Assembly: GCA_028289425.1 (NCBI GenBank)
Contig: JANQPL010000012.1
Location: 310,001-374,000, forward strand
Source: Alphaproteobacteria bacterium
GTDB lineage: Bacteria > Pseudomonadota > Alphaproteobacteria > JANQMY01
Direction: 5' to 3'
Length of the DNA stretch: 64,000 nt
This document shows, piece after piece, positions 1-64,000 of the stretch. Made by a program: the position numbers and the translations under genes. Position 1 is the stretch's first letter. Each line of letters opens with the position of its first letter. The notes below the pieces were generated by a model. That model ran no database searches, was not told where the DNA came from, and worked only from the letters and a program-made list of their open reading frames with translations.

Positions 1-413
1 TTCTTACCATCGGTGTGTTTTCGCTGGTCCGATTGGAGTTCGGCCTGCCCATTGTCGCGGCTCTCTTAACCATTGTCGGTTATTCCATGAACGACACGGT
101 GGTCGTCTATGACCGGGTGCGCGAGAATCTGCGAAAATACAAAAAAATGCCGCTTGTGGAGCTTCTTGATTTATCGATCAACGACACCCTGTCGCGCACA
201 TTGATGACGTCGGTGACCACCTTGCTGGCCTTAGGCTCCCTATACTATTTGGGGGGGGAAAATATTCGCGGCTTCACCTTCGCGATGATCTGGGGCGTTT
301 TCGTGGGTACCTATTCGTCCATTTTCATCGCCGCGCCGCTGTTGATGTATCTGAATGTGAAGCGGGACTGGAGTGAAGATGCCGCCCGCAAGACGGCGGC
401 CGCAAGTCCGTGA
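1..413 (+). CDS. secF: Protein translocase subunit SecF, C-terminal part
   Basis: This is the C-terminal part of SecF, the inner-membrane partner of SecD that uses the proton gradient to help draw secreted proteins through SecYEG. The frame is open from base 3 (LTIGVFSLVRLEF), so the gene starts upstream of the window and the GTG at 15 is internal. The conserved SecF segment GYSMNDTVVVYDRVREN is visible, followed by SRTLMTSVTTLLAL, a last membrane span (roughly TFAMIWGVFVGTYSSIFIAA) and a short charged tail. SecD should lie just upstream. The next gene starts 41 bases downstream on the same strand, so co-transcription is likely. Confidence 0.95.
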   Translation, partial: LTIGVFSLVRLEFGLPIVAALLTIVGYSMNDTVVVYDRVRENLRKYKKMPLVELLDLSINDTLSRTLMTSVTTLLALGSLYYLGGENIRGFTFAMIWGVFVGTYSSIFIAAPLLMYLNVKRDWSEDAARKTAAASP

Positions 414-454
414 TGGTCCGGCGTTAAGCGGGTCCCCATTGTAAGCGAGTTTTC

Positions 455-835
455 ATGCTCGAAATCAACACGCCGGATTTTGGTGGTCAGCCCCCCATTG
501 ATGCTTATGGCAATGGGGGGTTCCGCATCGGCGCCATCCGTCATAATGGGTCGCTTTTGTTAACGCCTGGACGGGCGTTGGAATGGCCTGTCAAAAGTGT
601 TAACGAGCTTAACGCGGACTCATTCGAGATTCTTGCCGAAGAATCTGACAGCATTGAACTTCTCTTGCTGGGTTGTGGCCACCGAATCGAAATGATTCCG
701 AATGCGCTCCGCGACGCGCTTCGCGGGATGGGCATGGTTCTGGAGCCCATGGACACGGGCGCCGCCTGCCGTACCTACAATGTTCTTTTGGCGGAAAAAC
801 GCAAAATCGCAGCGGCACTCATCGCCGTGGACTGA
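455..835 (+). CDS. Mth938-like domain protein (NDUFAF3-related)
   Basis: A 126-residue protein of the Mth938-like/DUF498 family, the bacterial relative of the mitochondrial complex I assembly factor NDUFAF3. The family fold is a small beta sheet around a conserved hydrophobic core, seen here as the stretch ending LLLLGCGHRIEMIP, with a C-terminal segment near PMDTGAACRTYNVLLAEKR. No catalytic residues are assigned to the family. It lies directly behind secF, an association common in alphaproteobacteria, and a phytoene-synthase-like NDUFAF6 relative follows two genes later. A role in respiratory complex assembly is inferred from the eukaryotic relatives. ATG at 455 is the natural start. Confidence 0.85.
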   Translation: MLEINTPDFGGQPPIDAYGNGGFRIGAIRHNGSLLLTPGRALEWPVKSVNELNADSFEILAEESDSIELLLLGCGHRIEMIPNALRDALRGMGMVLEPMDTGAACRTYNVLLAEKRKIAAALIAVD

Positions 836-985
836 CGATTTGCGTTTGCACCCGGCAATTCTGGCAATTACAATGCGCGCCGAGATTCAATCGCGAGACC
901 GCTGATTTTCAGACCGAAGACGGTCCCGGTCAGCCGGTTCTGCGCGACGAGAAATGCAGAGATTTTTACTGGGGAGTTACAGACA

Positions 986-1600
986 GTGGCTGCAATCCTA
1001 ACATCCTTACGCAACACGGTGATCGCGGGCTCGGTTCTCGCGTTTGTCCTTTTTCTGATGTACATCCAAATCCAGGGATTTGGCGGTGAGGCGTTTTGGG
1101 CGTTTTTCTTCCGTTGGCTGCACGTCTTGAGCGGCGTCATGTGGATCGGTCTGCTTTGGTATTTCAACTTTGTTCAGATCCCGACCATGCCGAAAATCCC
1201 GGACGAACTGAAACCGGCTGTGGGCGGTTACATCGCTCCGGAAGCGTTGTGGTGGTTCCGTTGGGGCGCCATGGCGACGATCGTCACGGGACTTATCTTG
1301 GCTGCACTAAACAATTATCTGGGTGATGCATTATTGCTGGGCGCCCTCAATGATTTTAGTGTGCCGAAGAACATTGCCATCGGCATCGGCATGTGGCTGG
1401 GGATCATCATGTGGTTCAACGTGTGGTTCGTCATTTGGCCCAACCAGCAAAAAGCGCTCAACATCGCCAACCAATATCCGGATATCAGCCCCGAGGACAA
1501 AGCGGCCTCTGCGCGCACCGCCATGTTGTTCTCGCGGACGAACACCATGCTGTCGATCCCCATGCTCTTTGCCATGGTTTCGGCACAGAACATCTACTAA
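986..1600 (+). CDS. Urate hydroxylase PuuD-like membrane protein
   Basis: A 204-residue integral membrane protein related to the N-terminal membrane domain of PuuD (Urate_ox_N). A GTG at 986 is preceded by GGGGAG. Four or so membrane spans can be seen: residues about 12-32, 38-60 (RWLHVLSGVMWIGLLWYFNF), 90-108 and 128-150. Conserved histidine and tryptophan residues in RWLHVLSGVMWIGLLW and MWFNVWFVIWPNQQK match the family. The cytochrome c domain of full PuuD is absent, and no other purine gene is near, so urate oxidation is doubtful; a haem or respiratory function is equally possible. It is followed by a rho-independent terminator. Confidence 0.75.
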   Translation: MAAILTSLRNTVIAGSVLAFVLFLMYIQIQGFGGEAFWAFFFRWLHVLSGVMWIGLLWYFNFVQIPTMPKIPDELKPAVGGYIAPEALWWFRWGAMATIVTGLILAALNNYLGDALLLGALNDFSVPKNIAIGIGMWLGIIMWFNVWFVIWPNQQKALNIANQYPDISPEDKAASARTAMLFSRTNTMLSIPMLFAMVSAQNIY

Positions 1601-1622
1601 GCGAAATACGATTTGAATGGCG

Positions 1623-1652
1623 GGGCCGTCCTTTGCGGGGCGGCCCTTTTTT
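1623..1652 (+). terminator. Rho-independent terminator
   Basis: GGGCCG (1623-1628) pairs with CGGCCC (1641-1646) and is followed by six T residues. It sits 23 bases after the PuuD-like gene and ends 16 bases before the next start codon, so it should close the secF operon, or attenuate read-through into the phytoene-synthase-like gene. Confidence 0.8.
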
Positions 1653-1668
1653 GTGGCAAGACGGCACC

Positions 1669-2520
1669 ATGGAGACGCAGCACGGACTGTCCTATTGCGC
1701 GGACATGGTTCGGCGGCTTGACAAAGACCGCTTCCTCACCGCCTTGTTCGCGCCGGAACCCGGCCGAGCTCGGCTGATGGCGCTTTATGCCTTCAATCTT
1801 GAAGTGGCCCGCACACGGGAACAGGTGAGCGAGCCGATGATCGGTGAAATTCGCCTGCAATGGTGGCGGGATGCGCTGGACGCCATCTACAAAGGATCGC
1901 CTCCGGAGCATGAGGTGGCGCAGGCGCTGGCCCGAGCCATAGGCGAGGCGCAGTTGGAACGGGGTGTGCTTGACCGGCTGATCGATGCGCGCAGTTTCGA
2001 TCTCTACGACGCGCCCATGGCAACCCTGGATGATCTGGTCCGATATTTGGAGGATACGTCGTCGGGCCTGATGGCGGCTGGTGTGACGCTGTTATCGGGA
2101 AATCAGGAGGCTGGGGCCCATCAGGCCGTCAAACAGGCAGGCATTGCCTGGGGCCTGACGGGCATGCTGCGGGCACTGCCTTTTCACATTGAGCGCAGTC
2201 AGCAATTCGTGCCGGAGGAAATTCTCAAACGACATGATGTCGTATGGAGCGATTTTCTGCATTCCGAGGAGCGGTCACGCAACAAGTCGGTTATCGACTC
2301 TATCTGCGACTTGGCAACGGAGGCCGCCGATCGAGGCCGTTCGGCATCGCGTGATTTGCCAAAAGAAAGTTTGCCGCCCCTCATGCCCGTTGTCTTGACA
2401 CCCCACTACCTTCGACAATTGCGGAGACCTGATGTCGATCCGTGTAAAGACATACCAGAAGTGCCAGTGTTCCGAAAGCAACTCACACTGATGAAGCACG
2501 CCCTGCTGGGGCGCCTTTGA
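1669..2520 (+). CDS. Squalene/phytoene synthase family protein (NDUFAF6-like)
   Basis: A 283-residue member of the squalene/phytoene synthase superfamily. The frame extends upstream to 1393, but that part overlaps the PuuD-like gene and terminator, so ATG 1669 (METQHGLSYCADMVRRLD) is chosen. Family segments are seen: ALYAFNLEVARTREQVSEP, then GEIRLQWWRDALDAI. The catalytic synthases have a first aspartate-rich motif (DxxxD) at the position occupied here by NLEVARTRE, so prenyl condensation is unlikely. It resembles the NDUFAF6 (complex I assembly) group, which alphaproteobacteria carry near secDF. Its stop is directly followed by the oppositely oriented trmFO. Confidence 0.8.
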   Translation: METQHGLSYCADMVRRLDKDRFLTALFAPEPGRARLMALYAFNLEVARTREQVSEPMIGEIRLQWWRDALDAIYKGSPPEHEVAQALARAIGEAQLERGVLDRLIDARSFDLYDAPMATLDDLVRYLEDTSSGLMAAGVTLLSGNQEAGAHQAVKQAGIAWGLTGMLRALPFHIERSQQFVPEEILKRHDVVWSDFLHSEERSRNKSVIDSICDLATEAADRGRSASRDLPKESLPPLMPVVLTPHYLRQLRRPDVDPCKDIPEVPVFRKQLTLMKHALLGRL

Positions 2521-3897
2521 TCATTCGGCCGCGGCTTTTGTGCCGAGCCAATGGTCCAGATCGGTCAGCGCACGCGCCGTGATGGCCCGCTTCTTGGCGC
2601 GGCCTTTTTCTTTACCGCGATGTTTGCCTTCCACTTTGATGGGCGGGAACAATCCGAAATTGATGTTCATGGGCTGGAAGGATTTTTCATCCGCCCCGCC
2701 GGTGATGTGGTTGAGCAAGGCGCCGAACGCTGTTGTCTCTGGCGGGAAGTTGAACGCCGCACCCACGCGCTCGGCTGCCGCAAAGCGTCCCGCCAGCAAG
2801 CCGATCGCCGCGCTTTCCACATAGCCCTCAACCCCTGTGATCTGTCCGGCAAACCGCAGGCCCGGGCGCTTGTTCCACTGCAACGAGCGGTCGAGCATTT
2901 TCGGACTGTTGATGAATGTGTTCCGGTGGAGGCCGCCCAGACGGGCAAAACGCGCTTCTTCAAGCCCCGGGATCGTGCGGAACAGCTTGGTCTGTTCACT
3001 ATGCTTAAGCTTGGTCTGAAATCCGACCAGATTGTAAAGTGTGCCCAAGGCATTGTCCTGCCTGAGCTGCACAACGGCATATGGCTTTTGATCCGAATGG
3101 GGGTTGGTCAGCCCGATGGGTTTCATGGGGCCGAAACGCAGCGTTTCCCGGCCGCGTTCGGCCATCACCTCGATGGGCAGGCACCCTTCGAAATAGGGCG
3201 TGGATTTCTCCCACTCCTTGAAGTCGGATTTCTCGCCGGCGTTCAAACCGTCGATGAAGCGGGAATACTCTTCTTCCGTAAGCGGACAATTAAGGTAATC
3301 GGCACCATCGCCGCCGGGGCCCGCTTTGTCATAACGGGATTGGAACCAAGCTTTCGACATATCGACCGAGTCTTTGTAGACGATCGGCGCAATGGCATCG
3401 AAGAACGCCAACGCATCTTCGCCCGATTGGGCGCGGATGGCTTCCGCAAGCGGCGCAGCGGTGAGCGGGCCCGTCGCGATAATAACAGTGTCCCAATCTT
3501 CGGGGGGCAGGGTGTCGACACACTCTCGACGGATGCTCACAAGAGGATGGTTCTTGAGCGTCTGTTCAACGGCTTTGGCAAACCCCTCCCGATCTACAGC
3601 CAACGCACCCCCCGCCGGTAGTTTGTGATCGTCTCCGCAGCGCATAATCAGTGAATTCGCCCGGCGCATTTCCTCGTGCAACAGTCCGACGGCATTGTTT
3701 TCGGCGTCATCCGACCGGAAAGAGTTGGAACACACCAATTCCGCTAGGCCGTCGGTCACATGGGCTTCGGTCTGCCTGACCGGGCGCATCTCGTGCAGAA
3801 TGACGGGCACACCCGCGGACACGAGTTGCCAGGCGGCCTCGCAGCCGGCCAAACCGCCGCCGACAACATGGACTGGAGAAACGCTGTTCTTTGTCAT
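2521..3897 (-). CDS. trmFO: Methylenetetrahydrofolate--tRNA-(uracil-5-)-methyltransferase
   Basis: TrmFO makes 5-methyluridine at position 54 of the tRNA T-loop using methylene-tetrahydrofolate and FADH2. The 458-residue product has the N-terminal FAD-binding motif [17 protein letters not shown], the conserved [24 protein letters not shown] region (residues about 53-76), and family-typical segments [11 protein letters not shown] and [14 protein letters not shown]. The C-terminal part carries the FAD contact region [17 protein letters not shown]. Length and motif order are normal. It is convergent with the phytoene-synthase-like gene and lies 12 bases after the VOC gene on the same strand. Confidence 0.97.
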
Positions 3898-3909
3898 TCG
3901 CGTTTGTCG

Positions 3910-4464
3910 TTATCCGTAGGCCTTCTCGACCGGGGCGCCGGAGGTAAAGTCAATCATCCGCAAGGGATCGGTTTTGCCGTCCCAACTTTCGGCGCCTTTT
4001 TTCACAATGCCGAAGAACGCGTCATAGAAGTCGCTGCGCGCCATCATTTGCATCATGACACCCGGTTGCTCGATATTGTCGGCATAGATATGGGCGTCCC
4101 CATAGCGCTGGGCAATGCGCCATTTCTCGCCGTCGGCATTGAGTTTCGCGAACGCGTCATTCACATCGTCGACCCAAACGGCCAGGTGCTGCAATCCGCC
4201 GTCCGGATGGGTTTCTAAGTAATCCGCATAGATGTTCGGATTGGTGCCCGTGGGCTGGATGACTTCGATCTGCTGATCGCCGGAATACGCAAAGGCTGCG
4301 CGCATCTTGGATTTGATTGGTTCGCCATAGTACTCGCCGTCCATGCCGTCGATGTCAGCCACATAGAAAGGGCCGATACCGCGCGCGAGCCAATGGGTCA
4401 TGGCGGCGTCCAGATCCGGCACCGCATATCCTTGTTGGACCACCTCTCCAAATAGTCGGCTCAT
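3910..4464 (-). CDS. VOC (glyoxalase/bleomycin resistance) family protein
   Basis: A 184-residue vicinal-oxygen-chelate protein. The N-terminal half begins with the typical GYAVPDLDAAMTHWLARGIGPFY pattern, and a second beta-alpha-beta-beta-beta unit starts near GLQHLAVWVDDVNDAFAKL. Candidate metal ligands are the histidine of LQHLAVW and the glutamate of QIEVIQP. The family includes dioxygenases, epimerases and lyases, and the substrate cannot be read from sequence. It lies between trmFO and an amidase on the same strand. Confidence 0.8.
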   Translation of the reverse strand: MSRLFGEVVQQGYAVPDLDAAMTHWLARGIGPFYVADIDGMDGEYYGEPIKSKMRAAFAYSGDQQIEVIQPTGTNPNIYADYLETHPDGGLQHLAVWVDDVNDAFAKLNADGEKWRIAQRYGDAHIYADNIEQPGVMMQMMARSDFYDAFFGIVKKGAESWDGKTDPLRMIDFTSGAPVEKAYG

Positions 4465-4509
4465 AACAAATCCCTTCGTTTGACAGTGCCTTATAGATTG
4501 TTTTGCCGT

Positions 4510-5937
4510 TTAGCCCCAAATCGGCGGCCGCCGGCCGATCCAGGGCGCTTCCTCTTCAAGCTGGGAAGCCAATCGGATCAAGGTCGCCTCATCGCCGTAG
4601 CGCCCGACAAAATGCATCCCCACAGGCAGGCCGTTGTCGCTGGTACACAGGGGCACCGACATGGCGGGCTGTCCGGTAAAGTTGAAGGGCGGTGTGGTGG
4701 CCAGGATTTTCGCCTGCTGCTTGCCGAAGGTGCGCGGGTCTAAATCGACCGGAGACATATAGCCGATTTCCGGCGGCGCAATGCCCAGGACGGGCGCCAG
4801 GTAAATGTCGACCTCTTCAAACAGCGACAATATCTGTTGGTTGATACGGCGCAGAGTGCGCAAGCCCCGCAAGGCGTCTTCACCGGTGGCGCGGCGGCCG
4901 CCTTTGATGATCGCCCAGGTGAGCGGTTCGAAATCTTCCTGTTCCGGCTCGCGTCCGGTTTTTTCGATCAGCAAACGGATTTTTGCCGCAAAATCGGGCG
5001 CCGAAAAATCACTATGCGCGCGATACATCGCTTTCCAATCGATCCCGAGGGAGCGTTCCTGCACGTCGTGGCCGAGAGATTTCAGAAGGTCGATGGTTTC
5101 GCTCAACCCGCGCATCACATCCGCATCGGGCGTGGCGCCGATGCCGTTCTCGATGGAGAAGGCAATTTTGAGTTTGCCCGGATTGACCCCCACCTCCATG
5201 GCGAACGGACGCTGCTTGGGCGGATAGGCATAGGGCATGTTGGGTTCGGGATATCCCGTAGCATCCAGCACCGTGGCGGAGTCTCGCACCGAACGGGTCA
5301 CCACGTGGTCCACTGATAAACCGATCACCCGGTCCGTGTCATCGCCATTAGGGTTCCGGTCCCGTGTCGTCTTCAAGCCGAACAACCCGCATACCGATGC
5401 CGGAATGCGGATCGAACCAAGCCCGTCGCTGGCGTGGGCAATGGGCAGCATGCCCGATGCCACCGCCGCCGCAGCACCGCCGCTTGACCCGCCCGCAATG
5501 TGGTTGGTGTTCCAGGGGTTGCGGCAGGGGCCCAGATGTGCGCTTTCGGTGGTTCCGGTAATGCCGAATTCGGGTGTGTTCGTTTTCCCCAGCAGAATGA
5601 AGCCTGCCTCGCGGTAGCGCGATATGAGGATACTGTCCTCCGCATCCACATGATCTTTGAAATACCGGCTGCCATTTGTGTGGGGCCAGCCTTTGATCTC
5701 ACAGGGCAGATCTTTGATCAGCAGTGGCACACCCGTAAACGGGCCATCGGGCAGGGGCTTTGAAGCCGTCTCGCGCGCCTCTTCGAAGGCCTTGTAGACG
5801 ACGGCGTTCAACTTCCCGTCATGCCGTTCGATCCGTTCGATGGCTGCATCCACCAACTCCAAAGGCGTGACGTCTTTTTGGCGGACCAATTGTGCCAAAC
5901 CCACGCCGTCATAGTTGGAAAATTCTGCAAAGCTCAT
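4510..5937 (-). CDS. Amidase signature family hydrolase
   Basis: A 475-residue amidase-signature enzyme that hydrolyses an amide using a Ser-cisSer-Lys triad. Visible are the lysine in VPLLIKDLP, the glycine/serine-rich core HIAGGSSGGAAAAVASGM with the cis-serine, and the nucleophile region SDGLGSIRIPASVCGLFGLK. In most relatives this last motif reads DGGGSIRIPA; here a leucine replaces one glycine. Start 5937 is chosen over 5949 because GGGAGG lies five bases before it. The substrate is unknown; relatives act on aryl, fatty or oligomeric amides. Confidence 0.88.
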   Translation of the reverse strand: MSFAEFSNYDGVGLAQLVRQKDVTPLELVDAAIERIERHDGKLNAVVYKAFEEARETASKPLPDGPFTGVPLLIKDLPCEIKGWPHTNGSRYFKDHVDAEDSILISRYREAGFILLGKTNTPEFGITGTTESAHLGPCRNPWNTNHIAGGSSGGAAAAVASGMLPIAHASDGLGSIRIPASVCGLFGLKTTRDRNPNGDDTDRVIGLSVDHVVTRSVRDSATVLDATGYPEPNMPYAYPPKQRPFAMEVGVNPGKLKIAFSIENGIGATPDADVMRGLSETIDLLKSLGHDVQERSLGIDWKAMYRAHSDFSAPDFAAKIRLLIEKTGREPEQEDFEPLTWAIIKGGRRATGEDALRGLRTLRRINQQILSLFEEVDIYLAPVLGIAPPEIGYMSPVDLDPRTFGKQQAKILATTPPFNFTGQPAMSVPLCTSDNGLPVGMHFVGRYGDEATLIRLASQLEEEAPWIGRRPPIWG

Positions 5938-6065
5938 ACCGCCTCCCATGATCTTGCTTTTTGGAAATGATACGGGCGGCGGACCCAGGGCGCCACCGCT
6001 AAAGGTCCATTTGCGTCGCTATCCCCAATCAGAAACAATACGGTGAGCGATTCGGGGAGACTGAA

Positions 6066-6839
6066 ATGGCAGCAAAACTGGACACGGTGCCGACAGCAAC
6101 CGGTGCCTTCTCAAAAACACTTGAAAACCTGGGTCTCATATTTCAATTGGGTCTCGCGCCGTTCGGCGCCTTGTTTATTTGGCTCATGCTGTTGTCCTTC
6201 TTCGGCGGAGGATTGGCCACCTTTCTTGGCCAATTGGGCACGGGTGTGGCCACGGCCCTGCTGGCGGCATCCTTGTTCCGCTACTACATTCTGAACGAGA
6301 CACCGAAGACGGAAACGTTTTCTTTCGATATCGGCGATCGAGAACGCAATTTAATGATCGTCTATGTGGGCTTTGCCATAGCCGGCGTGATTCCCGGTTG
6401 GATCGCCTTGGGCGTCTCCAGTATTCTTGGGTTTTTGCTGACGCTTGCACTCATTTTTGCCTATGTCCGATTGGCCTTGCTGCCGGCCCTTACGGCCTTG
6501 GACAATCCCATCGATTTGGGCGCGGCCTTCGGTAAAACGGAAGGCAACTTCTGGCGGATTTTTCTGGGCTACATCCTGATCGGTGTCGTGATTGTGGTGA
6601 TCTACGCCATCCTCAGCTTTATCGGATTGGTGGGATCGGTCGTTGACGGTGGGCTGGCTTCCGGTCCGGTGCAGGCATTGTTCACGGCGGTGTTGCAATT
6701 GTTTGCCGCCGCTGTGTCGATTGCCTACATGTCCGGCGTCTATGAGGCCCTGGTAAAGAAGGACGATAAGGCGCCTGAATCAATCAGTCCGCCGCCATCG
6801 CCTGAAGGACCGGCCTCCACCGGACCGTCCGACGGTTGA
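6066..6839 (+). CDS. Multi-pass membrane protein of unknown function
   Basis: A 257-residue membrane protein with about six hydrophobic segments: residues roughly 27-50, 53-75, 95-118, 120-140, 160-182 and 195-222. The N-terminus is a short amphipathic stretch. The C-terminus is a cytoplasmic-looking proline/serine-rich tail (SPPPSPEGPASTGPSDG). I do not recognise a named family; the arrangement resembles small bacterial glycerophosphoryl-type or DUF-type membrane proteins. It stands alone, divergent from the amidase and convergent with uvrA. Confidence 0.75.
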   Translation: MAAKLDTVPTATGAFSKTLENLGLIFQLGLAPFGALFIWLMLLSFFGGGLATFLGQLGTGVATALLAASLFRYYILNETPKTETFSFDIGDRERNLMIVYVGFAIAGVIPGWIALGVSSILGFLLTLALIFAYVRLALLPALTALDNPIDLGAAFGKTEGNFWRIFLGYILIGVVIVVIYAILSFIGLVGSVVDGGLASGPVQALFTAVLQLFAAAVSIAYMSGVYEALVKKDDKAPESISPPPSPEGPASTGPSDG

Positions 6840-6848
6840 TCTTTTCGA

Positions 6849-9800
6849 TTAGGCGCTGGCGCGGGCCCGAGGCGACCCTTTCGTTTTAGGTGCGGTCCGG
6901 CTCTTAGTGGTTTTCGCTTTTGTCGGGGCTTTTGAGCCGTTCGCTTTTGCCCGGCCATTTGCCTTTTTGGGCGCCGCTTTCTTCGCCGCGGTTTTTCGGA
7001 CGGTCGGCTTACGGGCCGGACGCCGTGCAAAGATCGATTTGAGGAAGTGCCCGGTATGGCTGCGCTTCATGGTCGCCACGTCTTCCGGTGTGCCGGTGGC
7101 CACAATCTCGCCGCCGCCGTCGCCGCCTTCAGGACCCAAATCCAGAATCCAGTCTGCCGTCTTAATGACCTCTAGATTGTGCTCAATGACGACCACAGTG
7201 TTTCCTTGATCCACAAGCTCGTGCAGCACCTCCAGCAGCTTACGCACATCTTCGAAGTGCAGGCCGGTGGTTGGCTCATCGAGGATATAGAGGGTGCGGC
7301 CGGTGGCACGGCGCGACAGTTCTTTTGCCAGCTTCACGCGCTGCGCTTCGCCGCCTGACAGGGTGGTCGCTTGCTGGCCCACCTTGATGTAACCAAGACC
7401 CACGCGTTTTAAAGTGTCTAGCTTCTCGCGCACTGCCGGCACGGCTTTGAAAAACTCGGCACCGTCTTCCACAGTCATGTCCAGCACGTCGGCGATCGAC
7501 TGATCTTTGAACTTGATCTCCAGGGTTTCCCGGTTATAGCGCTTGCCCTTGCATTGATCGCACTGCACGTACACGTCCGGCAGGAAGTGCATCTCAATTT
7601 TGATGACGCCGTCCCCCTGGCAGGCCTCGCAGCGGCCGCCTTTAACGTTGAACGAAAAGCGCCCAGGCTTGTAACCGCGGGCCTTTGCTTCCGGCAGCCC
7701 GGCGAACCATTCACGGATGGGTGTGAAGGCGCCCGTGTACGTCGCCGGATTTGAGCGGGGCGTCCGGCCGATGGGGGACTGATCTATGTCGATCACTTTG
7801 TCCAGGAATTCGAGGCCTTCGATATCCTCGTGTGCCCCCGGGTGTTCGCGCGCGCCGTTCAGGCGCCGGGCGGTGGCCTTGTAAAGTGTTTCGATAATGA
7901 GGGTGGATTTGCCGCCACCGGACACGCCGGTGACACAGGTGAAGGTGCCAAGTGGTACCTGGGCATCTACGTTCTTCAGATTGTTTTCGGTGGCGCCGAT
8001 CACCCGCAGACATCGTTCGTCGGAAATCTCGCGCCGCTCATCAGGGATGGGTACTTGCTTGAAGCCGGTGAGGTATTGACCTGTCAGACTTTTGTTATTT
8101 TGCATGACCTTTTTGGGCGTGCCTTCCGCAACAATCTCGCCGCCATGAACGCCGGCGCCCGGCCCCAAATCCACCACATGATCCGCAGACAGAATAGCTT
8201 CCTCGTCGTGCTCGACGACAACGACCGTGTTCCCCAGATCGCGCAAGCGTTTGAGTGTTTCGAGCAGCCGCTCATTGTCCCGCTGGTGCAAGCCAATGGA
8301 CGGTTCGTCGAGAACGTAGAGAACGCCGGTCAATCCGGACCCAATCTGAGATGCCAAGCGAATGCGTTGGGACTCACCGCCCGACAGTGTGCCGGAATTG
8401 CGCGACAATGCGAGATATTCCAACCCAACATTGTTGAGGAAGAATAGCCGCTCGCGAATTTCCTTAAGAATACGCCCGGCGATTTCGTTTTGTTTGGCGT
8501 TCAAATGCTTGGGCAATTCATCGAACCAGGCGCCGGCCTGACGAATGGACATTTGTGAGACTTGCCCGATGTGCAGCTCGTTGATCTTCACTGCCAACGC
8601 TTCAGGCTTCAGGCGGTAGCCGCCACAATCCTCGCAGCTTGTGATGCCTTGAAAGCGTTCGATCTCTTCGCGCACCCAAGCTGAATCGGTTTCCCGCCAG
8701 CGCCGCTCCAGGTTGGGAATGACGCCTTCGAACGGTTTGCGCGTTTCATAGCGGCGCAGACCGTCGTCGTAGACGAACGTAACTTCCTGCTTGCCCGAGC
8801 CGTACAACACAATGTCCTGATGCTCGTCCGACAGCTCACTCCAGGATTTGGTCATGCCGAAGCGGTATTTGCGGGCAAGGCTTTCGAGGGTTTGTTGGTA
8901 ATAGGGCGAGGTGGTCTTCGACCAGGGCGCTACGGCCCCATCGCGCAAGGACAGCCGGTCGTCGGGAACGATCAGCTCCGGATCGAAATAGTGCTGGCTG
9001 CCCAGCCCGTCGCAGGTGGGGCAAGCGCCGAACGGATTGTTGAAGGAAAACAGCCGTGGCTCGATTTCTTCAATCGTGAATCCGGAAACCGGGCAGGCGA
9101 ACTTGGCGGAAAAGATCACGCGTTTGGCTTCTTTCTCACCCGGCGCGATGTCCGCATACTCTGCGACCGCAATGCCGTCGGCAAGTTGCAGCGCGGTCTC
9201 AATCGAGTCCGCAAGTCGGTTTCCCAAGCCGTCGCGCACCACAACACGATCAACCACGACGTCAATGTCGTGCTTGACCTTTTTGTTCAGCGCCGGCACG
9301 GCATCAATCTCATGAAACTCGCCGTCTACTTTGACGCGCTGGAAACCCCGTTTCATGAGATCGGCAAATTCTTTGCGGTATTCGCCTTTACGTCCCCGGA
9401 TCATCGGCGCCAGCAGGTAGAGACGCGTCCCTTCGGGCAGGTCCATAACCCGGTCGACCATCTGGCTCACGGTCTGGCTCTCAATCGGCAAACCGGTCGC
9501 CGGCGAATAGGGGATGCCCACACGCGCAAACAATAGGCGCATATAGTCGTAGATTTCGGTCACGGTGCCGACCGTGGAGCGCGGATTGCGCGAAGTCGTT
9601 TTTTGTTCGATGGAAATCGCCGGGCTCAGCCCGTCGATCTGATCCACATCCGGCTTTTGCATCAGTTCTAGAAACTGGCGCGCATAAGCAGACAGGCTTT
9701 CCACATAGCGCCGCTGGCCTTCCGCATAAATCGTGTCGAACGCAAGCGACGACTTGCCGGACCCGGACAGTCCCGTAATCACAACCAATTTGTCGCGCGG

Positions 9801-9869
9801 AATTTCCACGTCGACATTCTTGAGATTGTGCTCCCGGGCACCTTGAACATGGATGGTCTTTGCGGTCAC
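6849..9869 (-). CDS. uvrA: Excinuclease ABC subunit UvrA
   Basis: UvrA is the damage-sensing ATPase of nucleotide excision repair and loads UvrB. Seen are the first Walker A ([20 protein letters not shown]), zinc-finger cysteine pairs near CPVSGF and [11 protein letters not shown], and the second half with [26 protein letters not shown] and [13 protein letters not shown] signatures [16 protein letters not shown] and [15 protein letters not shown] are present. The frame extends to a TTG at 9944, but homology starts at [15 protein letters not shown], so GTG 9869 is chosen. Unusually, about 60 residues rich in Lys, Ala, Arg and Thr follow the last ATPase domain. Divergent from ssb. Confidence 0.97.
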
Positions 9870-10103
9870 TGTGCGGCCTTGGATATTTCTTGCGTTTTGC
9901 GATAAAGGTCTGTCGATTGGCGTTGCGGCATTCGCCCGTCCCAATACGAAAGATAGGCTTCGGATCTTAGAAACAAAGCACTATTTGACCGTCGCGTGAT
10001 AGGGCGACAAAGTGCTGCCTTCTGGGAATCGAGTCAATCGAACCGTGACAGATTTTGGCAGGAGAGATGCGCGGAAGCCCGCGCGAAAAGAGGAGGCGTC
10101 AAC

Positions 10104-10568
10104 ATGGCTGGCAGTGTGAATAAGGTGATCCTGGTGGGGAATCTTGGCGCCGATCCTGAAGTGCGTCACACCCAAGACGGCCGTCCCATCGTCAATTTGC
10201 GGCTTGCAACCTCGGAATCTTGGCGCGATCGCAACACCGGCGAACGTCGCGAAAAAACCGAATGGCATCGGGTGGTCATCTTCTCCGAAGGCCTTGCAAA
10301 GGTGGCCGAGCAATACCTGAAGAAGGGCTCCAAGATCTACATTGAGGGCCAATTACAGACCCGCAAATGGCAGGATCAATCGGGTCAGGACCGCTACACC
10401 ACGGAAGTGGTTTTGCAGGGCTTTAACAGCTCCCTCACCATGCTTGATTCGCGCGGTGGTGGCGGCGGCGGCATGGGCGAATCCGGTGGCGGTTTCGATT
10501 CCGGCGGCTCCAGCTCCGGCGGTGGAGGGGATTTCAGCCAAGATTTGGACGACGAAATCCCGTTCTAG
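10104..10568 (+). CDS. ssb: Single-stranded DNA-binding protein
   Basis: SSB binds single-stranded DNA in replication, recombination and repair. The 154-residue product has the OB fold ([20 protein letters not shown] to [13 protein letters not shown]), then a glycine-rich linker (about 113-143) and the acidic tip LDDEIPF that docks partner proteins. ATG 10104 follows AGGAGG; the longer frame from 9996 has no such site. It is divergent from uvrA, a frequent pairing. No clear alphaproteobacterial LexA box was found between them. Confidence 0.97.
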
Positions 10569-10602
10569 CGAACGCTTCATCACCTTCTAAAGAGAGATGA
10601 GT

Positions 10603-10636
10603 CGGGCCCGGTTGAAAGGAAATCGGGCCCGTTTTT
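10603..10636 (+). terminator. Rho-independent terminator after ssb
   Basis: CGGGCCCG at 10603-10610 pairs with CGGGCCCG at 10624-10631, followed by five T residues. It lies 35 bases after the ssb stop. The 230 bases from here to gyrA hold no gene and should contain the gyrA promoter. Confidence 0.88.
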
Positions 10637-10867
10637 GTGGCCCCTAGGCCACCCGCTTCAGTCTTTTTTACCATGTAAAAATGTCTAGTAAAATCAACGA
10701 CTTACGATCGCGCTAATGGTCGGTTTTGTTTGTGTGTTTGGGGGAAAGATGATAATTTTGCGACAGATTCCCTAGGGATATTGCGGGGCCGAAATTGGAG
10801 CTGCCTTTTAGGCGCTACGGGTCCCGCATTGTCCTAATTCACAACCGTTCAATTCTGTTACACGCCA

Positions 10868-13633
10868 TTGTCTGATACATCCGAACCACCGCCCCCTGAT
10901 GGGGAAGGCGGCCCGCCAGAACCGCCAAAATACGATATCGCCCCCATCTCGATCGAAGACGAGATGCAGCGGTCCTATCTGGACTATTCCATGAGCGTCA
11001 TCGTCAGCCGCGCGCTGCCTGATGTGCGCGACGGGTTGAAACCGGTGCATCGGCGCATCCTGTTTTCCATGCACGAAAACGGCTACGACTGGAACAAGCC
11101 GTACCGGAAATCGGCCCGCGTGGTCGGCGATGTCATTGGTAAATATCATCCGCATGGGGATCAGTCGATCTACGACGCGCTGGTCCGCATGGCGCAAGAC
11201 TTTTCCATGCGCCTGCCGCTGCTCGACGGGCAGGGAAACTTCGGGTCCATCGATGGCGATCCGCCGGCCGCCATGCGCTACACGGAAGTGCGCATGGGCA
11301 AGCCGGCGCACGCGCTGCTTGAAGATATCGACAAAGACACGGTCGATTTCCAGGACAATTACGACAATTCCGAACAAGAACCCACGGTTCTGCCGGCGCG
11401 CTTTCCGAACTTGCTGGTCAATGGGGCCGGCGGCATCGCCGTGGGCATGGCCACAAACATCCCACCGCACAATCTGGGCGAAGTGATCGACGCGTGCTTG
11501 GCTTGCCTCGACGACCCAGAGATTTCTTTCGAGAATCTTTTGGAAATCATTCCGGGTCCGGATTTTCCCACCGGCGGGCTCATTATGGGGCGCGCCGGTA
11601 TTCGCGCGGCCTATGTGAAAGGGCGCGGTTCTGTGGTTATGCGCGGCCGGGTGAAGATCGAAGAAATCCGCAAAGACCGCGAAGCGATCATCATTACCGA
11701 AATTCCCTATCAGGTGAACAAGTCGGCGATGATCGAAAAGATGGCCGAACTGGTGCGCGAAAAACGCATCGAAGGCATTTCGGAGCTGCGCGATGAATCC
11801 GACCGGGACGGCATGCGCGTGGTTGTGGAACTGCGCCGCGATGCGGTGGCCGATGTGGTGCTCAACCAGCTTTACCGGTTCTCGCCGCTGCAATCCACGT
11901 TCGGTATGAACATGCTGGCGCTTAACGGGCGCCGGCCCGAGTTGATGGGGCTCAAGGATCTCATCCTGGCGTTTCTCACCTTCCGCGAGGAAGTGATCAC
12001 CCGTCGTACCAAGTTCGAACTAAACAAAGCGCGCGACCGCGCCCACATTTTGGTCGGCTTGGTCATCGCCGTTGCCAATGTGGATGAGGTGGTGCGCCTG
12101 ATCCGGGCGGCACCGGATCCAGCCACGGCGCGGACACAGTTGATGGAGCGGCACTGGGATGCAAAAGATATTGCGCCCCTGATTGCACTCATCGCTGATC
12201 CCCGACACCGGCTGCGCGATGACGGCACAATCCAGCTTACGGAAGAACAAGCCCGCGCCATTTTGGATTTGCGGCTCCAGCGCCTGACGGCTCTTGGCCG
12301 CGATGAGATCGGTGATGAGCTGAAGAAGCTGGGCGAGGCCATCGAAGATTATTTGGACATTTTGCGCAGTCGCGAGCGTCTGCTGTCCATCGTGCGCGAC
12401 GAACTCCAAGAAGTGCGGGAGGAATTCGCCGATCCCCGCCGCTCTGAAATCATCGAGCAGGAATTCGAAGTTGACGACGAAGACCTGATTCAAAGCGAGG
12501 ATATGGTCGTCACCGTCACGCACAACGGCTATATCAAGCGCGTACCGTTGGCGGCCTATCGGGCCCAGCGCCGTGGCGGCCGCGGCCGCGCCGGCATGGC
12601 CACCCGCGAAGAAGATTTTGTCACCCGCGTGTTTGTAGCCAACACCCATGCGCCGGTCTTGTTCTTCTCGTCGACGGGCATGGTCTACAAGATGAAGGTG
12701 TGGCGTTTGCCATTGGCGACGCCCCAAGCGCGCGGCAAGGCCATGGTAAACATCTTGCCCCTGTCCGAAGGCGAAACCATCACGTCCCTGATGCCGTTGC
12801 CCGAAGACGAAAAGACTTGGTCGGACCTGCAGGTCATGTTTGCCACCAGCCGTGGTACCGTCCGCCGCAACGAGTTGTCCGATTTCACCAACATCATGGC
12901 CAACGGGAAGATCGCCATGAAGCTCGATGAAAGCGAGGGCGCAGGCGACCGCATCGTGGACGTGGCAATCTGCACCGAAGATGACGATGTGCTTCTCACA
13001 ACGCACCAAGGCAAATCGATCCGCTTTGCCGTGCCGGATGTGCGCGTGTTCAAAGGGCGGGCATCAGTTGGGGTGCGTGGTATCAAACTTGCCAAGGATG
13101 ATTACGTGATCGGCATGACCATTCTGCGTCATGTGGAAGTTGAGCCCGACGAGGTGCGCGCCTATCTCAAACAATCGAATGCCGCGCGGCGGGCGGCGTC
13201 GGGAGAAGAGGGGCTGCCCGATGAGGCGCCGGAAGAAGAAAATGGGGCGGAGGCCACCCTGTCGGCGGAGCGCTACGCGGAACTGGGCGCTTATGAGCAA
13301 TTCGTCCTGACCGTAACCGAGAACGGCTTCGGTAAACGCACATCAGCCTACGAATACCGCCAAACCAACCGGGGCGGCCAAGGCATTATTGCCATCACCA
13401 CATCGGCCCGTAACGGCAATGTGGTGGCGTCTTTCCCGATCGATGAAGCCGACCAAATCATGCTTGTGACGGATTTGGGACAGATGATCCGCTGTCCGGT
13501 GAACGATGTCCGCGTGGCCGGCCGTAACACACAAGGCGTGACATTGTTCAAAACCGAGCCTGACGAGAAAGTGGTTTCGGTGGAGCGTGTTGGCGAAAAC
13601 TCTGAAAACGGGGATGAAGAAGAGGGCGAATGA
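10868..13633 (+). CDS. gyrA: DNA gyrase subunit A
   Basis: GyrA cuts and rejoins DNA to introduce negative supercoils with GyrB. The 921-residue product has the quinolone-pocket region [18 protein letters not shown], the catalytic tyrosine in [10 protein letters not shown], and the GyrA box QRRGGRGR that separates gyrase from topoisomerase IV. An acidic insertion (about residues 755-800, [16 protein letters not shown]) lies between blades of the C-terminal pinwheel, as in other alphaproteobacteria. The start is a TTG (10868) without a clear Shine-Dalgarno sequence; no better start lies nearby. The residue aligned with E. coli Ser83 is Gln. Confidence 0.97.
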
Positions 13634-13737
13634 TGTTGAAAATTAATAGCTTTCGCTCTGCCCTGGAGCTTGAGCGCCAGAACCGCTAAAACACCATCCA
13701 ACACCTCGGGCAACCATCGGCAAAAGAGAAGGACGGT

Positions 13738-14256
13738 ATGGAAAGAGTTGGCCTTTATCCAGGGACATTCGATCCCATTACCGCAGGGCATTTGGACATC
13801 ATCCGACGGGCGCTTAAGCTTGTCGACCATTTGGTGATCGGGGTTGCCATCAATGAAGACAAGGGGCCGCTCTTCTCGCTCGATGAACGGGTGGAGATGG
13901 TTCATCACGAGACCAAGGGTCTCTTAAAAGGCTCCAACGCGCGCATAAGTGTCGAACCTTTCGACATTTTGTTGATGCATTTCGTCGAGAAAGTAGGCGC
14001 GCAAATCATCATACGGGGCCTGCGTGCCGTATCGGACTTTGAATACGAATTCCAAATGGTCGGCATGAATGCCAAGCTCAACCCTAATGTGGAGACAGTG
14101 TTCTTGATGGCCGAAGCGAAACACCAGGCCATCGCGTCCAAACTGGTGAAAGAAATCGCGCGGCTGGGGGGAGATATCTCAGCCTTCACCACCCCTTATG
14201 TGAGGGATCGCGTGTTGCAGAAGATGGAATCCAAGAATCTAGTGACAGCCAAATAG
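13738..14256 (+). CDS. coaD: Pantetheine-phosphate adenylyltransferase
   Basis: CoaD transfers AMP to 4'-phosphopantetheine, the penultimate step of coenzyme A synthesis. The 172-residue product shows the nucleotidyltransferase pattern YPGTFDPITAGHLDIIRRA with the T/HxGH-like motif, the phosphopantetheine contacts near IIIRGLRAVSDFEYEFQM, and the C-terminal KLVKEIARLGGDISAF in place of the usual ISSxxVRE. ATG 13738 follows GAGAAGGACGGT. It begins the run coaD, two isomerases, queA and tgt. Confidence 0.96.
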   Translation: MERVGLYPGTFDPITAGHLDIIRRALKLVDHLVIGVAINEDKGPLFSLDERVEMVHHETKGLLKGSNARISVEPFDILLMHFVEKVGAQIIIRGLRAVSDFEYEFQMVGMNAKLNPNVETVFLMAEAKHQAIASKLVKEIARLGGDISAFTTPYVRDRVLQKMESKNLVTAK

Positions 14257-14267
14257 CGAGTAGGTTT

Positions 14268-14921
14268 ATGCAGATTGAGCATGTGATGAAACGACTACAG
14301 GCCGCCATTTTTTCTTTGGCACTCGCCCTGACTGTTTTGTTTGGTTTGGGGGCCGCCCAAGCCGCGGTACCGGACCCTGATCCGGAAAACACGCTTTATC
14401 TGGATCTGAAAGATGGTCGTGTCATTATTCAAATGTTCCCGGATGTGGCGCCCGGCCACGTGGATCGGATAAAGACGCTTGCCCGCCAAAGCTTCTATGA
14501 CGGCATCGTTTTCCATCGTGTCATTCCAGGGTTCATGGCTCAAACCGGGGACCCCACTGGGACCGGCGCCGGCGGCTCGAAATTGCCGGATCTGAAAGCT
14601 GAATTCAGCAACAAATGTCATCTGCGCGGCGTACTCTCAATGGCGCGCAGCACGCCACCTGATAGTGCGAACAGCCAGTTTTTCATCATGCTAAACGACA
14701 ATTCGGGCCTCAACGGGCGCTACTCGGTTTGGGGTGAAGTGATCAGCGGCATCCAATATGTGGACAAGATCAAGAAGGGTGATCCGAACCTTGATGGGGC
14801 GATTGTGGGTGAACCCGATCGCATCATTTCCATGCGTGTTGCGGCCGATGTGGATGGCGGCGCCAGCCTGCAATCGGATAAGGTGTACAAGGCCATGGCC
14901 ACGGAGTGCCGGGTTAACTGA
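14268..14921 (+). CDS. Exported peptidyl-prolyl cis-trans isomerase (cyclophilin)
   Basis: A cyclophilin that isomerises Xaa-Pro bonds, here outside the cytoplasm. A signal peptide (MKRLQAAIFSLALALTVLFG with AQA-A cleavage) precedes the catalytic domain. The active-site pattern FYDGIVFHRVIPGFMAQTGD and the substrate pocket SANSQFFIMLND with GRYSVWGEVISG are present. ATG 14268 starts the frame; ATG 14286 would give a cleaner signal peptide. The C-terminal 30 residues, with a lone Cys near the end, are outside the core fold. A cytoplasmic paralogue follows 43 bases later. Confidence 0.93.
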   Translation: MQIEHVMKRLQAAIFSLALALTVLFGLGAAQAAVPDPDPENTLYLDLKDGRVIIQMFPDVAPGHVDRIKTLARQSFYDGIVFHRVIPGFMAQTGDPTGTGAGGSKLPDLKAEFSNKCHLRGVLSMARSTPPDSANSQFFIMLNDNSGLNGRYSVWGEVISGIQYVDKIKKGDPNLDGAIVGEPDRIISMRVAADVDGGASLQSDKVYKAMATECRVN

Positions 14922-14964
14922 CAAGCGGCTTCGCGGCAGCGGATTTATTGAAGAGGGGAATGAC

Positions 14965-15420
14965 ATGGCATCTGCCGAAAATATTGTGATGCAGCTGAAG
15001 GATGGCCCGGTGACCATTCGGCTAAGACCCGATTTGGCCCCGAACCATGTGGCGCGCATTTCTCAACTGGTCAGTGACGGGTTTTACGACGGCATCGTCT
15101 TTCATCGGGTGATCGACGGCTTCATGGCGCAAACCGGCGACCCGACTGGCACCGGCATGGGCGGCTCCGGCCAGAAGCTCGCGGCGGAATTCAGCAAAGA
15201 GCCCCACAAGCGCGGCACGGTGTCGATGGCGCGTGCCGCCGACCCGGACAGTGCGGACAGCCAGTTCTTCATTTGTTTTGAAGAGGCGGGCTATTTGAAT
15301 GGTCAGTACACGGTGTGGGGAGAAGTCATCAGCGGCATGGAACATGTGGACAAGATCAAGCGCGGCGAGCCCGTGGTCGATCCGGATCACATCATCAGCA
15401 TGACGCTGGATAAGGGCTGA
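14965..15420 (+). CDS. Cytoplasmic peptidyl-prolyl cis-trans isomerase (cyclophilin)
   Basis: A 151-residue cyclophilin without a signal peptide, the cytoplasmic partner of the preceding gene. Catalytic residues are in FYDGIVFHRVIDGFMAQTGD, with SADSQFFICFEEAGYLN and GQYTVWGEVISGMEHVDKIK. ATG 14965 is preceded by GAGGGGA; the longer frame from 14758 overlaps the first isomerase. The two genes look like an old tandem duplication. queA starts 18 bases downstream. Confidence 0.94.
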   Translation: MASAENIVMQLKDGPVTIRLRPDLAPNHVARISQLVSDGFYDGIVFHRVIDGFMAQTGDPTGTGMGGSGQKLAAEFSKEPHKRGTVSMARAADPDSADSQFFICFEEAGYLNGQYTVWGEVISGMEHVDKIKRGEPVVDPDHIISMTLDKG

Positions 15421-15438
15421 GGACAGCCCCCGGGCCGG

Positions 15439-16497
15439 ATGAAGACAAGCGATTTCGACTATCATCTGCCCGAAGACCGAATTGCCCTAACGCCTGTCGA
15501 ACCGAAAGAGGCCGCCAAACTTCTGCACGTCCATGGTGACGGAATGGATGATCGCACCATCGGCGGTCTGCCGGCACTGCTGCGCGCGGGAGATGTGCTG
15601 GTCCTCAACGATACACGGGTGATTCCGGCGCGCCTTTCCGGGGCGCGACCGCCGCGCCAAGAGGGCGGCCCGGTGGTGACCATAGAGATCACATTGCACA
15701 AGGAACTTTCAGAACTTGAATGGTCTGCCTTCGCAAAACCGGCGAAGCGGATTGCCGAAGGCGATCAGATTACAATAGGCGAAGAGCTCACGGCGACGGT
15801 TCTATCGAAGGCGGACGGGGGTGAGTGTCGGCTGGCGTTCAACGGGGGTGCCGCCGATTTCATGGACCGTTTGGAAAGAGCCGGTACCATGCCGTTGCCG
15901 CCCTACATCGCAACCAAACGACCGCCGGATGCGCGAGACCTGCGCCATTATCAGACGGCCTATGCCCGCGTTGATGGGGCGGTGGCGGCGCCGACGGCGG
16001 GTTTGCATCTGAGTGACGCCATGTTGGACACGCTGCGCGGCAGCGGGGTCGAAACCGCGTTTTTGACGCTTCATGTGGGTGCGGGCACGTTTCTGCCGGT
16101 GAAGACCGAGCGCATCGAAGATCATCCCATGCACAGCGAATGGGGTGAGATGACCGGGGATGTGGCAGACCGGCTCAATCGCGCGCGAAGCGAAGGCCGG
16201 CGCATTGTGTCGGTGGGCACCACAAGTCTGCGCTTGCTGGAAACCGCCGTTCGGCCGGACGGCACTTTCGCGCCGTTTCGGGGGGACACGGACATTTTCA
16301 TCACACCAGGCTATGAGTTTCGGTCGGCCGATCTGTTGATGACAAACTTTCATCTGCCCAAATCCACCTTGCTCATGCTGATTTACGCCTTTGGCGGTAC
16401 TGATCGCATGAAACGTGCCTATACGCACGCCATTGCGACAAACTACCGATTCTATTCCTATGGCGATGCCTGCCTGATAGAACGGGACCGTGCATGA
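15439..16497 (+). CDS. queA: S-adenosylmethionine:tRNA ribosyltransferase-isomerase
   Basis: QueA builds epoxyqueuosine at the wobble position of tRNA by transferring and rearranging the ribosyl group of S-adenosylmethionine. The 352-residue product opens with the typical [18 protein letters not shown] and has the conserved segments [40 protein letters not shown] and [20 protein letters not shown]. Length is normal. Its last four bases overlap the tgt start (ATGA), so the two queuosine genes are translationally coupled. Confidence 0.97.
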
Positions 16498-17621
16498 GTG
16501 TTTCGCTTTCCATAACTGCCACCGAAGGCGCGGCTCGCGCAGGCTTCTTGAGGACGCGGAAAGGTGACATTCGAACACCTGCCTTTATGCCTGTGGGTAC
16601 GGCGGCCACCGTCAAAGCAATGTATACGGATCAAGTGCGGTCCACCGGCGCGGATATCCTGCTGGGCAATACGTATCATCTGATGCTGCGGCCGGGAGCG
16701 GAACGCGTTGCCGGTTTGGGGGGCTTGCACAAATTCATGAACTGGCCGCATCCGATCCTGACGGACTCCGGCGGGTTTCAGGTGATGTCGCTGGCCCAAT
16801 TGCGGCAAATGTCCGAGGAGGGCGTGGCGTTTCAGTCCCATATCGACGGCTCCAAACACATGCTCACGCCGGAACGGTCCATGGAGATCCAGAATCTCTT
16901 GGGATCGGACATCGTCATGGTGCTCGATGAATGCACGCCCCATCCGGCCTCCCTTGATGAGGCGCGGACCTCCATGGAACTGTCCATGCGCTGGGCGGAG
17001 CGCTCTAAAAAGCACCATGAAACCCTTGCTGACCATGGGGCCTTGTTCGGCATCGTCCAAGGCAGTGTCTATCAGGACCTAAGGCTCAAATCGGTGGCAG
17101 CGTTGGAGGCCATCGGGTTTGATGGGTATGCCGTCGGCGGGCTGGCCGTGGGGGAAGGTCAAGAGGTGATGTTTCGCGTGCTCGACGAGACCGTGCCCGC
17201 CATGACCGAAGTGGCGCCCCGCTATCTCATGGGCGTCGGCAAGCCGGACGATTTGGTGGGTGCTGTGGCCCGCGGGATCGATATGTTCGACTGTGTGTTG
17301 CCGACCCGCTCCGGCCGAACAGGACAAGCGTTTACCCGGTACGGTGCGATCAACATCCGAAATGCTCGGCATGCGGATGATCCGCGCCCGTTGGACGAAG
17401 CGTGCGATTGCCCGGCTTCCCGGGATTACTCACGGGCTTATTTGCATCATTTGGTGAAGGCAAACGAAATTCTCGGGTCCATGCTCATGACATGGCACAA
17501 TCTTCACTACTACCAGACGCTGATGTCTGACATGCGCGATGCCATTGCGGAAGGCCGCTTTGCGGATTTCCAAGCGCAGTTTGCCGAAGACCAAGCGCGC
17601 GGCGATATTGCGGTACGCTGA
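16494..17621 (+). CDS. tgt: tRNA-guanine transglycosylase
   Basis: Tgt exchanges guanine 34 for preQ1 in GUN tRNAs, the step before QueA. The 375-residue product carries the pocket [11 protein letters not shown], the first catalytic aspartate in that stretch, [13 protein letters not shown], and the nucleophile aspartate in [14 protein letters not shown]. The zinc site normally reads CxCxxC...H; here it is [16 protein letters not shown], so the third cysteine is a serine. Overlap with queA is four bases. Confidence 0.97.
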
Positions 17622-17627
17622 ACCACG

Positions 17628-18038
17628 CTAACGGATAACGCCGCTCACCCGTTCGGGATGGATGCGGATGATGACGCGTTCCTGGTCTGCCAGCCATCCT
17701 TCCAGATCTTCCGGTTCGTCAAAGCCCGACTCCTTGATGTTGGCGAATACGAAGCGCGTCATGGCTACCAGATCATCGGTTTCGATGGTGGCGCGGCCTT
17801 CCACGGCAACATAGTTGAAGGGGGCCGCGTCATTGGAAATGAGCAGCGTAATCCGCGGGTCGCGGGCGAGCGAGCGGCGCTTGAACGTGCGCCCCGGCGT
17901 GCTCACCACCAGCGTATCGCCGTCGCGGGCGTAAGCCACCCAAGAACTTACCGGGTGCCCGTCCTTGCGCAATGAAGTAAGAACCGCCCAGCGGTGATCG
18001 GTGATGAATTGGTCGAAGGTGGCGGAATTGCTGATCAT
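17628..18038 (-). CDS. PPOX-class flavin/F420-dependent oxidoreductase-like protein
   Basis: A 136-residue split-barrel protein of the pyridoxamine-5'-phosphate-oxidase-like superfamily, which binds FMN or F420. It begins with FITDHRWAVLTSLRKDGHPVSS and continues to a strand with RSLARDPRITLLI and YVAVEGRATIE, the usual order for PPOX-class F420 proteins. Start 18038 (MISNSATFDQ) is preferred to 18095, where the extra residues look unrelated. Whether the organism makes F420 cannot be seen here, so FMN or haem binding stays possible. Confidence 0.8.
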   Translation of the reverse strand: MISNSATFDQFITDHRWAVLTSLRKDGHPVSSWVAYARDGDTLVVSTPGRTFKRRSLARDPRITLLISNDAAPFNYVAVEGRATIETDDLVAMTRFVFANIKESGFDEPEDLEGWLADQERVIIRIHPERVSGVIR

Positions 18039-18212
18039 GTCTGTACGGCTCTTGGTTTCGAGATTTCGTCTGGCTGTTTTAAAGCAAACCCGCATTTAAT
18101 TGAATTGTTCTGATAGAGCCCGGTCTACCAGCCGTCCGGTTGCAAACACGCCTACCCATGCGAAAATGATCAGTCCCGGCTTGGATAATTGGCAACAAAC
18201 TAAGGAACGCCC

Positions 18213-19001
18213 ATGGCTGAGTACAAGAATTATGAAGACCTGACCGCCCACATCGGCGAGGATGGCGTCTTGGTGGTAACGCTCAACCGGCCGGACCGGC
18301 TCAACGCTTTTAACGGCCCCATGCGGCGGTCGATCCGTAAGCTGATCGATGTTGTGGCGGCTGACGATGCGGTAAAGGTGCTGGTCTGGACGGGTGCCGG
18401 GCGCGGCTTTTGTTCGGGGGCCGACCTGACCGCGGACGACCGCGGGCCCGTGCCCACGGCGCCGCACGATCCGTCCTTTCAATGGTGTGTGGATCTTCTG
18501 GAACTGCCCAAACCGACAATCGCCGCGATTAATGGCGATGCAGTGGGCGGCGGTCTTGGTTTTGCGCTCTTGAGCGACATCCGCATTTGCTCGACCGCGG
18601 CGCGGCTTTATCCCATTTGGCTGAAGCGCGCGATCCATCCGGACGATCTGATCACCTGGACCTTGCCGCGTCTAGCCGGCCTCAGCCGCACCCTCAAATG
18701 GCTTTATCTGTCGGAACCGATCCCGCTCGACGAGGCTCGCGAGGCGGGGGTGGTGACAGATCTTGTGGAACCGGAGCAGCTTTTGCCGACGGCGATGGCG
18801 CTTGCCAAAAAGCTGGCTGCCCAGCCGCCCATGCATCTTGCGTTGACAAAACAAGCGGTGCTGAACAGCTACGCGCGCGACCCACGAGCCGCCGCTGTGG
18901 CGGAAGATTGGGGCCTGCGCAAAGCCTTCGCCTCCGAGGATTTCAAGGAAGGCATGGCGGCATTTAAGGAGAAGCGCGCGCCCGTGTTTAAAGGGAAGTA
19001 G
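18213..19001 (+). CDS. Enoyl-CoA hydratase/isomerase family protein
   Basis: A 262-residue crotonase-fold enzyme acting on acyl-CoA thioesters. The CoA and oxyanion-hole regions NRPDRLNAFNG, GAGRGFCSGADLT and INGDAVGGGLGFALLSDIRI are present. The catalytic glutamates of true enoyl-CoA hydratase are not obvious: the position after the second oxyanion loop reads YPIWLKRAIHPDD. A hydratase, isomerase or other crotonase reaction is therefore open. It stands alone between the PPOX-like gene and dodecin. Confidence 0.9.
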   Translation: MAEYKNYEDLTAHIGEDGVLVVTLNRPDRLNAFNGPMRRSIRKLIDVVAADDAVKVLVWTGAGRGFCSGADLTADDRGPVPTAPHDPSFQWCVDLLELPKPTIAAINGDAVGGGLGFALLSDIRICSTAARLYPIWLKRAIHPDDLITWTLPRLAGLSRTLKWLYLSEPIPLDEAREAGVVTDLVEPEQLLPTAMALAKKLAAQPPMHLALTKQAVLNSYARDPRAAAVAEDWGLRKAFASEDFKEGMAAFKEKRAPVFKGK

Positions 19002-19028
19002 CGCCTCCGTACCTCAGGGCTACGCCTC

Positions 19029-19223
19029 TTATTTGAACCCGACCTTCAGCACCACTTGAAATTCTTCGATGTCACCGTCTTTAATCCGTCCCCGGACATC
19101 GGTGACTTCGAACCATTCCAAATTGCGCAATGATTTCGACGCGGTTTTGATGGCGTCGCGAACGGCGCTGTCGAAACTGTCGGTGGACGTTCCGGCAAGT
19201 TCGGTAATCGAGTGGACGGCCAT
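19029..19223 (-). CDS. Dodecin
   Basis: A 64-residue dodecin, a flavin-storing protein that forms a hollow dodecamer binding FMN or riboflavin dimers. The sequence AVRDAIKTASKSLRNLEWFEV contains the stacking tryptophan, and DIEEFQVVLKVGFK is the closing strand. Start 19223 is preceded by GGGAGGAAAGCC; the longer frame to 19304 adds unrelated residues. It is the last chromosomal gene before the integrated element. Confidence 0.95.
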   Translation of the reverse strand: MAVHSITELAGTSTDSFDSAVRDAIKTASKSLRNLEWFEVTDVRGRIKDGDIEEFQVVLKVGFK

Positions 19224-19435
19224 GGCTTTCCTCCCGTGTGGCTGTGGGGAATAGCGTATCACGCGCCGATGCACCTGTCGTTTGTCCCGCAAGTTTGCGG
19301 ACACGACGTGGTTCTCGACGTTGATGATTTGAGCTTAAGGGGAATTGTTGTGGCCCCTCGCAGGGGCTCGGGGCATTCTCACCTCAAATCGATCCACCGG
19401 ATCGATTTGCCGCCACGTTGTGTCGGCGGCTCGAA

Positions 19436-19481
19436 TGGTGAGCCCGGCAGGGATCGAACCTGCGACCCACTGATTAAAAGT
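19436..19481 (-). repeat. Left attachment repeat (tRNA-Lys 3' part)
   Basis: 46 bases identical to the 3' end of the intact tRNA-Lys at 32942-32987, from the encoded CCA to the anticodon loop. Sequence diverges immediately on both sides (A versus G outside, T versus C inside). This is the original chromosomal tRNA 3' end, displaced by the insertion. The 212 bases between dodecin and this repeat hold no gene. Confidence 0.93.
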
Positions 19482-19597
19482 TGTCGGGCATAGGTATTCT
19501 GACGTGGCTTTGGATGCAGTTTCGTTAGGTGTTCTGCGGACTTTAGGTGCGCGTTAATCCTTTCTAATCGCATTCGATCTCACCCCATATCGGGGCC

Positions 19598-19611
19598 ATA
19601 AGTTGCGGAAT
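19598..19611 (+). promoter_or_regulatory. Candidate integrase arm-type site, left
   Basis: ATAAGTTGCGGAAT, preceded by CGGGGCC, lies 117 bases inside the left repeat. The right end has ATAAGTTGCTGAAT preceded by CGGGGCGTC. The shared word ATAAGTTGC in the same orientation near both ends is the pattern of arm-type integrase sites. Assignment is by inference. Confidence 0.45.
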
Positions 19612-19683
19612 TGGCTGCGAATTTTTACTGCAATTTTAGCCTGATTTGAAACTGTGACGCCACCAAGAGTACTGGAGGTGGAT

Positions 19684-20163
19684 ATGTCACGAGGGCCCTG
19701 GTTCCCTTTGGGTGTTATAACGCTCGCCGCCCTAGCATGGCTGACCTACGACACGTGGGATACATGGAATCAGCACGAACTATTTCATCAGTCGCGACAC
19801 AGCATTGAATTACGGTTGGATCAATACCTAAACGCCGGATACACGAGCCCCGCGGAAGAGTTACTTTCGAAATTCGATAAGGTTCAAGAATTGGAACCAT
19901 TTCGGCGACAACTTGCCATCGTCAGGAAAGAGCGACTGTTGCGATGGCATCGCGAGATCCAAATGGATTTGTATATCGAGATAGGTCAGTCAATGATCGA
20001 TATGGCGGAAGAAGAACTTATTAGCGGCGATTTCAATGCCGCCAAAAACGCGATCAGATTGTTCGATAAACTGGAGGGGATTCCTGAGCTTGAAGATATC
20101 CGTCGTCGCATTGCTGTAGTCGAGTCAGAGGTGAGTCGCATTGACAACTCGACCGATTTCTGA
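19684..20163 (+). CDS. Small membrane-anchored protein, unknown function (element cargo)
   Basis: A 159-residue protein not recognised. ATG 19684 follows TGGAGGTGG with good spacing; the longer GTG start at 19654 lacks a site. Residues about 6-22 (PLGVITLAALAWLTYDTW) form one hydrophobic segment, so it is probably anchored by an N-terminal signal anchor. The rest is charged and helical, with two similar stretches (LDQYLNAGYTSPAEELLSKFDK and a later AEEELISGDFNAAKNAIRLFDK) that look like tetratricopeptide-like helix pairs. It is the first gene inside the left boundary and is less GC-rich than the chromosome. Confidence 0.65.
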   Translation: MSRGPWFPLGVITLAALAWLTYDTWDTWNQHELFHQSRHSIELRLDQYLNAGYTSPAEELLSKFDKVQELEPFRRQLAIVRKERLLRWHREIQMDLYIEIGQSMIDMAEEELISGDFNAAKNAIRLFDKLEGIPELEDIRRRIAVVESEVSRIDNSTDF

Positions 20164-20246
20164 ATCGGCGAATAACCTCAAAAAGCCGGGCGAACTAAGG
20201 TAGAGGGTATGGCGGTCTCAAGTCTCATGCGACCAAAGGACGTTAA

Positions 20247-21203
20247 ATGACTGAACCGAAGAGTTATCTGCTCCAATCATATGGAACCGGGTCCGCCGAT
20301 GACCCTTGCGAAATCTCTGCGTCAGATTTTTTGGAGCTGAAGCGATGCCAAGACAGCATCGACGCAATGTATCAGGTTGAGCTTTCGTTTGGTTTCGTGA
20401 TCTCAAACTATCTGGAAATCGAGAGGTTTTTCGCTGAACGCTTGGTTTTGGATTTGGTCGACCGGTCAGGGAAATATGGTGAGAGCAAGAAGACCGAATT
20501 GGGTTTCGCTGTTGTCTTTGGGAACTGGCTGGCAAGCATTAAATCTTGGAATGATCTTACAGCGAGGCAGCTCAAGAAACTTTGCGGCGATGGCAGCATC
20601 GGAAAAGCATTCAAAACAGCCGAACGCAAATTGAGACGTGACTGTTTTGCACATAAGTTGGTCTATCATCTAAGGAATTATTACCAACACCATGGTTTCT
20701 TGGTTCTTGATCAGAAGGCCGAAATCAGTCCAATTGAGAAAGGCGGCGACGTAGTTTTCACGCGGAACTACGAACTTAATTATGATAACTACAGAGAGTT
20801 TTTTGAGTCGAAAGAAGAACCGAACCGGCAGGCCAGAAACTCATTCGGAAAATGTTTAGAGAGCTACAACAATGGAAGGCCATTTGACCTGAAGCCTATT
20901 ATTCGAGAGGAAATCGGAGCACTCAGCGATTTGATGGATAAAGTTAGGGACAAGGTAAGGAGGTTGCTCGAATCCAAGCACGAAAGATTGCTACAGATCT
21001 TGGAGCGCAATATTTCCGAGGATTTAGTCTATGGAACGTTCAACAATTTTCTTGCCTATCCGGTGACAGAAGACGACCGCACGAGCAGAGACGAGATGCT
21101 GACGATAAGTGTTGACGCACTGTTCAGGATCAATTCTCTCCAGGAAGAAAACTCCAACGCAAAGCTGGGTAGCCTGCGCCGAAGGCTAACTTCAAGCGCC
21201 TAG
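20247..21203 (+). CDS. Candidate HEPN-type protein, unknown function (element cargo)
   Basis: A 318-residue, mostly helical protein. Residues 143-148 read RNYYQH, matching the R-x4-H motif of HEPN ribonucleases, including the usual polar residue after the arginine. The surrounding stretch (HKLVYHLRNYYQHHG) resembles uncharacterised RNY-Q-H-G proteins. HEPN domains are common in toxin and phage-defence ribonucleases; here that is inference from a short motif. The C-terminal half is charged with probable coiled coil (about 225-265). It sits in the cargo end of the element, low in GC, with ATG 20247 and no close partner on its strand. Confidence 0.65.
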   Translation: MTEPKSYLLQSYGTGSADDPCEISASDFLELKRCQDSIDAMYQVELSFGFVISNYLEIERFFAERLVLDLVDRSGKYGESKKTELGFAVVFGNWLASIKSWNDLTARQLKKLCGDGSIGKAFKTAERKLRRDCFAHKLVYHLRNYYQHHGFLVLDQKAEISPIEKGGDVVFTRNYELNYDNYREFFESKEEPNRQARNSFGKCLESYNNGRPFDLKPIIREEIGALSDLMDKVRDKVRRLLESKHERLLQILERNISEDLVYGTFNNFLAYPVTEDDRTSRDEMLTISVDALFRINSLQEENSNAKLGSLRRRLTSSA

Positions 21204-21270
21204 TTGACACTAGGGCGTAATAGTTCTAGATCCGTTCTTCTGCATTGATCGCTAAACTACTGAACGTGAT

Positions 21271-21314
21271 TGGCTGGGGTGGAAGGATTCGAACTTTCGA
21301 ATCCGGTACCAAAA
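21271..21314 (-). pseudogene. Degenerate tRNA-Gln 3' fragment
   Basis: On the minus strand this is the 3' half of tRNA-Gln(UUG), from the anticodon loop (TTTTGG) through the T-arm to the encoded CCA (ending CCACCCCAGCCA). Compared with the usual alphaproteobacterial tRNA-Gln it lacks one C in the variable region and has one G-to-A change in the T-stem. The 5' half is missing. Such fragments are normally left or carried by integrases that use tRNA-Gln, so it marks a former attachment site inside the present element. Downstream, 21431-21454 holds two copies of TTGGGTCCAAA. Confidence 0.75.
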
Positions 21315-21465
21315 TTCGACCATCTCTAAACAAGCAAGTTATTTTCAGGCCAAAGAAGGCAGGATTTTTCGGGTTTTTGGCCCCGAATTGCCGCGGCACA
21401 TTCAATCCTATTAAAGCGAGACTAAGCGCATTTGGGTCCAAAGTTGGGTCCAAATTTGCGGTTCA

Positions 21466-21762
21466 TCAATTGGCAGGTGCGACCCCGGCCCTCTTTGCTT
21501 TTCGTTCGCGGTTGGCGATGAAAAGTCCGCCGAGCCAACGGGATGCAAGATCCCAAACCCAACCCAAGCGATCGATAACGTCAGCTGCACTTTCGAGAAG
21601 CCGCCATGTTCGACTAGCGGTCTTCCAAGATTCCTTCAGTCGAGTTTGCTTAGTGGGTTTGTTGGTCGTTTCGATGGTCGGTGAAAATACCCGGGCCTCA
21701 GCGGTGACATGAGGCACTTCAATCACTACACCGCCATTTTTTTCAGACTCGTCGGAAGACAT
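21466..21762 (-). CDS. Small hypothetical protein (element)
   Basis: A possible 98-residue protein, starting at ATG 21762 with AAAGG nine bases before it. The sequence is soluble at first (MSSDESEKNGGVVIEVPH) and ends with an amphipathic or membrane-associated helix (VIDRLGWVWDLASRWLGGL) followed by basic residues. No family recognised. It is the only cargo-side frame on the minus strand, and the competing plus-strand frame runs out of the tRNA fragment, so this one is preferred. Not certain to be expressed. Confidence 0.4.
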   Translation of the reverse strand: MSSDESEKNGGVVIEVPHVTAEARVFSPTIETTNKPTKQTRLKESWKTASRTWRLLESAADVIDRLGWVWDLASRWLGGLFIANRERKAKRAGVAPAN

Positions 21763-21930
21763 CCAATTGCCTTTCAGATCGAAGGGATATCCGGCTACAG
21801 GATAATGTGGTGCCGAATTACACCAGTACAAGCCCTGGTGTCTCACGACCAAAAAGCTGCCCTGGTTGATTCATGCAACCATTTAGCGTCATATGGCGCG
21901 GGGACACGGTTGCCGGAGGGGGTGGAAACC

Positions 21931-22773
21931 ATGTTGCGATACATAATCTTCTTCGTGTTTTTTGGTGGTGCCTTGGGAGGCATCTACTATCTGGGAATCA
22001 CGAAACCGGAACCATCTACCTGCAAACCTCTCTGCGTCGTTGGAAAGCCTTGCGGCGATACATGCATTGCCCGATGGAGGCAGTGTGAAGTGGGCGTCGG
22101 GTCTGCCTGCATGGCCCAGGCGCTCGGTCCGGTTGCGGCCCTGAATCGAGGTGTTGATAGGACATGGCAATTCATCAGAGATGACAAATGGGGCGTTGAG
22201 CTCTTCTTCCTCTTTTTTCAGACAGTGATAATTGGTGGGATGGCGAGTTTATTCGTCGTCCTGCAAAGATGGAGCCGTAACGTTCGCACGTCTGTCGCGG
22301 CAATAAACTCCAAGGCCGGCAGAGCGAAAGAGTTGGTCGACAAGTTCATTTCTGATTTCGATGCGATCGAAAACCCGGAAACCCAGCCGGGGACTTGGCG
22401 TAATCATGGCTCGCTTGACCTGGGGTCGACCTACTATTCCGCAGGAGCGGCGCTCAGTGAGCTGGAGATCGAGATTGAGTCAGAGCTAGTATTCTGGGAC
22501 CGAATTGGCAGGAACTACCCGGTGTTTGCTCAGTACGATGGGTTTGTCGAGAAGGTGGCCTCGAATTTTGACACTCTGAAATCAACTAATCAATTTTCGA
22601 CTCTTGCTCCAAAGCTTTCCGCCATCAGGCCTGGATTGGAGGATTTTCTGGAGTACAAGTTTTCGCTTGGAAGGGTTCCGCCTGTCTGGGGGCAGAAGTG
22701 GTCCACCCCTGGGGGTTCCTACATGGCAAACGAAGCGGAGATTCATTTGTCTGCAGAGAATGAGGGCCAATGA
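21931..22773 (+). CDS. Cysteine-rich membrane protein, unknown function (element cargo)
   Basis: A 280-residue protein starting at ATG 21931, with GGAGGGGGTGG just upstream. One membrane span lies at residues about 3-22, followed by a cysteine-rich stretch (CKPLCVVGKPCGDTCIARW) typical of exported CGxxCI small domains. A second span is at about 90-112 (LFFLFFQTVIIGGMASLFVV), then a helical soluble domain of about 165 residues. The cysteine domain would face the periplasm and the large C-terminal domain the cytoplasm. Its stop overlaps the nuclease start (ATGA), so the two are coupled and probably act together. Function unknown. Confidence 0.65.
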   Translation: MLRYIIFFVFFGGALGGIYYLGITKPEPSTCKPLCVVGKPCGDTCIARWRQCEVGVGSACMAQALGPVAALNRGVDRTWQFIRDDKWGVELFFLFFQTVIIGGMASLFVVLQRWSRNVRTSVAAINSKAGRAKELVDKFISDFDAIENPETQPGTWRNHGSLDLGSTYYSAGAALSELEIEIESELVFWDRIGRNYPVFAQYDGFVEKVASNFDTLKSTNQFSTLAPKLSAIRPGLEDFLEYKFSLGRVPPVWGQKWSTPGGSYMANEAEIHLSAENEGQ

Positions 22774-23219
22774 AATCGGTACCTATTAGGTTGATGGCAA
22801 TTGGTTTAATGGCTGCTGCCCCATTCAAGCCGGTGGCAACAATGACCGGCATCGCGTCCGTCGTTGATGGTGACGGGGTACGCTTTGGCGAGGTCGAGAT
22901 ACGACTGCGCGGCATCGCAGCCCCAGAAGACAATGACAGGAAGCGAGAACCTGGTGGGCCGGAGTCATCGGCCAATCTTCGAGCTTACGTTGAGGGTAAG
23001 AAGATCGTCTGCGCACTCGACGGAACCACGGCCAGCTCCAATCGACCAGTAGGTATCTGCTTTCTCGGGGAAGAGGACATCGGCGCATATCAAGTGCGAT
23101 CGGGACACGCGCGCGACTGCCCAGCGTTTTCTAACGGCATGTATCGAGATGAGGAGATGGAAGCGCGACAAGCAGGCAAGGACCTCTCGAAGCTCTACCC
23201 TTTGCCGAGCTACTGTTGA
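22770..23219 (+). CDS. SNase-like thermonuclease family protein (element cargo)
   Basis: A 149-residue member of the staphylococcal-nuclease-like (YncB/thermonuclease) family, with an uncleaved or short N-terminal export signal. The pattern ASVVDGDGVRFGEVEIRLRGIAAPE matches the first half of the nuclease barrel, and NRPVGICFLGEEDIGAYQV the second. Compared with S. aureus nuclease, the metal-binding aspartate next to the glutamate is Ala (GIAAPE instead of GIDAPE), while the arginines and the glutamate remain. It may be a weak or metal-altered nuclease. Start overlaps the preceding membrane protein by four bases. Confidence 0.75.
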   Translation: MKSVPIRLMAIGLMAAAPFKPVATMTGIASVVDGDGVRFGEVEIRLRGIAAPEDNDRKREPGGPESSANLRAYVEGKKIVCALDGTTASSNRPVGICFLGEEDIGAYQVRSGHARDCPAFSNGMYRDEEMEARQAGKDLSKLYPLPSYC

Positions 23220-23361
23220 ATCTTGTGACCCCGGTCACAGAGTTTTTGTGTTGCTTGAACTAAGGCTGGGGTGGGTGGACAAGGACAAATGACCGAGCAG
23301 ATCCCGCCACTTTGTGGATAGGGTACCTCATGCGCGTGCTCAACAAACTGGCTCGATTGAG

Positions 23362-24057
23362 ATGGGTTTATTGCAGGGCATATACACGGCATTCAGGTTT
23401 TTTCTTATCGGATTTCGGTCCGTAATTAGCGCGATAGCATTACTTGGCGTATTGGTGCCAATCGAATGGATAGGTGGTTGGCTTCAGTATATTTTGTCCG
23501 AATACAGAATTATTGTTCACTTCCTATTTGACTGGATTCCGCTGCCGTATCGCATTCCAGAATGGACAGAAAGACTAATTGCTTTTGTTTTCGTAATTTT
23601 GGGTGTCTACCTAACGGGGCCACTTTTTTATGAAGAGTGGCGTGACGACGAAGAATCTACACAAGCTCTGGGCTCAGATGATGAATCTTCATTGCAGCTG
23701 AAAACTCCTTTGGCTACTGCCCTGACTTACCTTTTCGGTGCCTTGGTCATTCTAGTTCCAACCCACTTTCTTATTGAGCTAGGCGTTGTTGTTTGGGGCT
23801 TTTTTGCCAACGCGACGCTTGGCGAAATGGCAAGTGTTATTGCTCAAATAGAGACGGTCACATTTACGACGATCGTAGTGTCAGCCACGGTTGCGTTTGC
23901 TAGGAAAGCTCTGTTTTGGGCAATTGGAGCAGCATTCGCTCTGATTGTGGCCAATTTTCTTATACATCGAGCTGACCTGTTGCCCGAACCGCCACCTATT
24001 CGTGGAATTGAGCAACACGCACTACTCGATCACCGGTCATACCCAAACAAGTTGTAG
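23362..24057 (+). CDS. Multi-pass membrane protein, unknown function (element cargo)
   Basis: A 231-residue membrane protein. Spans are seen near residues 7-33, 42-60 (less certain), 70-95 (LIAFVFVILGVYLTGPLF), 120-145, 150-170 and 185-205. An acidic loop (EEWRDDEESTQALGSDDE) follows the third. The start is placed at ATG 23362; a longer GTG frame at 23314 adds residues without hydrophobic character. The 3' end overlaps the convergent large terminase gene by 28 bases. No family recognised; it may belong with the preceding membrane/nuclease pair. Confidence 0.6.
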   Translation: MGLLQGIYTAFRFFLIGFRSVISAIALLGVLVPIEWIGGWLQYILSEYRIIVHFLFDWIPLPYRIPEWTERLIAFVFVILGVYLTGPLFYEEWRDDEESTQALGSDDESSLQLKTPLATALTYLFGALVILVPTHFLIELGVVVWGFFANATLGEMASVIAQIETVTFTTIVVSATVAFARKALFWAIGAAFALIVANFLIHRADLLPEPPPIRGIEQHALLDHRSYPNKL

Positions 24058-25466
24058 TCAATTCCTTTGGCTACTGTCTGACGCTGACGCTGATGGTCGT
24101 GTCGCCGTCGATCTAGATCCTGAGCCGTTTTTGCAAATCGCAGTGACATGACGGCATAACGAGTCGCCGACAACAGGTCGTCTTTTTCTTTCACTATGAG
24201 ACCGTTCTTACGGTGATATAATCTGTACTCGGAGAACCAGTCTTCCAAATGCGAGAAGACCTTGAAGCGGCTCGTGATCATTCGCTCCCGCATGTCTTCA
24301 ATGCCGGCCTCGACAGACGTACTTCCATCATCCCAACGTGCATGACCGGGAAGCATGTTAACGCCATGCCGTCGGTATTGTGCCGCGATACTGATACCTG
24401 AGCCCTTGTCCCGGCTATTAGCATCGTGCGGCCAAGCGACCGGGCAGCGAAGTCGCTTTTGAATCTCGTGGGCATGCTCAAAGACAGGCTTGTCACTGGC
24501 AGCGTAAATGTCGGTCAAATAAACGGCATCGTCATCGCGATTGTGGGCCAACCAAACCACGGCAGTCGGGTGTTCCACGCCAATGTCGAGACCCGCGATC
24601 CGTCCCCAGTATTTCGGGATCTCAAACGGATCACAACGAAGCTTATCCTCGGCGATCTGAAATATGCGACCGGACCCCAACATCGGCACACCGTTGATGC
24701 GAGCATCGCGCTCGAAGTCGGGATAGCCGTCGATAATGCGTTGCCGGTCTTCAGGTGCGATGTGTTCGGCATCGATGATCGTCATCGTTACGGTCGCCCG
24801 GTCTTCCGTCGGTTCGTCCAGAAAACGACGAACGGTTTCACTCATACCAAGCAATGGAGTAAAGGTAGTAAACGTCATGCCTTTAGTTGCAGTAATGCGA
24901 GCCAGGCCCTCCGTATAGATATCGAACGGTGGCTCCTCATCAAACCAAATAGCGTCAATCGTCGACCCCTGCCATTTGGTGCGACCTTGCTCGTAAGATT
25001 TGAAGTTGAGCTGCGATGCGCCGCCAGAGACGTGCTTGATAATCACGCTGTCGACAGCATCGGAGACACCGCGGGCCATGCTGTAGTCGACTATGTCTTC
25101 CTTTGGAATTGTCCCGGTGCCGATTCCCTGCGGCCACGGTTCACCCAGTAACAACCTTTGAGGATTGTCGCGGGTGGCAAGGCCGGTCATTCCGCCAGCC
25201 CACATCTTTACCGGACGTGACCAGCGCCGGCCGGTCCACCAATCGGGATACTTGCCGGTTAGGTGCATAGCCGTTTCCATCGCGCCGCAATAAGACTTGC
25301 CTTGCTGGTTGCCGGCGAACAGAAGGCGCTCGCGTTTGTCCCGGCCAAGTGCATGGAAATCGAGCTGTTTTTTGTAGGGTTGATACAGATCGAGCTTGGC
25401 CTCATTTCGGCGACGCTCGATCTCACCTAAGATCTCATTCAGATTCTTGATGTTGTCATTACTCAT
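24030..25466 (-). CDS. Phage terminase large subunit
   Basis: The motor and nuclease that cuts and packages phage DNA into a procapsid. The 478-residue product has a Walker A (GNQQGKS, residues 52-58), a Walker B with catalytic glutamate (AIWFDEEPP, 172-180), and a C-terminal RNase H-like nuclease with aspartates in GLDIGVEHPTAVVW (D294), PHDANSRDKG and EKDDLLSATRYAVM. Length is normal, so it appears intact. Start 25466 overlaps the preceding stop as ATGA. It normally needs a portal, and none is encoded here, so it would have to dock on a helper phage procapsid. Confidence 0.88.
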   Translation of the reverse strand: MSNDNIKNLNEILGEIERRRNEAKLDLYQPYKKQLDFHALGRDKRERLLFAGNQQGKSYCGAMETAMHLTGKYPDWWTGRRWSRPVKMWAGGMTGLATRDNPQRLLLGEPWPQGIGTGTIPKEDIVDYSMARGVSDAVDSVIIKHVSGGASQLNFKSYEQGRTKWQGSTIDAIWFDEEPPFDIYTEGLARITATKGMTFTTFTPLLGMSETVRRFLDEPTEDRATVTMTIIDAEHIAPEDRQRIIDGYPDFERDARINGVPMLGSGRIFQIAEDKLRCDPFEIPKYWGRIAGLDIGVEHPTAVVWLAHNRDDDAVYLTDIYAASDKPVFEHAHEIQKRLRCPVAWPHDANSRDKGSGISIAAQYRRHGVNMLPGHARWDDGSTSVEAGIEDMRERMITSRFKVFSHLEDWFSEYRLYHRKNGLIVKEKDDLLSATRYAVMSLRFAKTAQDLDRRRHDHQRQRQTVAKGIDYNLFGYDR

Positions 25467-26008
25467 TGGGCCATCCACTTCACAAGGTGAGAAGCAACCG
25501 GCTCCGGAAACGGCTCTTTGTCGTGGAGTTCGTGAAACAGAGTGTAGCCAGTAAGCTTTGCTTCGCCTTTAAACTCCGGCGGCAAATACCGCTCTGTCGA
25601 TTTGTCAAGGCAGAGCAGAGTGCATGCGCAAGACCATAATGTTTTGAGAACGCCCGGCCACTCGCGCTCAATGCTCGGGACATCGCGGCCATCGACTTCA
25701 GCCTTCTCCACTTCATTGTATTTTTCAGTGGCTTCGCGATACATCGCGTGGATGTCATTGCCGTGGTCTTTGAGTTCCCGGTTGAAGACGGGTAGATTCA
25801 TCAGCTCAGTGCACCACTCGGGCTTTTCGTCGACCCAGAAAAGAAGCGTGTAGTTAGGACAGAAAACTGCGGCCAACTCCCCGCCCTGCGCTATCTTGAC
25901 ACTAATTCCCTGTTTCTTGAGCTCATTCGCCGGAAGGCAGGTATGAGCTGCATACATCGTTCGGGCTGCATGGTCGCCCATTTTCATGATCAAAATGATC
26001 TTACGCAT
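25463..26008 (-). CDS. Hypothetical protein upstream of terL
   Basis: A 181-residue protein not recognised. ATG 26008 follows GGGAG nine bases upstream; the longer frame to 26221 runs through the preceding gene. The N-terminus is a strand-like MRKIILIMKMGDHAARTMYA. Several cysteines are scattered (PNYTLLFW... CTELMNLP, SCACTLLCLD), and the end is EPVASHLVKWMAQ. No membrane span. The four-base overlap with terL suggests co-translation and a role tied to packaging. Confidence 0.6.
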   Translation of the reverse strand: MRKIILIMKMGDHAARTMYAAHTCLPANELKKQGISVKIAQGGELAAVFCPNYTLLFWVDEKPEWCTELMNLPVFNRELKDHGNDIHAMYREATEKYNEVEKAEVDGRDVPSIEREWPGVLKTLWSCACTLLCLDKSTERYLPPEFKGEAKLTGYTLFHELHDKEPFPEPVASHLVKWMAQ

Positions 26009-26033
26009 AACATTTACTCCCGACACTGATAGA

Positions 26034-26687
26034 TTATTTTGGGCGGCCTTGTAGCCGCTTAATGCGCCAATACAGCTTTGCCACAACGCCGGCGTTACTA
26101 AAGGCGCCGGACTCGCGCAGCTTGGTCGCAGATTCTCCGGGAAACGCATCGAGGTAGGCATTGACGGTGTCCAGGACTTCCGCCGGATTATCAAACAGCG
26201 TACCGAGCGTTTGCCGTTCATTGCGGAGATGGTTCTCCCGCTGATCTTCCGGAGTTTCTTGGATCGCCTGAGCCGCCTTTACGGCGTTCTTCAGAAAATC
26301 TTTCGCAGCGGTCGGAGCAAGCCTCAAGGCGGCGCTAAACTCCGCGAAGGTGTGGTGTGCACCCTTTAGCTCTGCGTGGCTAGCATCGGGAAGCAGTTGG
26401 GTAAGTTCGCCAAACCGATAGTCAGCGGCATTGCGTTCCGGGTGCATAGAGTCCCATTCGCGCTGTGCATCTGTGCGGGTATCGATTTCGGCTTCGATGC
26501 CATGAGCGTTCAAGCTTTCGACTGCCTGTTGTTCCGTCATCGTGCCGCGTTTCACGGCAGCATCGGTGATCGCCCGGAGCATCTTGGGTGAACTTAAGTC
26601 GCTGTTAGGCGTCAAGCCCGAACTGTCACGGAATTCAAGCGGATTGGAATTTGCTGGTTCAGTTGTGTTGTTTGGATCGTTACTCAT
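26034..26687 (-). CDS. Hypothetical protein between terminase subunits, possibly scaffold-like
   Basis: A 217-residue soluble, acidic and helical protein. ATG 26687 has AAGGA before it. The N-terminus is low in complexity (NNTTEPANSNPLEF) and the C-terminus basic (YWRIKRLQGRPK). An acidic helical body with a basic C-terminal tail is also the build of phage scaffolding proteins, but no family was recognised and this comparison is weak. It lies between the two terminase genes in one direction with them. Confidence 0.6.
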   Translation of the reverse strand: MSNDPNNTTEPANSNPLEFRDSSGLTPNSDLSSPKMLRAITDAAVKRGTMTEQQAVESLNAHGIEAEIDTRTDAQREWDSMHPERNAADYRFGELTQLLPDASHAELKGAHHTFAEFSAALRLAPTAAKDFLKNAVKAAQAIQETPEDQRENHLRNERQTLGTLFDNPAEVLDTVNAYLDAFPGESATKLRESGAFSNAGVVAKLYWRIKRLQGRPK

Positions 26688-26957
26688 AACTTTGTTCCTT
26701 ACGCATGGCCCCGTTAGAGAAACTGCGATTTGCTGGGGCCAATACAATCGGCAAATCGCAAAGGGTTAACGGCATTCAAAATCCCGGCGCGAAAAAGAGC
26801 GGGGTACGATTGACATTCCACAGAGGTCGCGTGGGGACCCCCACCCCGGGGGTACCCGGTACATTTGAGTAAGGGGGCAGCAGGCGCACGGTGATACGGC
26901 ACGGGCCATGCGCCTGCTGCTGCAGCGGCAGAGGACTAGGAACTGCCGCCGATGTCA
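26688..26957. other. 270-bp gap with strong hairpin and GC-rich tract
   Basis: No convincing gene. GCAGCAGGCGCA (26877-26888) and TGCGCCTGCTGC (26909-26920) form a perfect 12-bp stem with a 20-base loop. Nearby, 26832-26857 is a run of C and G blocks (GGGGACCCCCACCCCGGGGG). The place, inside the packaging gene block, makes a terminator or a packaging recognition site possible; the sequence cannot decide. Confidence 0.5.
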
Positions 26958-27605
26958 TCATTGTTCGGTCCCGCCGTGGGACGCGGTCCAGCCGCGCAGC
27001 AGGTAGGCATTTGCGTTTTGCACGCGCTTCAGGAAAGGATCCGGCAACTTTCCGAAAGGCCACCGCGCCTCAAACGGTGTGAACTTCAGGTGATTAGCTT
27101 CTAGTTGGACAGCGGCTTTAATGTCGGCAGGCCTTGTCAAGCTGCCGTCGACGTCCGAGCGCTTTGGTATCGTCCGATTTGCATCATCTGTTGAGCGCTG
27201 AAATTCGGCGAACTTCAAAGCGGCCATGCCCAGATGGTGCACAACGTCCTTAGCGTGTTTCTCGCGGGCTTCGAGGTGCTTGGCAGTTTGTCGCCAGCGT
27301 CGATCAAGCTCACGTGCAGCCGCATCGGTCCGCTGTTGCTGTTCGATGGCAAGAGCCTGCTCTCGAGCCATCCTGATGTCTTCTAAGGCGACCTTGGCAG
27401 CCTCATATTCTTCGCGAGCGGCTTCCAATTCGCGCTTTGTGTTGGCATCGCCGTTGTTGGCGGCCAAGAAACTTGCGTTTCCATAACGCTTCTGTGCGGC
27501 CGCAAACGCTTGTTGCGCATCATGTTCTCTTAGGTCCCACTGTTCGGGACCCAGCGGTTTGGATTTGCCGCTTACGAACGCGGCTAAAGTGTCCGAGATA
27601 CTCAT
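26958..27605 (-). CDS. Coiled-coil hypothetical protein (element)
   Basis: A 215-residue soluble protein. Residues about 30-125 are rich in Ala, Glu, Arg and Gln with heptad spacing, so a long coiled coil is likely. The C-terminal quarter (LKFTPFEARWPFGKLPDPFLKR) looks globular. ATG 27605 is preceded by AAGGAAG. No family recognised. Gene order, between the small terminase and a second unknown gene, suggests a structural or packaging task, by inference only. Confidence 0.6.
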   Translation of the reverse strand: MSISDTLAAFVSGKSKPLGPEQWDLREHDAQQAFAAAQKRYGNASFLAANNGDANTKRELEAAREEYEAAKVALEDIRMAREQALAIEQQQRTDAAARELDRRWRQTAKHLEAREKHAKDVVHHLGMAALKFAEFQRSTDDANRTIPKRSDVDGSLTRPADIKAAVQLEANHLKFTPFEARWPFGKLPDPFLKRVQNANAYLLRGWTASHGGTEQ

Positions 27606-27773
27606 GACAAAACTTCCTTTTCTTGAGGTGTCGATAATTGGTAATCAGCTTCTCTCCATGCCCGTGCGATAGGGCTTAAATGCAGTAATCCCGGGGGATT
27701 TAGCGGTCCGAGTGCGTGCCGTCGCGCGGGTCGGCAACTTATCCCGCCGTACAAAGAGCAATTTTGGGGTCGA

Positions 27774-28355
27774 TTAATCATCTTTGGCCCCCGGTTCGAT
27801 TACGACCGTCGCGAAGTCGATTTCATCATCGGTTGTGTCTGTGATTTCCGTGAATTCCGCGTCGACAACGTCGGCACCTATGCCGAGCATCTTGCGTTCT
27901 TCTGTGCTAAGGCCGGCTAAGAGCGCGGCTGCGCGCGCCTGTAGGTCCTTCGTGGAGACGTTGGCCAAAGTGTGGGTGTGCTGGTGGTCGACTTGTTTTG
28001 TAATTGCCATGCCACCCCGGTCTAAAAGCTCTTTGGCAGCCGCAACTTTCACACTGTCGGGGTGTCCACGCTCTGCCATCGCCCGTAGAACGTCGCGAGC
28101 CAAAACGGTGTCGCTGCGAAAGCGCGCTTCGAGCTCCGATCTGATGGCATGTAGGATTTTTGGCATCCGCAGAAGCGAGTAAGCTTTTTGAGCGGCACCT
28201 TTTTCGGAGTAGCCGGCCGCGATCGCCGCCGCTTTGCCGACTCCGTCACGTCCGCCAAAATCCAAATACGATTTCACGAATGCCGACTGCCGATCGGTGA
28301 GGTCGCTAGGAGCTCCTGTGGGACTCGTGGAGTGGGGTAGAAGCGCTTTAGGCAT
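27774..28355 (-). CDS. Phage terminase small subunit
   Basis: The small terminase recognises the packaging site and hands the DNA to the large subunit. The 193-residue product has the typical Terminase_2-like N-terminal helix-turn-helix: LTDRQSAFVKSYLDFG, then AAAIAAGYSEKGAAQKAYSLL and PKILHAIRSELEARF. The middle is an oligomerisation helix region and the C-terminus is acidic (EITDTTDDEIDFATVV). Start 28355 is chosen over 28385, since the extra ten residues are unlike the family. The 390 bases upstream hold the iteron array. Confidence 0.85.
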   Translation of the reverse strand: MPKALLPHSTSPTGAPSDLTDRQSAFVKSYLDFGGRDGVGKAAAIAAGYSEKGAAQKAYSLLRMPKILHAIRSELEARFRSDTVLARDVLRAMAERGHPDSVKVAAAKELLDRGGMAITKQVDHQHTHTLANVSTKDLQARAAALLAGLSTEERKMLGIGADVVDAEFTEITDTTDDEIDFATVVIEPGAKDD

Positions 28356-28630
28356 ACCGATACCCCGAAAATTGGAGAAGGGCACTCAGCGACTCTCTGA
28401 GTCCGTTTTTGGGCCAAATCAGTTTGCTGAAGAAATTCGATTTTTGGGAACTGAACGGATTGTACTGGCTATGTACTATCCAATCGGACTCAAAACTGCG
28501 GAAATTTGAACCTCTCCCGCGAAGTGATCGATATACTGCCGTGAACCTTAGATAAGCGCGGCCAAAATCAATTCGTCCCAAGAGCATTTCAACATCTTCG
28601 AACACAATGGAGTTTTGACACCGAACCGGG

Positions 28631-28748
28631 TGTCGAAAGCTCCTGGGGGTATGGGGGATTCGACCCGACAGCTTTCGACAAGCAATCGACAAGCTTTCGG
28701 CGCCCTTTCGACATAGCTTTCGACGCGCCTTCGACATAGCTTTCGACA
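28631..28748. repeat. Iteron array, candidate replication origin of the element
   Basis: Copies of AGCTTTCGAC(A) start at 28670, 28692 (last bases CGG), 28715 and 28738, that is every 22-23 bases. Half-copies with TTCGACA or TCGAC fall between them, and an inverted copy TGTCGAAAGCT is at 28631-28641. The array ends exactly at the stop codon of the Prim-Pol/helicase gene. Two-turn direct repeats next to a replication initiator are the layout of an iteron origin. The 280 bases to the left, up to terS, contain no gene. Confidence 0.75.
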
Positions 28749-30695
28749 CTATTTTTGGCATTGCGGCCCCCTTTCGAAACCCGCCGCCAAACCGCGCTTA
28801 TTCTTGTTGGCTTGCACGTAGGTCAGCTCGCCTGAGCGCTCCAATGCGTTCAAGTGGTCCAACACGGAAGACCGAGAAATTTGCAGGCCGAACTGTTCTT
28901 TGACGGCTTGGACAACGTCCTGTGGCTTTTGACCGGAGCCGTTCGCGCGAACAACACGAATACCCTTGTCGATCATGCCAAGCACGACGGATAGGACAGC
29001 TTTCCGTTCTTCAAGCTGACTTTGCTTGGCGTCGACGGTGGTAAGAAAGGTGAGACCCATCTGGAAAAGTTCGATCTCTGCTTCGGAGCCGTAGTTCGCC
29101 TTTGCCACGCGAAGGATGCGTCGGTTGCCTTTGGGTTCTGTTCGCTCAAGGGTGAGGCGATTGCGAACAGCGTTGTTCCAGGCTGTCGAGCCGGCGTATC
29201 CGGAGCCATCCTGCATGGATGCTTTAGATGGATGGGCGTTGACTAAGACTGTCGTGCCGAAATTCCGACTTAATCCGGACAGGACCTGTTTGCAGAGCGT
29301 GTTGACCGGCAGCCGCTTGGTTTCATCCAAAGCAGCTATGTCGCTGACGGTGTCGAGAACGAGCAAACACTTTTGGCCAAAGTTCTTTAGCGTTTTGCGA
29401 AGCGGTTCGAAGAACGGGCCGGGCTCCCACGTACCGTCATCGCGAATATGGGCAAGCGTCACGTCGTAACCTGGCAAGCACCAAAGGACTATTGGCAAGT
29501 CCTCTAGGTCTACTTTGAGCAATTTGCAGATGGCTTCGATGCGTGCCTTCGTTTCACCGTAATCGTCTTCCGCAAGTACGATGAGCACCGGCATTTGGCG
29601 CGTATTGCGGCCAAACAACTTGTTTCCGGCTGCGACCGCTACCGCTATGTGGAGCGCAAGGAGCGTCTTGCCCGTGCCGCCGTCTCCATAGAGGAGGTTC
29701 ACAAGATTTGAGATTACAAATCCCTGGTAGACATATTCAGCGCGCGGGTACTCATTGCGGGCGATCTCGTTTCCGGATTTGGGGGCCGGATAACTATCGC
29801 CGGATGTGTCGTCTGATGTCAGAGAGTTGGCGAATTTGGAGATACCTCCAAATACTTTGGCCGGATCTCGGATCGCCTTCGAACCCGGCGCGTTTTGTCC
29901 GTACTGGAAAGCGTTCTCGATTTTGGCCGCCAATTCGTCATGCTGCCACGGCGGGACACAGGTCTCGTTCCAGTCGGTCAGAACCTCCGGGGCCAATTCC
30001 TGCGACACACCGAGATCACGGATTAGTTCCACGGTTTGATAAGTCCAATCGTCACCACCTTCGCCCTCAACGGCCGGCTCTCGACTTTGGAGAGTTCGCT
30101 TCGCACGTTCGACATTGTGAGGCAGGTCAAGTTTGATGCCCGCTGCGCGTTCGGGGGTTCTCTTCCGCGATTGCAGGACTTCAGCAATCCAGCACGGCCC
30201 TGGTGCAGGCTCGAAATTGTCGGGCCCGGCGACTTCGTAGGTTTTGTCATCTATGATTGAGCCGGGAAGTAAGACGTATCCGCCTTTACCGCGGGTATCT
30301 ATGCCAGGCCCCAATTTGTTCGCTGTGGTGGCCAGCTCGCCTTTCAGCCAAATGTGAAGACCACCGCTCGGTGTCCGAACTCGGTAGGACTTGGGTATGG
30401 ACTGATTTTCAAGCTCAAGGCTGAACAGAGTGTCTTCGCCGTCAATTTCCCCCTTCTTATCCAGATCAATGACGTAATGTCCGGAACGGGAAGGGGCACA
30501 CCCAATGTTGGCGTCTGGATACTCAGACCACCAATCTTTGATCTGCTCAAGATCGTCAGTTGCGTCTTTATACCCATTTGGTGTGAGTGGTTCTTTTCCG
30601 TTCGGTCGACATGGAAACACATGCAGACCGTTGGCCGCGGCCTCACGGGCGCTTCGATGCTTTTCGCTCTCGTATACGGAAGGGTTTGCGGCCAT
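28749..30695 (-). CDS. Prim-Pol / RepA-like helicase replication protein
   Basis: A 648-residue replication protein. The N-terminal 180 residues form a bifunctional primase-polymerase domain with the DLD metal site (residues 77-79, in YVIDLDKKG) and the conserved GGLHIWL (H114). The middle is a RecA/AAA_25-type RepA-like ATPase: Walker A GDGGTGKT (337-344), PVLIVLAEDD, and Walker B-like CLLVLDTVSDIAAL. The C-terminal part looks like a winged helix (LQISRSSVLDHLNALERSGEL). This combination starts and drives replication in many satellites and plasmids. It lies beside the iteron array and behind the AlpA-like gene. Confidence 0.85.
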   Translation of the reverse strand: MAANPSVYESEKHRSAREAAANGLHVFPCRPNGKEPLTPNGYKDATDDLEQIKDWWSEYPDANIGCAPSRSGHYVIDLDKKGEIDGEDTLFSLELENQSIPKSYRVRTPSGGLHIWLKGELATTANKLGPGIDTRGKGGYVLLPGSIIDDKTYEVAGPDNFEPAPGPCWIAEVLQSRKRTPERAAGIKLDLPHNVERAKRTLQSREPAVEGEGGDDWTYQTVELIRDLGVSQELAPEVLTDWNETCVPPWQHDELAAKIENAFQYGQNAPGSKAIRDPAKVFGGISKFANSLTSDDTSGDSYPAPKSGNEIARNEYPRAEYVYQGFVISNLVNLLYGDGGTGKTLLALHIAVAVAAGNKLFGRNTRQMPVLIVLAEDDYGETKARIEAICKLLKVDLEDLPIVLWCLPGYDVTLAHIRDDGTWEPGPFFEPLRKTLKNFGQKCLLVLDTVSDIAALDETKRLPVNTLCKQVLSGLSRNFGTTVLVNAHPSKASMQDGSGYAGSTAWNNAVRNRLTLERTEPKGNRRILRVAKANYGSEAEIELFQMGLTFLTTVDAKQSQLEERKAVLSVVLGMIDKGIRVVRANGSGQKPQDVVQAVKEQFGLQISRSSVLDHLNALERSGELTYVQANKNKRGLAAGFERGPQCQK

Positions 30696-30701
30696 AGGAC
30701 A

Positions 30702-30911
30702 TCACCTTTGGCGAATGCACTCTGAATTGGCCGTCGTATTGCCAATCTCGACCAATCGATAAATCGCTGCTTTCGGTATCCGGTGCGTCCGACCAAGCTT
30801 TACACATGGGATTTCGCCGGCATGGATCGCAGCGTCTACGACTGCGCGGCAGACGCCCAATAAACGGGCCGCTTCTTTCACCGAAACAGTTAGCGTTCCA
30901 TCTTCTGTCAT
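30702..30911 (-). CDS. AlpA/excisionase-like helix-turn-helix protein
   Basis: A 69-residue DNA-binding protein with one winged helix: LTVSVKEAARLLGVCRAVVD, then IPCVKLGRTHRIPKAAIYRL. This is the excisionase/AlpA (HTH_17) pattern. In satellites such proteins activate excision, replication genes or both. It starts the leftward operon; the replication protein follows six bases later. Its promoter faces that of the RHH regulator across a palindrome. Confidence 0.8.
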   Translation of the reverse strand: MTEDGTLTVSVKEAARLLGVCRAVVDAAIHAGEIPCVKLGRTHRIPKAAIYRLVEIGNTTANSECIRQR

Positions 30912-30943
30912 CTCTAGCTTTCCTCTCGCGTCAGATTTCGTAC

Positions 30944-30996
30944 TTGACCCAAATGAGAATAGCCACTATAAAATCACTAGGTACCTAGTGGGTCAA
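30944..30996. promoter_or_regulatory. Divergent promoters with palindromic operator
   Basis: Rightward promoter: TTGACC (30944-30949), 17-base spacer, TATAAA (30967-30972). Leftward promoter: TTGACC (30996-30991), 17-base spacer, TTTTAT (30973-30968). Between lies the perfect palindrome CACTAGGTACCTAGTG (30975-30990). It fills the spacer of the leftward promoter and sits at the start point of the rightward one. The palindrome is a likely operator for the RHH protein encoded just to the right, giving a two-state switch. Confidence 0.7.
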
Positions 30997-31028
30997 CACT
31001 ATGTTTAGATTTTCCCTTAGGAGGGTTA

Positions 31029-31490
31029 ATGGTCAGGGAGCGGACTAAAGGCGAGAAGACACCAACGAGCATCGTGCTCTCAGATGAATTGAAAGAGAAG
31101 ATCCGCTCGGCTGCGGCGAAAAACAACCGCAAGACGGCCGCCGAAATACGGGCGCGCCTCGAGGAGAGTTTTGGCTCAAGCGGGAATGCGCCACGAACGA
31201 TTGAGGGGAGAATAAATCAAGCCCTAGCTGATCAAATCATTGAGTTTGCAGAGTGGCTGCAATTGCTCACGGGGCCGTGGAATGAAAGCCACGATACGAG
31301 GGAAGCCCTGTGTGCCGGAACAAAAGTAATCATCGAAATGGGCGGAAAATCATCGCCAGAATACAAAAACAGCGCGAAGGCATATGGGGGTAAGAGCGCC
31401 AAAGAATTAGGTGTGGAGGCAGCCGAGGTTTTTGGGCTGCCCTTTAGAAAGCGACTGAAGGAATTAGAGGCATCATCAGAAACAGAATAG
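31029..31490 (+). CDS. Arc-like ribbon-helix-helix regulator
   Basis: A 153-residue protein with an N-terminal ribbon-helix-helix domain (TSIVLSDELKEKIRSAAAKN, then AAEIRARLEESFG) of the Arc/CopG kind. The remaining 100 residues are helical and not recognised. ATG 31029 follows AGGAGG. It is 12 bases upstream of the integrase, so both are likely transcribed together from the palindrome-controlled promoter. The obvious role is repressor of its own and the AlpA-side promoter. Confidence 0.75.
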   Translation: MVRERTKGEKTPTSIVLSDELKEKIRSAAAKNNRKTAAEIRARLEESFGSSGNAPRTIEGRINQALADQIIEFAEWLQLLTGPWNESHDTREALCAGTKVIIEMGGKSSPEYKNSAKAYGGKSAKELGVEAAEVFGLPFRKRLKELEASSETE

Positions 31491-31502
31491 TGAGGCGTAC
31501 TG

Positions 31503-32834
31503 ATGACTAGGAGAGTAAAACGTAGGCGACCGAAAGGTTCAGGAACAATTGTCGAGCGAAAGCGTGCCGACGGCACATCCGTTTTTCAGGTTCGATACCC
31601 AGCGCAATATTCGGTCAACCCGGAGACCGGCAAACGGCGAATATCGAAATTCGAGTATGTGACTTTGGCTGCGGCTAACCGAAAGGATGCGGAGCAAGAG
31701 CTTGACGCAATCAATGTGAAGGTCCGCAGTAACCAACATGTGCAGCGGGATCGGATAACGCTCGACGCATGGTTTCGTGAGCACTTTCTCGCCCTCTATG
31801 CACGCGGAACAGCGAAGACCCTCGAAACTTATGAAAACCTTTTTTCATGGTACGTCGTGCCAACACTAGGTACGAGGCAATTGCAGGACCTGACGGCGAC
31901 AGACATTCGCGAGCTGTTTCTGAAACTGAGCAAGACTGGGCGAAGAAAGGCCAGTACAAAAGGCAATGGCCTCTCAGTTGCAACGCTCCGTTCAATTCAT
32001 CGCATCTTGCACATGACGCTTGAGGCCGCCATCGAACCTAGATTGATACCGCACAATCCGGTCCCCACCTTCGGCAAGCTCAAGCTCGCTTCAAACACGA
32101 CTGGACAGCTCGAAGCTGCACAAGAGTCGGTCAGACGGAAAGCGCTCGATGTCGAAACTGCCGGCACTTTGCTTGAGGCGTTGAGTAAGGCAAAAAGTGA
32201 TCTGTTCCTATTGACCGCCTTGCTTCTCGAAACCGGTCTACGACGATCGGAGGGATTAGCCCTCCGTTGGAGCGATATTGATGTCGGGTCGTGCCAGTTG
32301 CGAGTGGAGCGGTCGCTCGAGTGCACACAAGGCCAAATCGTCGGTTTCAAAGCCCCGAAAACAGCGGCTGGTCGACGGACTGTGGGAATTGGGGAGACTT
32401 TGGCCAAACTTTTGTCAGATGAACTAGAACGGCAAAAGACAGTCTGGTATTTGCTTCAAACCGGCCAAGAGGAAATCCCAGAGGGTGTGAGCGTTTTACT
32501 TCCGGAGCAGTCACTTGTGTTCCCGGCGAACAAGGAGCGACCGGCTGAGCCGTGGCATCCGGATTATATCTCCCGCAAATTTCGAAGGCGGGTCGAGACA
32601 CTTGGCTTTAAGGGGGTTTCGCTGCACGCACTTCGGCACACTTCCGTAAGCGTCTTAATCAAAGATGGCGTGCCCGCGACTGATGTTCAAAAGCGGGTGG
32701 GGCACTCGACACCACAAGTCACAATGTCGATCTATGCTCATGCGCTAGAAGAGGTGAACCAGCAGGCCACACAATCCGGCAGTCAGTTCCTAAGTCAGCT
32801 TGGCCAAAAGAAAACAGAGGACGAACAGGGTTAG
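31503..32834 (+). CDS. int: Tyrosine site-specific integrase
   Basis: The integrase of the element, 443 residues. The N-terminal part has an arm-binding-like domain and a SAM-like core-binding domain (DRITLDAWFREHFLALYARG). The catalytic domain shows the first arginine in LLLETGLRRSEGLALRW, HALRH (H375-R378), the histidine in RVGHST (H401) and the nucleophile tyrosine in SIYAH (Y411). All are intact. It lies 107 bases from the tRNA-Lys attachment repeat. Confidence 0.95.
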   Translation: MTRRVKRRRPKGSGTIVERKRADGTSVFQVRYPAQYSVNPETGKRRISKFEYVTLAAANRKDAEQELDAINVKVRSNQHVQRDRITLDAWFREHFLALYARGTAKTLETYENLFSWYVVPTLGTRQLQDLTATDIRELFLKLSKTGRRKASTKGNGLSVATLRSIHRILHMTLEAAIEPRLIPHNPVPTFGKLKLASNTTGQLEAAQESVRRKALDVETAGTLLEALSKAKSDLFLLTALLLETGLRRSEGLALRWSDIDVGSCQLRVERSLECTQGQIVGFKAPKTAAGRRTVGIGETLAKLLSDELERQKTVWYLLQTGQEEIPEGVSVLLPEQSLVFPANKERPAEPWHPDYISRKFRRRVETLGFKGVSLHALRHTSVSVLIKDGVPATDVQKRVGHSTPQVTMSIYAHALEEVNQQATQSGSQFLSQLGQKKTEDEQG

Positions 32835-32851
32835 AACGGATGCGGGGCGTC

Positions 32852-32872
32852 ATAAGTTGCTGAATAAGTTGC
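32852..32872 (+). promoter_or_regulatory. Candidate integrase arm-type sites, right
   Basis: Two direct copies of ATAAGTTGC (32852-32860 and 32864-32872), spaced by twelve bases, 70-90 bases inside the right repeat. The same word occurs once near the left repeat (19598). Paired arm sites next to the integrase gene are typical. Confidence 0.45.
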
Positions 32873-32941
32873 AGCCGAAACGTTCCGCTTTGTTCTTCTA
32901 AATGCGGTGACAGGTTTCTTAGCAGTTTCAGAGGGTTGATG

Positions 32942-32987
32942 TGGTGAGCCCGGCAGGGATCGAACCTGCGACCCACTGATTAAAAGT
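32942..32987 (-). repeat. Right attachment repeat (within tRNA-Lys)
   Basis: The 46-bp copy that, with 19436-19481, flanks the element. It restores the 3' end of tRNA-Lys, so insertion left the tRNA gene functional. Confidence 0.93.
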
Positions 32988-33017
32988 CAGTTGCTCTACC
33001 AACTGAGCTACGGGCCC
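32942..33017 (-). tRNA. tRNA-Lys (UUU)
   Basis: Read on the minus strand: acceptor GGGCCCG pairs with CGGGCTC, the anticodon loop is CTTTTAA (anticodon UUU), the T-loop is GGTTCGATCC, discriminator A, and CCA is encoded. 76 nucleotides. It is the integration target; its 3' 46 bases are supplied by the element. Confidence 0.97.
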
Positions 33018-33130
33018 ATACCAAGAGAAAAGCCGAGGGCGTGCCTCGGAGGGGCGGAACTTACGGGGCTTGCGCCGTGCCGTCAACTCCCGATTTTTCG
33101 GCAAAAATGCCTGTCTCGCCAACGCCTTAG

Positions 33131-33172
33131 GTAGGGCATGGCCCTGTCTCTAAGAAACAGGACCATGCCTAC
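33131..33172. terminator. Long imperfect hairpin
   Basis: GTAGGGCATGGCCCTGT and ACAGGACCATGCCTAC form a 16-bp stem with one bulged base and one wobble. It lies after the minus-strand CinA-like gene. No T-run follows on either strand, so it may be an RNA-end stabiliser or a repeat rather than a classical terminator. Confidence 0.35.
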
Positions 33173-33216
33173 GGTTCTTTGTTGGTCGCGCGATCGGACG
33201 GTTAACCGGTATCCAC

Positions 33217-33729
33217 TTAACCTGATCGCGCTCCAATGTTCTTTTCAAGGGGTTCAAGGAAAAGCTGCAGCCCCGCCTCTGCGAAAGCCTGCATGTTGGC
33301 GATTCTGTCGTCCGATCCCGTGCGCAGGGTCCGCGTGGCGGGCAGAGGGCCTGCCACGGCCAAGGCTGTGTGGCCCGCCGGATCGCCATAGGGGTTGCCC
33401 GTCGGTCCGGACGCACCGGATTCGCACAGGCCCCAATTGGCGCCATGGGCGGTGCGCACGTCTTCGGCCATGAGGGCCGCGTAGTCTTCCGTTGCGCTGC
33501 GAATTTTTCGGTTGCGCAATGTGGCGGGGTCTATGCGGGTCAGCGCCTTGAAGGCTGGCGCGGTGTAAACGATCGAGCCCCCCAGATAATAGGCCGATGC
33601 GCCGGCCTGAGAGAGCAGGGCGGCAGAGATCAACCCGCCGCCGGAGCCTTCCACAACGGCCACGGTTTCGCCGCGGGCTTTGAGCAGGGTAGCGATTTTT
33701 TCGGCAAGGGGGCTGAGAGGCTCGAGCAT
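33217..33729 (-). CDS. CinA/PncC-family protein, altered active site
   Basis: A 170-residue single-domain relative of PncC, the nicotinamide-mononucleotide amidohydrolase that returns NMN to the NAD cycle. The fold pattern is kept: VVEGSGGGLISAALLSQAGASAYYLGGSIVYT and ESGASGPTGNPYGDPAGHTALAV. However, the active-site motif of PncC, AESCTGG, reads VEGSGGG here, so the usual nucleophilic serine position is glycine. It could be a divergent amidohydrolase or an inactive paralogue. It is the first chromosomal gene right of tRNA-Lys. Confidence 0.8.
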   Translation of the reverse strand: MLEPLSPLAEKIATLLKARGETVAVVEGSGGGLISAALLSQAGASAYYLGGSIVYTAPAFKALTRIDPATLRNRKIRSATEDYAALMAEDVRTAHGANWGLCESGASGPTGNPYGDPAGHTALAVAGPLPATRTLRTGSDDRIANMQAFAEAGLQLFLEPLEKNIGARSG

Positions 33730-33777
33730 TGTCAGTGGACCTGTTTTTTATCCGTCGGCTAATCACCTTACACATTC

Positions 33778-33960
33778 CGTCATACCCGTGCGCCCGAAGG
33801 GCGTTACGGGTATCCAGAGCCGGCCAGCACCGGCGGTCCGATCGCCAAAAAACCGAGCGAACTGCCCTGGATTACCTGCCTGGGCGAAGCTGAAGCTTCG
33901 CTTCGGCGAAGGCAGGCCGGAACGGCGCCCTCCTGCGGAGGACTTGTCCGGTAATGACGC
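33778..33960. repeat. Intergenic palindromic repeat
   Basis: A region with outward-facing GTCATACCCG and CGGTAATGAC ends, inner ACGGGTATCCAG and CTGGATTACC, and several internal hairpins (for example GCGCCCGAAGGGCG and GAAGCTGAAGCTTCGCTTC). Many alphaproteobacterial genomes scatter such elements between genes. It fills most of the 315-base gap between the CinA-like and dehydrogenase genes, which holds no coding sequence. Confidence 0.5.
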
Positions 33961-34044
33961 AAACTAAATTGCGAAGAGCATCTTGTCCTCGCACGAGTGG
34001 TTAGCCCAAGTCGACGTTGGGGGAGTGGGCGGCCGGCCCTTCCG

Positions 34045-35049
34045 TCAAATATCCAAACAGATCTTGCCGAAATGTTTCTGACTCACCTGATGCGCAAAGG
34101 CATTGGCGATTTCGTCCAGCGGAAAGTGGCTGTCGATTACAGGCTTGATGCCGTTGGCGTCAATGGCCGCGATCATGTCTTCTTGATCCTGGCGCGAGCC
34201 GACGGTGAGGCCCTTCAACGTCACATTGGCCGACATCAATTGGGCGGTAGGCACTTCGCCCGCCATGCCCGTCAGTACACCGATCAATGAGATATGACCG
34301 CCAATACGCGACGCGGTGATCGATTGCGCCATGGTGCCCGGCCCGCCGATTTCCACCACTTCGTCAACGCCGACGCCGCCGGTGATTTCCTTCGCCGTTT
34401 TCCCCCAATCGGGATTTTCCTTGTAATTGATTAAGTGGTCGGCGCCCAATTCCTTTAGGCGCTCCAGCTTCTCGCCCGATGAGGACGTGGAAATCACGTT
34501 GGCGCCGGCCGCCTTTGCCAATTGAAGGGCAAAGATCGAAACACCGCCCGTCCCTTGAGTCAGCACCCAGTCGCCGGGCTTGATGCGCGTTTCCACCATC
34601 AGCGCGCGCCAGGCGGTGAGTGCCGCACAAGTCAGCGTGGCCGCTTCCGCATGGGAGTATCCTTTGGGCGGCCGCGTGAAGGCCTTGGCCGGCATGGTCA
34701 CCGTTTCGGCGCCGAAGCCGTCCACATGGTCCCCCGGCACGCCGATCAGCTTGTCCAGGGTGGTGGGGCCGTCGCGCCAATTGGGAAAGAAGGTGGAGAG
34801 CACTGCATCCCCCTCCTTAAAGCGGGTCACGCCGTCGCCCACAGCCACCACGTCGCCTGCGCCGTCGGACATGGGAATGCGGCCGTCTTCCACCGGCAGC
34901 AGACCTTGCACCACCACCAGATCGTGGAAATTGAGGGAACTGGCTTTGACCCGCACCTGGATCTCGCCCGGGCCCGGGTCGCGCGGTCCATCCTGGCGGA
35001 TCTCAATATTCTCCAGGCCACCGGGTTTCTTCACGGCTGCAATTTTCAT
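34045..35049 (-). CDS. Medium-chain dehydrogenase/reductase (alcohol dehydrogenase/quinone reductase type)
   Basis: A 334-residue medium-chain reductase. The N-terminal GroES-like domain has SSLNFHDLVVVQG, and the cofactor domain the nucleotide pattern QGTGGVSIFALQLAKAAG followed by STSSSGEKLERLKELGAD. The catalytic zinc ligands of alcohol dehydrogenases are not complete (the Cys position reads Asn-Phe-His-Asp), so a zinc-free quinone or enone reductase activity is more likely. Start 35049 follows GAGGAG; the GTG at 35058 does not. Confidence 0.85.
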   Translation of the reverse strand: MKIAAVKKPGGLENIEIRQDGPRDPGPGEIQVRVKASSLNFHDLVVVQGLLPVEDGRIPMSDGAGDVVAVGDGVTRFKEGDAVLSTFFPNWRDGPTTLDKLIGVPGDHVDGFGAETVTMPAKAFTRPPKGYSHAEAATLTCAALTAWRALMVETRIKPGDWVLTQGTGGVSIFALQLAKAAGANVISTSSSGEKLERLKELGADHLINYKENPDWGKTAKEITGGVGVDEVVEIGGPGTMAQSITASRIGGHISLIGVLTGMAGEVPTAQLMSANVTLKGLTVGSRQDQEDMIAAIDANGIKPVIDSHFPLDEIANAFAHQVSQKHFGKICLDI

Positions 35050-35195
35050 GTGGCACACTCCTCACGGTCTTGGTTTTGAGTGCTGTTTTAGAGGCAATTG
35101 CCCCTTACAATCCAGCATTTTCGCAGATCGGATTTAAGGGGCCGTGCTAAGACAGTCGGCGCTTTCGCGGAACGGCAAGGGGACAAGAGCAAAAT

Positions 35196-35678
35196 ATGCA
35201 GCATACAGAGTTATTCGAATCTCGCTTTACGGTGAAACCCGAATGGGTCGACTATAACGGCCACATGAATATGGGCTTCTATTTGGTGGCCCTCGATTTC
35301 ATGGCCACAGACGCCTTTTTCAACGCCCTGGGCATTGGGGTGGAATATGTGAAGGCGGAAGACAAGTCCCTTTTCACGCTGGCCACCAATCTCGACTATG
35401 TGCAGGAAGTGTTCGACGGCGATCCCATCCGAGTGACCACCCAAGTGCTCGATTATGACGCCAAGCGGCTGCACTATATTCATTGCATGTATCACGCGGA
35501 AAAGGGGTTCTTGTCGGCAACCAATGAGTGCTTATCGATTCATGTGGACATGCAGACACGCAAGAGCGCGCCGTTTGGTGAAACCTTGCAGCGCACCTTC
35601 GCCGAGATGCTGGAGGCGCACACCAAGCTGGGCGTTCCCGACCAAGCGTTTCGCAAGCTGGGCATTCGGCGGTCGTGA
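35196..35678 (+). CDS. Hotdog-fold acyl-CoA thioesterase
   Basis: A 160-residue hotdog protein. The conserved start VKPEWVDYNGHMNMGFYLVALD gives the active-site Asp-Tyr-Asn-Gly-His-Met pattern of carnitine and short-chain acyl-CoA thioesterases. Later segments are RVTTQVLDYDAKRLHYIHCM and NECLSIHVDM. Substrate not determinable. ATG 35196 has AAGGGGA upstream. Confidence 0.85.
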   Translation: MQHTELFESRFTVKPEWVDYNGHMNMGFYLVALDFMATDAFFNALGIGVEYVKAEDKSLFTLATNLDYVQEVFDGDPIRVTTQVLDYDAKRLHYIHCMYHAEKGFLSATNECLSIHVDMQTRKSAPFGETLQRTFAEMLEAHTKLGVPDQAFRKLGIRRS

Positions 35679-35754
35679 AGAAGCCCGATTGAGACTTTTC
35701 AAACTCCCGCGAAGCAGGCACTCTTGACTCGCAACCGGCGAAGATGGGGACGCC

Positions 35755-35958
35755 ATGCTGCGCATTGTCATTCTTGGAATTGGGATCGTGGCGCTGATCC
35801 TGTTCGTGGCGTGGATCTTCCGCGACCCGATTTATGTCATGCTCTTGGATCAGGGCATCGTTGTCGGAACCGGCGCGTCCGGCGCCAATCGCGCCTTTGC
35901 TGCGCCGGCATCGACGGCACCCTCAAGCGCCCACACACAGGCCCACAGTGGACCGTAA
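35755..35958 (+). CDS. Small single-span membrane protein coupled to MFS transporter
   Basis: A 67-residue protein: an N-terminal span (residues 2-23, IVILGIGIVALILFVAWIF) then an Ala/Ser-rich tail that is probably outside the membrane. Its stop lies 11 bases inside the next gene, whose GTG start it overlaps, so the two are translationally coupled. It may be a small partner of the transporter; no family known to me. Confidence 0.55.
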   Translation: MLRIVILGIGIVALILFVAWIFRDPIYVMLLDQGIVVGTGASGANRAFAAPASTAPSSAHTQAHSGP

Positions 35959-37156
35959 AAATCACGCCATCATATTCATTTTGATTACCGTACTGATCGA
36001 TGTGATCGGCTTGGGCATCATCATTCCGGTCATGCCCCGCCTGTTGGTGGAGCTGACAGGCAGTGAACTTTACAACGCGGTCCAAGTGGGCGGCGCGCTG
36101 ATGTTCACCTATGCGCTGATGCAGTTTTTGTTCGCGCCGGTGTTGGGCAATTTGAGCGATCGCTTGGGGCGCCGTCCGGTTTTGCTGGTCTCGCTCGCAG
36201 CTCTTGGCATCGATTATGTGATCATGGGGTTTGCGGGAACCGTGTTCTGGCTCTTTGTGGGGCGCCTGCTGTCCGGCATTTCCGGGGCGACCTATGCGAC
36301 CGCCAATGCGTATATCGCCGATGTCAGTAGCGAGGCGGAAAGGACCAGGAATTTCGGCTTGGTGAGTGCGGCCTTTGGCATCGGCTTTATTATCGGACCA
36401 GCCTTGGGCGGCTTGCTGGCCGAATTTGGCACGCGCGCGCCGTTTTTTGCGGCTGCCGGTTTAGCCTTTGCAAACGCCGCCTACGGATATTTTATTCTGC
36501 CGGAGTCCTTGCCGCCCGAAAAACGCCGCCCGTTTAATCTTGTAAGGGCGAACCCCTTGGGCGCACTGGTCCAGATGCGCCGCTATCCCATCATCATCGG
36601 ATTGCTGGGGGTGATTGTGCTCTACCAATTGGCCCACGATGTGAATCCGGCGGTTTGGCCCTATTACATGATCGAAATGTTTTCGTGGTCGGAACGGCAG
36701 ATCGGCTTGTCCCTTGCGGCGGTAGGGCTTGCCATGGCCATCGTTCAAGGGGGCCTTATCGGCCCGATCATCGAGCGTGTCGGAGAGAAAAGAGCGGCTC
36801 TTTTTGGTCTGGCGGCCGGGGGTGTCGGATTTTTGGGATTTGCCTCCGCCAGTAGCGGTTGGATGATCTATGTCTGGATTGTGCCCTTTGCTTTCATCGG
36901 CATCGCCATGCCGGCCATTCGGGGGATTATGTCGCGTCAGGTGGCGGACGATGCACAAGGGGAATTGCAAGGGGCCATTGCAAGCGTCACGGCCGCCGTA
37001 TGGATCTTCTCTCCACTGATTATGACACAAATGTTTAGCTATTTTTCCGGACCCGTCGCGCCTGTCTATTTTCCCGGTGCGCCATTCTTGGCGGCTAGTG
37101 TGTTAATGATTTTGGCGCTGCTGGCCAGCCGGCGCGCACTCAAGGGTATTGATTAA
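35948..37156 (+). CDS. MFS transporter, TCR/Tet-like
   Basis: A 402-residue, 12-span major facilitator with the Tet-like features: LIDVIGLGIIIPVMPRLL in the first span, motif A GNLSDRLGRRPVLL, and GRLLSGISGATYATANAYIAD with the antiporter-type fifth span. It should export a small compound in exchange for protons; the substrate is unknown. The GTG at 35948 starts the homology; an upstream frame to 35834 only reads through the small membrane gene. Confidence 0.88.
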   Translation: MDRKNHAIIFILITVLIDVIGLGIIIPVMPRLLVELTGSELYNAVQVGGALMFTYALMQFLFAPVLGNLSDRLGRRPVLLVSLAALGIDYVIMGFAGTVFWLFVGRLLSGISGATYATANAYIADVSSEAERTRNFGLVSAAFGIGFIIGPALGGLLAEFGTRAPFFAAAGLAFANAAYGYFILPESLPPEKRRPFNLVRANPLGALVQMRRYPIIIGLLGVIVLYQLAHDVNPAVWPYYMIEMFSWSERQIGLSLAAVGLAMAIVQGGLIGPIIERVGEKRAALFGLAAGGVGFLGFASASSGWMIYVWIVPFAFIGIAMPAIRGIMSRQVADDAQGELQGAIASVTAAVWIFSPLIMTQMFSYFSGPVAPVYFPGAPFLAASVLMILALLASRRALKGID

Positions 37157-37332
37157 CGCATTCAGCACACGTTTTCATCTGCATAGCGACAAATTTCTTG
37201 CCGTATGCAGAGAATCAGTGTACTGGCGTGAAAAAACATATGTGAGGCGGCATGTGTGTGACGAAACTGTCATGCGCGCCGCCTTTTTTGTTGGCTGTGT
37301 GGGGCCAGCCGCTGGGGGTCGAGGTCGGGGAC

Positions 37333-37920
37333 ATGATCTCAGTGGACCGGGTGTTGTCAGAAGCCCGGACAACATACAGCTTGGCGAATTCGCTTGTCTG
37401 GGAAGCGGAAAAGATCGCGCACGGTATTAAGCGGCGCAGTTGTGGCCGCGTGCCCTTTACCGAAACCTCAGAAGTGTCTGATTTTGCCGACGTCATGGCC
37501 AGAATGCGGGAACGGTCCGCAAGTCTTGCGGAGATGGAATCGCGTTTGCTCGCCGCGATGCATTTGATCGCGCGTGATACCGCCATCGACGACGAAGATC
37601 CGTTGCGTCTTAACATGATTATGTCGCGCGTTCGTACGGGCGACAGCCCCGACGAATGGCGCCGGATGCGCAAGGCGCCGCGCGCCCATTTCGAACTTTC
37701 CGTGGAAGATCAGGCCTGTGCGGCGGAAGGGGTCGCCGGATTAAATTTCGAGACCGGCGACGATCTAAAAGTTGCCTTGGAAATCGTGGCCGGCTTTCGT
37801 GCCCTGCAGGCTGCGCGGCGTGCTTTGCTGATCGCCGAGCGGCGCATCAAAGAACAGGTGCTGGATTTGCTTTCCGTTGATCCGCCTGCGGAGCAAGAAG
37901 CTGCCGCCGTTGCCGGTTAG
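37333..37920 (+). CDS. Hypothetical helical protein
   Basis: A 195-residue soluble protein not recognised. ATG 37333 follows GAGGTCGGGG; the frame is open from 37252 (MCVTKLSCAPP), so a longer form is possible. It is highly helical, with conserved-looking charged stretches (ADVMARMRERSASLAEMESRL, EEDPLRLNMIM not present). The sequence ends in an Ala/Glu tail. Four bases overlap the next, convergent gene. Confidence 0.55.
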   Translation: MISVDRVLSEARTTYSLANSLVWEAEKIAHGIKRRSCGRVPFTETSEVSDFADVMARMRERSASLAEMESRLLAAMHLIARDTAIDDEDPLRLNMIMSRVRTGDSPDEWRRMRKAPRAHFELSVEDQACAAEGVAGLNFETGDDLKVALEIVAGFRALQAARRALLIAERRIKEQVLDLLSVDPPAEQEAAAVAG

Positions 37921-38219
37921 ACACGCCCCACCACGGTCACGCACACCATCAGTCCGATGAACCATCCGGCGGTGGTGGCCGCGGCAAGGCCGATGCCCGA
38001 CTGATCGCGGAACCACAAATGCAAGCCCATGGCGACTGCTAAAATGGGTAGGATCAGCGACCAGGCAATGAACGCCACATCGGAATAGGACAAGGTGACC
38101 ATGCGCAGCGGCGCTTCATAGCCCACCGCATGCAGCGGCATGGACATCCAAAGGGCAACCGTCGGCAGCAGCAGGGTCGGTACGGCCCACGGGCGTGAAA
38201 GTATGGCGTCGTGCATCAT
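37917..38219 (-). CDS. Small four-span membrane protein
   Basis: A 100-residue membrane protein with three hydrophobic segments: residues about 11-32, 46-68 (DVAFIAWSLILPILAVAMGL) and 77-98. Two adjacent ATG codons (38219 and 38216) follow AAGGGGATG. No family recognised. The 297 bases to msrA contain no gene that I can support. Confidence 0.65.
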   Translation of the reverse strand: MMHDAILSRPWAVPTLLLPTVALWMSMPLHAVGYEAPLRMVTLSYSDVAFIAWSLILPILAVAMGLHLWFRDQSGIGLAAATTAGWFIGLMVCVTVVGRV

Positions 38220-38516
38220 CGCATCCCCTTGTTGGTGCCGCCGCGTACCCCCCGATTGGATGCGCGATGGACCCGATCAACATTGAAGCAATTTTTCGCA
38301 GAATACTGCGGCAATGTTATGGCCTGTGGCGCCTTTTTGTGGCCACAAGGATTGCCCAACCGTAAGCGCGCTGCTTAAATGTTGACGATGTTAACTTCCA
38401 ACGCTCTGCGCAAAATTGGCCTGTTTGCGGGTGTTTTTCGGACAGAGGTCTTTTCCCAACCTGTTAATGGGCTATCTTCCCTTCAAAGATATGCAATGGG
38501 CCGAAGAGGGCATGTG

Positions 38517-39044
38517 ATGACGGATACAAAGTCTTTGGTTTTGGCAGGTGGCTGCTTCTGGGGCATGCAGGACCTGTTTCGGAAGCTGCCCGGCGTGACG
38601 GCGACGCGGGTCGGATATGCGGGCGGCGACCAGGGAACGGCGGCTTATCGCTATGTGAAATCGGGGGTTACGGGCCATGCGGAAAGCCTGAAGGTGGAGT
38701 ATGACCCCAACAAGATTTCGTTTCGCAGGCTTCTCGAGTTCTTCTTCCAAATTCACGATCCGACCACCACGAACCGTCAGGGCAATGATATCGGCAGCCA
38801 ATACCGGTCGGCGATCTTCTTCAATTCACCGGATGAAGAGCGTGTGGCACGTGAGACCATCGCCCAGGTGAACGCAAGTGGCAAATGGCCCGGGCCAGTG
38901 GTCACGGAAGTTGTGGCGGCCATGCCGTTTTACGACGCGGAAGAAGAGCACCAGGATTACCTGGAGAAGTTTCCTCACGGCTATACGTGTCATTTCATTC
39001 GGCCCGATTGGACAATCGAGCTGGAGAAAGACGTACAGCTCTAG
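38517..39044 (+). CDS. msrA: Peptide-methionine (S)-S-oxide reductase
   Basis: MsrA repairs oxidised methionine (S epimer) in proteins. The 175-residue product has the catalytic motif [12 protein letters not shown] with the nucleophilic cysteine, [18 protein letters not shown], and the family segments [12 protein letters not shown] and [14 protein letters not shown] 38517 follows AGAGGG; the longer frame to 38379 is unrelated sequence. It is convergent with the PhzF-like gene, overlapping by four bases. Confidence 0.95.
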
Positions 39045-39940
39045 AGACTAATCTCTCCTTTCATCACGGGCACGCATGCGCCGCCGATGAATGTCTGCGT
39101 GACGGAACCCTTTTCTTTGTGTGCCGCGGCTGTCATCAAACTGGGCCGGCCCATATCCACCCCTTGAGAGATGCGGTATTCAAGAACCGTGTCGGATCCG
39201 GAGTCCAAATGGGCGAGATAGCCAATCAGCGCCACATTGGCGCTGCCGGTCGCGGGGTCTTCGGGAACCCCGAACAGGGGCGCAAACATGCGGGTTTCGA
39301 TATCCGCTCCGTCTGTGTCATACGTATACAGATGAATGCCGACGCTCTTATCCATCGGAATGTGGTCCATGAACACATCAAGGCGCGGTTTTGCCTGTGC
39401 CAGCGTGGCCCTGGATCTTACGCGGGCAATGATAAAGAACATGCCGGCCGACGCGATTTGGGGCGGGTGGGCCGACACGTCCAAGTCGCCGGAGGTTAGG
39501 CCGCACGCCTTGGCGACGACATCCGGATCGAAAACATCGCCCACCGTCATGGGCTGAGGGGCTTGCAGCCGGGCGCCCACTGTGGCGTTGTCCTCACGCA
39601 ATAGGTCCAGTTTGACGAGCCCGGCGGCTTCTTCGAACGTCACCGTATTGCCGACCGGTTTGCCGAAAATCTCCCCATGGCGGGCCACGACGAAGGCGGT
39701 GCCCACATTGGGGTGTCCGGCGAAGGGGATTTCCGCTTGGGGTGTGAAAATCCGCACCATAGCCGTGTGAGCGGGATTCTCCGGTGGCAGGACAAAGGTG
39801 GTTTCGGAGTAATTGAACTCGTTGGCGATGCGTTGCATTTGGCTATCGCTTACCCCGCGTGCGTCTGACACCACGGCCAGCGGATTTCCACCGAATGGTT
39901 GCTGGGTAAAAACGTCGACGGTTTCGTAGTGGATGATCAT
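39041..39940 (-). CDS. PhzF-family isomerase/epimerase
   Basis: A 299-residue diaminopimelate-epimerase-fold protein of the PhzF family. The active-site glutamate region is [12 protein letters not shown], with conserved [19 protein letters not shown] and [19 protein letters not shown]. No phenazine genes are near, so the substrate is unknown. Start 39940 gives the usual [20 protein letters not shown] opening. Confidence 0.93.
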
Positions 39941-39993
39941 GGGCATCTCTCTCAGGGAGCGACGCACAAGCGAGCCATTAGGAAGTGGGTTGA

Positions 39994-40476
39994 CTAATCA
40001 GCTTCCTGCGGTGCGGTGCTGTCAGCCTTCACAGATAGGCCCGCCATCATCCATTTTCCATCCACAAGTTGGAAGGCGGCAGAAAAATTTATTCGCACGG
40101 GTTCCGTCGGAAAAAAGCCGTCGATCTTCAACACGCCGTTTTCGTCGATGGGGATGGGGGTTTGGTAGGTGGGATCCACCACGGCAATGGAGCTGAGATC
40201 GATCTTCTTGGCGCGGATATCGGCAAATGCCGCGGCCAGATCCGCGGGCGTGAAGGTGGATTTGAATTTGGGCGTCCCCAGATCCCGCAAGACTGCGTAA
40301 TTGCCGGTGAGGTTGGCATGATTGAGCGCGATCAGCGTCGTGCGCAGTAGAATTCTGATCTTTGCTGTGTCATCGCCATCAACACCGTCGGCGGGCGGAA
40401 CGGTCTGGGAGAAGGCCGGGCTGACGACCACAAGATGGCAAAGAAGGGCGCCCCAAATGAGGCGCTTGCGCGTCAT
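39994..40476 (-). CDS. Exported hypothetical protein
   Basis: A 160-residue protein with a signal peptide (about residues 1-23, LIWGALLCHLVVVSPAFS). The mature part is a single alpha/beta domain with DLGTPKFKSTFTPADLA and the strand FSAAFQLVDGKWMMAGLSV, the build of NTF2/SnoaL-like folds. Its start overlaps the upstream gene by four bases (ATGA), so both are made together. No named family recognised. Confidence 0.65.
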   Translation of the reverse strand: MTRKRLIWGALLCHLVVVSPAFSQTVPPADGVDGDDTAKIRILLRTTLIALNHANLTGNYAVLRDLGTPKFKSTFTPADLAAAFADIRAKKIDLSSIAVVDPTYQTPIPIDENGVLKIDGFFPTEPVRINFSAAFQLVDGKWMMAGLSVKADSTAPQEAD

Positions 40477-40895
40477 TGCCGGAACTCAAGCCGGTAAATA
40501 ATCCGAGTCGGGTCCATGCCCTCTTTTTCGGCTTCGTCGGTGACCAAAACGGCGGTGACCTCATAAATATCTTCATCGAAACGAACGCGCACATTCTGGT
40601 TTTCTTGCAAAAGTGCATACCAGGTGCGGTCCGGGGCCGGATCGATGTAGATATTGCCGTTCCGGTAAATGTAATTCACGCGGACGGAATAGGGGTTTTC
40701 CGGTCGCAGTTCCAAGTCGAGCACGCCGTCGTCTTTGATGAATCCCCAATCGGTTTCCGTTCCCGCAGGGCCCGCCAGCGCGCCGCCCGGGAACATTTCG
40801 ATGGGGCCGTTATTGTAGGGGGCGTACAGATAAAGCCCACCCAATACGACGCCGAACAAGACGACGATGTAAAAAATCCACCGTATAATGAACAT
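40473..40895 (-). CDS. Hypothetical membrane-anchored protein
   Basis: A 140-residue protein with one N-terminal span (residues about 3-22, IIRWIFYIVVLFGVVLGGLYLY). The rest is beta-rich and probably periplasmic: GVLDLELRPENPYSVRVNY, IYIDPAPDRTWYALL. Followed by an overlapping exported protein. Not recognised; the beta domain resembles bacterial SH3-like or nitroreductase-like folds only superficially. Confidence 0.65.
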   Translation of the reverse strand: MFIIRWIFYIVVLFGVVLGGLYLYAPYNNGPIEMFPGGALAGPAGTETDWGFIKDDGVLDLELRPENPYSVRVNYIYRNGNIYIDPAPDRTWYALLQENQNVRVRFDEDIYEVTAVLVTDEAEKEGMDPTRIIYRLEFRQ

Positions 40896-40941
40896 ATTAC
40901 TCCCCCACTAGTTTTCGCCGTCCCTCAAAGCCGATCGCGGC

Positions 40942-41280
40942 TTACGAAACGTAACACTGCTCATAGAGTCGATTCCACCGCTTGCGCACCGACTTGTATT
41001 CTTCGGTGTTGAAGTAAACGGCATTGCGTTCGCTGATCTGCAAGGTGAAACGGGCGTCTCGCAGCGTGCCCGCAGAGTACCGGCACATCTTGTCGTCGAA
41101 GGCGTCGCAGCGTTCGATACACCGGCCTAACGCCCGGCCGTCCACCTTGGTGCGAAACGTCGCCTTGATGTCGAAATCCTGTCCGCCGAAGAAAGACGTG
41201 TTGCCTTCAGGCGCGCTGCCGCAGGCAGACACACTCAGACATAAAAAGAGGCCGCAAAAAGCAGCGATAGACAGTTTCAC
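40942..41280 (-). CDS. Small lipoprotein
   Basis: A 112-residue protein with a signal peptide and lipobox (LSVSAC, cysteine at residue 20), so it should be anchored to a membrane by lipid. Four further cysteines (CIERCDAFDDKMC, EQCYVS) suggest disulfides. No family recognised. It faces the next leftward genes with a 46-base gap. Confidence 0.7.
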   Translation of the reverse strand: MKLSIAAFCGLFLCLSVSACGSAPEGNTSFFGGQDFDIKATFRTKVDGRALGRCIERCDAFDDKMCRYSAGTLRDARFTLQISERNAVYFNTEEYKSVRKRWNRLYEQCYVS

Positions 41281-41712
41281 AATCCACCCCCTGTCGGTAT
41301 GCGGGCGCCATTATGGCAAGGTTGGAAGTCTGAGGCCAGAGTGCTCAGAAGGATGTTCCAGGCGTGTTACAATAGGGGGTGCGGGTGCCGGCAGGCAGGA
41401 TGAGGGCGCAAGACGCCGCCGGTGACGCCGCCCTCGATGTTCTGCTCACGGAGGGCTTTCTTGAGCCGTCTACCACTTCGGCGGCCGCGGCCGCATGCTT
41501 GACAGAGACGCTGTGTCTTCCTAGATGGGGGGCGGGTGAAGGCCCCCGCCGCTCGCAAGCACTTAGCTTTGGTGAAGCCCTTCGATTTCCGATCGCAGCC
41601 TAATTTGCGGCAGACAGGCCCAATGAACCGGCAGCGGCAATGCGAGCCCCCGTTTTGTTGTCGAATGTTTTGGCCGAAATTTTTGTCTGTCGCCTAGATG
41701 AAAGGTGATGTG
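41281..41712. other. 432-bp gap, no supported gene
   Basis: The short open frames here have no ribosome-binding site and biased, low-complexity translations. GGCGGCCGCGGCCGC at 41480-41494 and a GGGGGC/GCCCCC hairpin near 41526-41546 are the only structures. The upstream control region of the following plus-strand gene should lie at the right end. Confidence 0.5.
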
Positions 41713-42156
41713 ATGGGAAAGACCATTGATTTGCCCTCCAGAGAAGAACTCAAAGTTCAGGCCAAACGGCTCCGCGCCGCATTGGCCGCGGCCGGCGAAG
41801 AGGTTAGCCACGGCCGGTCCCTTGAGCTGGTGGCGCAGCAGCACGGATTTCGCGACTGGAACACGCTTCATGCAGCGTTGGGCAACGGACCGGCGCTGGT
41901 GAAATTCGGCCTGGGCGACCGCGTAAGCGGCTCTTACCTGAAGCAACCGTTCCAAGGCGAAATTATTGCCATTGCCACCCTTGGAAAGGGACGGCGGCAG
42001 GTGACAATTCAGTTCGATCAGCCGGTGGATGTGGTTGAATTCGATAGTTTTTCGGCCTTCCGCCAACGTGTCACCGCAGTAATTGATGACCAGGGCCGGG
42101 CGTTTTCGACGACATCGGACCGGGTGCCTCATTTGACCGTCATCCATACGCCTTGA
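41713..42156 (+). CDS. Glyoxalase-superfamily-like protein
   Basis: A 147-residue protein. Its first 55 residues match the N-terminal helical domain found in proteins annotated as glyoxalase superfamily (KVQAKRLRAALAAAGEEVSH, LVAQQHGFRDWNTLHAAL). The remaining part is beta-rich (VSGSYLKQPFQGEIIAIATLG). The start at 41713 follows AAAGG; 41698 would add five residues. The function of this domain is not known to me. Confidence 0.7.
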   Translation: MGKTIDLPSREELKVQAKRLRAALAAAGEEVSHGRSLELVAQQHGFRDWNTLHAALGNGPALVKFGLGDRVSGSYLKQPFQGEIIAIATLGKGRRQVTIQFDQPVDVVEFDSFSAFRQRVTAVIDDQGRAFSTTSDRVPHLTVIHTP

Positions 42157-42165
42157 GCGTCGACA

Positions 42166-42198
42166 GCATGGCCGTTTTTCGCTGAAAAGCGGCCATGC
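42166..42198 (+). terminator. Hairpin after glyoxalase-like gene
   Basis: GCATGGCCG and CGGCCATGC form a perfect 9-bp stem, extended inward by T/A pairs around a short loop. It starts ten bases after the stop codon. There is no T-run behind it, so termination strength is uncertain. Confidence 0.45.
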
Positions 42199-42345
42199 CT
42201 GGCGATTGGCGGGCTTTGACGGTTCATGTCCTGTACAGAATCGAAGGCGAAGAATAGACTGTAATGAGTAGCTTCTGTGACGAAGGGCACATCTGTACCG
42301 CCCCCGTCGTACCATATTAGTCGCATAGAGACTGGGAGGTTCCCC

Positions 42346-42468
42346 ATGACGATTGCGATGCTTTACAGGATTTCGGGCTTCATCTTTGGATTGGCGATGG
42401 TCCTCATTGCGGTCACCGCATTTCAGCCGCCAGTAGGTGCTGAATATATTATCCTGAATCCGCAATAA
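42346..42468 (+). CDS. Membrane microprotein, 40 residues
   Basis: A 40-residue protein with one membrane span (ISGFIFGLAMVLIAVTAF). ATG 42346 follows GGGAGG with a TTCCCC spacer. The longer frame from 42277 lacks a site. A second microprotein with a similar leader follows 31 bases later. Function unknown. Confidence 0.5.
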   Translation: MTIAMLYRISGFIFGLAMVLIAVTAFQPPVGAEYIILNPQ

Positions 42469-42499
42469 GGGCTCATCCGACTCATAGGGGGTGTTCCCC

Positions 42500-42583
42500 A
42501 TGGTCGTTGATGGATTTGTAATTTTGCTTTTGATGGTTGGCGCTCTGGCGCTCGCGATAATTCTGCTTTATCCGCGATACTGA
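42500..42583 (+). CDS. Membrane microprotein, 27 residues
   Basis: MVVDGFVILLLMVGALALAI plus a short basic end (PRY): a 27-residue single-span protein, too short for most gene finders. Its leader AGGGGGTGTTCCCC resembles that of the preceding microprotein (GGGAGGTTCCCC), so the two look like a small operon. A terminator lies 28 bases after the stop. Confidence 0.45.
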   Translation: MVVDGFVILLLMVGALALAIILLYPRY

Positions 42584-42610
42584 TTGTCGCGCACAGGCGG
42601 GCCTTGCGGG

Positions 42611-42661
42611 CCTAAAGCCTGTTGTGCTTAAACTGATTCATGCGACAGGCTTTAGGTTTTT
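42611..42661 (+). terminator. Rho-independent terminator after microproteins
   Basis: CCTAAAGCCTGT (42611-42622) pairs with ACAGGCTTTAGG (42645-42656), a perfect 12-bp stem, followed by five T residues. It closes the microprotein transcript. Confidence 0.78.
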
Positions 42662-42715
42662 GTTTTGTCGCATGTCTTTTGCGCACAACCGATTCCCACT
42701 TATGCGCGACACGCT

Positions 42716-43042
42716 TTAGGGAATGCCGGGAAAACTATCCACCATCTGGATCTTTACATCCGGAAAGCTGTCCACATATTGAATCTTGAAGTCGCCGGAA
42801 CTCGAGACGAATTGCCATTCGCCGCAATCGTCCGGAAACGAGCTGACGGCCTGCACCTTGAGGTCCGGAAAGCTGTCGACCACTTGGACTTTCACATCCG
42901 GAAAACTGTCGACCACTTCCACTTCGCCCTTCAGTTCGATCCCGTCAAACGAACAGGAGCCGCTATCGAACTCGGCATAGGCTGTACCGATTGCCGCCAG
43001 GGCGGCCACGCTTGATACCACTGCAAATCTTGTCTTGTTCAT
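42716..43042 (-). CDS. Exported VDSFPD tandem-repeat protein
   Basis: A 108-residue protein with a signal peptide (residues 1-23, cleavage after TAYA). The mature part is built from about six repeats of 11-13 residues: VVDSFPDVKVQ, VVDSFPDLKVQ, AVSSFPDDCGEWQ, FVSSSGDFKIQ, YVDSFPDVKIQ, MVDSFPGIP. Two cysteines (CSFDG and DDCGEW) could form a disulfide. The pattern of V-DS-x-D strands recalls proteins named 7(1) septoil knot, in which such repeats wind into a torus-knotted sheet. That link is from memory and unverified. Minus strand, isolated. Confidence 0.75.
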   Translation of the reverse strand: MNKTRFAVVSSVAALAAIGTAYAEFDSGSCSFDGIELKGEVEVVDSFPDVKVQVVDSFPDLKVQAVSSFPDDCGEWQFVSSSGDFKIQYVDSFPDVKIQMVDSFPGIP

Positions 43043-43143
43043 CCCGCACTCTCCCCTTTGCGTCTGCCAATATCTTAGGTCCGGGGCGGCAGGGCCGCAA
43101 CGCGCTTTCTTGGAATGGCACGTAGTTGGTGTAGTCTGTGGTG

Positions 43144-44109
43144 ATGGACACGCTTCCCGTGATCGACATTTCCTGTTTGGGAAACTCTGGAACCATCGGC
43201 CATGATCGGGCGGTCGCCGAGATCGGGCGCGCGTGCCGCCACATCGGTTTCTTCTACGTCACGGGCCATGGCATTGCCGATGACCTGATGACCGGCATGT
43301 TCCAGGCCGCACACACATTCTTCGCGCAGGCCGCGGCTCAGAAGGCGGCGCTGTCGATCGAAACGTCGCGCCATAATCGCGGCTATGTAGCCTTTCAAGG
43401 CGAACAGTTGGAAGCGGGGCGGGCCGCCGATCTGAAAGAAGCCTTTAATATTGGATTGGAGCTGCCGCCGGACGATCCCGAATTGCGGGCCGGTGCGCCC
43501 TTTCGGGGCCCCAATCAGTGGCCGGAGGATTTACCCGGCTGGCGCGCCCAAATGCTCGGTTATTACGATCGCATGCTCGCATTGGCGGACCGGCTGCACC
43601 GGGCCTTCGCGCTGGACTTGGGTGTAGAAGAGAGGTTTTTCGTACCGGCCATGAAACGGCCCCTCGCGGTTCTGCGTTTACTGCACTATCCGCCCGTGGC
43701 GCAACCGGATCTTGCCGACGCCGCTGCCATTGGCGCGGGCACCCATTCTGATTACGGCATGCTGACCTTGCTCGCGCAAGATGAGATTAGCGGCTTGCAA
43801 GTGCGCCGACGTGATGGCACGTGGATCGAGGCGCCGGTAATACCCGGCGCCTTTGTTTGCAACATTGGCGATATGTTGATGCGCTGGTCGAATGACGTAT
43901 ACGTATCGACGCCGCATCGGGTGATTAATCCTCCGTCTCAAGACCGTTATTCGATCGCCATGTTTTGCGACCCGGCACCGGACACAGTGATTGCCTGTTT
44001 GCCGTCATGTTGTTCTGAGGAAAGGACGGCCAGGTATGAACCAACGACGAGTGCTGCCTACCTCACTGGCCGGCTCGATGCCACCTACGCCTTTCGCGCC
44101 GAGGCCTAA
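43144..44109 (+). CDS. 2-oxoglutarate/Fe(II) oxygenase, isopenicillin-N-synthase family
   Basis: A 321-residue non-haem iron oxygenase. The DIOX_N part is LPVIDISCLGNSG, and the iron ligands are in GAGTHSDYGMLTLLAQD (His and Asp) with the second histidine in VSTPHRVINPP and the arginine for 2-oxoglutarate in QDRYSIAMFCDPAP. ATG 43144 is chosen over two GTG codons just before it. Substrate unknown; bacterial members hydroxylate small acids or make ethylene-like products. Confidence 0.9.
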   Translation: MDTLPVIDISCLGNSGTIGHDRAVAEIGRACRHIGFFYVTGHGIADDLMTGMFQAAHTFFAQAAAQKAALSIETSRHNRGYVAFQGEQLEAGRAADLKEAFNIGLELPPDDPELRAGAPFRGPNQWPEDLPGWRAQMLGYYDRMLALADRLHRAFALDLGVEERFFVPAMKRPLAVLRLLHYPPVAQPDLADAAAIGAGTHSDYGMLTLLAQDEISGLQVRRRDGTWIEAPVIPGAFVCNIGDMLMRWSNDVYVSTPHRVINPPSQDRYSIAMFCDPAPDTVIACLPSCCSEERTARYEPTTSAAYLTGRLDATYAFRAEA

Positions 44110-44121
44110 CTGCCGCTCAAG

Positions 44122-44655
44122 TCACGCATTTAGTTCGGCGCGCCGCTTGTCGTGATAGTCCTGACGCGGACCAAAGTTGCTCTCATCCTGAAACGCGGCC
44201 TTCACCCATTCCAAAGCCTGCTGCTCGTTCATTGACACATCCCAGGGCTTGCCTTGGGGTTGGGAAACATGCCAGGGCGTGTCCCAAAACACCTCAATGC
44301 CGTTGCCTTCAGGATCGTTGAAGTAAATGGACAGGGTGTTGCCGTGCGACAAGGGCATGATGTTAATGCCGTCGACCTTTTCCAGCGTGTGGTTCAGGTT
44401 GCGCACGTCTTCGAAGGCACCCACACGGAAAGCGACATGGGCCACCGAGTTGGAAGGGCCGTCCTCTTTTCTGGTGTCGATCATGCCGATTTGATGATGT
44501 TCGTCGGGGTCCTGGCTCATGAAGATGATTTCAGGCCCGCCGTCGCCAATTTCACCCCGGTCTGTGACCTGAAAGCCGAGGACGTTCGTGTAGAAATCCA
44601 GCATCACTTCCTTGTTTTGCACATACAGCACTGCGTGAGACCAGCTGAGTTTCAT
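44122..44655 (-). CDS. VOC-family dioxygenase-like protein
   Basis: A 177-residue vicinal-oxygen-chelate protein of the extradiol/fosfomycin-resistance kind: SWSHAVLYVQNKEVMLDFYT, then VAHVAFRVGAFEDVRNLNHT and IYFNDPEGNGIEVFWDTPWH. Metal ligands would be the His near the start, the His in VAHVAFRV and the Glu in GIEVFW. ATG 44655 follows GAGAGGACAAT; the frame beyond is non-homologous. Possibly a catechol-type dioxygenase; substrate unknown. Confidence 0.82.
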   Translation of the reverse strand: MKLSWSHAVLYVQNKEVMLDFYTNVLGFQVTDRGEIGDGGPEIIFMSQDPDEHHQIGMIDTRKEDGPSNSVAHVAFRVGAFEDVRNLNHTLEKVDGINIMPLSHGNTLSIYFNDPEGNGIEVFWDTPWHVSQPQGKPWDVSMNEQQALEWVKAAFQDESNFGPRQDYHDKRRAELNA

Positions 44656-44762
44656 ATTGTCCTCTCGTTTGGTTACGGCTCTATCGGATAGAATTATATC
44701 AGAATTTGTGCTGCTTGAGTTCCCTCCAGCGCTAATAGACCCATTTCGAACACTGCGCGCAT

Positions 44763-45650
44763 CTAATGCCTTGTAGAATCTAATTTCTGTTCGCGAAGCC
44801 AAGACAGGAATTGACGGACTTTCTGCGATTGTGCGTGGATTTCCGTAACAACGCACGAATAGGTGAGGCCAGCTACGGAAATCTCTGGACGGTAAGGCTG
44901 AAGCCACCCACGCCCGACCATATCCCCGACTAGAAGTGTACTAACTAAAATCAACCCCTGTCCTGCAAGGCCCGATTGAATGACATGCTGTTCCTGATCG
45001 AATTGACGCATGGCCTGATGATCGCCGATGGTCTCACTCGCCAGGCTGCACCAGTCACGCCATGTAATCGCCGGGAGGTTCGGCGCTTGCCAATTCGTAT
45101 CAATGAGCGTCGCGTCTTGGAATGAGGAGAGGCGTTCCAGATAGTCCGGTGCGCCGAAAGCGGAAATTCTTTCTTTGGTGAACAATTCCGACATAAGCCC
45201 CGGATGGTCGTCATGGCCATACCGAATGGCAAGGTCAATGCGCCTGTTTCGCTTAAGGTCAACAATTGTCGTTGATGTGTCCACATGCACGCGTAGGTCG
45301 GGGTGTTTTGTTTCGAATTCCCCAATGCGGGGGATCAACCAGAGAGCAGCGAAAGCAGGCGTGGTTGAAATCGTCAAAGTGCGCTCTGTCTCGGTCAAAC
45401 TTTCCAAAGCGTCGCCGATTTGCTGAAAGGCACCTGACGTTGCCGCCGCGAGGGTCAAACCCGATTCCGTCAATTCTACCCTCCGTGTTTTTCTGACAAA
45501 CAGCGCAAGGCCAAGCTGATCCTCAAGGGTCCGAATGTGGTGGGATATGGCGGTTGGCGAGACGCCAAGTTCTTCGGCAGCGGCCTTAAAACTTCCAAGC
45601 CGCGCCGCGGCGTCAAATACACGAAGTGCTGTAGCCGATGGTAGGCGCAT
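44763..45650 (-). CDS. LysR-family transcriptional regulator
   Basis: A 295-residue LysR regulator of the GcvA type. The helix-turn-helix is ALRVFDAAARLGSFKAAAEELGVSPTAISHH, and the ligand domain begins near LTISTTPAFAALWLIPRI. It is divergent from the azoreductase gene and probably controls it. The two starts are 140 bases apart. Confidence 0.92.
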   Translation of the reverse strand: MRLPSATALRVFDAAARLGSFKAAAEELGVSPTAISHHIRTLEDQLGLALFVRKTRRVELTESGLTLAAATSGAFQQIGDALESLTETERTLTISTTPAFAALWLIPRIGEFETKHPDLRVHVDTSTTIVDLKRNRRIDLAIRYGHDDHPGLMSELFTKERISAFGAPDYLERLSSFQDATLIDTNWQAPNLPAITWRDWCSLASETIGDHQAMRQFDQEQHVIQSGLAGQGLILVSTLLVGDMVGRGWLQPYRPEISVAGLTYSCVVTEIHAQSQKVRQFLSWLREQKLDSTRH

Positions 45651-45672
45651 TAAATGCGTCCAAATAGATGAG

Positions 45673-45697
45673 TTTATTAGTTTTATAAATCAATAAA
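45673..45697. promoter_or_regulatory. Candidate LysR-regulator operator
   Basis: TTTATT (45673-45678) and AATAAA (45692-45697) form an interrupted dyad in the AT-rich gap between the LysR gene and azoR. LysR boxes have T-N11-A dyads; this is the best candidate here. Confidence 0.35.
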
Positions 45698-45790
45698 ATT
45701 CGCTTGTAAAATAAGTGTCGTGGCGTATCTCGAAACTAATGATTTTGTCTATACGGTGGGTTTTACTGCCGTCAGATGTGAGAAAACGCC

Positions 45791-46453
45791 ATGACCAGCA
45801 TTCTTCGTATCGACGCCAGTGCGCGGAAAAATCGTTCGATCACCCGTGACCTTACGGATCGGTTTGTCCGTCACTGGCTGGCAGTGCAGCCCGACACCGC
45901 AGTCATTGATCGCGACGTGGGCGTCAATCCACCACCGATGATCACGGAAGACTGGATTGCAGCCGCATTTTCGAATGAAAAAGAAAGGACAGCCGAACAG
46001 AAGGCTCTCCTGGCAACGTCAGACATAGTGATTGATGAGCTTGATCGCGCCGACATTATTGTCATCGGGGCGCCCATGTACAACTACGGCATGCCGGCGG
46101 CCCTAAAGGCTTGGGTCGATCAAGTGGTTCGTATCAACAAGACCTTTACATTCGATCTCGCGCGCGGGGACCGTCCAATAGCGCCGATCATGAGCGGAAA
46201 GACACTGGTGTTGCTCACCTCATGGGGCGAATTTGGCTTTGGTCCCGGCGAGATAAATGACGGCGCCAACCACTTCATTCCGCATGTGAAAACAGTGTCC
46301 AAATATTTCGGTGTCGATCGCTTTCACCATGTGGGCGTTGAGTATCAGGAATTCGGCGATGAGCGTTTCACTGCGTCCAGAAGTGCGGCGGAAAAGTCAG
46401 TACGCGAACTTGTCTCGATGCTGACGAAAGCTGGGGCGTGCCAGGCGGCGTGA
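45791..46453 (+). CDS. azoR: FMN-dependent NADH-azoreductase
   Basis: A 220-residue flavodoxin-fold quinone/azo reductase that uses FMN and NADH. The FMN-binding pattern APMYNYGMPAALKAWVDQVVR is clear, with IDASARKNRSITRDLTDRFV at the N-terminus. ATG 45791. Divergent LysR gene is the likely regulator. The physiological role is usually quinone detoxification. Confidence 0.9.
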   Translation: MTSILRIDASARKNRSITRDLTDRFVRHWLAVQPDTAVIDRDVGVNPPPMITEDWIAAAFSNEKERTAEQKALLATSDIVIDELDRADIIVIGAPMYNYGMPAALKAWVDQVVRINKTFTFDLARGDRPIAPIMSGKTLVLLTSWGEFGFGPGEINDGANHFIPHVKTVSKYFGVDRFHHVGVEYQEFGDERFTASRSAAEKSVRELVSMLTKAGACQAA

Positions 46454-46473
46454 CTTGTTATTGCGAAGAGAGA

Positions 46474-46620
46474 TCATCCAAACAAGGCGCTTGCAATTAG
46501 AGGGCCGAGTATAGCAAGAGCAAGCCCTTGAAAAAGCACCAAAGGAACCGACTGCCACAGCGGCAAGGATAGGTGGAATCGGTACCACTTCAGCGCCCAA
46601 CTTACTGGAAAATCCGCCAT
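46474..46620 (-). CDS. Small single-span membrane protein
   Basis: A possible 48-residue protein starting at ATG 46620, with GGGGGAC upstream: one hydrophobic end (VPLVLFQGLALAILGPLIAS). The longer frame to 46689 adds a charged stretch overlapping the next gene. Not recognised. Confidence 0.35.
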   Translation of the reverse strand: MADFPVSWALKWYRFHLSLPLWQSVPLVLFQGLALAILGPLIASALFG

Positions 46621-46634
46621 CCCAGTGTCCCCCG

Positions 46635-47084
46635 TCAGTACTCGAACTTTGGGTAGTCCGGATTTTGAGTCTTCTCTCCAAACAAGCATTCATTGGCGAG
46701 CGCCGTATCAAAAAACTCCCAAACTTCTTTGATCAGGCCTTGCTCGTTGATTTCCCATGTTTGGCAATAGCGGTTCCGATAAGGCCGGCCTTCTTGCGTA
46801 ACGCAGTCGCCTTCAAAGAACACCACACATCGGTGTTCATCCGCACACATGATTTTCCAATTGATGCCGATCCGCGATTTGTCGGGATCGAGGGCGCCGA
46901 ATATGCGGGGCAGCACAGTTTCCAATAGATCCGGCAGGCGTGTGCGGCCCGACACAATCGTGTTGCCGTTCACGTTGTAGACCGCATTAGGGTCTTGGCA
47001 AGCGATCCAGGCTTCCATGTCCAGGGATGACAAGGCCTTGAAGTAGCGCTTGGCAAGGGCGGCATAGTTTTCGGCGTGGGACAT
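46635..47084 (-). CDS. SnoaL-like / NTF2-fold protein
   Basis: A 149-residue NTF2-like protein: AALAKRYFKALSSLDMEAW at the N-terminus, the strands YNVNGNTIVSG and VVFFEGDCVTQEG, and WEINEQGLIKEVWEFFD near the end, which is typical of ketosteroid-isomerase-like proteins. Start 47084 (MSHAENYAAL) is chosen because the extra 56 residues upstream are unrelated. Function unknown. Confidence 0.7.
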   Translation of the reverse strand: MSHAENYAALAKRYFKALSSLDMEAWIACQDPNAVYNVNGNTIVSGRTRLPDLLETVLPRIFGALDPDKSRIGINWKIMCADEHRCVVFFEGDCVTQEGRPYRNRYCQTWEINEQGLIKEVWEFFDTALANECLFGEKTQNPDYPKFEY

Positions 47085-47172
47085 GAGGCGGCTCGGTTGA
47101 AGGTTGGTGGGCAGCATCACTATATAACCACCAGACGCCCCATCGATAAACAAACAACAAAAAGGGAATTGC

Positions 47173-47571
47173 ATGGAACGCCGCCTTTTCCAGCTCGTCA
47201 TTGCCGTGTTGAGCCTTATTCCGGTCATGGACTTTGTAAACTCCGCCCTCAATGGCGCGTCTTACTTGTTTCCCGAAGGGGGCCTGGTGCCCAATGATTT
47301 GGACAACCAGTACCGCTACCTGGCGGGGGTTTACTTGTCGGTCACAATCGCCATCTGGTGGACACTCGGCAATGTGGAGGAACGTGTTGTCCCCATTAGA
47401 ATTGTCTGCGCGGGCATTTTCATCGGCGGCCTCATGCGCATCCAGTCGATTGCGACAGTCGGGATGCCGGAGTTTCAGGGATTTTTGGCCGGGATCTTCA
47501 TCGAAGTGATTTTGGTGCCGCTCTTGCTTTGGTGGCAGGTGCGTTTGCGCCGCAAGGCTGGAGTAACTTAG
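47173..47571 (+). CDS. DUF4345-like membrane protein
   Basis: A 132-residue protein with four membrane spans (about residues 7-25, 52-72, 78-98, 103-124). The segment LNGASYLFPEGGLVPNDLDN with RYLAGVYLSVTIAIWW matches DUF4345. No function known. It overlaps nothing and precedes the DUF1501 gene on the other strand. Confidence 0.75.
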   Translation: MERRLFQLVIAVLSLIPVMDFVNSALNGASYLFPEGGLVPNDLDNQYRYLAGVYLSVTIAIWWTLGNVEERVVPIRIVCAGIFIGGLMRIQSIATVGMPEFQGFLAGIFIEVILVPLLLWWQVRLRRKAGVT

Positions 47572-47575
47572 CTTT

Positions 47576-48742
47576 TTACGTCGTTACGATCATCCGTACA
47601 CCGCTGCTGCCGGGAAAGACCGATCGCGCCGTCTCGCGGTTGGTTAGTCCAAACTGACTATGCAGCAGACTCGCGAACAAGCCACGCATGTCGTTGGCGG
47701 GGTAGAGATCTCGGTTTTCGTAGAGACGGTTTGGTGCAAGGCCCGGCCAGTCGCCGATCATCCGACCGCCTTTGACAGCCCCGCCCATGACAAACGCGAC
47801 GCCGCCGGTTCCGTGATCCGTCCCCTGACCGCCATTCTGCCGGACCGTACGTCCGAATTCCGTCACCACGGCGATGGCCGTGTGCCGCCAATGATCGCCC
47901 AGCTCTTCTTTGAGCTTAGCGATGCCTTGATCGAGCTGCCGCAATCGATTGCCCAAGACACCGTTTTGGTTGGCGTGTGTGTCCCACCCGCCGAGGGATA
48001 CGACGGCGATGTTGGGGCCGCCCTCGGTAGCGATCAAGCGGCCGGCCGCGCCCATGGGCGCCACGAACTGATTGCCGCGTAAGCCTTTCGCTGCATCTCC
48101 GGCGACGGCGTCCACTTGAATGGCTTCAGCCAGCGCCGGACCCAACAGATCATCTTCCGCATACAGATCCATAAGACGGCCGATCGTATCGTCATCCGCT
48201 TCCGGCAGCATGGGCGGTGACCATGACGCTGCTGGCGCCTGGCCGCGGAGGATCAAGGGTTGGGCCGGTCCGATGGAAACGGCGGAGAGGGACGATGGCG
48301 CCACTTGGAGGGCGCGGTTCAGCCAGCCGTCTTTGGTGACCGTCCGGTCGGTACCGCTTTCAAGCAAGTCCTGCGCCCGAAAATGGGACCGGTCGCGCCA
48401 GGGCCCGGCCAGGGCATGCACGATGGCGGCATCGCCCGATTGAAAGAGGCCGTGCACCGTTTCCAAATTAGGGTGCAGGGCGAAGCCGTCACGCAGGGGG
48501 CGGGTATCGTTAGGCACTAGGCTTGTGCGGTGCTGGCGCAGATGGGGATCGTCCAGTTTCGGCACCGCTGCCAGGCCGTCCATGGCACCGCGCAAGATCA
48601 CGATCACGAGCTTGGCTTTGCTGGCCGTCTGACTGAACGCGCGAGTCGGGGCCAGGAAGGTGAGGCCCATGGCGCCAAGCGACGTGAGTACCGTGCGGCG
48701 TGACAGAGAGAGCGATCGATTAATTGGATTCATCCGCGTCAT
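47576..48742 (-). CDS. DUF1501 Tat-exported protein
   Basis: A 388-residue alkaline-phosphatase-fold protein of DUF1501. A twin-arginine signal is present (SLSRRTVLTSLGAMGLTFLA), so it is folded before export by Tat. Typical segments are LVIVILRGAMDGLAAV and SLGGWDTHANQNG, followed by AVVTEFGRTVRQNGGQGTDHG. Overlaps the DUF1800 start/stop by four bases: the two genes always travel as a pair. Confidence 0.9.
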   Translation of the reverse strand: MTRMNPINRSLSLSRRTVLTSLGAMGLTFLAPTRAFSQTASKAKLVIVILRGAMDGLAAVPKLDDPHLRQHRTSLVPNDTRPLRDGFALHPNLETVHGLFQSGDAAIVHALAGPWRDRSHFRAQDLLESGTDRTVTKDGWLNRALQVAPSSLSAVSIGPAQPLILRGQAPAASWSPPMLPEADDDTIGRLMDLYAEDDLLGPALAEAIQVDAVAGDAAKGLRGNQFVAPMGAAGRLIATEGGPNIAVVSLGGWDTHANQNGVLGNRLRQLDQGIAKLKEELGDHWRHTAIAVVTEFGRTVRQNGGQGTDHGTGGVAFVMGGAVKGGRMIGDWPGLAPNRLYENRDLYPANDMRGLFASLLHSQFGLTNRETARSVFPGSSGVRMIVTT

Positions 48743-50106
48743 CTCCTTTGGAATTCCGGTGACATCAGCGCCAGGGTGAGTCCCTGGCGCCGGCTTTCCG
48801 CCTGATTGACAGCCATACGCGTGCGTTCCGAGGCGAGCGGGCCCAAGGCATCCGTCACAAAGGCAATGGGCATGGAGGCCGGCGCTGCCAGCCGCGCCGT
48901 TCTATTTGCCCATTCGAGCCGTTTTTTAATGGCGTCCGGTCCCGCCCAGGCAGCCGCCTCATCGGGCCAGCCGTCAGGGCCCGGTGCCGTAAAGGGCGCC
49001 TGACCGAGGGACTGATAGATCCGCCGTGCGCCCCGTCCGTATACAGAGGGAAGGCCTAACAGGCGGGCGGAGGAAATCAGCAGTTCTTCCGGTGTCTTGA
49101 ACTTGCGCGCTTCCCGTTCCCATGACCGGTCCAGATTGATCAGGGACCTTGCAACTTCGGTCAGATCGCCGTCGCTGTCCTGATAGGCGCGTTTCAGGGA
49201 TAGAATGTCGGCATCCGATGGATCATCGGCGATGAAATGCCGGGCAAGCTTGGTTGCCAAATGCTCTGCCGTCGATGGATGGCGCGCGAGCTCCTTCAGG
49301 ATGGCCAGCGCCTGCACGGCACCGGCTTCCCGGTAGCGCACGCCGAGCACGGTTCGGTCACCCGGTTCGTGCAACCGCTCTTCGAAGACGGTTTCGCCGA
49401 TCTTCCGTGAGCGGAGGCGGGGAGAGCCCACCGTCCAGCCCGTTAGCGCGCGGGCAAACTCTACGACATCTTGCTGGGTATAACCGCCATCGACGCCGAT
49501 GGTGTGGAGTTCCAGGATTTCCCGCGCAAGATTTTCGTTCAGCCCCAGTTTGCGGCGCTGAGCAATCGGCGTGTTGGGGCCGAACGACTTTTGATTATCC
49601 AGATAGACCAGCATGGCCGGGTGCAGCACAGCATTTGTCAGAAGAGTTTCGAAAGATCCAAAGGCATGAGCGCGGATGGCGTCGCGCTCATAGGGCCCCA
49701 CAATCCGAAGTAATTCGGGCTTTCGCGCCGACACGGTGAAGTGGTTTGACCAAAAGCGGACCCATCTTTCCAGGAATCCATCGGGCGTATTGACCGCGTG
49801 CACATTGCGTGCGGACACATCGGCAATGAAAGCCTCACGCTGTTTCCTATTGTGCATTTGAAGTTGTTGCTGGCGTTCGCTGGACGTGGCCTGCCGTTGC
49901 AGTTCGCGACGGCGCTGAAAATGGGCAATGGTCTCTTCCACTGCCTGTTTCGTGGTGAGCAGATCGTTGCCCCTGATCTGGGCGCGATCCGGTTCAGCTA
50001 ACTGGGACAATAGCCATCCTTTCGGGTCGGACGAGACATCGACAATCTCGCCGGCGCGCGCCCCCATGCCGAACCGCGTGACGGCAATGGCTCCCTTGAT
50101 ACTCAC
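48739..50106 (-). CDS. DUF1800 protein
   Basis: A 455-residue DUF1800 protein. Conserved segments include VTRFGMGARAGEIVD at the start, RWVRFWSNHFTVSARK, and NENLAREILELHTIGVDGGYTQ. GTG 50106 follows GGGGAA; an ATG at 50139 is possible. The family is found next to DUF1501 in many proteobacteria and planctomycetes and is thought to act on exported substrates; no reaction is known. Confidence 0.9.
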   Translation of the reverse strand: MSIKGAIAVTRFGMGARAGEIVDVSSDPKGWLLSQLAEPDRAQIRGNDLLTTKQAVEETIAHFQRRRELQRQATSSERQQQLQMHNRKQREAFIADVSARNVHAVNTPDGFLERWVRFWSNHFTVSARKPELLRIVGPYERDAIRAHAFGSFETLLTNAVLHPAMLVYLDNQKSFGPNTPIAQRRKLGLNENLAREILELHTIGVDGGYTQQDVVEFARALTGWTVGSPRLRSRKIGETVFEERLHEPGDRTVLGVRYREAGAVQALAILKELARHPSTAEHLATKLARHFIADDPSDADILSLKRAYQDSDGDLTEVARSLINLDRSWEREARKFKTPEELLISSARLLGLPSVYGRGARRIYQSLGQAPFTAPGPDGWPDEAAAWAGPDAIKKRLEWANRTARLAAPASMPIAFVTDALGPLASERTRMAVNQAESRRQGLTLALMSPEFQRR

Positions 50107-50201
50107 TTTACGTTCCCCGAGACCATATCGTTCGATCAACCTATCAAGTCAGGAATGGCAAGAGTGTGGAAAAATGTAACAAAGTGTCCGGCATCATAAG
50201 G

Positions 50202-51602
50202 TCAGGCCGATCCCGGCACGGGGTCGTTTGGCGGCAAGGTGGTCGGACCAGTAAGGGTGACCACCGCACCGCCTGCCGGTGCATTCGCCAGATCGATGGA
50301 CAGGTCGAGCCGGTCGCAGAGTTGGAGAACGATGGGCAGGCCAATACCGCCGCCCACAATACGGCTCGGCGCAATTTGCGGCAGCGACTTTGTGTCGATG
50401 CGGGCGAGCACGGCGTCTGGAAATCCGGGGCCGTCATCGGAGATCGTCAGGTGAAACGCGCCCTCTGATTGGGTCAGTACCACCGCCACATGACCGCCTT
50501 GTGTGCCGTGCCGCACGGCATTGTGGAGCACATTATTAAGAATGCGCGTAAACAGGATTTCATCCGTCGACACCCACGCCGGTGTCTCGGGAAGATCGGT
50601 ATTGACCTCGATACTCTGGTGCATGCCCAAGAGCGAAAAGCGTGTTACCGACGGTTCAATGAGGTGCCTCAAGTCGATGGTGTTCCTGGCCAGCGGCATC
50701 ATGTCGTTGCGCAGCCGGGCCGTGGTTTCCAGGTTCTCCAGAAGTGAGGCTGCGTACTGAACTTCTGCCAACGAATTGCGCAAGCCTTCCGTTGTGTCTT
50801 GATTTTCGGCCGATTGAAGGGCGCGCTGTAATTGGAGCTGCATGGTGGCCAAGGGAGTCTTGAGATCATGGGCCACCGATCCCAACAGCGCTTCGATTTC
50901 ATCAGCACGCACCTTGAGAAGCTGAGCATCCTTTTTGATGCGTGAATCAGCGCGCTTTAGATTGCCCAAGATCGCTTCCAGATCATCCCAATCTTTAAGA
51001 GCGAAAGAAGCCGTTGTGTTCGCGAAATCGTCACTGCCCACGGTTTCAGCAGCTGTCGCGGTCTGTGCGACCCGCCGCAGAAGCGGACGTGCGGCAATCA
51101 GATAGGCGCCGGCGGCCGATGTGATAACGGCAAACAACCCGAGCCACATGAAGGCGTTCAAAACGGCCGGCCGCTGCAGTGGTGTTGCGACGACCGTGAG
51201 TTGCACCAAGCTGCACGGCCCGTTTTGGGCACGTAATTGATAGCCCTGAGTGCCGATCCCCAACGGCCAGGCCACACGGACGCCGCGCCGTTTGCCGGCA
51301 GCGATACGGGGTTTGAAACTCTCCCGAAAAATTGCCCCTTCCGTGGTGGCGGAAAAATCGGCGGCGTTGAACAGTTCCACTGTAACGCCGCGCAGGCGGA
51401 CCGGTTCCGTGGGCGGCGCGCCTTGCCGACATGCGGCAATGACTTTGCGTACTTGCGGCAGGTTGAGGTTTTGGGCGTTCAGGACCAAGAAGTTCGACAT
51501 CAATGTTGACGCGATGGCGCCACCAATGGCCAGTCCCACCATGGAGAACAGGACCGAGGCCAGGACAATGCGCAGAACCAAACGACGTGTGCCCCGCAAC
51601 AT
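50202..51602 (-). CDS. Sensor histidine kinase
   Basis: A 466-residue membrane histidine kinase. Spans at about residues 8-30 and 145-167 enclose a periplasmic sensor domain of about 110 residues. The HisKA segment is LLGSVAHDLKTPLATMQLQL (phospho-histidine), then NVLHNAVRHG (N box), ISDDGPGFPD (G1) and GGGIGLPIVLQLCDRL (G2). The kinase start is one base after the response regulator stop, so they form one operon. The signal is unknown. Confidence 0.93.
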   Translation of the reverse strand: MLRGTRRLVLRIVLASVLFSMVGLAIGGAIASTLMSNFLVLNAQNLNLPQVRKVIAACRQGAPPTEPVRLRGVTVELFNAADFSATTEGAIFRESFKPRIAAGKRRGVRVAWPLGIGTQGYQLRAQNGPCSLVQLTVVATPLQRPAVLNAFMWLGLFAVITSAAGAYLIAARPLLRRVAQTATAAETVGSDDFANTTASFALKDWDDLEAILGNLKRADSRIKKDAQLLKVRADEIEALLGSVAHDLKTPLATMQLQLQRALQSAENQDTTEGLRNSLAEVQYAASLLENLETTARLRNDMMPLARNTIDLRHLIEPSVTRFSLLGMHQSIEVNTDLPETPAWVSTDEILFTRILNNVLHNAVRHGTQGGHVAVVLTQSEGAFHLTISDDGPGFPDAVLARIDTKSLPQIAPSRIVGGGIGLPIVLQLCDRLDLSIDLANAPAGGAVVTLTGPTTLPPNDPVPGSA

Positions 51603-51603
51603 G

Positions 51604-52287
51604 TCAATTGCCTTTGGTCTCGAAACGCCAGCCAATGCCCCAAACGGTTTTGATGGACTTCCCGGCATCGCCCAACTTGCTGCGCAACCGGGAGACGTGA
51701 CTGTCGACGGTGCGGTCGTTCCGGTCCCCGTCTTGAGGAAGAGCATTTTCCGCCAATGTGGCCCGGGACACCGCGCGCGACGGCCGCGCCACCAAATAGG
51801 CGAGGATGTCGAACTCGGCTTCCGTGAGCGCCAAAGGATGATCCTTGAGCGCGACGGTGCGGCCTTCCAAATCGACGCAACAATCCGCAAACTGAACTTT
51901 GGTCTTGTGAGTTTCCAATTGGGAAAGGCGCAGTCTTGTCTTGATACGTGCCACAACTTCTTCAACGAAGAACGGCTTTGAGATGTAGTCGGCAGCACCT
52001 TCCTTGAACGACCGCACCCGCGTGCGCACATCAGCGTTGGCTGTCAGTACAATGACGGGAAGCTGCCAGTCTTCCACCAGTTGGGGCAGCAATGTCCAGC
52101 CGTCGCGCTCCGGCATGGTGATGTCGAGTAAGGCGAGATCGAAACTGATTTCTTCCAGCGCCTGTTCGGCTTGACCGACCGACGAAACGGCAGTGACCGC
52201 ATAGCCGTGCTGTTCCAAGCCGTAGCAGATTTCGGCGCGAAGGGCGGGTTCATCATCGACCAGCAATATGTGTGCATTACGCGCCAT
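51604..52287 (-). CDS. OmpR-family response regulator
   Basis: A 227-residue response regulator: receiver with ILLVDDEPALRAEICYG, phospho-aspartate in LALLDITMPERDGW, threonine and lysine in VIVLTANAD and YISKPF, then a winged-helix DNA-binding domain (ALTEAEFDILAYLVARPSRA, VDSHVSRLRSKL). ATG 52287 is chosen; the frame to 52344 has no site. Encoded before the kinase. Confidence 0.93.
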   Translation of the reverse strand: MARNAHILLVDDEPALRAEICYGLEQHGYAVTAVSSVGQAEQALEEISFDLALLDITMPERDGWTLLPQLVEDWQLPVIVLTANADVRTRVRSFKEGAADYISKPFFVEEVVARIKTRLRLSQLETHKTKVQFADCCVDLEGRTVALKDHPLALTEAEFDILAYLVARPSRAVSRATLAENALPQDGDRNDRTVDSHVSRLRSKLGDAGKSIKTVWGIGWRFETKGN

Positions 52288-52358
52288 GATGGATTGAGAT
52301 TGCTCAGCTAAGGGCAGGGACAGGCAACACCCCATCCCCGGCAATAAACTATACGCTT

Positions 52359-52376
52359 CGGGCCCTTAAGGGCCCG
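52359..52376. promoter_or_regulatory. Perfect 18-base palindrome upstream of the response regulator
   Basis: CGGGCCCTTAAGGGCCCG, uninterrupted, 72 bases upstream of the response regulator start and 80 bases after the glycine-repeat gene on the same strand. It could be an operator for the regulator or a rho-independent stop for the upstream gene (no T-run follows on the minus strand). Confidence 0.45.
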
Positions 52377-52456
52377 CTAATGTTAAGACTTGGTTGATGT
52401 CGGGGGCGAGCATGCTGGGATGACACCCGCCCCCGACGTGGGGCGCGGGGGAGAGG

Positions 52457-53005
52457 CTATCTGGGTCGACGTTGGCCTTTGCCCATTGCCCGGCCCCGGC
52501 CGGCAGCGGCGCCTCTGCCGGTTACCGTTCCACGACCGACGGCAATACCCCTTCCGCTCACTGTGCCTGTCCCGGCCTTGGTTTTGGGCCGGCCGTCGGC
52601 GCCGCGATAGAAGACGCGTCCGGTGCCCGATGCCTGGCCGCGGCCCGCGGCGACACCGCCGCCGCGGGCCCGGCCCGTGCCGCGGGCGGTGCCGTACGCC
52701 GCATCCGCTTGGTGTTGTTGACCGGGTCCGACGCCGTAGGCCGTGCCGGAGCCGGTAATGGTGCCGCGGCCAATGGCAACGCCCTGACCGGATACGGTGC
52801 CGGTGCCTTTCTTGTGCTGGATTTGGCCGTTTTGGTCTTTGTAGAACACGACTCCGGTGCCGGTGGCGGTGCCCTGACCGGCGGCAATGCCTTTACCGGA
52901 AATGGTGCCGGACCCTTGGACGAGGGGGGGGCCCTGTTGGTCGGCGAACGCGGTGCCGCAGGTTAACAAAACCATAACGGCGGCTGAGGTGAGGGTTTTA
53001 CGCAT
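52457..53005 (-). CDS. Exported glycine-repeat protein
   Basis: A 182-residue protein with a signal peptide (residues 1-21, ending TAFA). The mature part is nearly all repeats of the type GTxSGxGxAxGxGTxTG. A unit VVFYKDQNGQIQHKKGTGTV recurs as RVFYRGADGRPKTKAGTGTV, so the protein is two diverged halves of about 70 residues. The end is basic. No cysteine in the mature part. No family recognised. Start 53005 follows GGAGTAGT. Located just upstream of a two-component system on its strand. Confidence 0.7.
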   Translation of the reverse strand: MRKTLTSAAVMVLLTCGTAFADQQGPPLVQGSGTISGKGIAAGQGTATGTGVVFYKDQNGQIQHKKGTGTVSGQGVAIGRGTITGSGTAYGVGPGQQHQADAAYGTARGTGRARGGGVAAGRGQASGTGRVFYRGADGRPKTKAGTGTVSGRGIAVGRGTVTGRGAAAGRGRAMGKGQRRPR

Positions 53006-53170
53006 GTGACTACTCCGTCTTTTGGTCTGTCCCGTTGGGTGGTGTGGACCACCTTGAGACGGAGTGTGCGGCCGAATTTGTGAGAAAGATTGGAGGCGCC
53101 TCAAAAATGGCGCCCCTGGCGGAAAAGTGTGGCCTCGCCTATGCTTTCCCAAAAATAATCGGAGGAAGAT

Positions 53171-54016
53171 ATGAGTCTAGAGGTCACCCCAAGCGGTCAG
53201 GCCTGTGGCGCCACAGTGCAGGGCGTCGATCTCACCAGACCCTTAACCGCCGAAGAGGTGGGGGCCATCCGGGCTGCCTGGCTGCAGTATCATGTGCTGG
53301 TGTTTCCCGATCAGCCCATGAGTGACGATGATCTGGAACGCTTTTCGCTCAATTTTGGGCCGTTCGGCGACGACCCGTTTATTGCGCCCATTGACGGGCG
53401 CGAGCACATCATTGCCGTCAAGCGCGACGCCGATGAGAAGGGCCCCATATTCGCGGAAGCCTGGCATACGGATTGGAGTTTTCAGGATGTGCCGCCGGCG
53501 GGCACTTGTCTGTGTGCCGTAACCATTCCGCCTGAGGGCGGCGATACCCTGTTCGTCAATCAGCATTTGGCGCTGGAGAAGATGCCGGCGGAGTTGCGGC
53601 GAAAGTTGGAGGGCAAACGGGCCATTCACTCCGCCGCCGGTGCCTACGCACCCGACGGATTTTACGGCACGGAAGATTCAGCCACCCGCAGCATGGACAT
53701 TCGTCCGTCGGACGAAGCCAACGCCACCATGACTCATTTGATCGTCCGGCCCCATCCGGAAACCGGCCAGCTCGGCCTTTATGGCTGTGTCGGCTATATC
53801 GTCGGCATTGAAGGCATAACCCAGGAAGAAGCCAATCCTCTGTTGGCGGAGATGTATGCCTGGCAGACGCGCGAGGAGTTCCAGTTCCGCCACAAATGGC
53901 AGCCCAACATGTTGGTGATGTGGGACAACAGATCGGTGCTGCATTCGGCAAGCGGTGGTTATGAGGGCCATGCCCGCGAACTCCACCGCACCACCATTGC
54001 CGATAAAGCGGCTTAG
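53171..54016 (+). CDS. TauD/TfdA-family 2-oxoglutarate dioxygenase
   Basis: A 281-residue Fe(II)/2-oxoglutarate dioxygenase. The iron motif is in AEAWHTDWSFQDVPPAG (His and Asp), the distal histidine is in NRSVLHSASGGY, and the 2-oxoglutarate arginine is in RELHRTTIADKAA. The N-terminus is typical for the family (VTPSGQACGATVQGVDLTRPL). Substrate unknown; relatives hydroxylate sulfonates, aryloxy acids and similar carboxylates. First gene of the oxidative cluster. Confidence 0.92.
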   Translation: MSLEVTPSGQACGATVQGVDLTRPLTAEEVGAIRAAWLQYHVLVFPDQPMSDDDLERFSLNFGPFGDDPFIAPIDGREHIIAVKRDADEKGPIFAEAWHTDWSFQDVPPAGTCLCAVTIPPEGGDTLFVNQHLALEKMPAELRRKLEGKRAIHSAAGAYAPDGFYGTEDSATRSMDIRPSDEANATMTHLIVRPHPETGQLGLYGCVGYIVGIEGITQEEANPLLAEMYAWQTREEFQFRHKWQPNMLVMWDNRSVLHSASGGYEGHARELHRTTIADKAA

Positions 54017-54027
54017 TCAGAGGATCT

Positions 54028-54104
54028 GACCGTCCCACTCCCCCGTCCCAACCACCCGATACAGGGTACCCTTGGGGTGGTTGGGACGGGGGAGTGGGAC
54101 GGTC
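54028..54104. terminator. Perfect 30-bp inverted repeat between genes
   Basis: 54028-54057 and 54075-54104 are exact reverse complements (left arm begins GACCGTCCCACTCCCCCGTC), separated by a 17-base loop containing GGGTACCC. It starts 11 bases after the dioxygenase stop and ends 25 bases before the DUF169 start. No T-run follows. It may stop or slow transcription, or protect the upstream mRNA. Confidence 0.7.
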
Positions 54105-54129
54105 AAGTACAAAAAATCAGGAGAGTGAA

Positions 54130-54927
54130 ATGGTTGACCGCGCAAATTGTTGGGGCGACGCTGCCGAGTACGACTTCGCCCATATCGTCTCGGAACTGAA
54201 CAAATATCTGCGCCTGCGGGCAACGCCCATCGGCATGCGCCGGTTCAAGACCGAAGCGGAGCTTGAAGCGATCCCCCGCCTGCGCCGGCCCCCGGAAGGC
54301 GAGGTTTTTGCCACCGACCAGATCGTCGGTCAAAGCCGCTGGATCGGCTATACCATCGGCATCACCATGAAGAACTTGATGGGGTCACAATGCGGCGCCG
54401 TGGTGGGGCTGCACCCCCGCGATGACGACTTTATGAGCGGCGAACGTTTTAACGGTGTGTGGTACGGCACCTTGGAAGACAGCGCCCAGCATCAGGCCGA
54501 AATGAGCTGCGCGTCCTATGGCGAATACGAGGCGCTGGTGACCTCGCCGCTTACCTCCGGGCGCATCGACAATCCGGACATTTGCCTAATCTACGCAACG
54601 CCCGGCCAGATGATCACCTTCATCAATGGCCTTCAGTACAAGAACTACAAGAAGTATGAATTCACCTGTGTGGGGGAAAGTGCGTGTGCGGATAGTTGGG
54701 GCAAAGCACTGGCAACGGGTGAGCCGTCCGTGTCGATCCCGTGCTACGCGGAACGCAAGTTCGGCGGCGTGCAGGATGACGAAATGCTCATCGCCCTGCC
54801 GCCCAGTTTTCTGCCCGGCGTGGTTGAGGGTCTGGCCGCCTTGAGCAAGAATGGCTTGCGCTATCCCATCCCCAATCACGGCCTCGACAAATCGCCCATG
54901 GCCAGCATTGCGCAGAGCTACGGGTAG
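54130..54927 (+). CDS. DUF169 protein
   Basis: A 265-residue DUF169 protein: LRLRATPIGMRRFKTEAELE near the start, the cysteine segment MKNLMGSQCGAVVGLHP, CVGESACADSWGKALATGEP, and VSIPCYAERKFGGVQDDEML. The conserved cysteines hint at metal or cofactor binding. No function is established. ATG 54130 follows AGGAGAGTGAA, the same leader as the next gene, suggesting coordinated translation. Confidence 0.85.
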   Translation: MVDRANCWGDAAEYDFAHIVSELNKYLRLRATPIGMRRFKTEAELEAIPRLRRPPEGEVFATDQIVGQSRWIGYTIGITMKNLMGSQCGAVVGLHPRDDDFMSGERFNGVWYGTLEDSAQHQAEMSCASYGEYEALVTSPLTSGRIDNPDICLIYATPGQMITFINGLQYKNYKKYEFTCVGESACADSWGKALATGEPSVSIPCYAERKFGGVQDDEMLIALPPSFLPGVVEGLAALSKNGLRYPIPNHGLDKSPMASIAQSYG

Positions 54928-55011
54928 CGGTGCAATTTTGCGCCCTGAGTTGGCTTTGCGGTCCAAAGGGGAGTCATGCCATCATGGAACAAAGCGCATA
55001 AGGAGAGTGAA

Positions 55012-56280
55012 GTGGCTCAATCTCACATGCCCAATGAAAGCACCGCAGAGTTTCGAAACAATGCCTATGTACCGCCTTTTCAGTTGACCGAGGGTCAAGC
55101 GCCGCCCATCGCGGCCAATGGGGGCCTGTCTTATATGTCCTTCGACCGCAATGGCGATGCGGGCACAAGCAAGGCCATTGAAGATGCGCTACGGCTGATC
55201 GATGAGGGCGAAGGGCAGGCGATCAACGAGCTCCTGGAAAACGCACCACCTGGTCCCATCGAAACCAAATGGGGTTTGGGATTTAGGCGCTACCAGGAGT
55301 GCCTCGATTACATTCGCGCGAACAACATTGAGGCGCCCGAAGGCGGCTTGGTGATACCACTGCGCTATTCGATCCATGAAGGGCCGTCCTATTCCGTAGT
55401 GACATCTAATGCGCTGTGGCGCGATCCCGCCCGCGAGGAAGACGCACGAAAGCTGCGCAAGGATGAAATCGACACGATCCGGCGTTGCCTTTACTTCCCG
55501 CAAGTGCTGCGCGATGCGCGGCGCATTGGCGAGTACTATCCGGGCCTTGATCCCAACAGTGCCGAATGTATGGACAGGTTGGGCGTATCCCTTGCCCATT
55601 GCGAGTCCAAGTGCACGAACTTTTATGATGCCCACGAAGTGGAGCGGGTCTATTACCCGGAAATGGAAAAGCTTCTATTGGACTTCTTCCCGGATGCGAC
55701 CGATGCGCTGGTCTACAACCACGACGTCTTTGATAAGGACTACAAAGGCGACCGCACGGAGGATCAGGACAATAAAGACCCAGGCGTCAATCGGACCTAT
55801 GCGAACCTGGTCCACAATGATTTGAACGACAATAGCGGCCGCGTGCGCTGCCGCGAATTGCTCACGCAGAACCTGCGGAACTTCGGCCGGGAACAGCACT
55901 ACACGGAAGAAGAAGCCGACGCCAAAATGTCCCGGCGTTTCATGTCGATTAATTTGGCGAAGCCCATGGAAACGGTGAAGCAAAACCCGTTTGTGCTGTG
56001 CGCGTGGCCTTCCTTTGCCGATCAGCCCTACATCACCAATTATCGTATCTATGACGACCGGGTGGGGGAGACGACGCGCTTTACGTTCCGCCCGGAACAT
56101 GAGTGGTATTGGTTCCCGGAACAAACACCCACCGAAGTCTCCATGTTAAAATGCTACGACTCGGTTACGGACGGTAGCGTGTCGCGCTGGTCGTTCCACA
56201 CGGCCGCCATCGATCCGAACCAGCCAGACGATGCACCCTGCCGCAAGAACCTGGTGGTGAGATCATTCGTGTTTTTCTAA
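55012..56280 (+). CDS. CmcJ/NvfI-like putative iron oxygenase
   Basis: A 422-residue protein resembling the CmcJ/NvfI family (related to the 7-methoxylation component of cephamycin synthesis and fungal non-haem oxygenases). The core has TYANLVHNDLNDNSG (HxD-like), the INLAKPMETVKQNPF pattern replacing the usual INVWRP, EHEWYWFPEQTPTEVSMLKCYD, and an R-x4-R ending. About 170 N-terminal residues precede it. GTG 55012 follows AGGAGAGTGAA; the longer frame to 54976 is less likely. Substrate unknown. Confidence 0.75.
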   Translation: MAQSHMPNESTAEFRNNAYVPPFQLTEGQAPPIAANGGLSYMSFDRNGDAGTSKAIEDALRLIDEGEGQAINELLENAPPGPIETKWGLGFRRYQECLDYIRANNIEAPEGGLVIPLRYSIHEGPSYSVVTSNALWRDPAREEDARKLRKDEIDTIRRCLYFPQVLRDARRIGEYYPGLDPNSAECMDRLGVSLAHCESKCTNFYDAHEVERVYYPEMEKLLLDFFPDATDALVYNHDVFDKDYKGDRTEDQDNKDPGVNRTYANLVHNDLNDNSGRVRCRELLTQNLRNFGREQHYTEEEADAKMSRRFMSINLAKPMETVKQNPFVLCAWPSFADQPYITNYRIYDDRVGETTRFTFRPEHEWYWFPEQTPTEVSMLKCYDSVTDGSVSRWSFHTAAIDPNQPDDAPCRKNLVVRSFVFF

Positions 56281-56315
56281 ACGTCCGGAAACTGATGGAC
56301 CCGCGCCGCCTTAGA

Positions 56316-56348
56316 GCCGTTTTGCATTTGATCGAATCGCAAAACGGC
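56316..56348. terminator. Hairpin between convergent genes
   Basis: GCCGTTTTGC and GCAAAACGGC form a perfect 10-bp stem, 36 bases after the CmcJ-like stop. A T-rich tract (TTCTTTGTTTTG) follows on the plus strand. It can serve as a terminator for the plus-strand operon. The surrounding 140 bases look like a common alphaproteobacterial intergenic repeat. Confidence 0.6.
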
Positions 56349-56424
56349 TTCGGATTCTTTGTTTTGCGCGTTTCCGGACGGTGAACCGCCAATATCGGAT
56401 TTTGGCACTTCACCTGGAAACGCT

Positions 56425-58044
56425 CTAGCCGAACATAATGTCGCTATAACCGCGTTCTGCGGCCTGCTTCAGCCGAGCGGCGTATTTTGGGCCGGTGCCG
56501 AAAAAGGCCTGATAGCGCACTTTGCCTACTTCCCGGCCGGCCACGTTGGAATTGTAGCCCGTGAACCAACCCTGGCTCTTTCTCAAGAGCAGCCCGTCAT
56601 AAGCTTTCTTGACTTCGTGCTGCCATTCCTGCTCGCCATCGGCCCCTGCCTCGAGGCGGGTGATGCCGTTGGCGATCGCATGCTGGAGAAGGTCCGTCAC
56701 CCAGTTAACGCCCGTTTCGATGGCGCGGGGATAGTTTGTGGAGCCCGAAGCACTTTGGGGGCCCGCAACCATCATCATGTTGGGAAAGCCTTTTGTCAGT
56801 ATACCGAGATAAGTGCTGGGTCCGTCCCGCCATTTGTCGCCCAACGACGCTCCGTCCACGCCGCGGATTTTCATTCGGTCGAACGCTCCCGTCACCGCAT
56901 CGAAACCGGTCGCGTAAACGATCACATCGAGGTCATAATGGGAATTGGCGGTCTGAATGCCCGTCGACGTAATGCGTTCAATGGGTGTTTCGGTGATGTC
57001 CACCAAATGCACATTGTCTCTATTATACGTTTCGAAGTAGTGGGTCTCGAGCGGAAGGCGTTGCATGCCAAAGCCGTGATCTTTCGGGATCAGCTTTTCG
57101 GCCACTTTGGGATCATGGACGCGCTGGCGAATACGGTTCGCCACATAGTCGGAGATTTCCTTGTTGGCCTCTTCGTCGATGAAGATCTCCCGGAAGTTTG
57201 CGGCTAGCAGGGCAAAGCCCGGCGAGGCATAAAGCTTGTCCCACAGGGCGATGCGCTCTTCTTTGGGCACATTCCAAAAACCGCGCCGGTCGGGCACATG
57301 CTCGAACCCACCGGGTGAGATGGCACAATTGGCGAAGATCTCATCATACCGGCTTCGGATCTCCGCCATTTCCTCTTCGGAAATGGGCGAGTTGTTGAGC
57401 GGCGTGCTCCAATTAGGGCGGCGCTGAAATACCGTCAGCTCACTGACTTTATCGGCAATTTCGGCAATCACCTGAATGCCTGTGGCGCCGGTGCCGATCA
57501 CGCCCACACGCTTTCCTGCGAGCGGAACGGGTTCCTTGGGCCACCAATAGGTGTGAAACGAGGGGCCCGCAAAATCGTCCATACCTTTGATACGCGGCGG
57601 CGTCGGCGCCGATAAAACGCCGATCCCGGTAATGACAAACCGGGCCGTGTATTTGTCCCCATTTTGAAGCTCGAGATGCCACTGAAGCGCGTCTTCATCC
57701 CACGTCATCGCTTCGACCCGGGCGTTGAATCGCATGTGGCTCCTCAAATCGAACTTGTCGGCCACATGGTTCAGATAGCGCAGGTTCTCCGGCTGTGATG
57801 AAAAGCGTTCCGTCCAATGCCACTCGTCCAGCAATTCTTGCGAAAAAGAATAGCCGTAGGTGTAACTTTCAGAATCGAAGCGGGCGCCGGGATAACGGTT
57901 GCGGTACCACGTGCCGCCCAGATCCTCGTCGCCCTCCAGCACGATGGAGTCGATGCCGAGATCCGTCAGCCGCTTGATCTGATAGATACCGGCGACGCCG
58001 GCGCCGATGACAATGACGTCGAAGTGTCGTTTCTCCGTTGTCAT
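56425..58044 (-). CDS. Baeyer-Villiger-type flavin monooxygenase
   Basis: A 539-residue FAD/NADPH monooxygenase that would insert oxygen next to a ketone or oxidise a heteroatom. The FAD motif is VIVIGAGVAGIYQIKRL, the Baeyer-Villiger fingerprint F-x-G-x3-H-x3-W is FAGPSFHTYWW, and the NADPH motif is VGVIGTGATGIQV. Residues GTWYRNRYPGARFDSES also match. Followed, on the same strand, by tetR upstream at 58079. Substrate unknown. Confidence 0.93.
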   Translation of the reverse strand: MTTEKRHFDVIVIGAGVAGIYQIKRLTDLGIDSIVLEGDEDLGGTWYRNRYPGARFDSESYTYGYSFSQELLDEWHWTERFSSQPENLRYLNHVADKFDLRSHMRFNARVEAMTWDEDALQWHLELQNGDKYTARFVITGIGVLSAPTPPRIKGMDDFAGPSFHTYWWPKEPVPLAGKRVGVIGTGATGIQVIAEIADKVSELTVFQRRPNWSTPLNNSPISEEEMAEIRSRYDEIFANCAISPGGFEHVPDRRGFWNVPKEERIALWDKLYASPGFALLAANFREIFIDEEANKEISDYVANRIRQRVHDPKVAEKLIPKDHGFGMQRLPLETHYFETYNRDNVHLVDITETPIERITSTGIQTANSHYDLDVIVYATGFDAVTGAFDRMKIRGVDGASLGDKWRDGPSTYLGILTKGFPNMMMVAGPQSASGSTNYPRAIETGVNWVTDLLQHAIANGITRLEAGADGEQEWQHEVKKAYDGLLLRKSQGWFTGYNSNVAGREVGKVRYQAFFGTGPKYAARLKQAAERGYSDIMFG

Positions 58045-58078
58045 GAACTTGATGCCTCACTCATTTGATTCTGTTGAC

Positions 58079-58684
58079 TCAGTTGAGTTCTAGAATGCCC
58101 GCGATCGCTTCTTCAAGGGTCGTGTCCGGGTTTGCGTGCTGATACGCGCCATGCAGCCAAAGTGTCGCAAGCCCGTGAGCGGATGCCCAAAGCGACGAGG
58201 CCAGCAGATTTGGATCCGCATTGGGCTTCCAACCCTCCGCCTGCGCTTGCCTGACAAGCCAAAGAAACCTGTCCGATGCGGAACGTCTTTCGTGGCGCAG
58301 AGCTTCATTGTTCAGGTCAAGCGTGCTGGTGCGGATGACCAGCGAAAACAGCCCAGGATGTTTGAGCGCATAGTTCACATAGGCGCGGGTCGCCGTCGCA
58401 AGGGGCTCTCTCGGATCACTCCCCTGAGATGTGCGTGACACGGCCGCCGCAATTTCGGTCGCCACCGTCCTGTAGCCGACAGCCGCCACTTCGGCCTTGA
58501 GGTCATCCAGATTTTCGAAATGGCGGGCAGGGGCGCCGTGCGAAACACCGGCCCCGCGGGCCACGGCACGCAAAGTCAAGGCATCGATGCCCTGTGTTTC
58601 CAGGATGTCGAGGGCCACCGACACCAGTTTTGCACGCAACCCTCCTTGATTGGCCGGCGTTTGCGATATCAATTCGGTTTCCAT
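58079..58684 (-). CDS. TetR-family transcriptional regulator
   Basis: A 201-residue TetR repressor. The helix-turn-helix is VALDILETQGIDALTLRAVARG plus GVSHGAPARHFENLDDL; the rest is the ligand-binding domain (EIAAAVSRTSQG on). ATG 58684 is immediately at the edge of the palindromic promoter, so the messenger would be leaderless. It is divergent from the P450 gene and the BVMO gene follows 34 bases later on its strand, so it likely controls both sides. Confidence 0.92.
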   Translation of the reverse strand: METELISQTPANQGGLRAKLVSVALDILETQGIDALTLRAVARGAGVSHGAPARHFENLDDLKAEVAAVGYRTVATEIAAAVSRTSQGSDPREPLATATRAYVNYALKHPGLFSLVIRTSTLDLNNEALRHERRSASDRFLWLVRQAQAEGWKPNADPNLLASSLWASAHGLATLWLHGAYQHANPDTTLEEAIAGILELN

Positions 58685-58722
58685 GTTGACACTGTCTACA
58701 GAGGTGTGTAGACAGTGTCAAC
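58685..58722. promoter_or_regulatory. TetR operator overlapping two divergent promoters
   Basis: Perfect inverted repeat: GTTGACACTGTCTAC (58685-58699) and GTAGACAGTGTCAAC (58708-58722), 8-base centre. Each arm holds a TTGACA -35 box and a TAGACA -10 box of the opposite promoter: rightward -35 58686-58691 and -10 58709-58714, leftward -35 58721-58716 and -10 58698-58693, both with 17-base spacers. A TetR dimer bound here would block both genes. Confidence 0.85.
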
Positions 58723-58751
58723 AGTAATCACCACGAAGGATTAAGCGCAGC

Positions 58752-60077
58752 ATGGGAGAAGCCGTTCAAACTCTGACGCTGGAGCGCCCAAAGCTCAATT
58801 ATCGCAAGCCTGCGCGGCCCAATTATCTCCAGCTCGACGACCCTGTTCCCCTGGCTGAGGACATCGCGTTAGAGACGATGGATTTGGTGGATGTGGAGAT
58901 TTGGCGGCAAAACAAAATGTGGGACCGCTTCGCCCGTCTGCGCAAGGAAGATCCGCTGCACTGGACGCCCGAAAGCATCTCGGGGCCCTATTGGTCCGTG
59001 ACCAAGTACAAAGACGTGATGGCGATCGACACTGACCACGCACGCTTTTCGTCGGAGGCCAAATATGGCGGCATCGTTTTGGGCCCGCCGGCAAAGAACT
59101 TTGAAGCCACCAGCTTCATCACGTCGGATGAGCCTGTCCACTCTATTCAACGCAAAACGGTCCAACCCGGTGTTGCGCCGGACATGCTGCAGAAATACGA
59201 GCCGCTGATCCGAAGCCGCACGCAAAAAGTTCTGGATAGCTTGCCGGTCGGTGTGCCCTTCGATTGGGTCGACGCGGTTTCCATCGAATTGACCGGTATG
59301 ATGCTCGCCACGCTGTTTGGGTTTCCGCAAGCGCGCCGGCGGCAACTCACCCGCTGGTCAGATATCGCCACGAATCCCTTCGACAAAGATGTATGCCCCG
59401 GCGGCCGGGACCAGTGGCAACGCGAAATTGGAGAGTGCCTCAACACATTCTCCGCCATTTTCGAAGAACGCAAAACCACGGAACCCGCTCCCGATTTGAT
59501 GAGCCTGCTGGCCCATGGACCCTCAACCCGTGACCTGGACCTGCAGGGATTGTTGGGCAACGTCTTACTGTTGATTGTCGGCGGCAACGACACGACGCGC
59601 AATTCCATGTCGGGCGGTGTTTATGCCCTCAACAAATTCCCGGACCAGTACGAAAAGGTGAAGGCGGACCCAAGCCTGATCCCCAATATGGTGTCGGAGA
59701 TCATCCGCTGGCAGACGCCGTTGTCCTATATGCGGCGCACGGCACTGGAAGACGTGGAGATGCACGGCAAGACCATCAAAAAGGGTGATCAGATTGCCAT
59801 GTGGTACATCTCTGCCAACCGTGACGAGGATTTCTGGGAGGAAGATCCCGACCGCCTGATCATCGACCGCAAACAGGCGCGCAATCAAATCTCATTTGGG
59901 TTCGGCATCCATCGATGTGTGGGCAATCGCCTGGCCGAACTGCAACTGCGAATCCTGTGGGAGGAGTTGCTTGAGCGGTTCGAGCATGTGGAGGTGATCG
60001 ACGAACCCAATTTCGTCCCCAATTCATTTGTCCACGGCTATAGCTGGCTGCCGGTGGTGTGCCACCGGAAAAACTAG
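58752..60077 (+). CDS. Cytochrome P450, CYP153-like
   Basis: A 441-residue P450 with the I-helix LLIVGGNDTTRNSM, the ExxR in EIIRW, and the haem-cysteine loop FGFGIHRCVGNRLAELQ. The C-terminal pattern HRCVGNRLAELQLRILWEELLERF matches CYP153 enzymes, which hydroxylate the terminal carbon of medium-chain alkanes and related chains. No ferredoxin or reductase is in the window, so electron donors come from elsewhere. Overlaps the convergent DUF5071 gene by four bases. Confidence 0.9.
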   Translation: MGEAVQTLTLERPKLNYRKPARPNYLQLDDPVPLAEDIALETMDLVDVEIWRQNKMWDRFARLRKEDPLHWTPESISGPYWSVTKYKDVMAIDTDHARFSSEAKYGGIVLGPPAKNFEATSFITSDEPVHSIQRKTVQPGVAPDMLQKYEPLIRSRTQKVLDSLPVGVPFDWVDAVSIELTGMMLATLFGFPQARRRQLTRWSDIATNPFDKDVCPGGRDQWQREIGECLNTFSAIFEERKTTEPAPDLMSLLAHGPSTRDLDLQGLLGNVLLLIVGGNDTTRNSMSGGVYALNKFPDQYEKVKADPSLIPNMVSEIIRWQTPLSYMRRTALEDVEMHGKTIKKGDQIAMWYISANRDEDFWEEDPDRLIIDRKQARNQISFGFGIHRCVGNRLAELQLRILWEELLERFEHVEVIDEPNFVPNSFVHGYSWLPVVCHRKN

Positions 60078-60463
60078 TCACCCCAAGTTTGCAGCAGAAT
60101 GCGTGCGGCTTCGTCGACAGTGGCGGCCCGTTCTGCGTCTGTGGGGTGGGTCGCCATACGCTCAACGGCGGGGCGGAGCAAACGACGCACTTCCGGTCGA
60201 AGATAGGGTGCCAAGGTGACCAAGATTGCCACTTTCCATTCTTCATCGGTCGACGCGAACACAACCATCAGATGGGGGGCGATGTCCGGTCCCGCTTGCG
60301 CGAGCAGCGGCACCAGCTTTTCCGCCACCGGCCAGGTGGGATCCTTCACCCACTCAAGCAGCTCGGCAAAGATATCTCCCAAAGCCGGGTATCCAGCGCG
60401 AACCGCCAGGTCGACCGCCGCCAGATCCCCTTTGTGTTTGGGAACACAATCGCGCAAATTCAT
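60074..60463 (-). CDS. DUF5071-like HEAT-repeat protein
   Basis: A 129-residue, all-helical protein: PKHKGDLAAVDLAVRAGYPAL, then LLEWVKDPTWPVAEKLVPLL and EEWKVAILVTLAPYLRPEV. The pattern LxWxxDxxWPVA is that of DUF5071, short HEAT-like helices. Function unknown, perhaps protein binding. Convergent with the P450. Confidence 0.75.
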   Translation of the reverse strand: MNLRDCVPKHKGDLAAVDLAVRAGYPALGDIFAELLEWVKDPTWPVAEKLVPLLAQAGPDIAPHLMVVFASTDEEWKVAILVTLAPYLRPEVRRLLRPAVERMATHPTDAERAATVDEAARILLQTWGD

Positions 60464-60502
60464 GGGCCGAATTATGCCATTTGGGCCGGGAAGAGACCAG
60501 GT

Positions 60503-61498
60503 TCACTCAGAGTTGTGACGATCGTTCCGCGCAACATGCGGAACGCTGTCTCGATAGAAGGGCCACAATAGGGGCGCGAACGCTTCTGCCCAAAAGTTCG
60601 TAGGCAGAGGATTATCTGTGACACCCGCGGGCACTTTCCGGTCGGCTTCCGTCGGCGGCGTGTACGTCCCGAAAAGCTGATCGAAGAGTGGCGTCACATT
60701 GGCATAGTTGCTATTGCCCTTGATGGGATCGGCCATGTGATGAATGCGGTGAACCTGAGGGGTCAGGATCAGCCGGTGCAAAAATGTGGGTATTCGGGCA
60801 TCCATATTCGCGTGCGCAGGAATTCCCAACATCGTCACCACCGCACCGTGCCACAAAATGAACTCGGCCGGTGCGCCCAACAGCAAGAGCGGCATATAGG
60901 CGACAACAAAACGAGCCGCCATATCGGCTACGTTGTTGCGGGACGATTTGATGGTGTTGAGCCGTGATGCGGAATGGTGGACGAAGTGAAGCGGCCACAA
61001 GAATCCAATTTCGTGCTCCAATCGATGGCGCCAGTAATCAAGTCCCTCGGCGATCATTATGGCAATTCCCAACTGGACCGCCATAGGCCAATGATGGGGC
61101 CAGATCGAACCCCATATTTGGTCAGCTTCCGGAGCAAACGTGTATCCGGCGACCGCAAACAGAGGGGTTGCCAACACGAAGCCCAGCCGCTCGCCAAAAG
61201 CGGAGGAAACAAATGTGTGCCCCAAATCGCGGACGAGCGATGGGTCGCCCATAGTGGTCCAGTCGGCCCGATAAGGGATGATCGTTTCCAATATCAGGCT
61301 GACGACAACAGCACCGGCTGCGATGCCGAAAAACCACAAAGGGCTTAGTCCGCCGCCATAGATCTCCGCGGCGAGAAATGCGGCGCCCATGCCCAAAACC
61401 AATAAGGGCCAGCCGAATAACGCAGTCACCCGGCGCCGAACGGTTTGTCGGGAAGCTGTGATTGTTGCGCCAGAGCCAGCGCCTTGTGAATGAGACAA
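60503..61498 (-). CDS. Sterol desaturase/fatty acid hydroxylase family protein
   Basis: A 331-residue membrane di-iron oxidase. The histidine boxes are DYWRHRLEHE, HFVHHSASR and VHRIHHM, as in the fatty acid hydroxylase superfamily, which oxidises lipids. About four membrane spans lie in residues 30-180. Together with the P450 and BVMO it forms a lipid- or hydrocarbon-oxidising neighbourhood, by inference. Possible start codons lie at 61498 and 12 bases inside. Confidence 0.9.
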   Translation of the reverse strand: MSHSQGAGSGATITASRQTVRRRVTALFGWPLLVLGMGAAFLAAEIYGGGLSPLWFFGIAAGAVVVSLILETIIPYRADWTTMGDPSLVRDLGHTFVSSAFGERLGFVLATPLFAVAGYTFAPEADQIWGSIWPHHWPMAVQLGIAIMIAEGLDYWRHRLEHEIGFLWPLHFVHHSASRLNTIKSSRNNVADMAARFVVAYMPLLLLGAPAEFILWHGAVVTMLGIPAHANMDARIPTFLHRLILTPQVHRIHHMADPIKGNSNYANVTPLFDQLFGTYTPPTEADRKVPAGVTDNPLPTNFWAEAFAPLLWPFYRDSVPHVARNDRHNSE

Positions 61499-61599
61499 CG
61501 GAGTGCCTGCCTTTGGTACCTATCGAGGCGCATATAGGAAAGCCGAGAGGCCATTACAATTGTTAAACCGCACGGACACAGGTGGGGGGAAGCCGGTTT

Positions 61600-61887
61600 T
61601 TAGTCGTCGGGCGCGTCGCCGTCCACGTCTCTGCGGGCGGGTCTGCGCCGCCGTTGATAGGACCCTTGATTGACGCCACCGCCCAACTGCCGGCGGCGGT
61701 GCCGCCGTGCTTGCCGGCGCGTAACGAAATAAGTGATGAAGAAGCCGACAATAATACCCGCGGCGATGAAGTTCTCCGTTTCAATGCAATAGGCAAACGC
61801 CCCAAACGCAGCAAACAACACGGCCACCTGCACCAATTCAGGCAGGTTGAGAAATCCAAGCATGGTGGGCGGCGGCCGTTCGGTCAT
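61600..61887 (-). CDS. Small membrane protein with basic tail
   Basis: A 95-residue protein: two hydrophobic segments (LVQVAVLFAAFGAFAYCI and AAGIIVGFFITYFVT), then a strongly basic tail (RRQARRHRRRQLGG) and Arg/Asp repeats. No family known. Isolated between the hydroxylase and the response regulator. Confidence 0.55.
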   Translation of the reverse strand: MTERPPPTMLGFLNLPELVQVAVLFAAFGAFAYCIETENFIAAGIIVGFFITYFVTRRQARRHRRRQLGGGVNQGSYQRRRRPARRDVDGDAPDD

Positions 61888-61991
61888 AGGGGGGATCTTG
61901 GCTCTCTTTTGACGGGCTCGTTCATTCTTTAGCAGTCGTCAGATGCGTGCAACCGACAATCCGATGCGTGCGGGGCGCCGCCGGACCAGGA

Positions 61992-62669
61992 TCAATAACC
62001 CACATCTTGGGTGCCGGGTTGGATGAGACCGCTCTCATACGCAAATACGACGGCTTGCGCCCGGTCGCGCAGGCCCAGTTTAGAGAGGATGCTTGACACA
62101 TGCGTCTTCACCGTCGCTTCCCCCACAAAAAGCCGCTCGGCAATTTCTAGATTGTTGAGACCTTGGGCGACCGCCACCAACACTTCGCGCTCGCGTTTGG
62201 TAAGGCGCTCAAGACGCTCGGCAATCTGGTTGTCCAAGGAAAGGCGGTCAGAAAATTTGTCGATGAGCCGGCGGGTGATGGTGGGCGCCAAAAGCGCACC
62301 GCCGTCCGCGACCGTGCGGACCGCGGCCACCAGTTCTTCCGGCGGGATGTCTTTCAGCACAAATCCGCTGGCGCCAGCACGCAGGGCCTTAAAGACATAT
62401 TCGTCGGGATCGAAGGTGGTGAGAATGACGACCCGCACGGGCCAATCTGCCTTTGCGAGAATATGCGCGGTGGCTTCGAGCCCGTCCATCTCCGGCATGC
62501 GAACGTCCATCAGGATGACATCGGGCCGGTGCAGATCGGCCGCGTCGATCGCCTCGCGCCCTGTACCGGCTTCGGCCACCACCTCAATGTCGTCTTGATG
62601 GTTGAGCACCATGGCAAATCCGCCCCGCACCAAGGCCTGATCGTCCACAACGGCGACTCGGATGGTCAT
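61992..62669 (-). CDS. NarL/LuxR-type response regulator
   Basis: A 225-residue response regulator. Receiver: VAVVDDQALVRGGFAMVLNH, phospho-aspartate in DVILMDVRMPEMDG. Output: LTKREREVLVAVAQGLNNLE and VKTHVSSILSKLGLRDRAQA, a LuxR helix-turn-helix. Start overlaps the kinase stop by four bases. Confidence 0.94.
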   Translation of the reverse strand: MTIRVAVVDDQALVRGGFAMVLNHQDDIEVVAEAGTGREAIDAADLHRPDVILMDVRMPEMDGLEATAHILAKADWPVRVVILTTFDPDEYVFKALRAGASGFVLKDIPPEELVAAVRTVADGGALLAPTITRRLIDKFSDRLSLDNQIAERLERLTKREREVLVAVAQGLNNLEIAERLFVGEATVKTHVSSILSKLGLRDRAQAVVFAYESGLIQPGTQDVGY

Positions 62670-63871
62670 GTCGCTTTCTCCTCAAGCGGCAAGTGGGCGA
62701 CCACTTGAAATCCCCCTTCGGCGCGGGGGCCTGCCGCCAGCCGGCCGCCCAAAAGCTGCGCGCGTTCCCGCATCCCCGCAATCCCATGTCCCGCACCGGG
62801 CAGGGTGGTGGCGCCGGCACCGTCATTGGTGACGCGAATGACGATCTCGTTTTGCTCGACGCCGACAGAAACCTCGGCTCGCGCGGCCGGGGCTGCGTGC
62901 TTGAGCACATTGGTCAGCGCTTCCTGAACAATTCGGTACACGGAAAGATCCACCGGTGCGGCAAGATCTGTCACGCGTGGATCAATATCGCAGGTAATGT
63001 TCAGACCGGCGTCCTTGAGTTGATCGACCAATTGCGGAATGTTGACGACGCCCGCTTGAGGGGCCAAGTCGGCACTGTCTGCCTCCGGCCGCAGCACGTC
63101 CAGCAGATGGCGCAGCTCGTCAAGCGCTTGCCGCCCGGCTGTCTCCACTGCTTCCATGGCTGTGACGGCATCGTCCGGTTTGCTTGCGGCAACGGTTTTT
63201 GCGGCACCGGCTTGGACTGTCATCATGCTCACCCGATGGGCCACCACATCGTGCAATTCGCGGGCAATGCGCGTGCGTTCTTCGGCGACGGCCCGGCGCG
63301 CTTCGGCTGCTTGCTCCCGCTGAAGGGTTTCGGCGCGTTCCTGCAATAGGCTGAGATAGGCGTTGCGGTCGCCGATGCGCCATCCCGCAAACCAGACAAG
63401 CGATACGAACGCGAAGGCAAATCCGACTTCGGTAAGGGGATCGCCATGGCGCAGCGCGTTTAACACCATCCCCAGGGCGGCAATGCCTAAGCCCGCAAAT
63501 CTTGTTTGGTCATCGGCCCCATAGCGGCCCGCGCTGTAAATTGCGACAATGACACCGAACACGCTTTCCATGGTGATCACGCCCACAATCCACATAGTCG
63601 ACAAGGTGACAAGCGGACGGCTGCGCCGGCAGATCAAGCTCGCATTGGCGAGAATGATCAGCAGCAGCGTGGAGAACGGGATGCTGTGGATCGGACGAAA
63701 AACAAAATCGTCGTCGGGCCCCTCAAAGGTGACCATGGCGGTTAGGCAGAAGAAAATGACGGCCAGCACCGCATCCGATGCGCGCGGCCAGCGTGCAAAG
63801 GGCCCGCGGAACGGCCGCCAGCGGGTGGGGGTGCCAAGCGCCGTCTGTAGATTCATTTCATCCGCCATCAT
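62666..63871 (-). CDS. NarL-type sensor histidine kinase
   Basis: A 401-residue kinase with HisKA_3: TRIARELHDVVAHRVSMMTV (phospho-histidine), then VLKHAAPAARAEVSVGVE and the ATP-binding GAGHGIAGMRERAQLLGGRL. About five membrane spans precede it (residues 30-170), with no clear periplasmic domain, so it likely senses something in the membrane. Translationally coupled to the response regulator. The last 129 bases of the window hold no gene. Confidence 0.92.
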   Translation of the reverse strand: MMADEMNLQTALGTPTRWRPFRGPFARWPRASDAVLAVIFFCLTAMVTFEGPDDDFVFRPIHSIPFSTLLLIILANASLICRRSRPLVTLSTMWIVGVITMESVFGVIVAIYSAGRYGADDQTRFAGLGIAALGMVLNALRHGDPLTEVGFAFAFVSLVWFAGWRIGDRNAYLSLLQERAETLQREQAAEARRAVAEERTRIARELHDVVAHRVSMMTVQAGAAKTVAASKPDDAVTAMEAVETAGRQALDELRHLLDVLRPEADSADLAPQAGVVNIPQLVDQLKDAGLNITCDIDPRVTDLAAPVDLSVYRIVQEALTNVLKHAAPAARAEVSVGVEQNEIVIRVTNDGAGATTLPGAGHGIAGMRERAQLLGGRLAAGPRAEGGFQVVAHLPLEEKAT

Positions 63872-64000
63872 ATATGCCGGTTGCTGCCTTCTTGGTGACG
63901 TATCGGCGCACGGTACGCCATCCGCCCCCGGCCCGTCACCCTCCGCCGGGGGGAGTAGCGCCTCCCCCTAGAGGCGGAGAAAACACATCGGACAGAGCGG

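Follow-up and report, generated by a model that had tools for sequence, protein, structure and literature searches.

Two putative TetR operators form a self-mirrored element with predicted overlapping promoters between tetR and a CYP153-type P450 gene

We analysed a 64-kb stretch of alphaproteobacterial DNA (hereafter the window), in which a gene for a CYP153-type cytochrome P450 (58752..60077, + strand) and a gene for a TetR-family repressor (58079..58684, − strand, predicted to be leaderless) point away from each other. The closest PDB sequence to the P450 is CYP153A7 (3rwl, E = 4.7e-136), CYP153D17 was matched as well, and a possible ribosome-binding site of the P450 gene, GAAGGA (58735..58740, + strand), is located 11 nt before its ATG. 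The repressor carries the domains TetR_N (PF00440, E = 2.5e-7) and TetR_C_33 (PF13305, E = 4.6e-14), both over the gathering score. Downstream of tetR, at a distance of 34 nt, follows a gene for a flavin-binding Baeyer-Villiger-type monooxygenase (56425..58044, − strand). This gene order is kept at both orthologous loci, L008 and L037, and the leftward transcript probably comprises tetR together with the monooxygenase gene instead of tetR alone.

Between the divergent genes lies the inverted repeat TGTTGACACTGTCTACA-GAGGTG-TGTAGACAGTGTCAACA (58684-58723). It had originally been described as a perfect dyad of 38 bases, but turned out to span 40 bp, with 17-nt arms of perfect complementarity interrupted by a non-palindromic, asymmetric centre of 6 bp. 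The left arm, TGTTGACACTGTCTACA (58684..58700), has its core TTGACACTGTCTA at 58686-58698 and is conserved in L008 and L037; the spacer GAGGTG (58701..58706) is kept there in length and not in sequence (2/6 columns identical); the right arm, TGTAGACAGTGTCAACA (58707..58723), has its core TAGACAGTGTCAA at 58709-58721. Each of the two predicted operator arms is in itself near-palindromic (TGTWGACASTGTCWACA), with a single mismatched pair besides the centre base in its 17 bp. As each arm is nearly its own reverse complement, the two arms form an inverted and a tandem pair alike, and the preferred interpretation of the dyad is hence a pair of TetR operators centred on 58692 and 58715, i.e. 23 bp apart. 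It is the sole inverted repeat in the window whose arms are perfect over at least 12 nt and no more than 12 nt apart. No further copy was found in the window with up to three mismatches or in the whole genome with fewer than two.

The same letters can be read as promoters in both directions. Rightwards, towards the P450 gene, a predicted -35 hexamer TTGACA (58686..58691, + strand) is followed after 17 nt by a predicted -10 hexamer TAGACA (58709..58714, + strand), which would place the transcription start near 58721 (about 58719-58723). Leftwards, the predicted tetR promoter consists of TTGACA (58721-58716, − strand) and, again after 17 nt, TAGACA (58698-58693, − strand), with a start at about 58687-58684 and thus at most 3 nt from the ATG. 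The mirror-image hexamer pairs of the original prediction are therefore indeed present; the symmetry spans the hexamers, the discriminator and most of the spacer and is broken only in the central 6 nt and in the outer flanks. Compared with sigma-70-type promoters, the -35 matches at 6/6 positions and the spacing is 17 nt, whereas the -10 matches TATAAT at only 3/6 and lacks the T at -7. A scan with the sigma-70 consensus reported no promoter here. In a weight-matrix scan, TTGACA-17-TAGACA was the top-scoring pair near the dyad in both directions with 9.4 bits, above the 99th percentile of 8.7 bits for 120-nt stretches of the window, and its score was unequalled within about 120 nt; the matrix consists of approximate E. 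coli frequencies, and neither scan speaks to activity. That the -35 hexamer coincides with an operator half-site is well supported by sequence. As the same letters make up operator and promoter, TetR alone could, however, account for the conservation of the hexamers.

Close orthologues of the repressor, defined by a TetR identity of at least 68%, were found in only two further genomes of a class sample of 385, one from the same genus (G001, 68%) and one from another family (G092, 75%). The number is small because just two genomes are available for the family and order of the window's genome, and none could be added from the order of G092. Searching genome contigs with TetR yielded only relatives of 37-48% identity, which were left out of the orthologue set; on plasmids, only TetR proteins below 60% identity were found, and in a phylum sample only relatives of 36-39%. 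In the comparison of operators that the original prediction had proposed, both orthologous tetR/CYP153 loci carry the double operator and keep the arms, both hexamer pairs and the position of the tetR ATG, together with a 6-nt spacer of differing sequence. Across the three loci, 32 of the 34 arm columns are invariant, compared to 15/70 columns outside the arms (11/42 at the tetR start and 4/28 in the P450 leader; Fisher P = 4e-13). The double site, allowing up to three mismatches, occurs in 3/3 genomes with a TetR of at least 68% identity and is absent from the remaining 382 genomes of the class sample. This co-occurrence, together with the same operator class at paralogues, is an indirect hint that TetR may bind the palindrome adjoining its own gene.

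Related alphaproteobacterial TetR genes carry the same class of operator, TTGACANYGTCAA. In a survey of 30 loci of the related TetR group, about two thirds carried predicted operator sites; neighbouring sites are mostly 20-23 or 32-34 bp apart, and single sites and other spacings also occur. A paralogous TetR in the genome of the window is nearly identical in the recognition-helix region (AGVSHAAPAHHF compared to AGVSHGAPARHF), and its locus (L009; G000:C20, 1363-1430) holds three sites of the TTGACANYGTCAA type at intervals of 33 and 22 bp, one of them carrying a mismatch; similar TTGACANYGTCAA-like sites lie at about 1359-1431 of L010, the counterpart of this locus in G001. The 13-mer TWGACANTGTCWA is present in only 3-6 copies per genome in three genomes, while the reversed control gave 0. 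Of the 19 loci having both sites and an in-frame ATG, 9 show a site that begins 33-37 nt ahead of this ATG, compared to 1.8 expected, and a sliding-site control never reached 9 in 20,000 trials (P < 5e-5); this band matches the geometry of a -35 but was set after the data had been seen, and two of the loci, L062 and L069, are orthologues of each other. The peak corresponds to the -35 position expected if transcription starts at the ATG. In most such loci, TA-initial hexamers (TAGCAA, TATGAG, TATAAG, TACGGT, TACGAA, TATAGC) follow 16-17 nt behind the site, so that TAGACA at the dyad is in keeping with its relatives. We had also considered that the requirements of the promoters dictate the mismatched pair in each arm, with an outer T for the -35 and an inner A for the -10. 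This is true in 6/6 arms, but the idea was demoted since TAGACA half-sites are present in the related operators L054 and L060 away from a -10 position, so the repressor appears to tolerate the A anyway.

The original prediction also proposed that the tetR mRNA is leaderless. The tetR ATG has its A at 58684, and 8 nt separate it from the leftward -10. All three orthologous TetR proteins start with MET and diverge afterwards, M1 is the only in-frame start codon common to them, and the 25 codons after M1 of L037 hold no ATG, GTG or TTG. Moreover, no Shine-Dalgarno-like 4-mer is found at -20 to -1 of tetR in the window, L008 or L037, and such a 4-mer is absent also in 7/8 further loci (overall 10/11 aligned starts). 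A downstream start with a normal leader, named at the time as the case that would speak against the proposal, is disfavoured by the sole shared start and the lack of a Shine-Dalgarno-like site upstream of it. Conservation among the orthologues and the operator-to-ATG spacing in the related TetR genes make it well supported, at the level of sequence, that the tetR mRNA starts at its own start codon. By analogy to AcuR of R. sphaeroides, a leaderless tetR should be translated poorly, and since the message is predicted to be leaderless, protein levels of P450 and TetR need not match.

Further loci of the group are listed here as observations in their own right. At the paralogous locus L009 and its counterpart L010, the start of this second TetR gene of the genus is likewise predicted to be leaderless. 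At L060 (G092:C36, 1501-1533), tetR is divergent from a membrane protein gene, which we take to be NnrU-like, and the sites TAGACAATGTCAA and TTGACAATGTCTA are 20 bp apart; its predicted tetR promoter reads TTGACA-16-TATAAG, 5 nt before the ATG. At L054 (G092:C24, 1501-1556), TAGACAGTGTCTA and TTGACGTTGTCAA precede a gene for a predicted membrane protein and are separated by 43 bp, and at L050 (G001:C253, 490-502) one copy of TTGACATTGTCAA lies some 60 nt upstream of a putative nitroreductase-like gene. Four loci of genus g38 (L071, L078, L081, L085) show inverted pairs built as TTGACANTGACTA ... TAGTCANTGTCAA, with variants, 32-33 bp apart upstream of TetR genes, which is another self-mirrored arrangement with a longer spacer. 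Relatives of 36-39% identity in genus g266 (L039, L045-L049) have the palindrome ATCTTTACATCGTAAAGAT upstream (with one variant), which resembles the same operator class with TTTAC half-sites.

Taken together, we consider it likely that the dyad is a pair of TTGACANTGTCWA-class TetR operators, 23 bp apart, which contains two fully overlapping mirror-image sigma-70-type promoters, with both units repressed together and a leaderless tetR. The initial notion of one palindrome as operator and both promoters at once thus stands in part: an operator with two overlapping mirrored promoters is backed by conservation in the orthologues and by the spacing in related TetR genes, but two operator copies fit better than a single palindrome. 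In the proposed switch, each operator would supply the -35 of one promoter with its outer half-site and, read on the opposite strand, the -10 of the other promoter with its inner half-site. Without inducer, one TetR dimer per operator would cover hexamers of both promoters and silence the P450 gene jointly with the tetR-monooxygenase unit; a joint block by the predicted repressor binding is likely. With inducer, at a guess a hydrocarbon-derived compound, RNA polymerase would occupy one promoter or the other, never both at once. The leftward mRNA would begin at the tetR AUG or within 3 nt of it, the repressor would be made inefficiently, and the downstream monooxygenase gene would be translated from its own internal site. 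Equal expression of P450 and TetR, as first suggested, does not follow: the promoters would be mutually exclusive, the leftward transcript probably carries the monooxygenase gene too, the two sides have different flanks and 5' UTRs, and translation of leaderless messages is poor. The symmetric core promoters predict similar initiation at best. It is plausible that the symmetric element balances P450 and monooxygenase, while keeping TetR low. For a broader generalisation, the chances appear balanced to us: in a TetR group of Alphaproteobacteria, the operator half-site would be the -35 hexamer and the start codon would lie at the transcription start, and two operators of this kind, spaced by 23 bp at the CYP153 locus, would have been fused into 40 self-mirrored bp, whose inner half-sites are the -10s of mutually exclusive promoters and whose edge includes the start codon.

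But, could the dyad be an operator pair only, with the true promoters located elsewhere, for instance in the P450 leader as an alphaproteobacterial promoter that escaped recognition? TTGACA and TAGACA would then match because the half-site resembles a -35; many loci of the operator class have TTGACA without mirrored promoters, and the -10 of the dyad is weak. We nevertheless regard such hidden promoters as unlikely, given that almost nothing is conserved outside the arms between tetR and the P450 gene (the P450 leader included), that the site-to-ATG distance in related genes peaks at the value of a leaderless promoter, and that the neighbourhood offers no hexamer pair of comparable score. Very improbable, in our opinion, is an RNA hairpin acting as terminator, attenuator or processing site in a crossing transcript. 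As RNA, the dyad is predicted to fold at -29.8 kcal/mol (z = -5.7); however, a T run is missing and no terminator was found, and neither main transcript would contain the stem as the predicted start points are at the arm ends. The terminator or hairpin reading was rejected, and the occurrence of the site singly or with other spacings in related TetR genes likewise suits protein binding and not a stem.

A refinement of the operator reading itself, in which a TetR tetramer or pair of dimers binds the 40 bp as a single unit with strict spacing, is conceivable but rather doubtful. In its favour, all three orthologues have a spacer of exactly 6 nt, and relatives tend to show spacings close to two or three turns of the helix. 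Yet each arm is a near-palindrome of the size of a TetR operator, single sites and other spacings occur in related TetR genes, and the 17-nt spacing of the promoter alone could fix the spacer length here. The preferred reading of two operators with mirrored promoters, if true, would describe a very compact genetic switch with two outputs tied by symmetry, which may suit sensors for hydrocarbon oxidation. A TTGACA half-site 33-37 nt before an ATG, together with operators paired at a distance of two or three helical turns, would then provide a search rule to find leaderless autorepressed TetR genes across Alphaproteobacteria.

A literature search for the operator sequence or for a CYP153-TetR operator or switch retrieved no published account, with most subscription papers being outside its scope. 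In Tn10, tetR and tetA are divergent genes. Their operators tetO1 and tetO2 overlap the promoters of both genes and allow autorepression, tetR has two promoters, and tetPA has an about ninefold higher affinity (PMC3037858). The locus described here resembles Tn10 in that two predicted operators, conserved in this case, lie between divergent genes for a TetR repressor and its presumed target, with the promoters here being predicted. It differs as the Tn10 promoters are not mirrored, while here the same hexamers are read both ways, and as the repressor belongs to the TetR_C_33 subfamily and is encoded next to genes of oxidative enzymes. In the acuR-acuI-dddL region of R. sphaeroides, the repressor gene comes first with the enzyme genes behind, the operator overlaps the promoter, and the acuR mRNA starts exactly at the AUG (5' RACE) with no Shine-Dalgarno site; transcription of acuR is no less efficient than that of the downstream genes, but its translation is far weaker (PMC3017554). 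This region has one operator, TAATAGAC-n6-GTCTATTA, and one promoter, TTGATT/TATTAT, which is not divergent (PMC3017554). Our locus shares with it an alphaproteobacterial TetR repressor gene in first position, an enzyme gene behind and the lack of a Shine-Dalgarno site as well as, by prediction, the overlap of operator and promoter, the leaderless start and the poor translation of the repressor, but has two operators and divergent predicted promoters in place of a single operator and promoter. Leaderless repressor mRNAs are also cited for tetR of Tn1721 and lambda cI (PMC3017554, PMC4633059). For those two, the leaderless state was measured, whereas here it is predicted. Symmetric bidirectional bacterial promoters reportedly have overlapping -10 elements, unlike the present arrangement, in which the -35 of one promoter adjoins the -10 of the other within each operator copy. 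In a paper citing Warman et al. 2021, sequence symmetry at such promoters is reported to give divergent transcription. The ingredients of the proposed switch are each known elsewhere, and its compact mirror-image form is an unusual variant.
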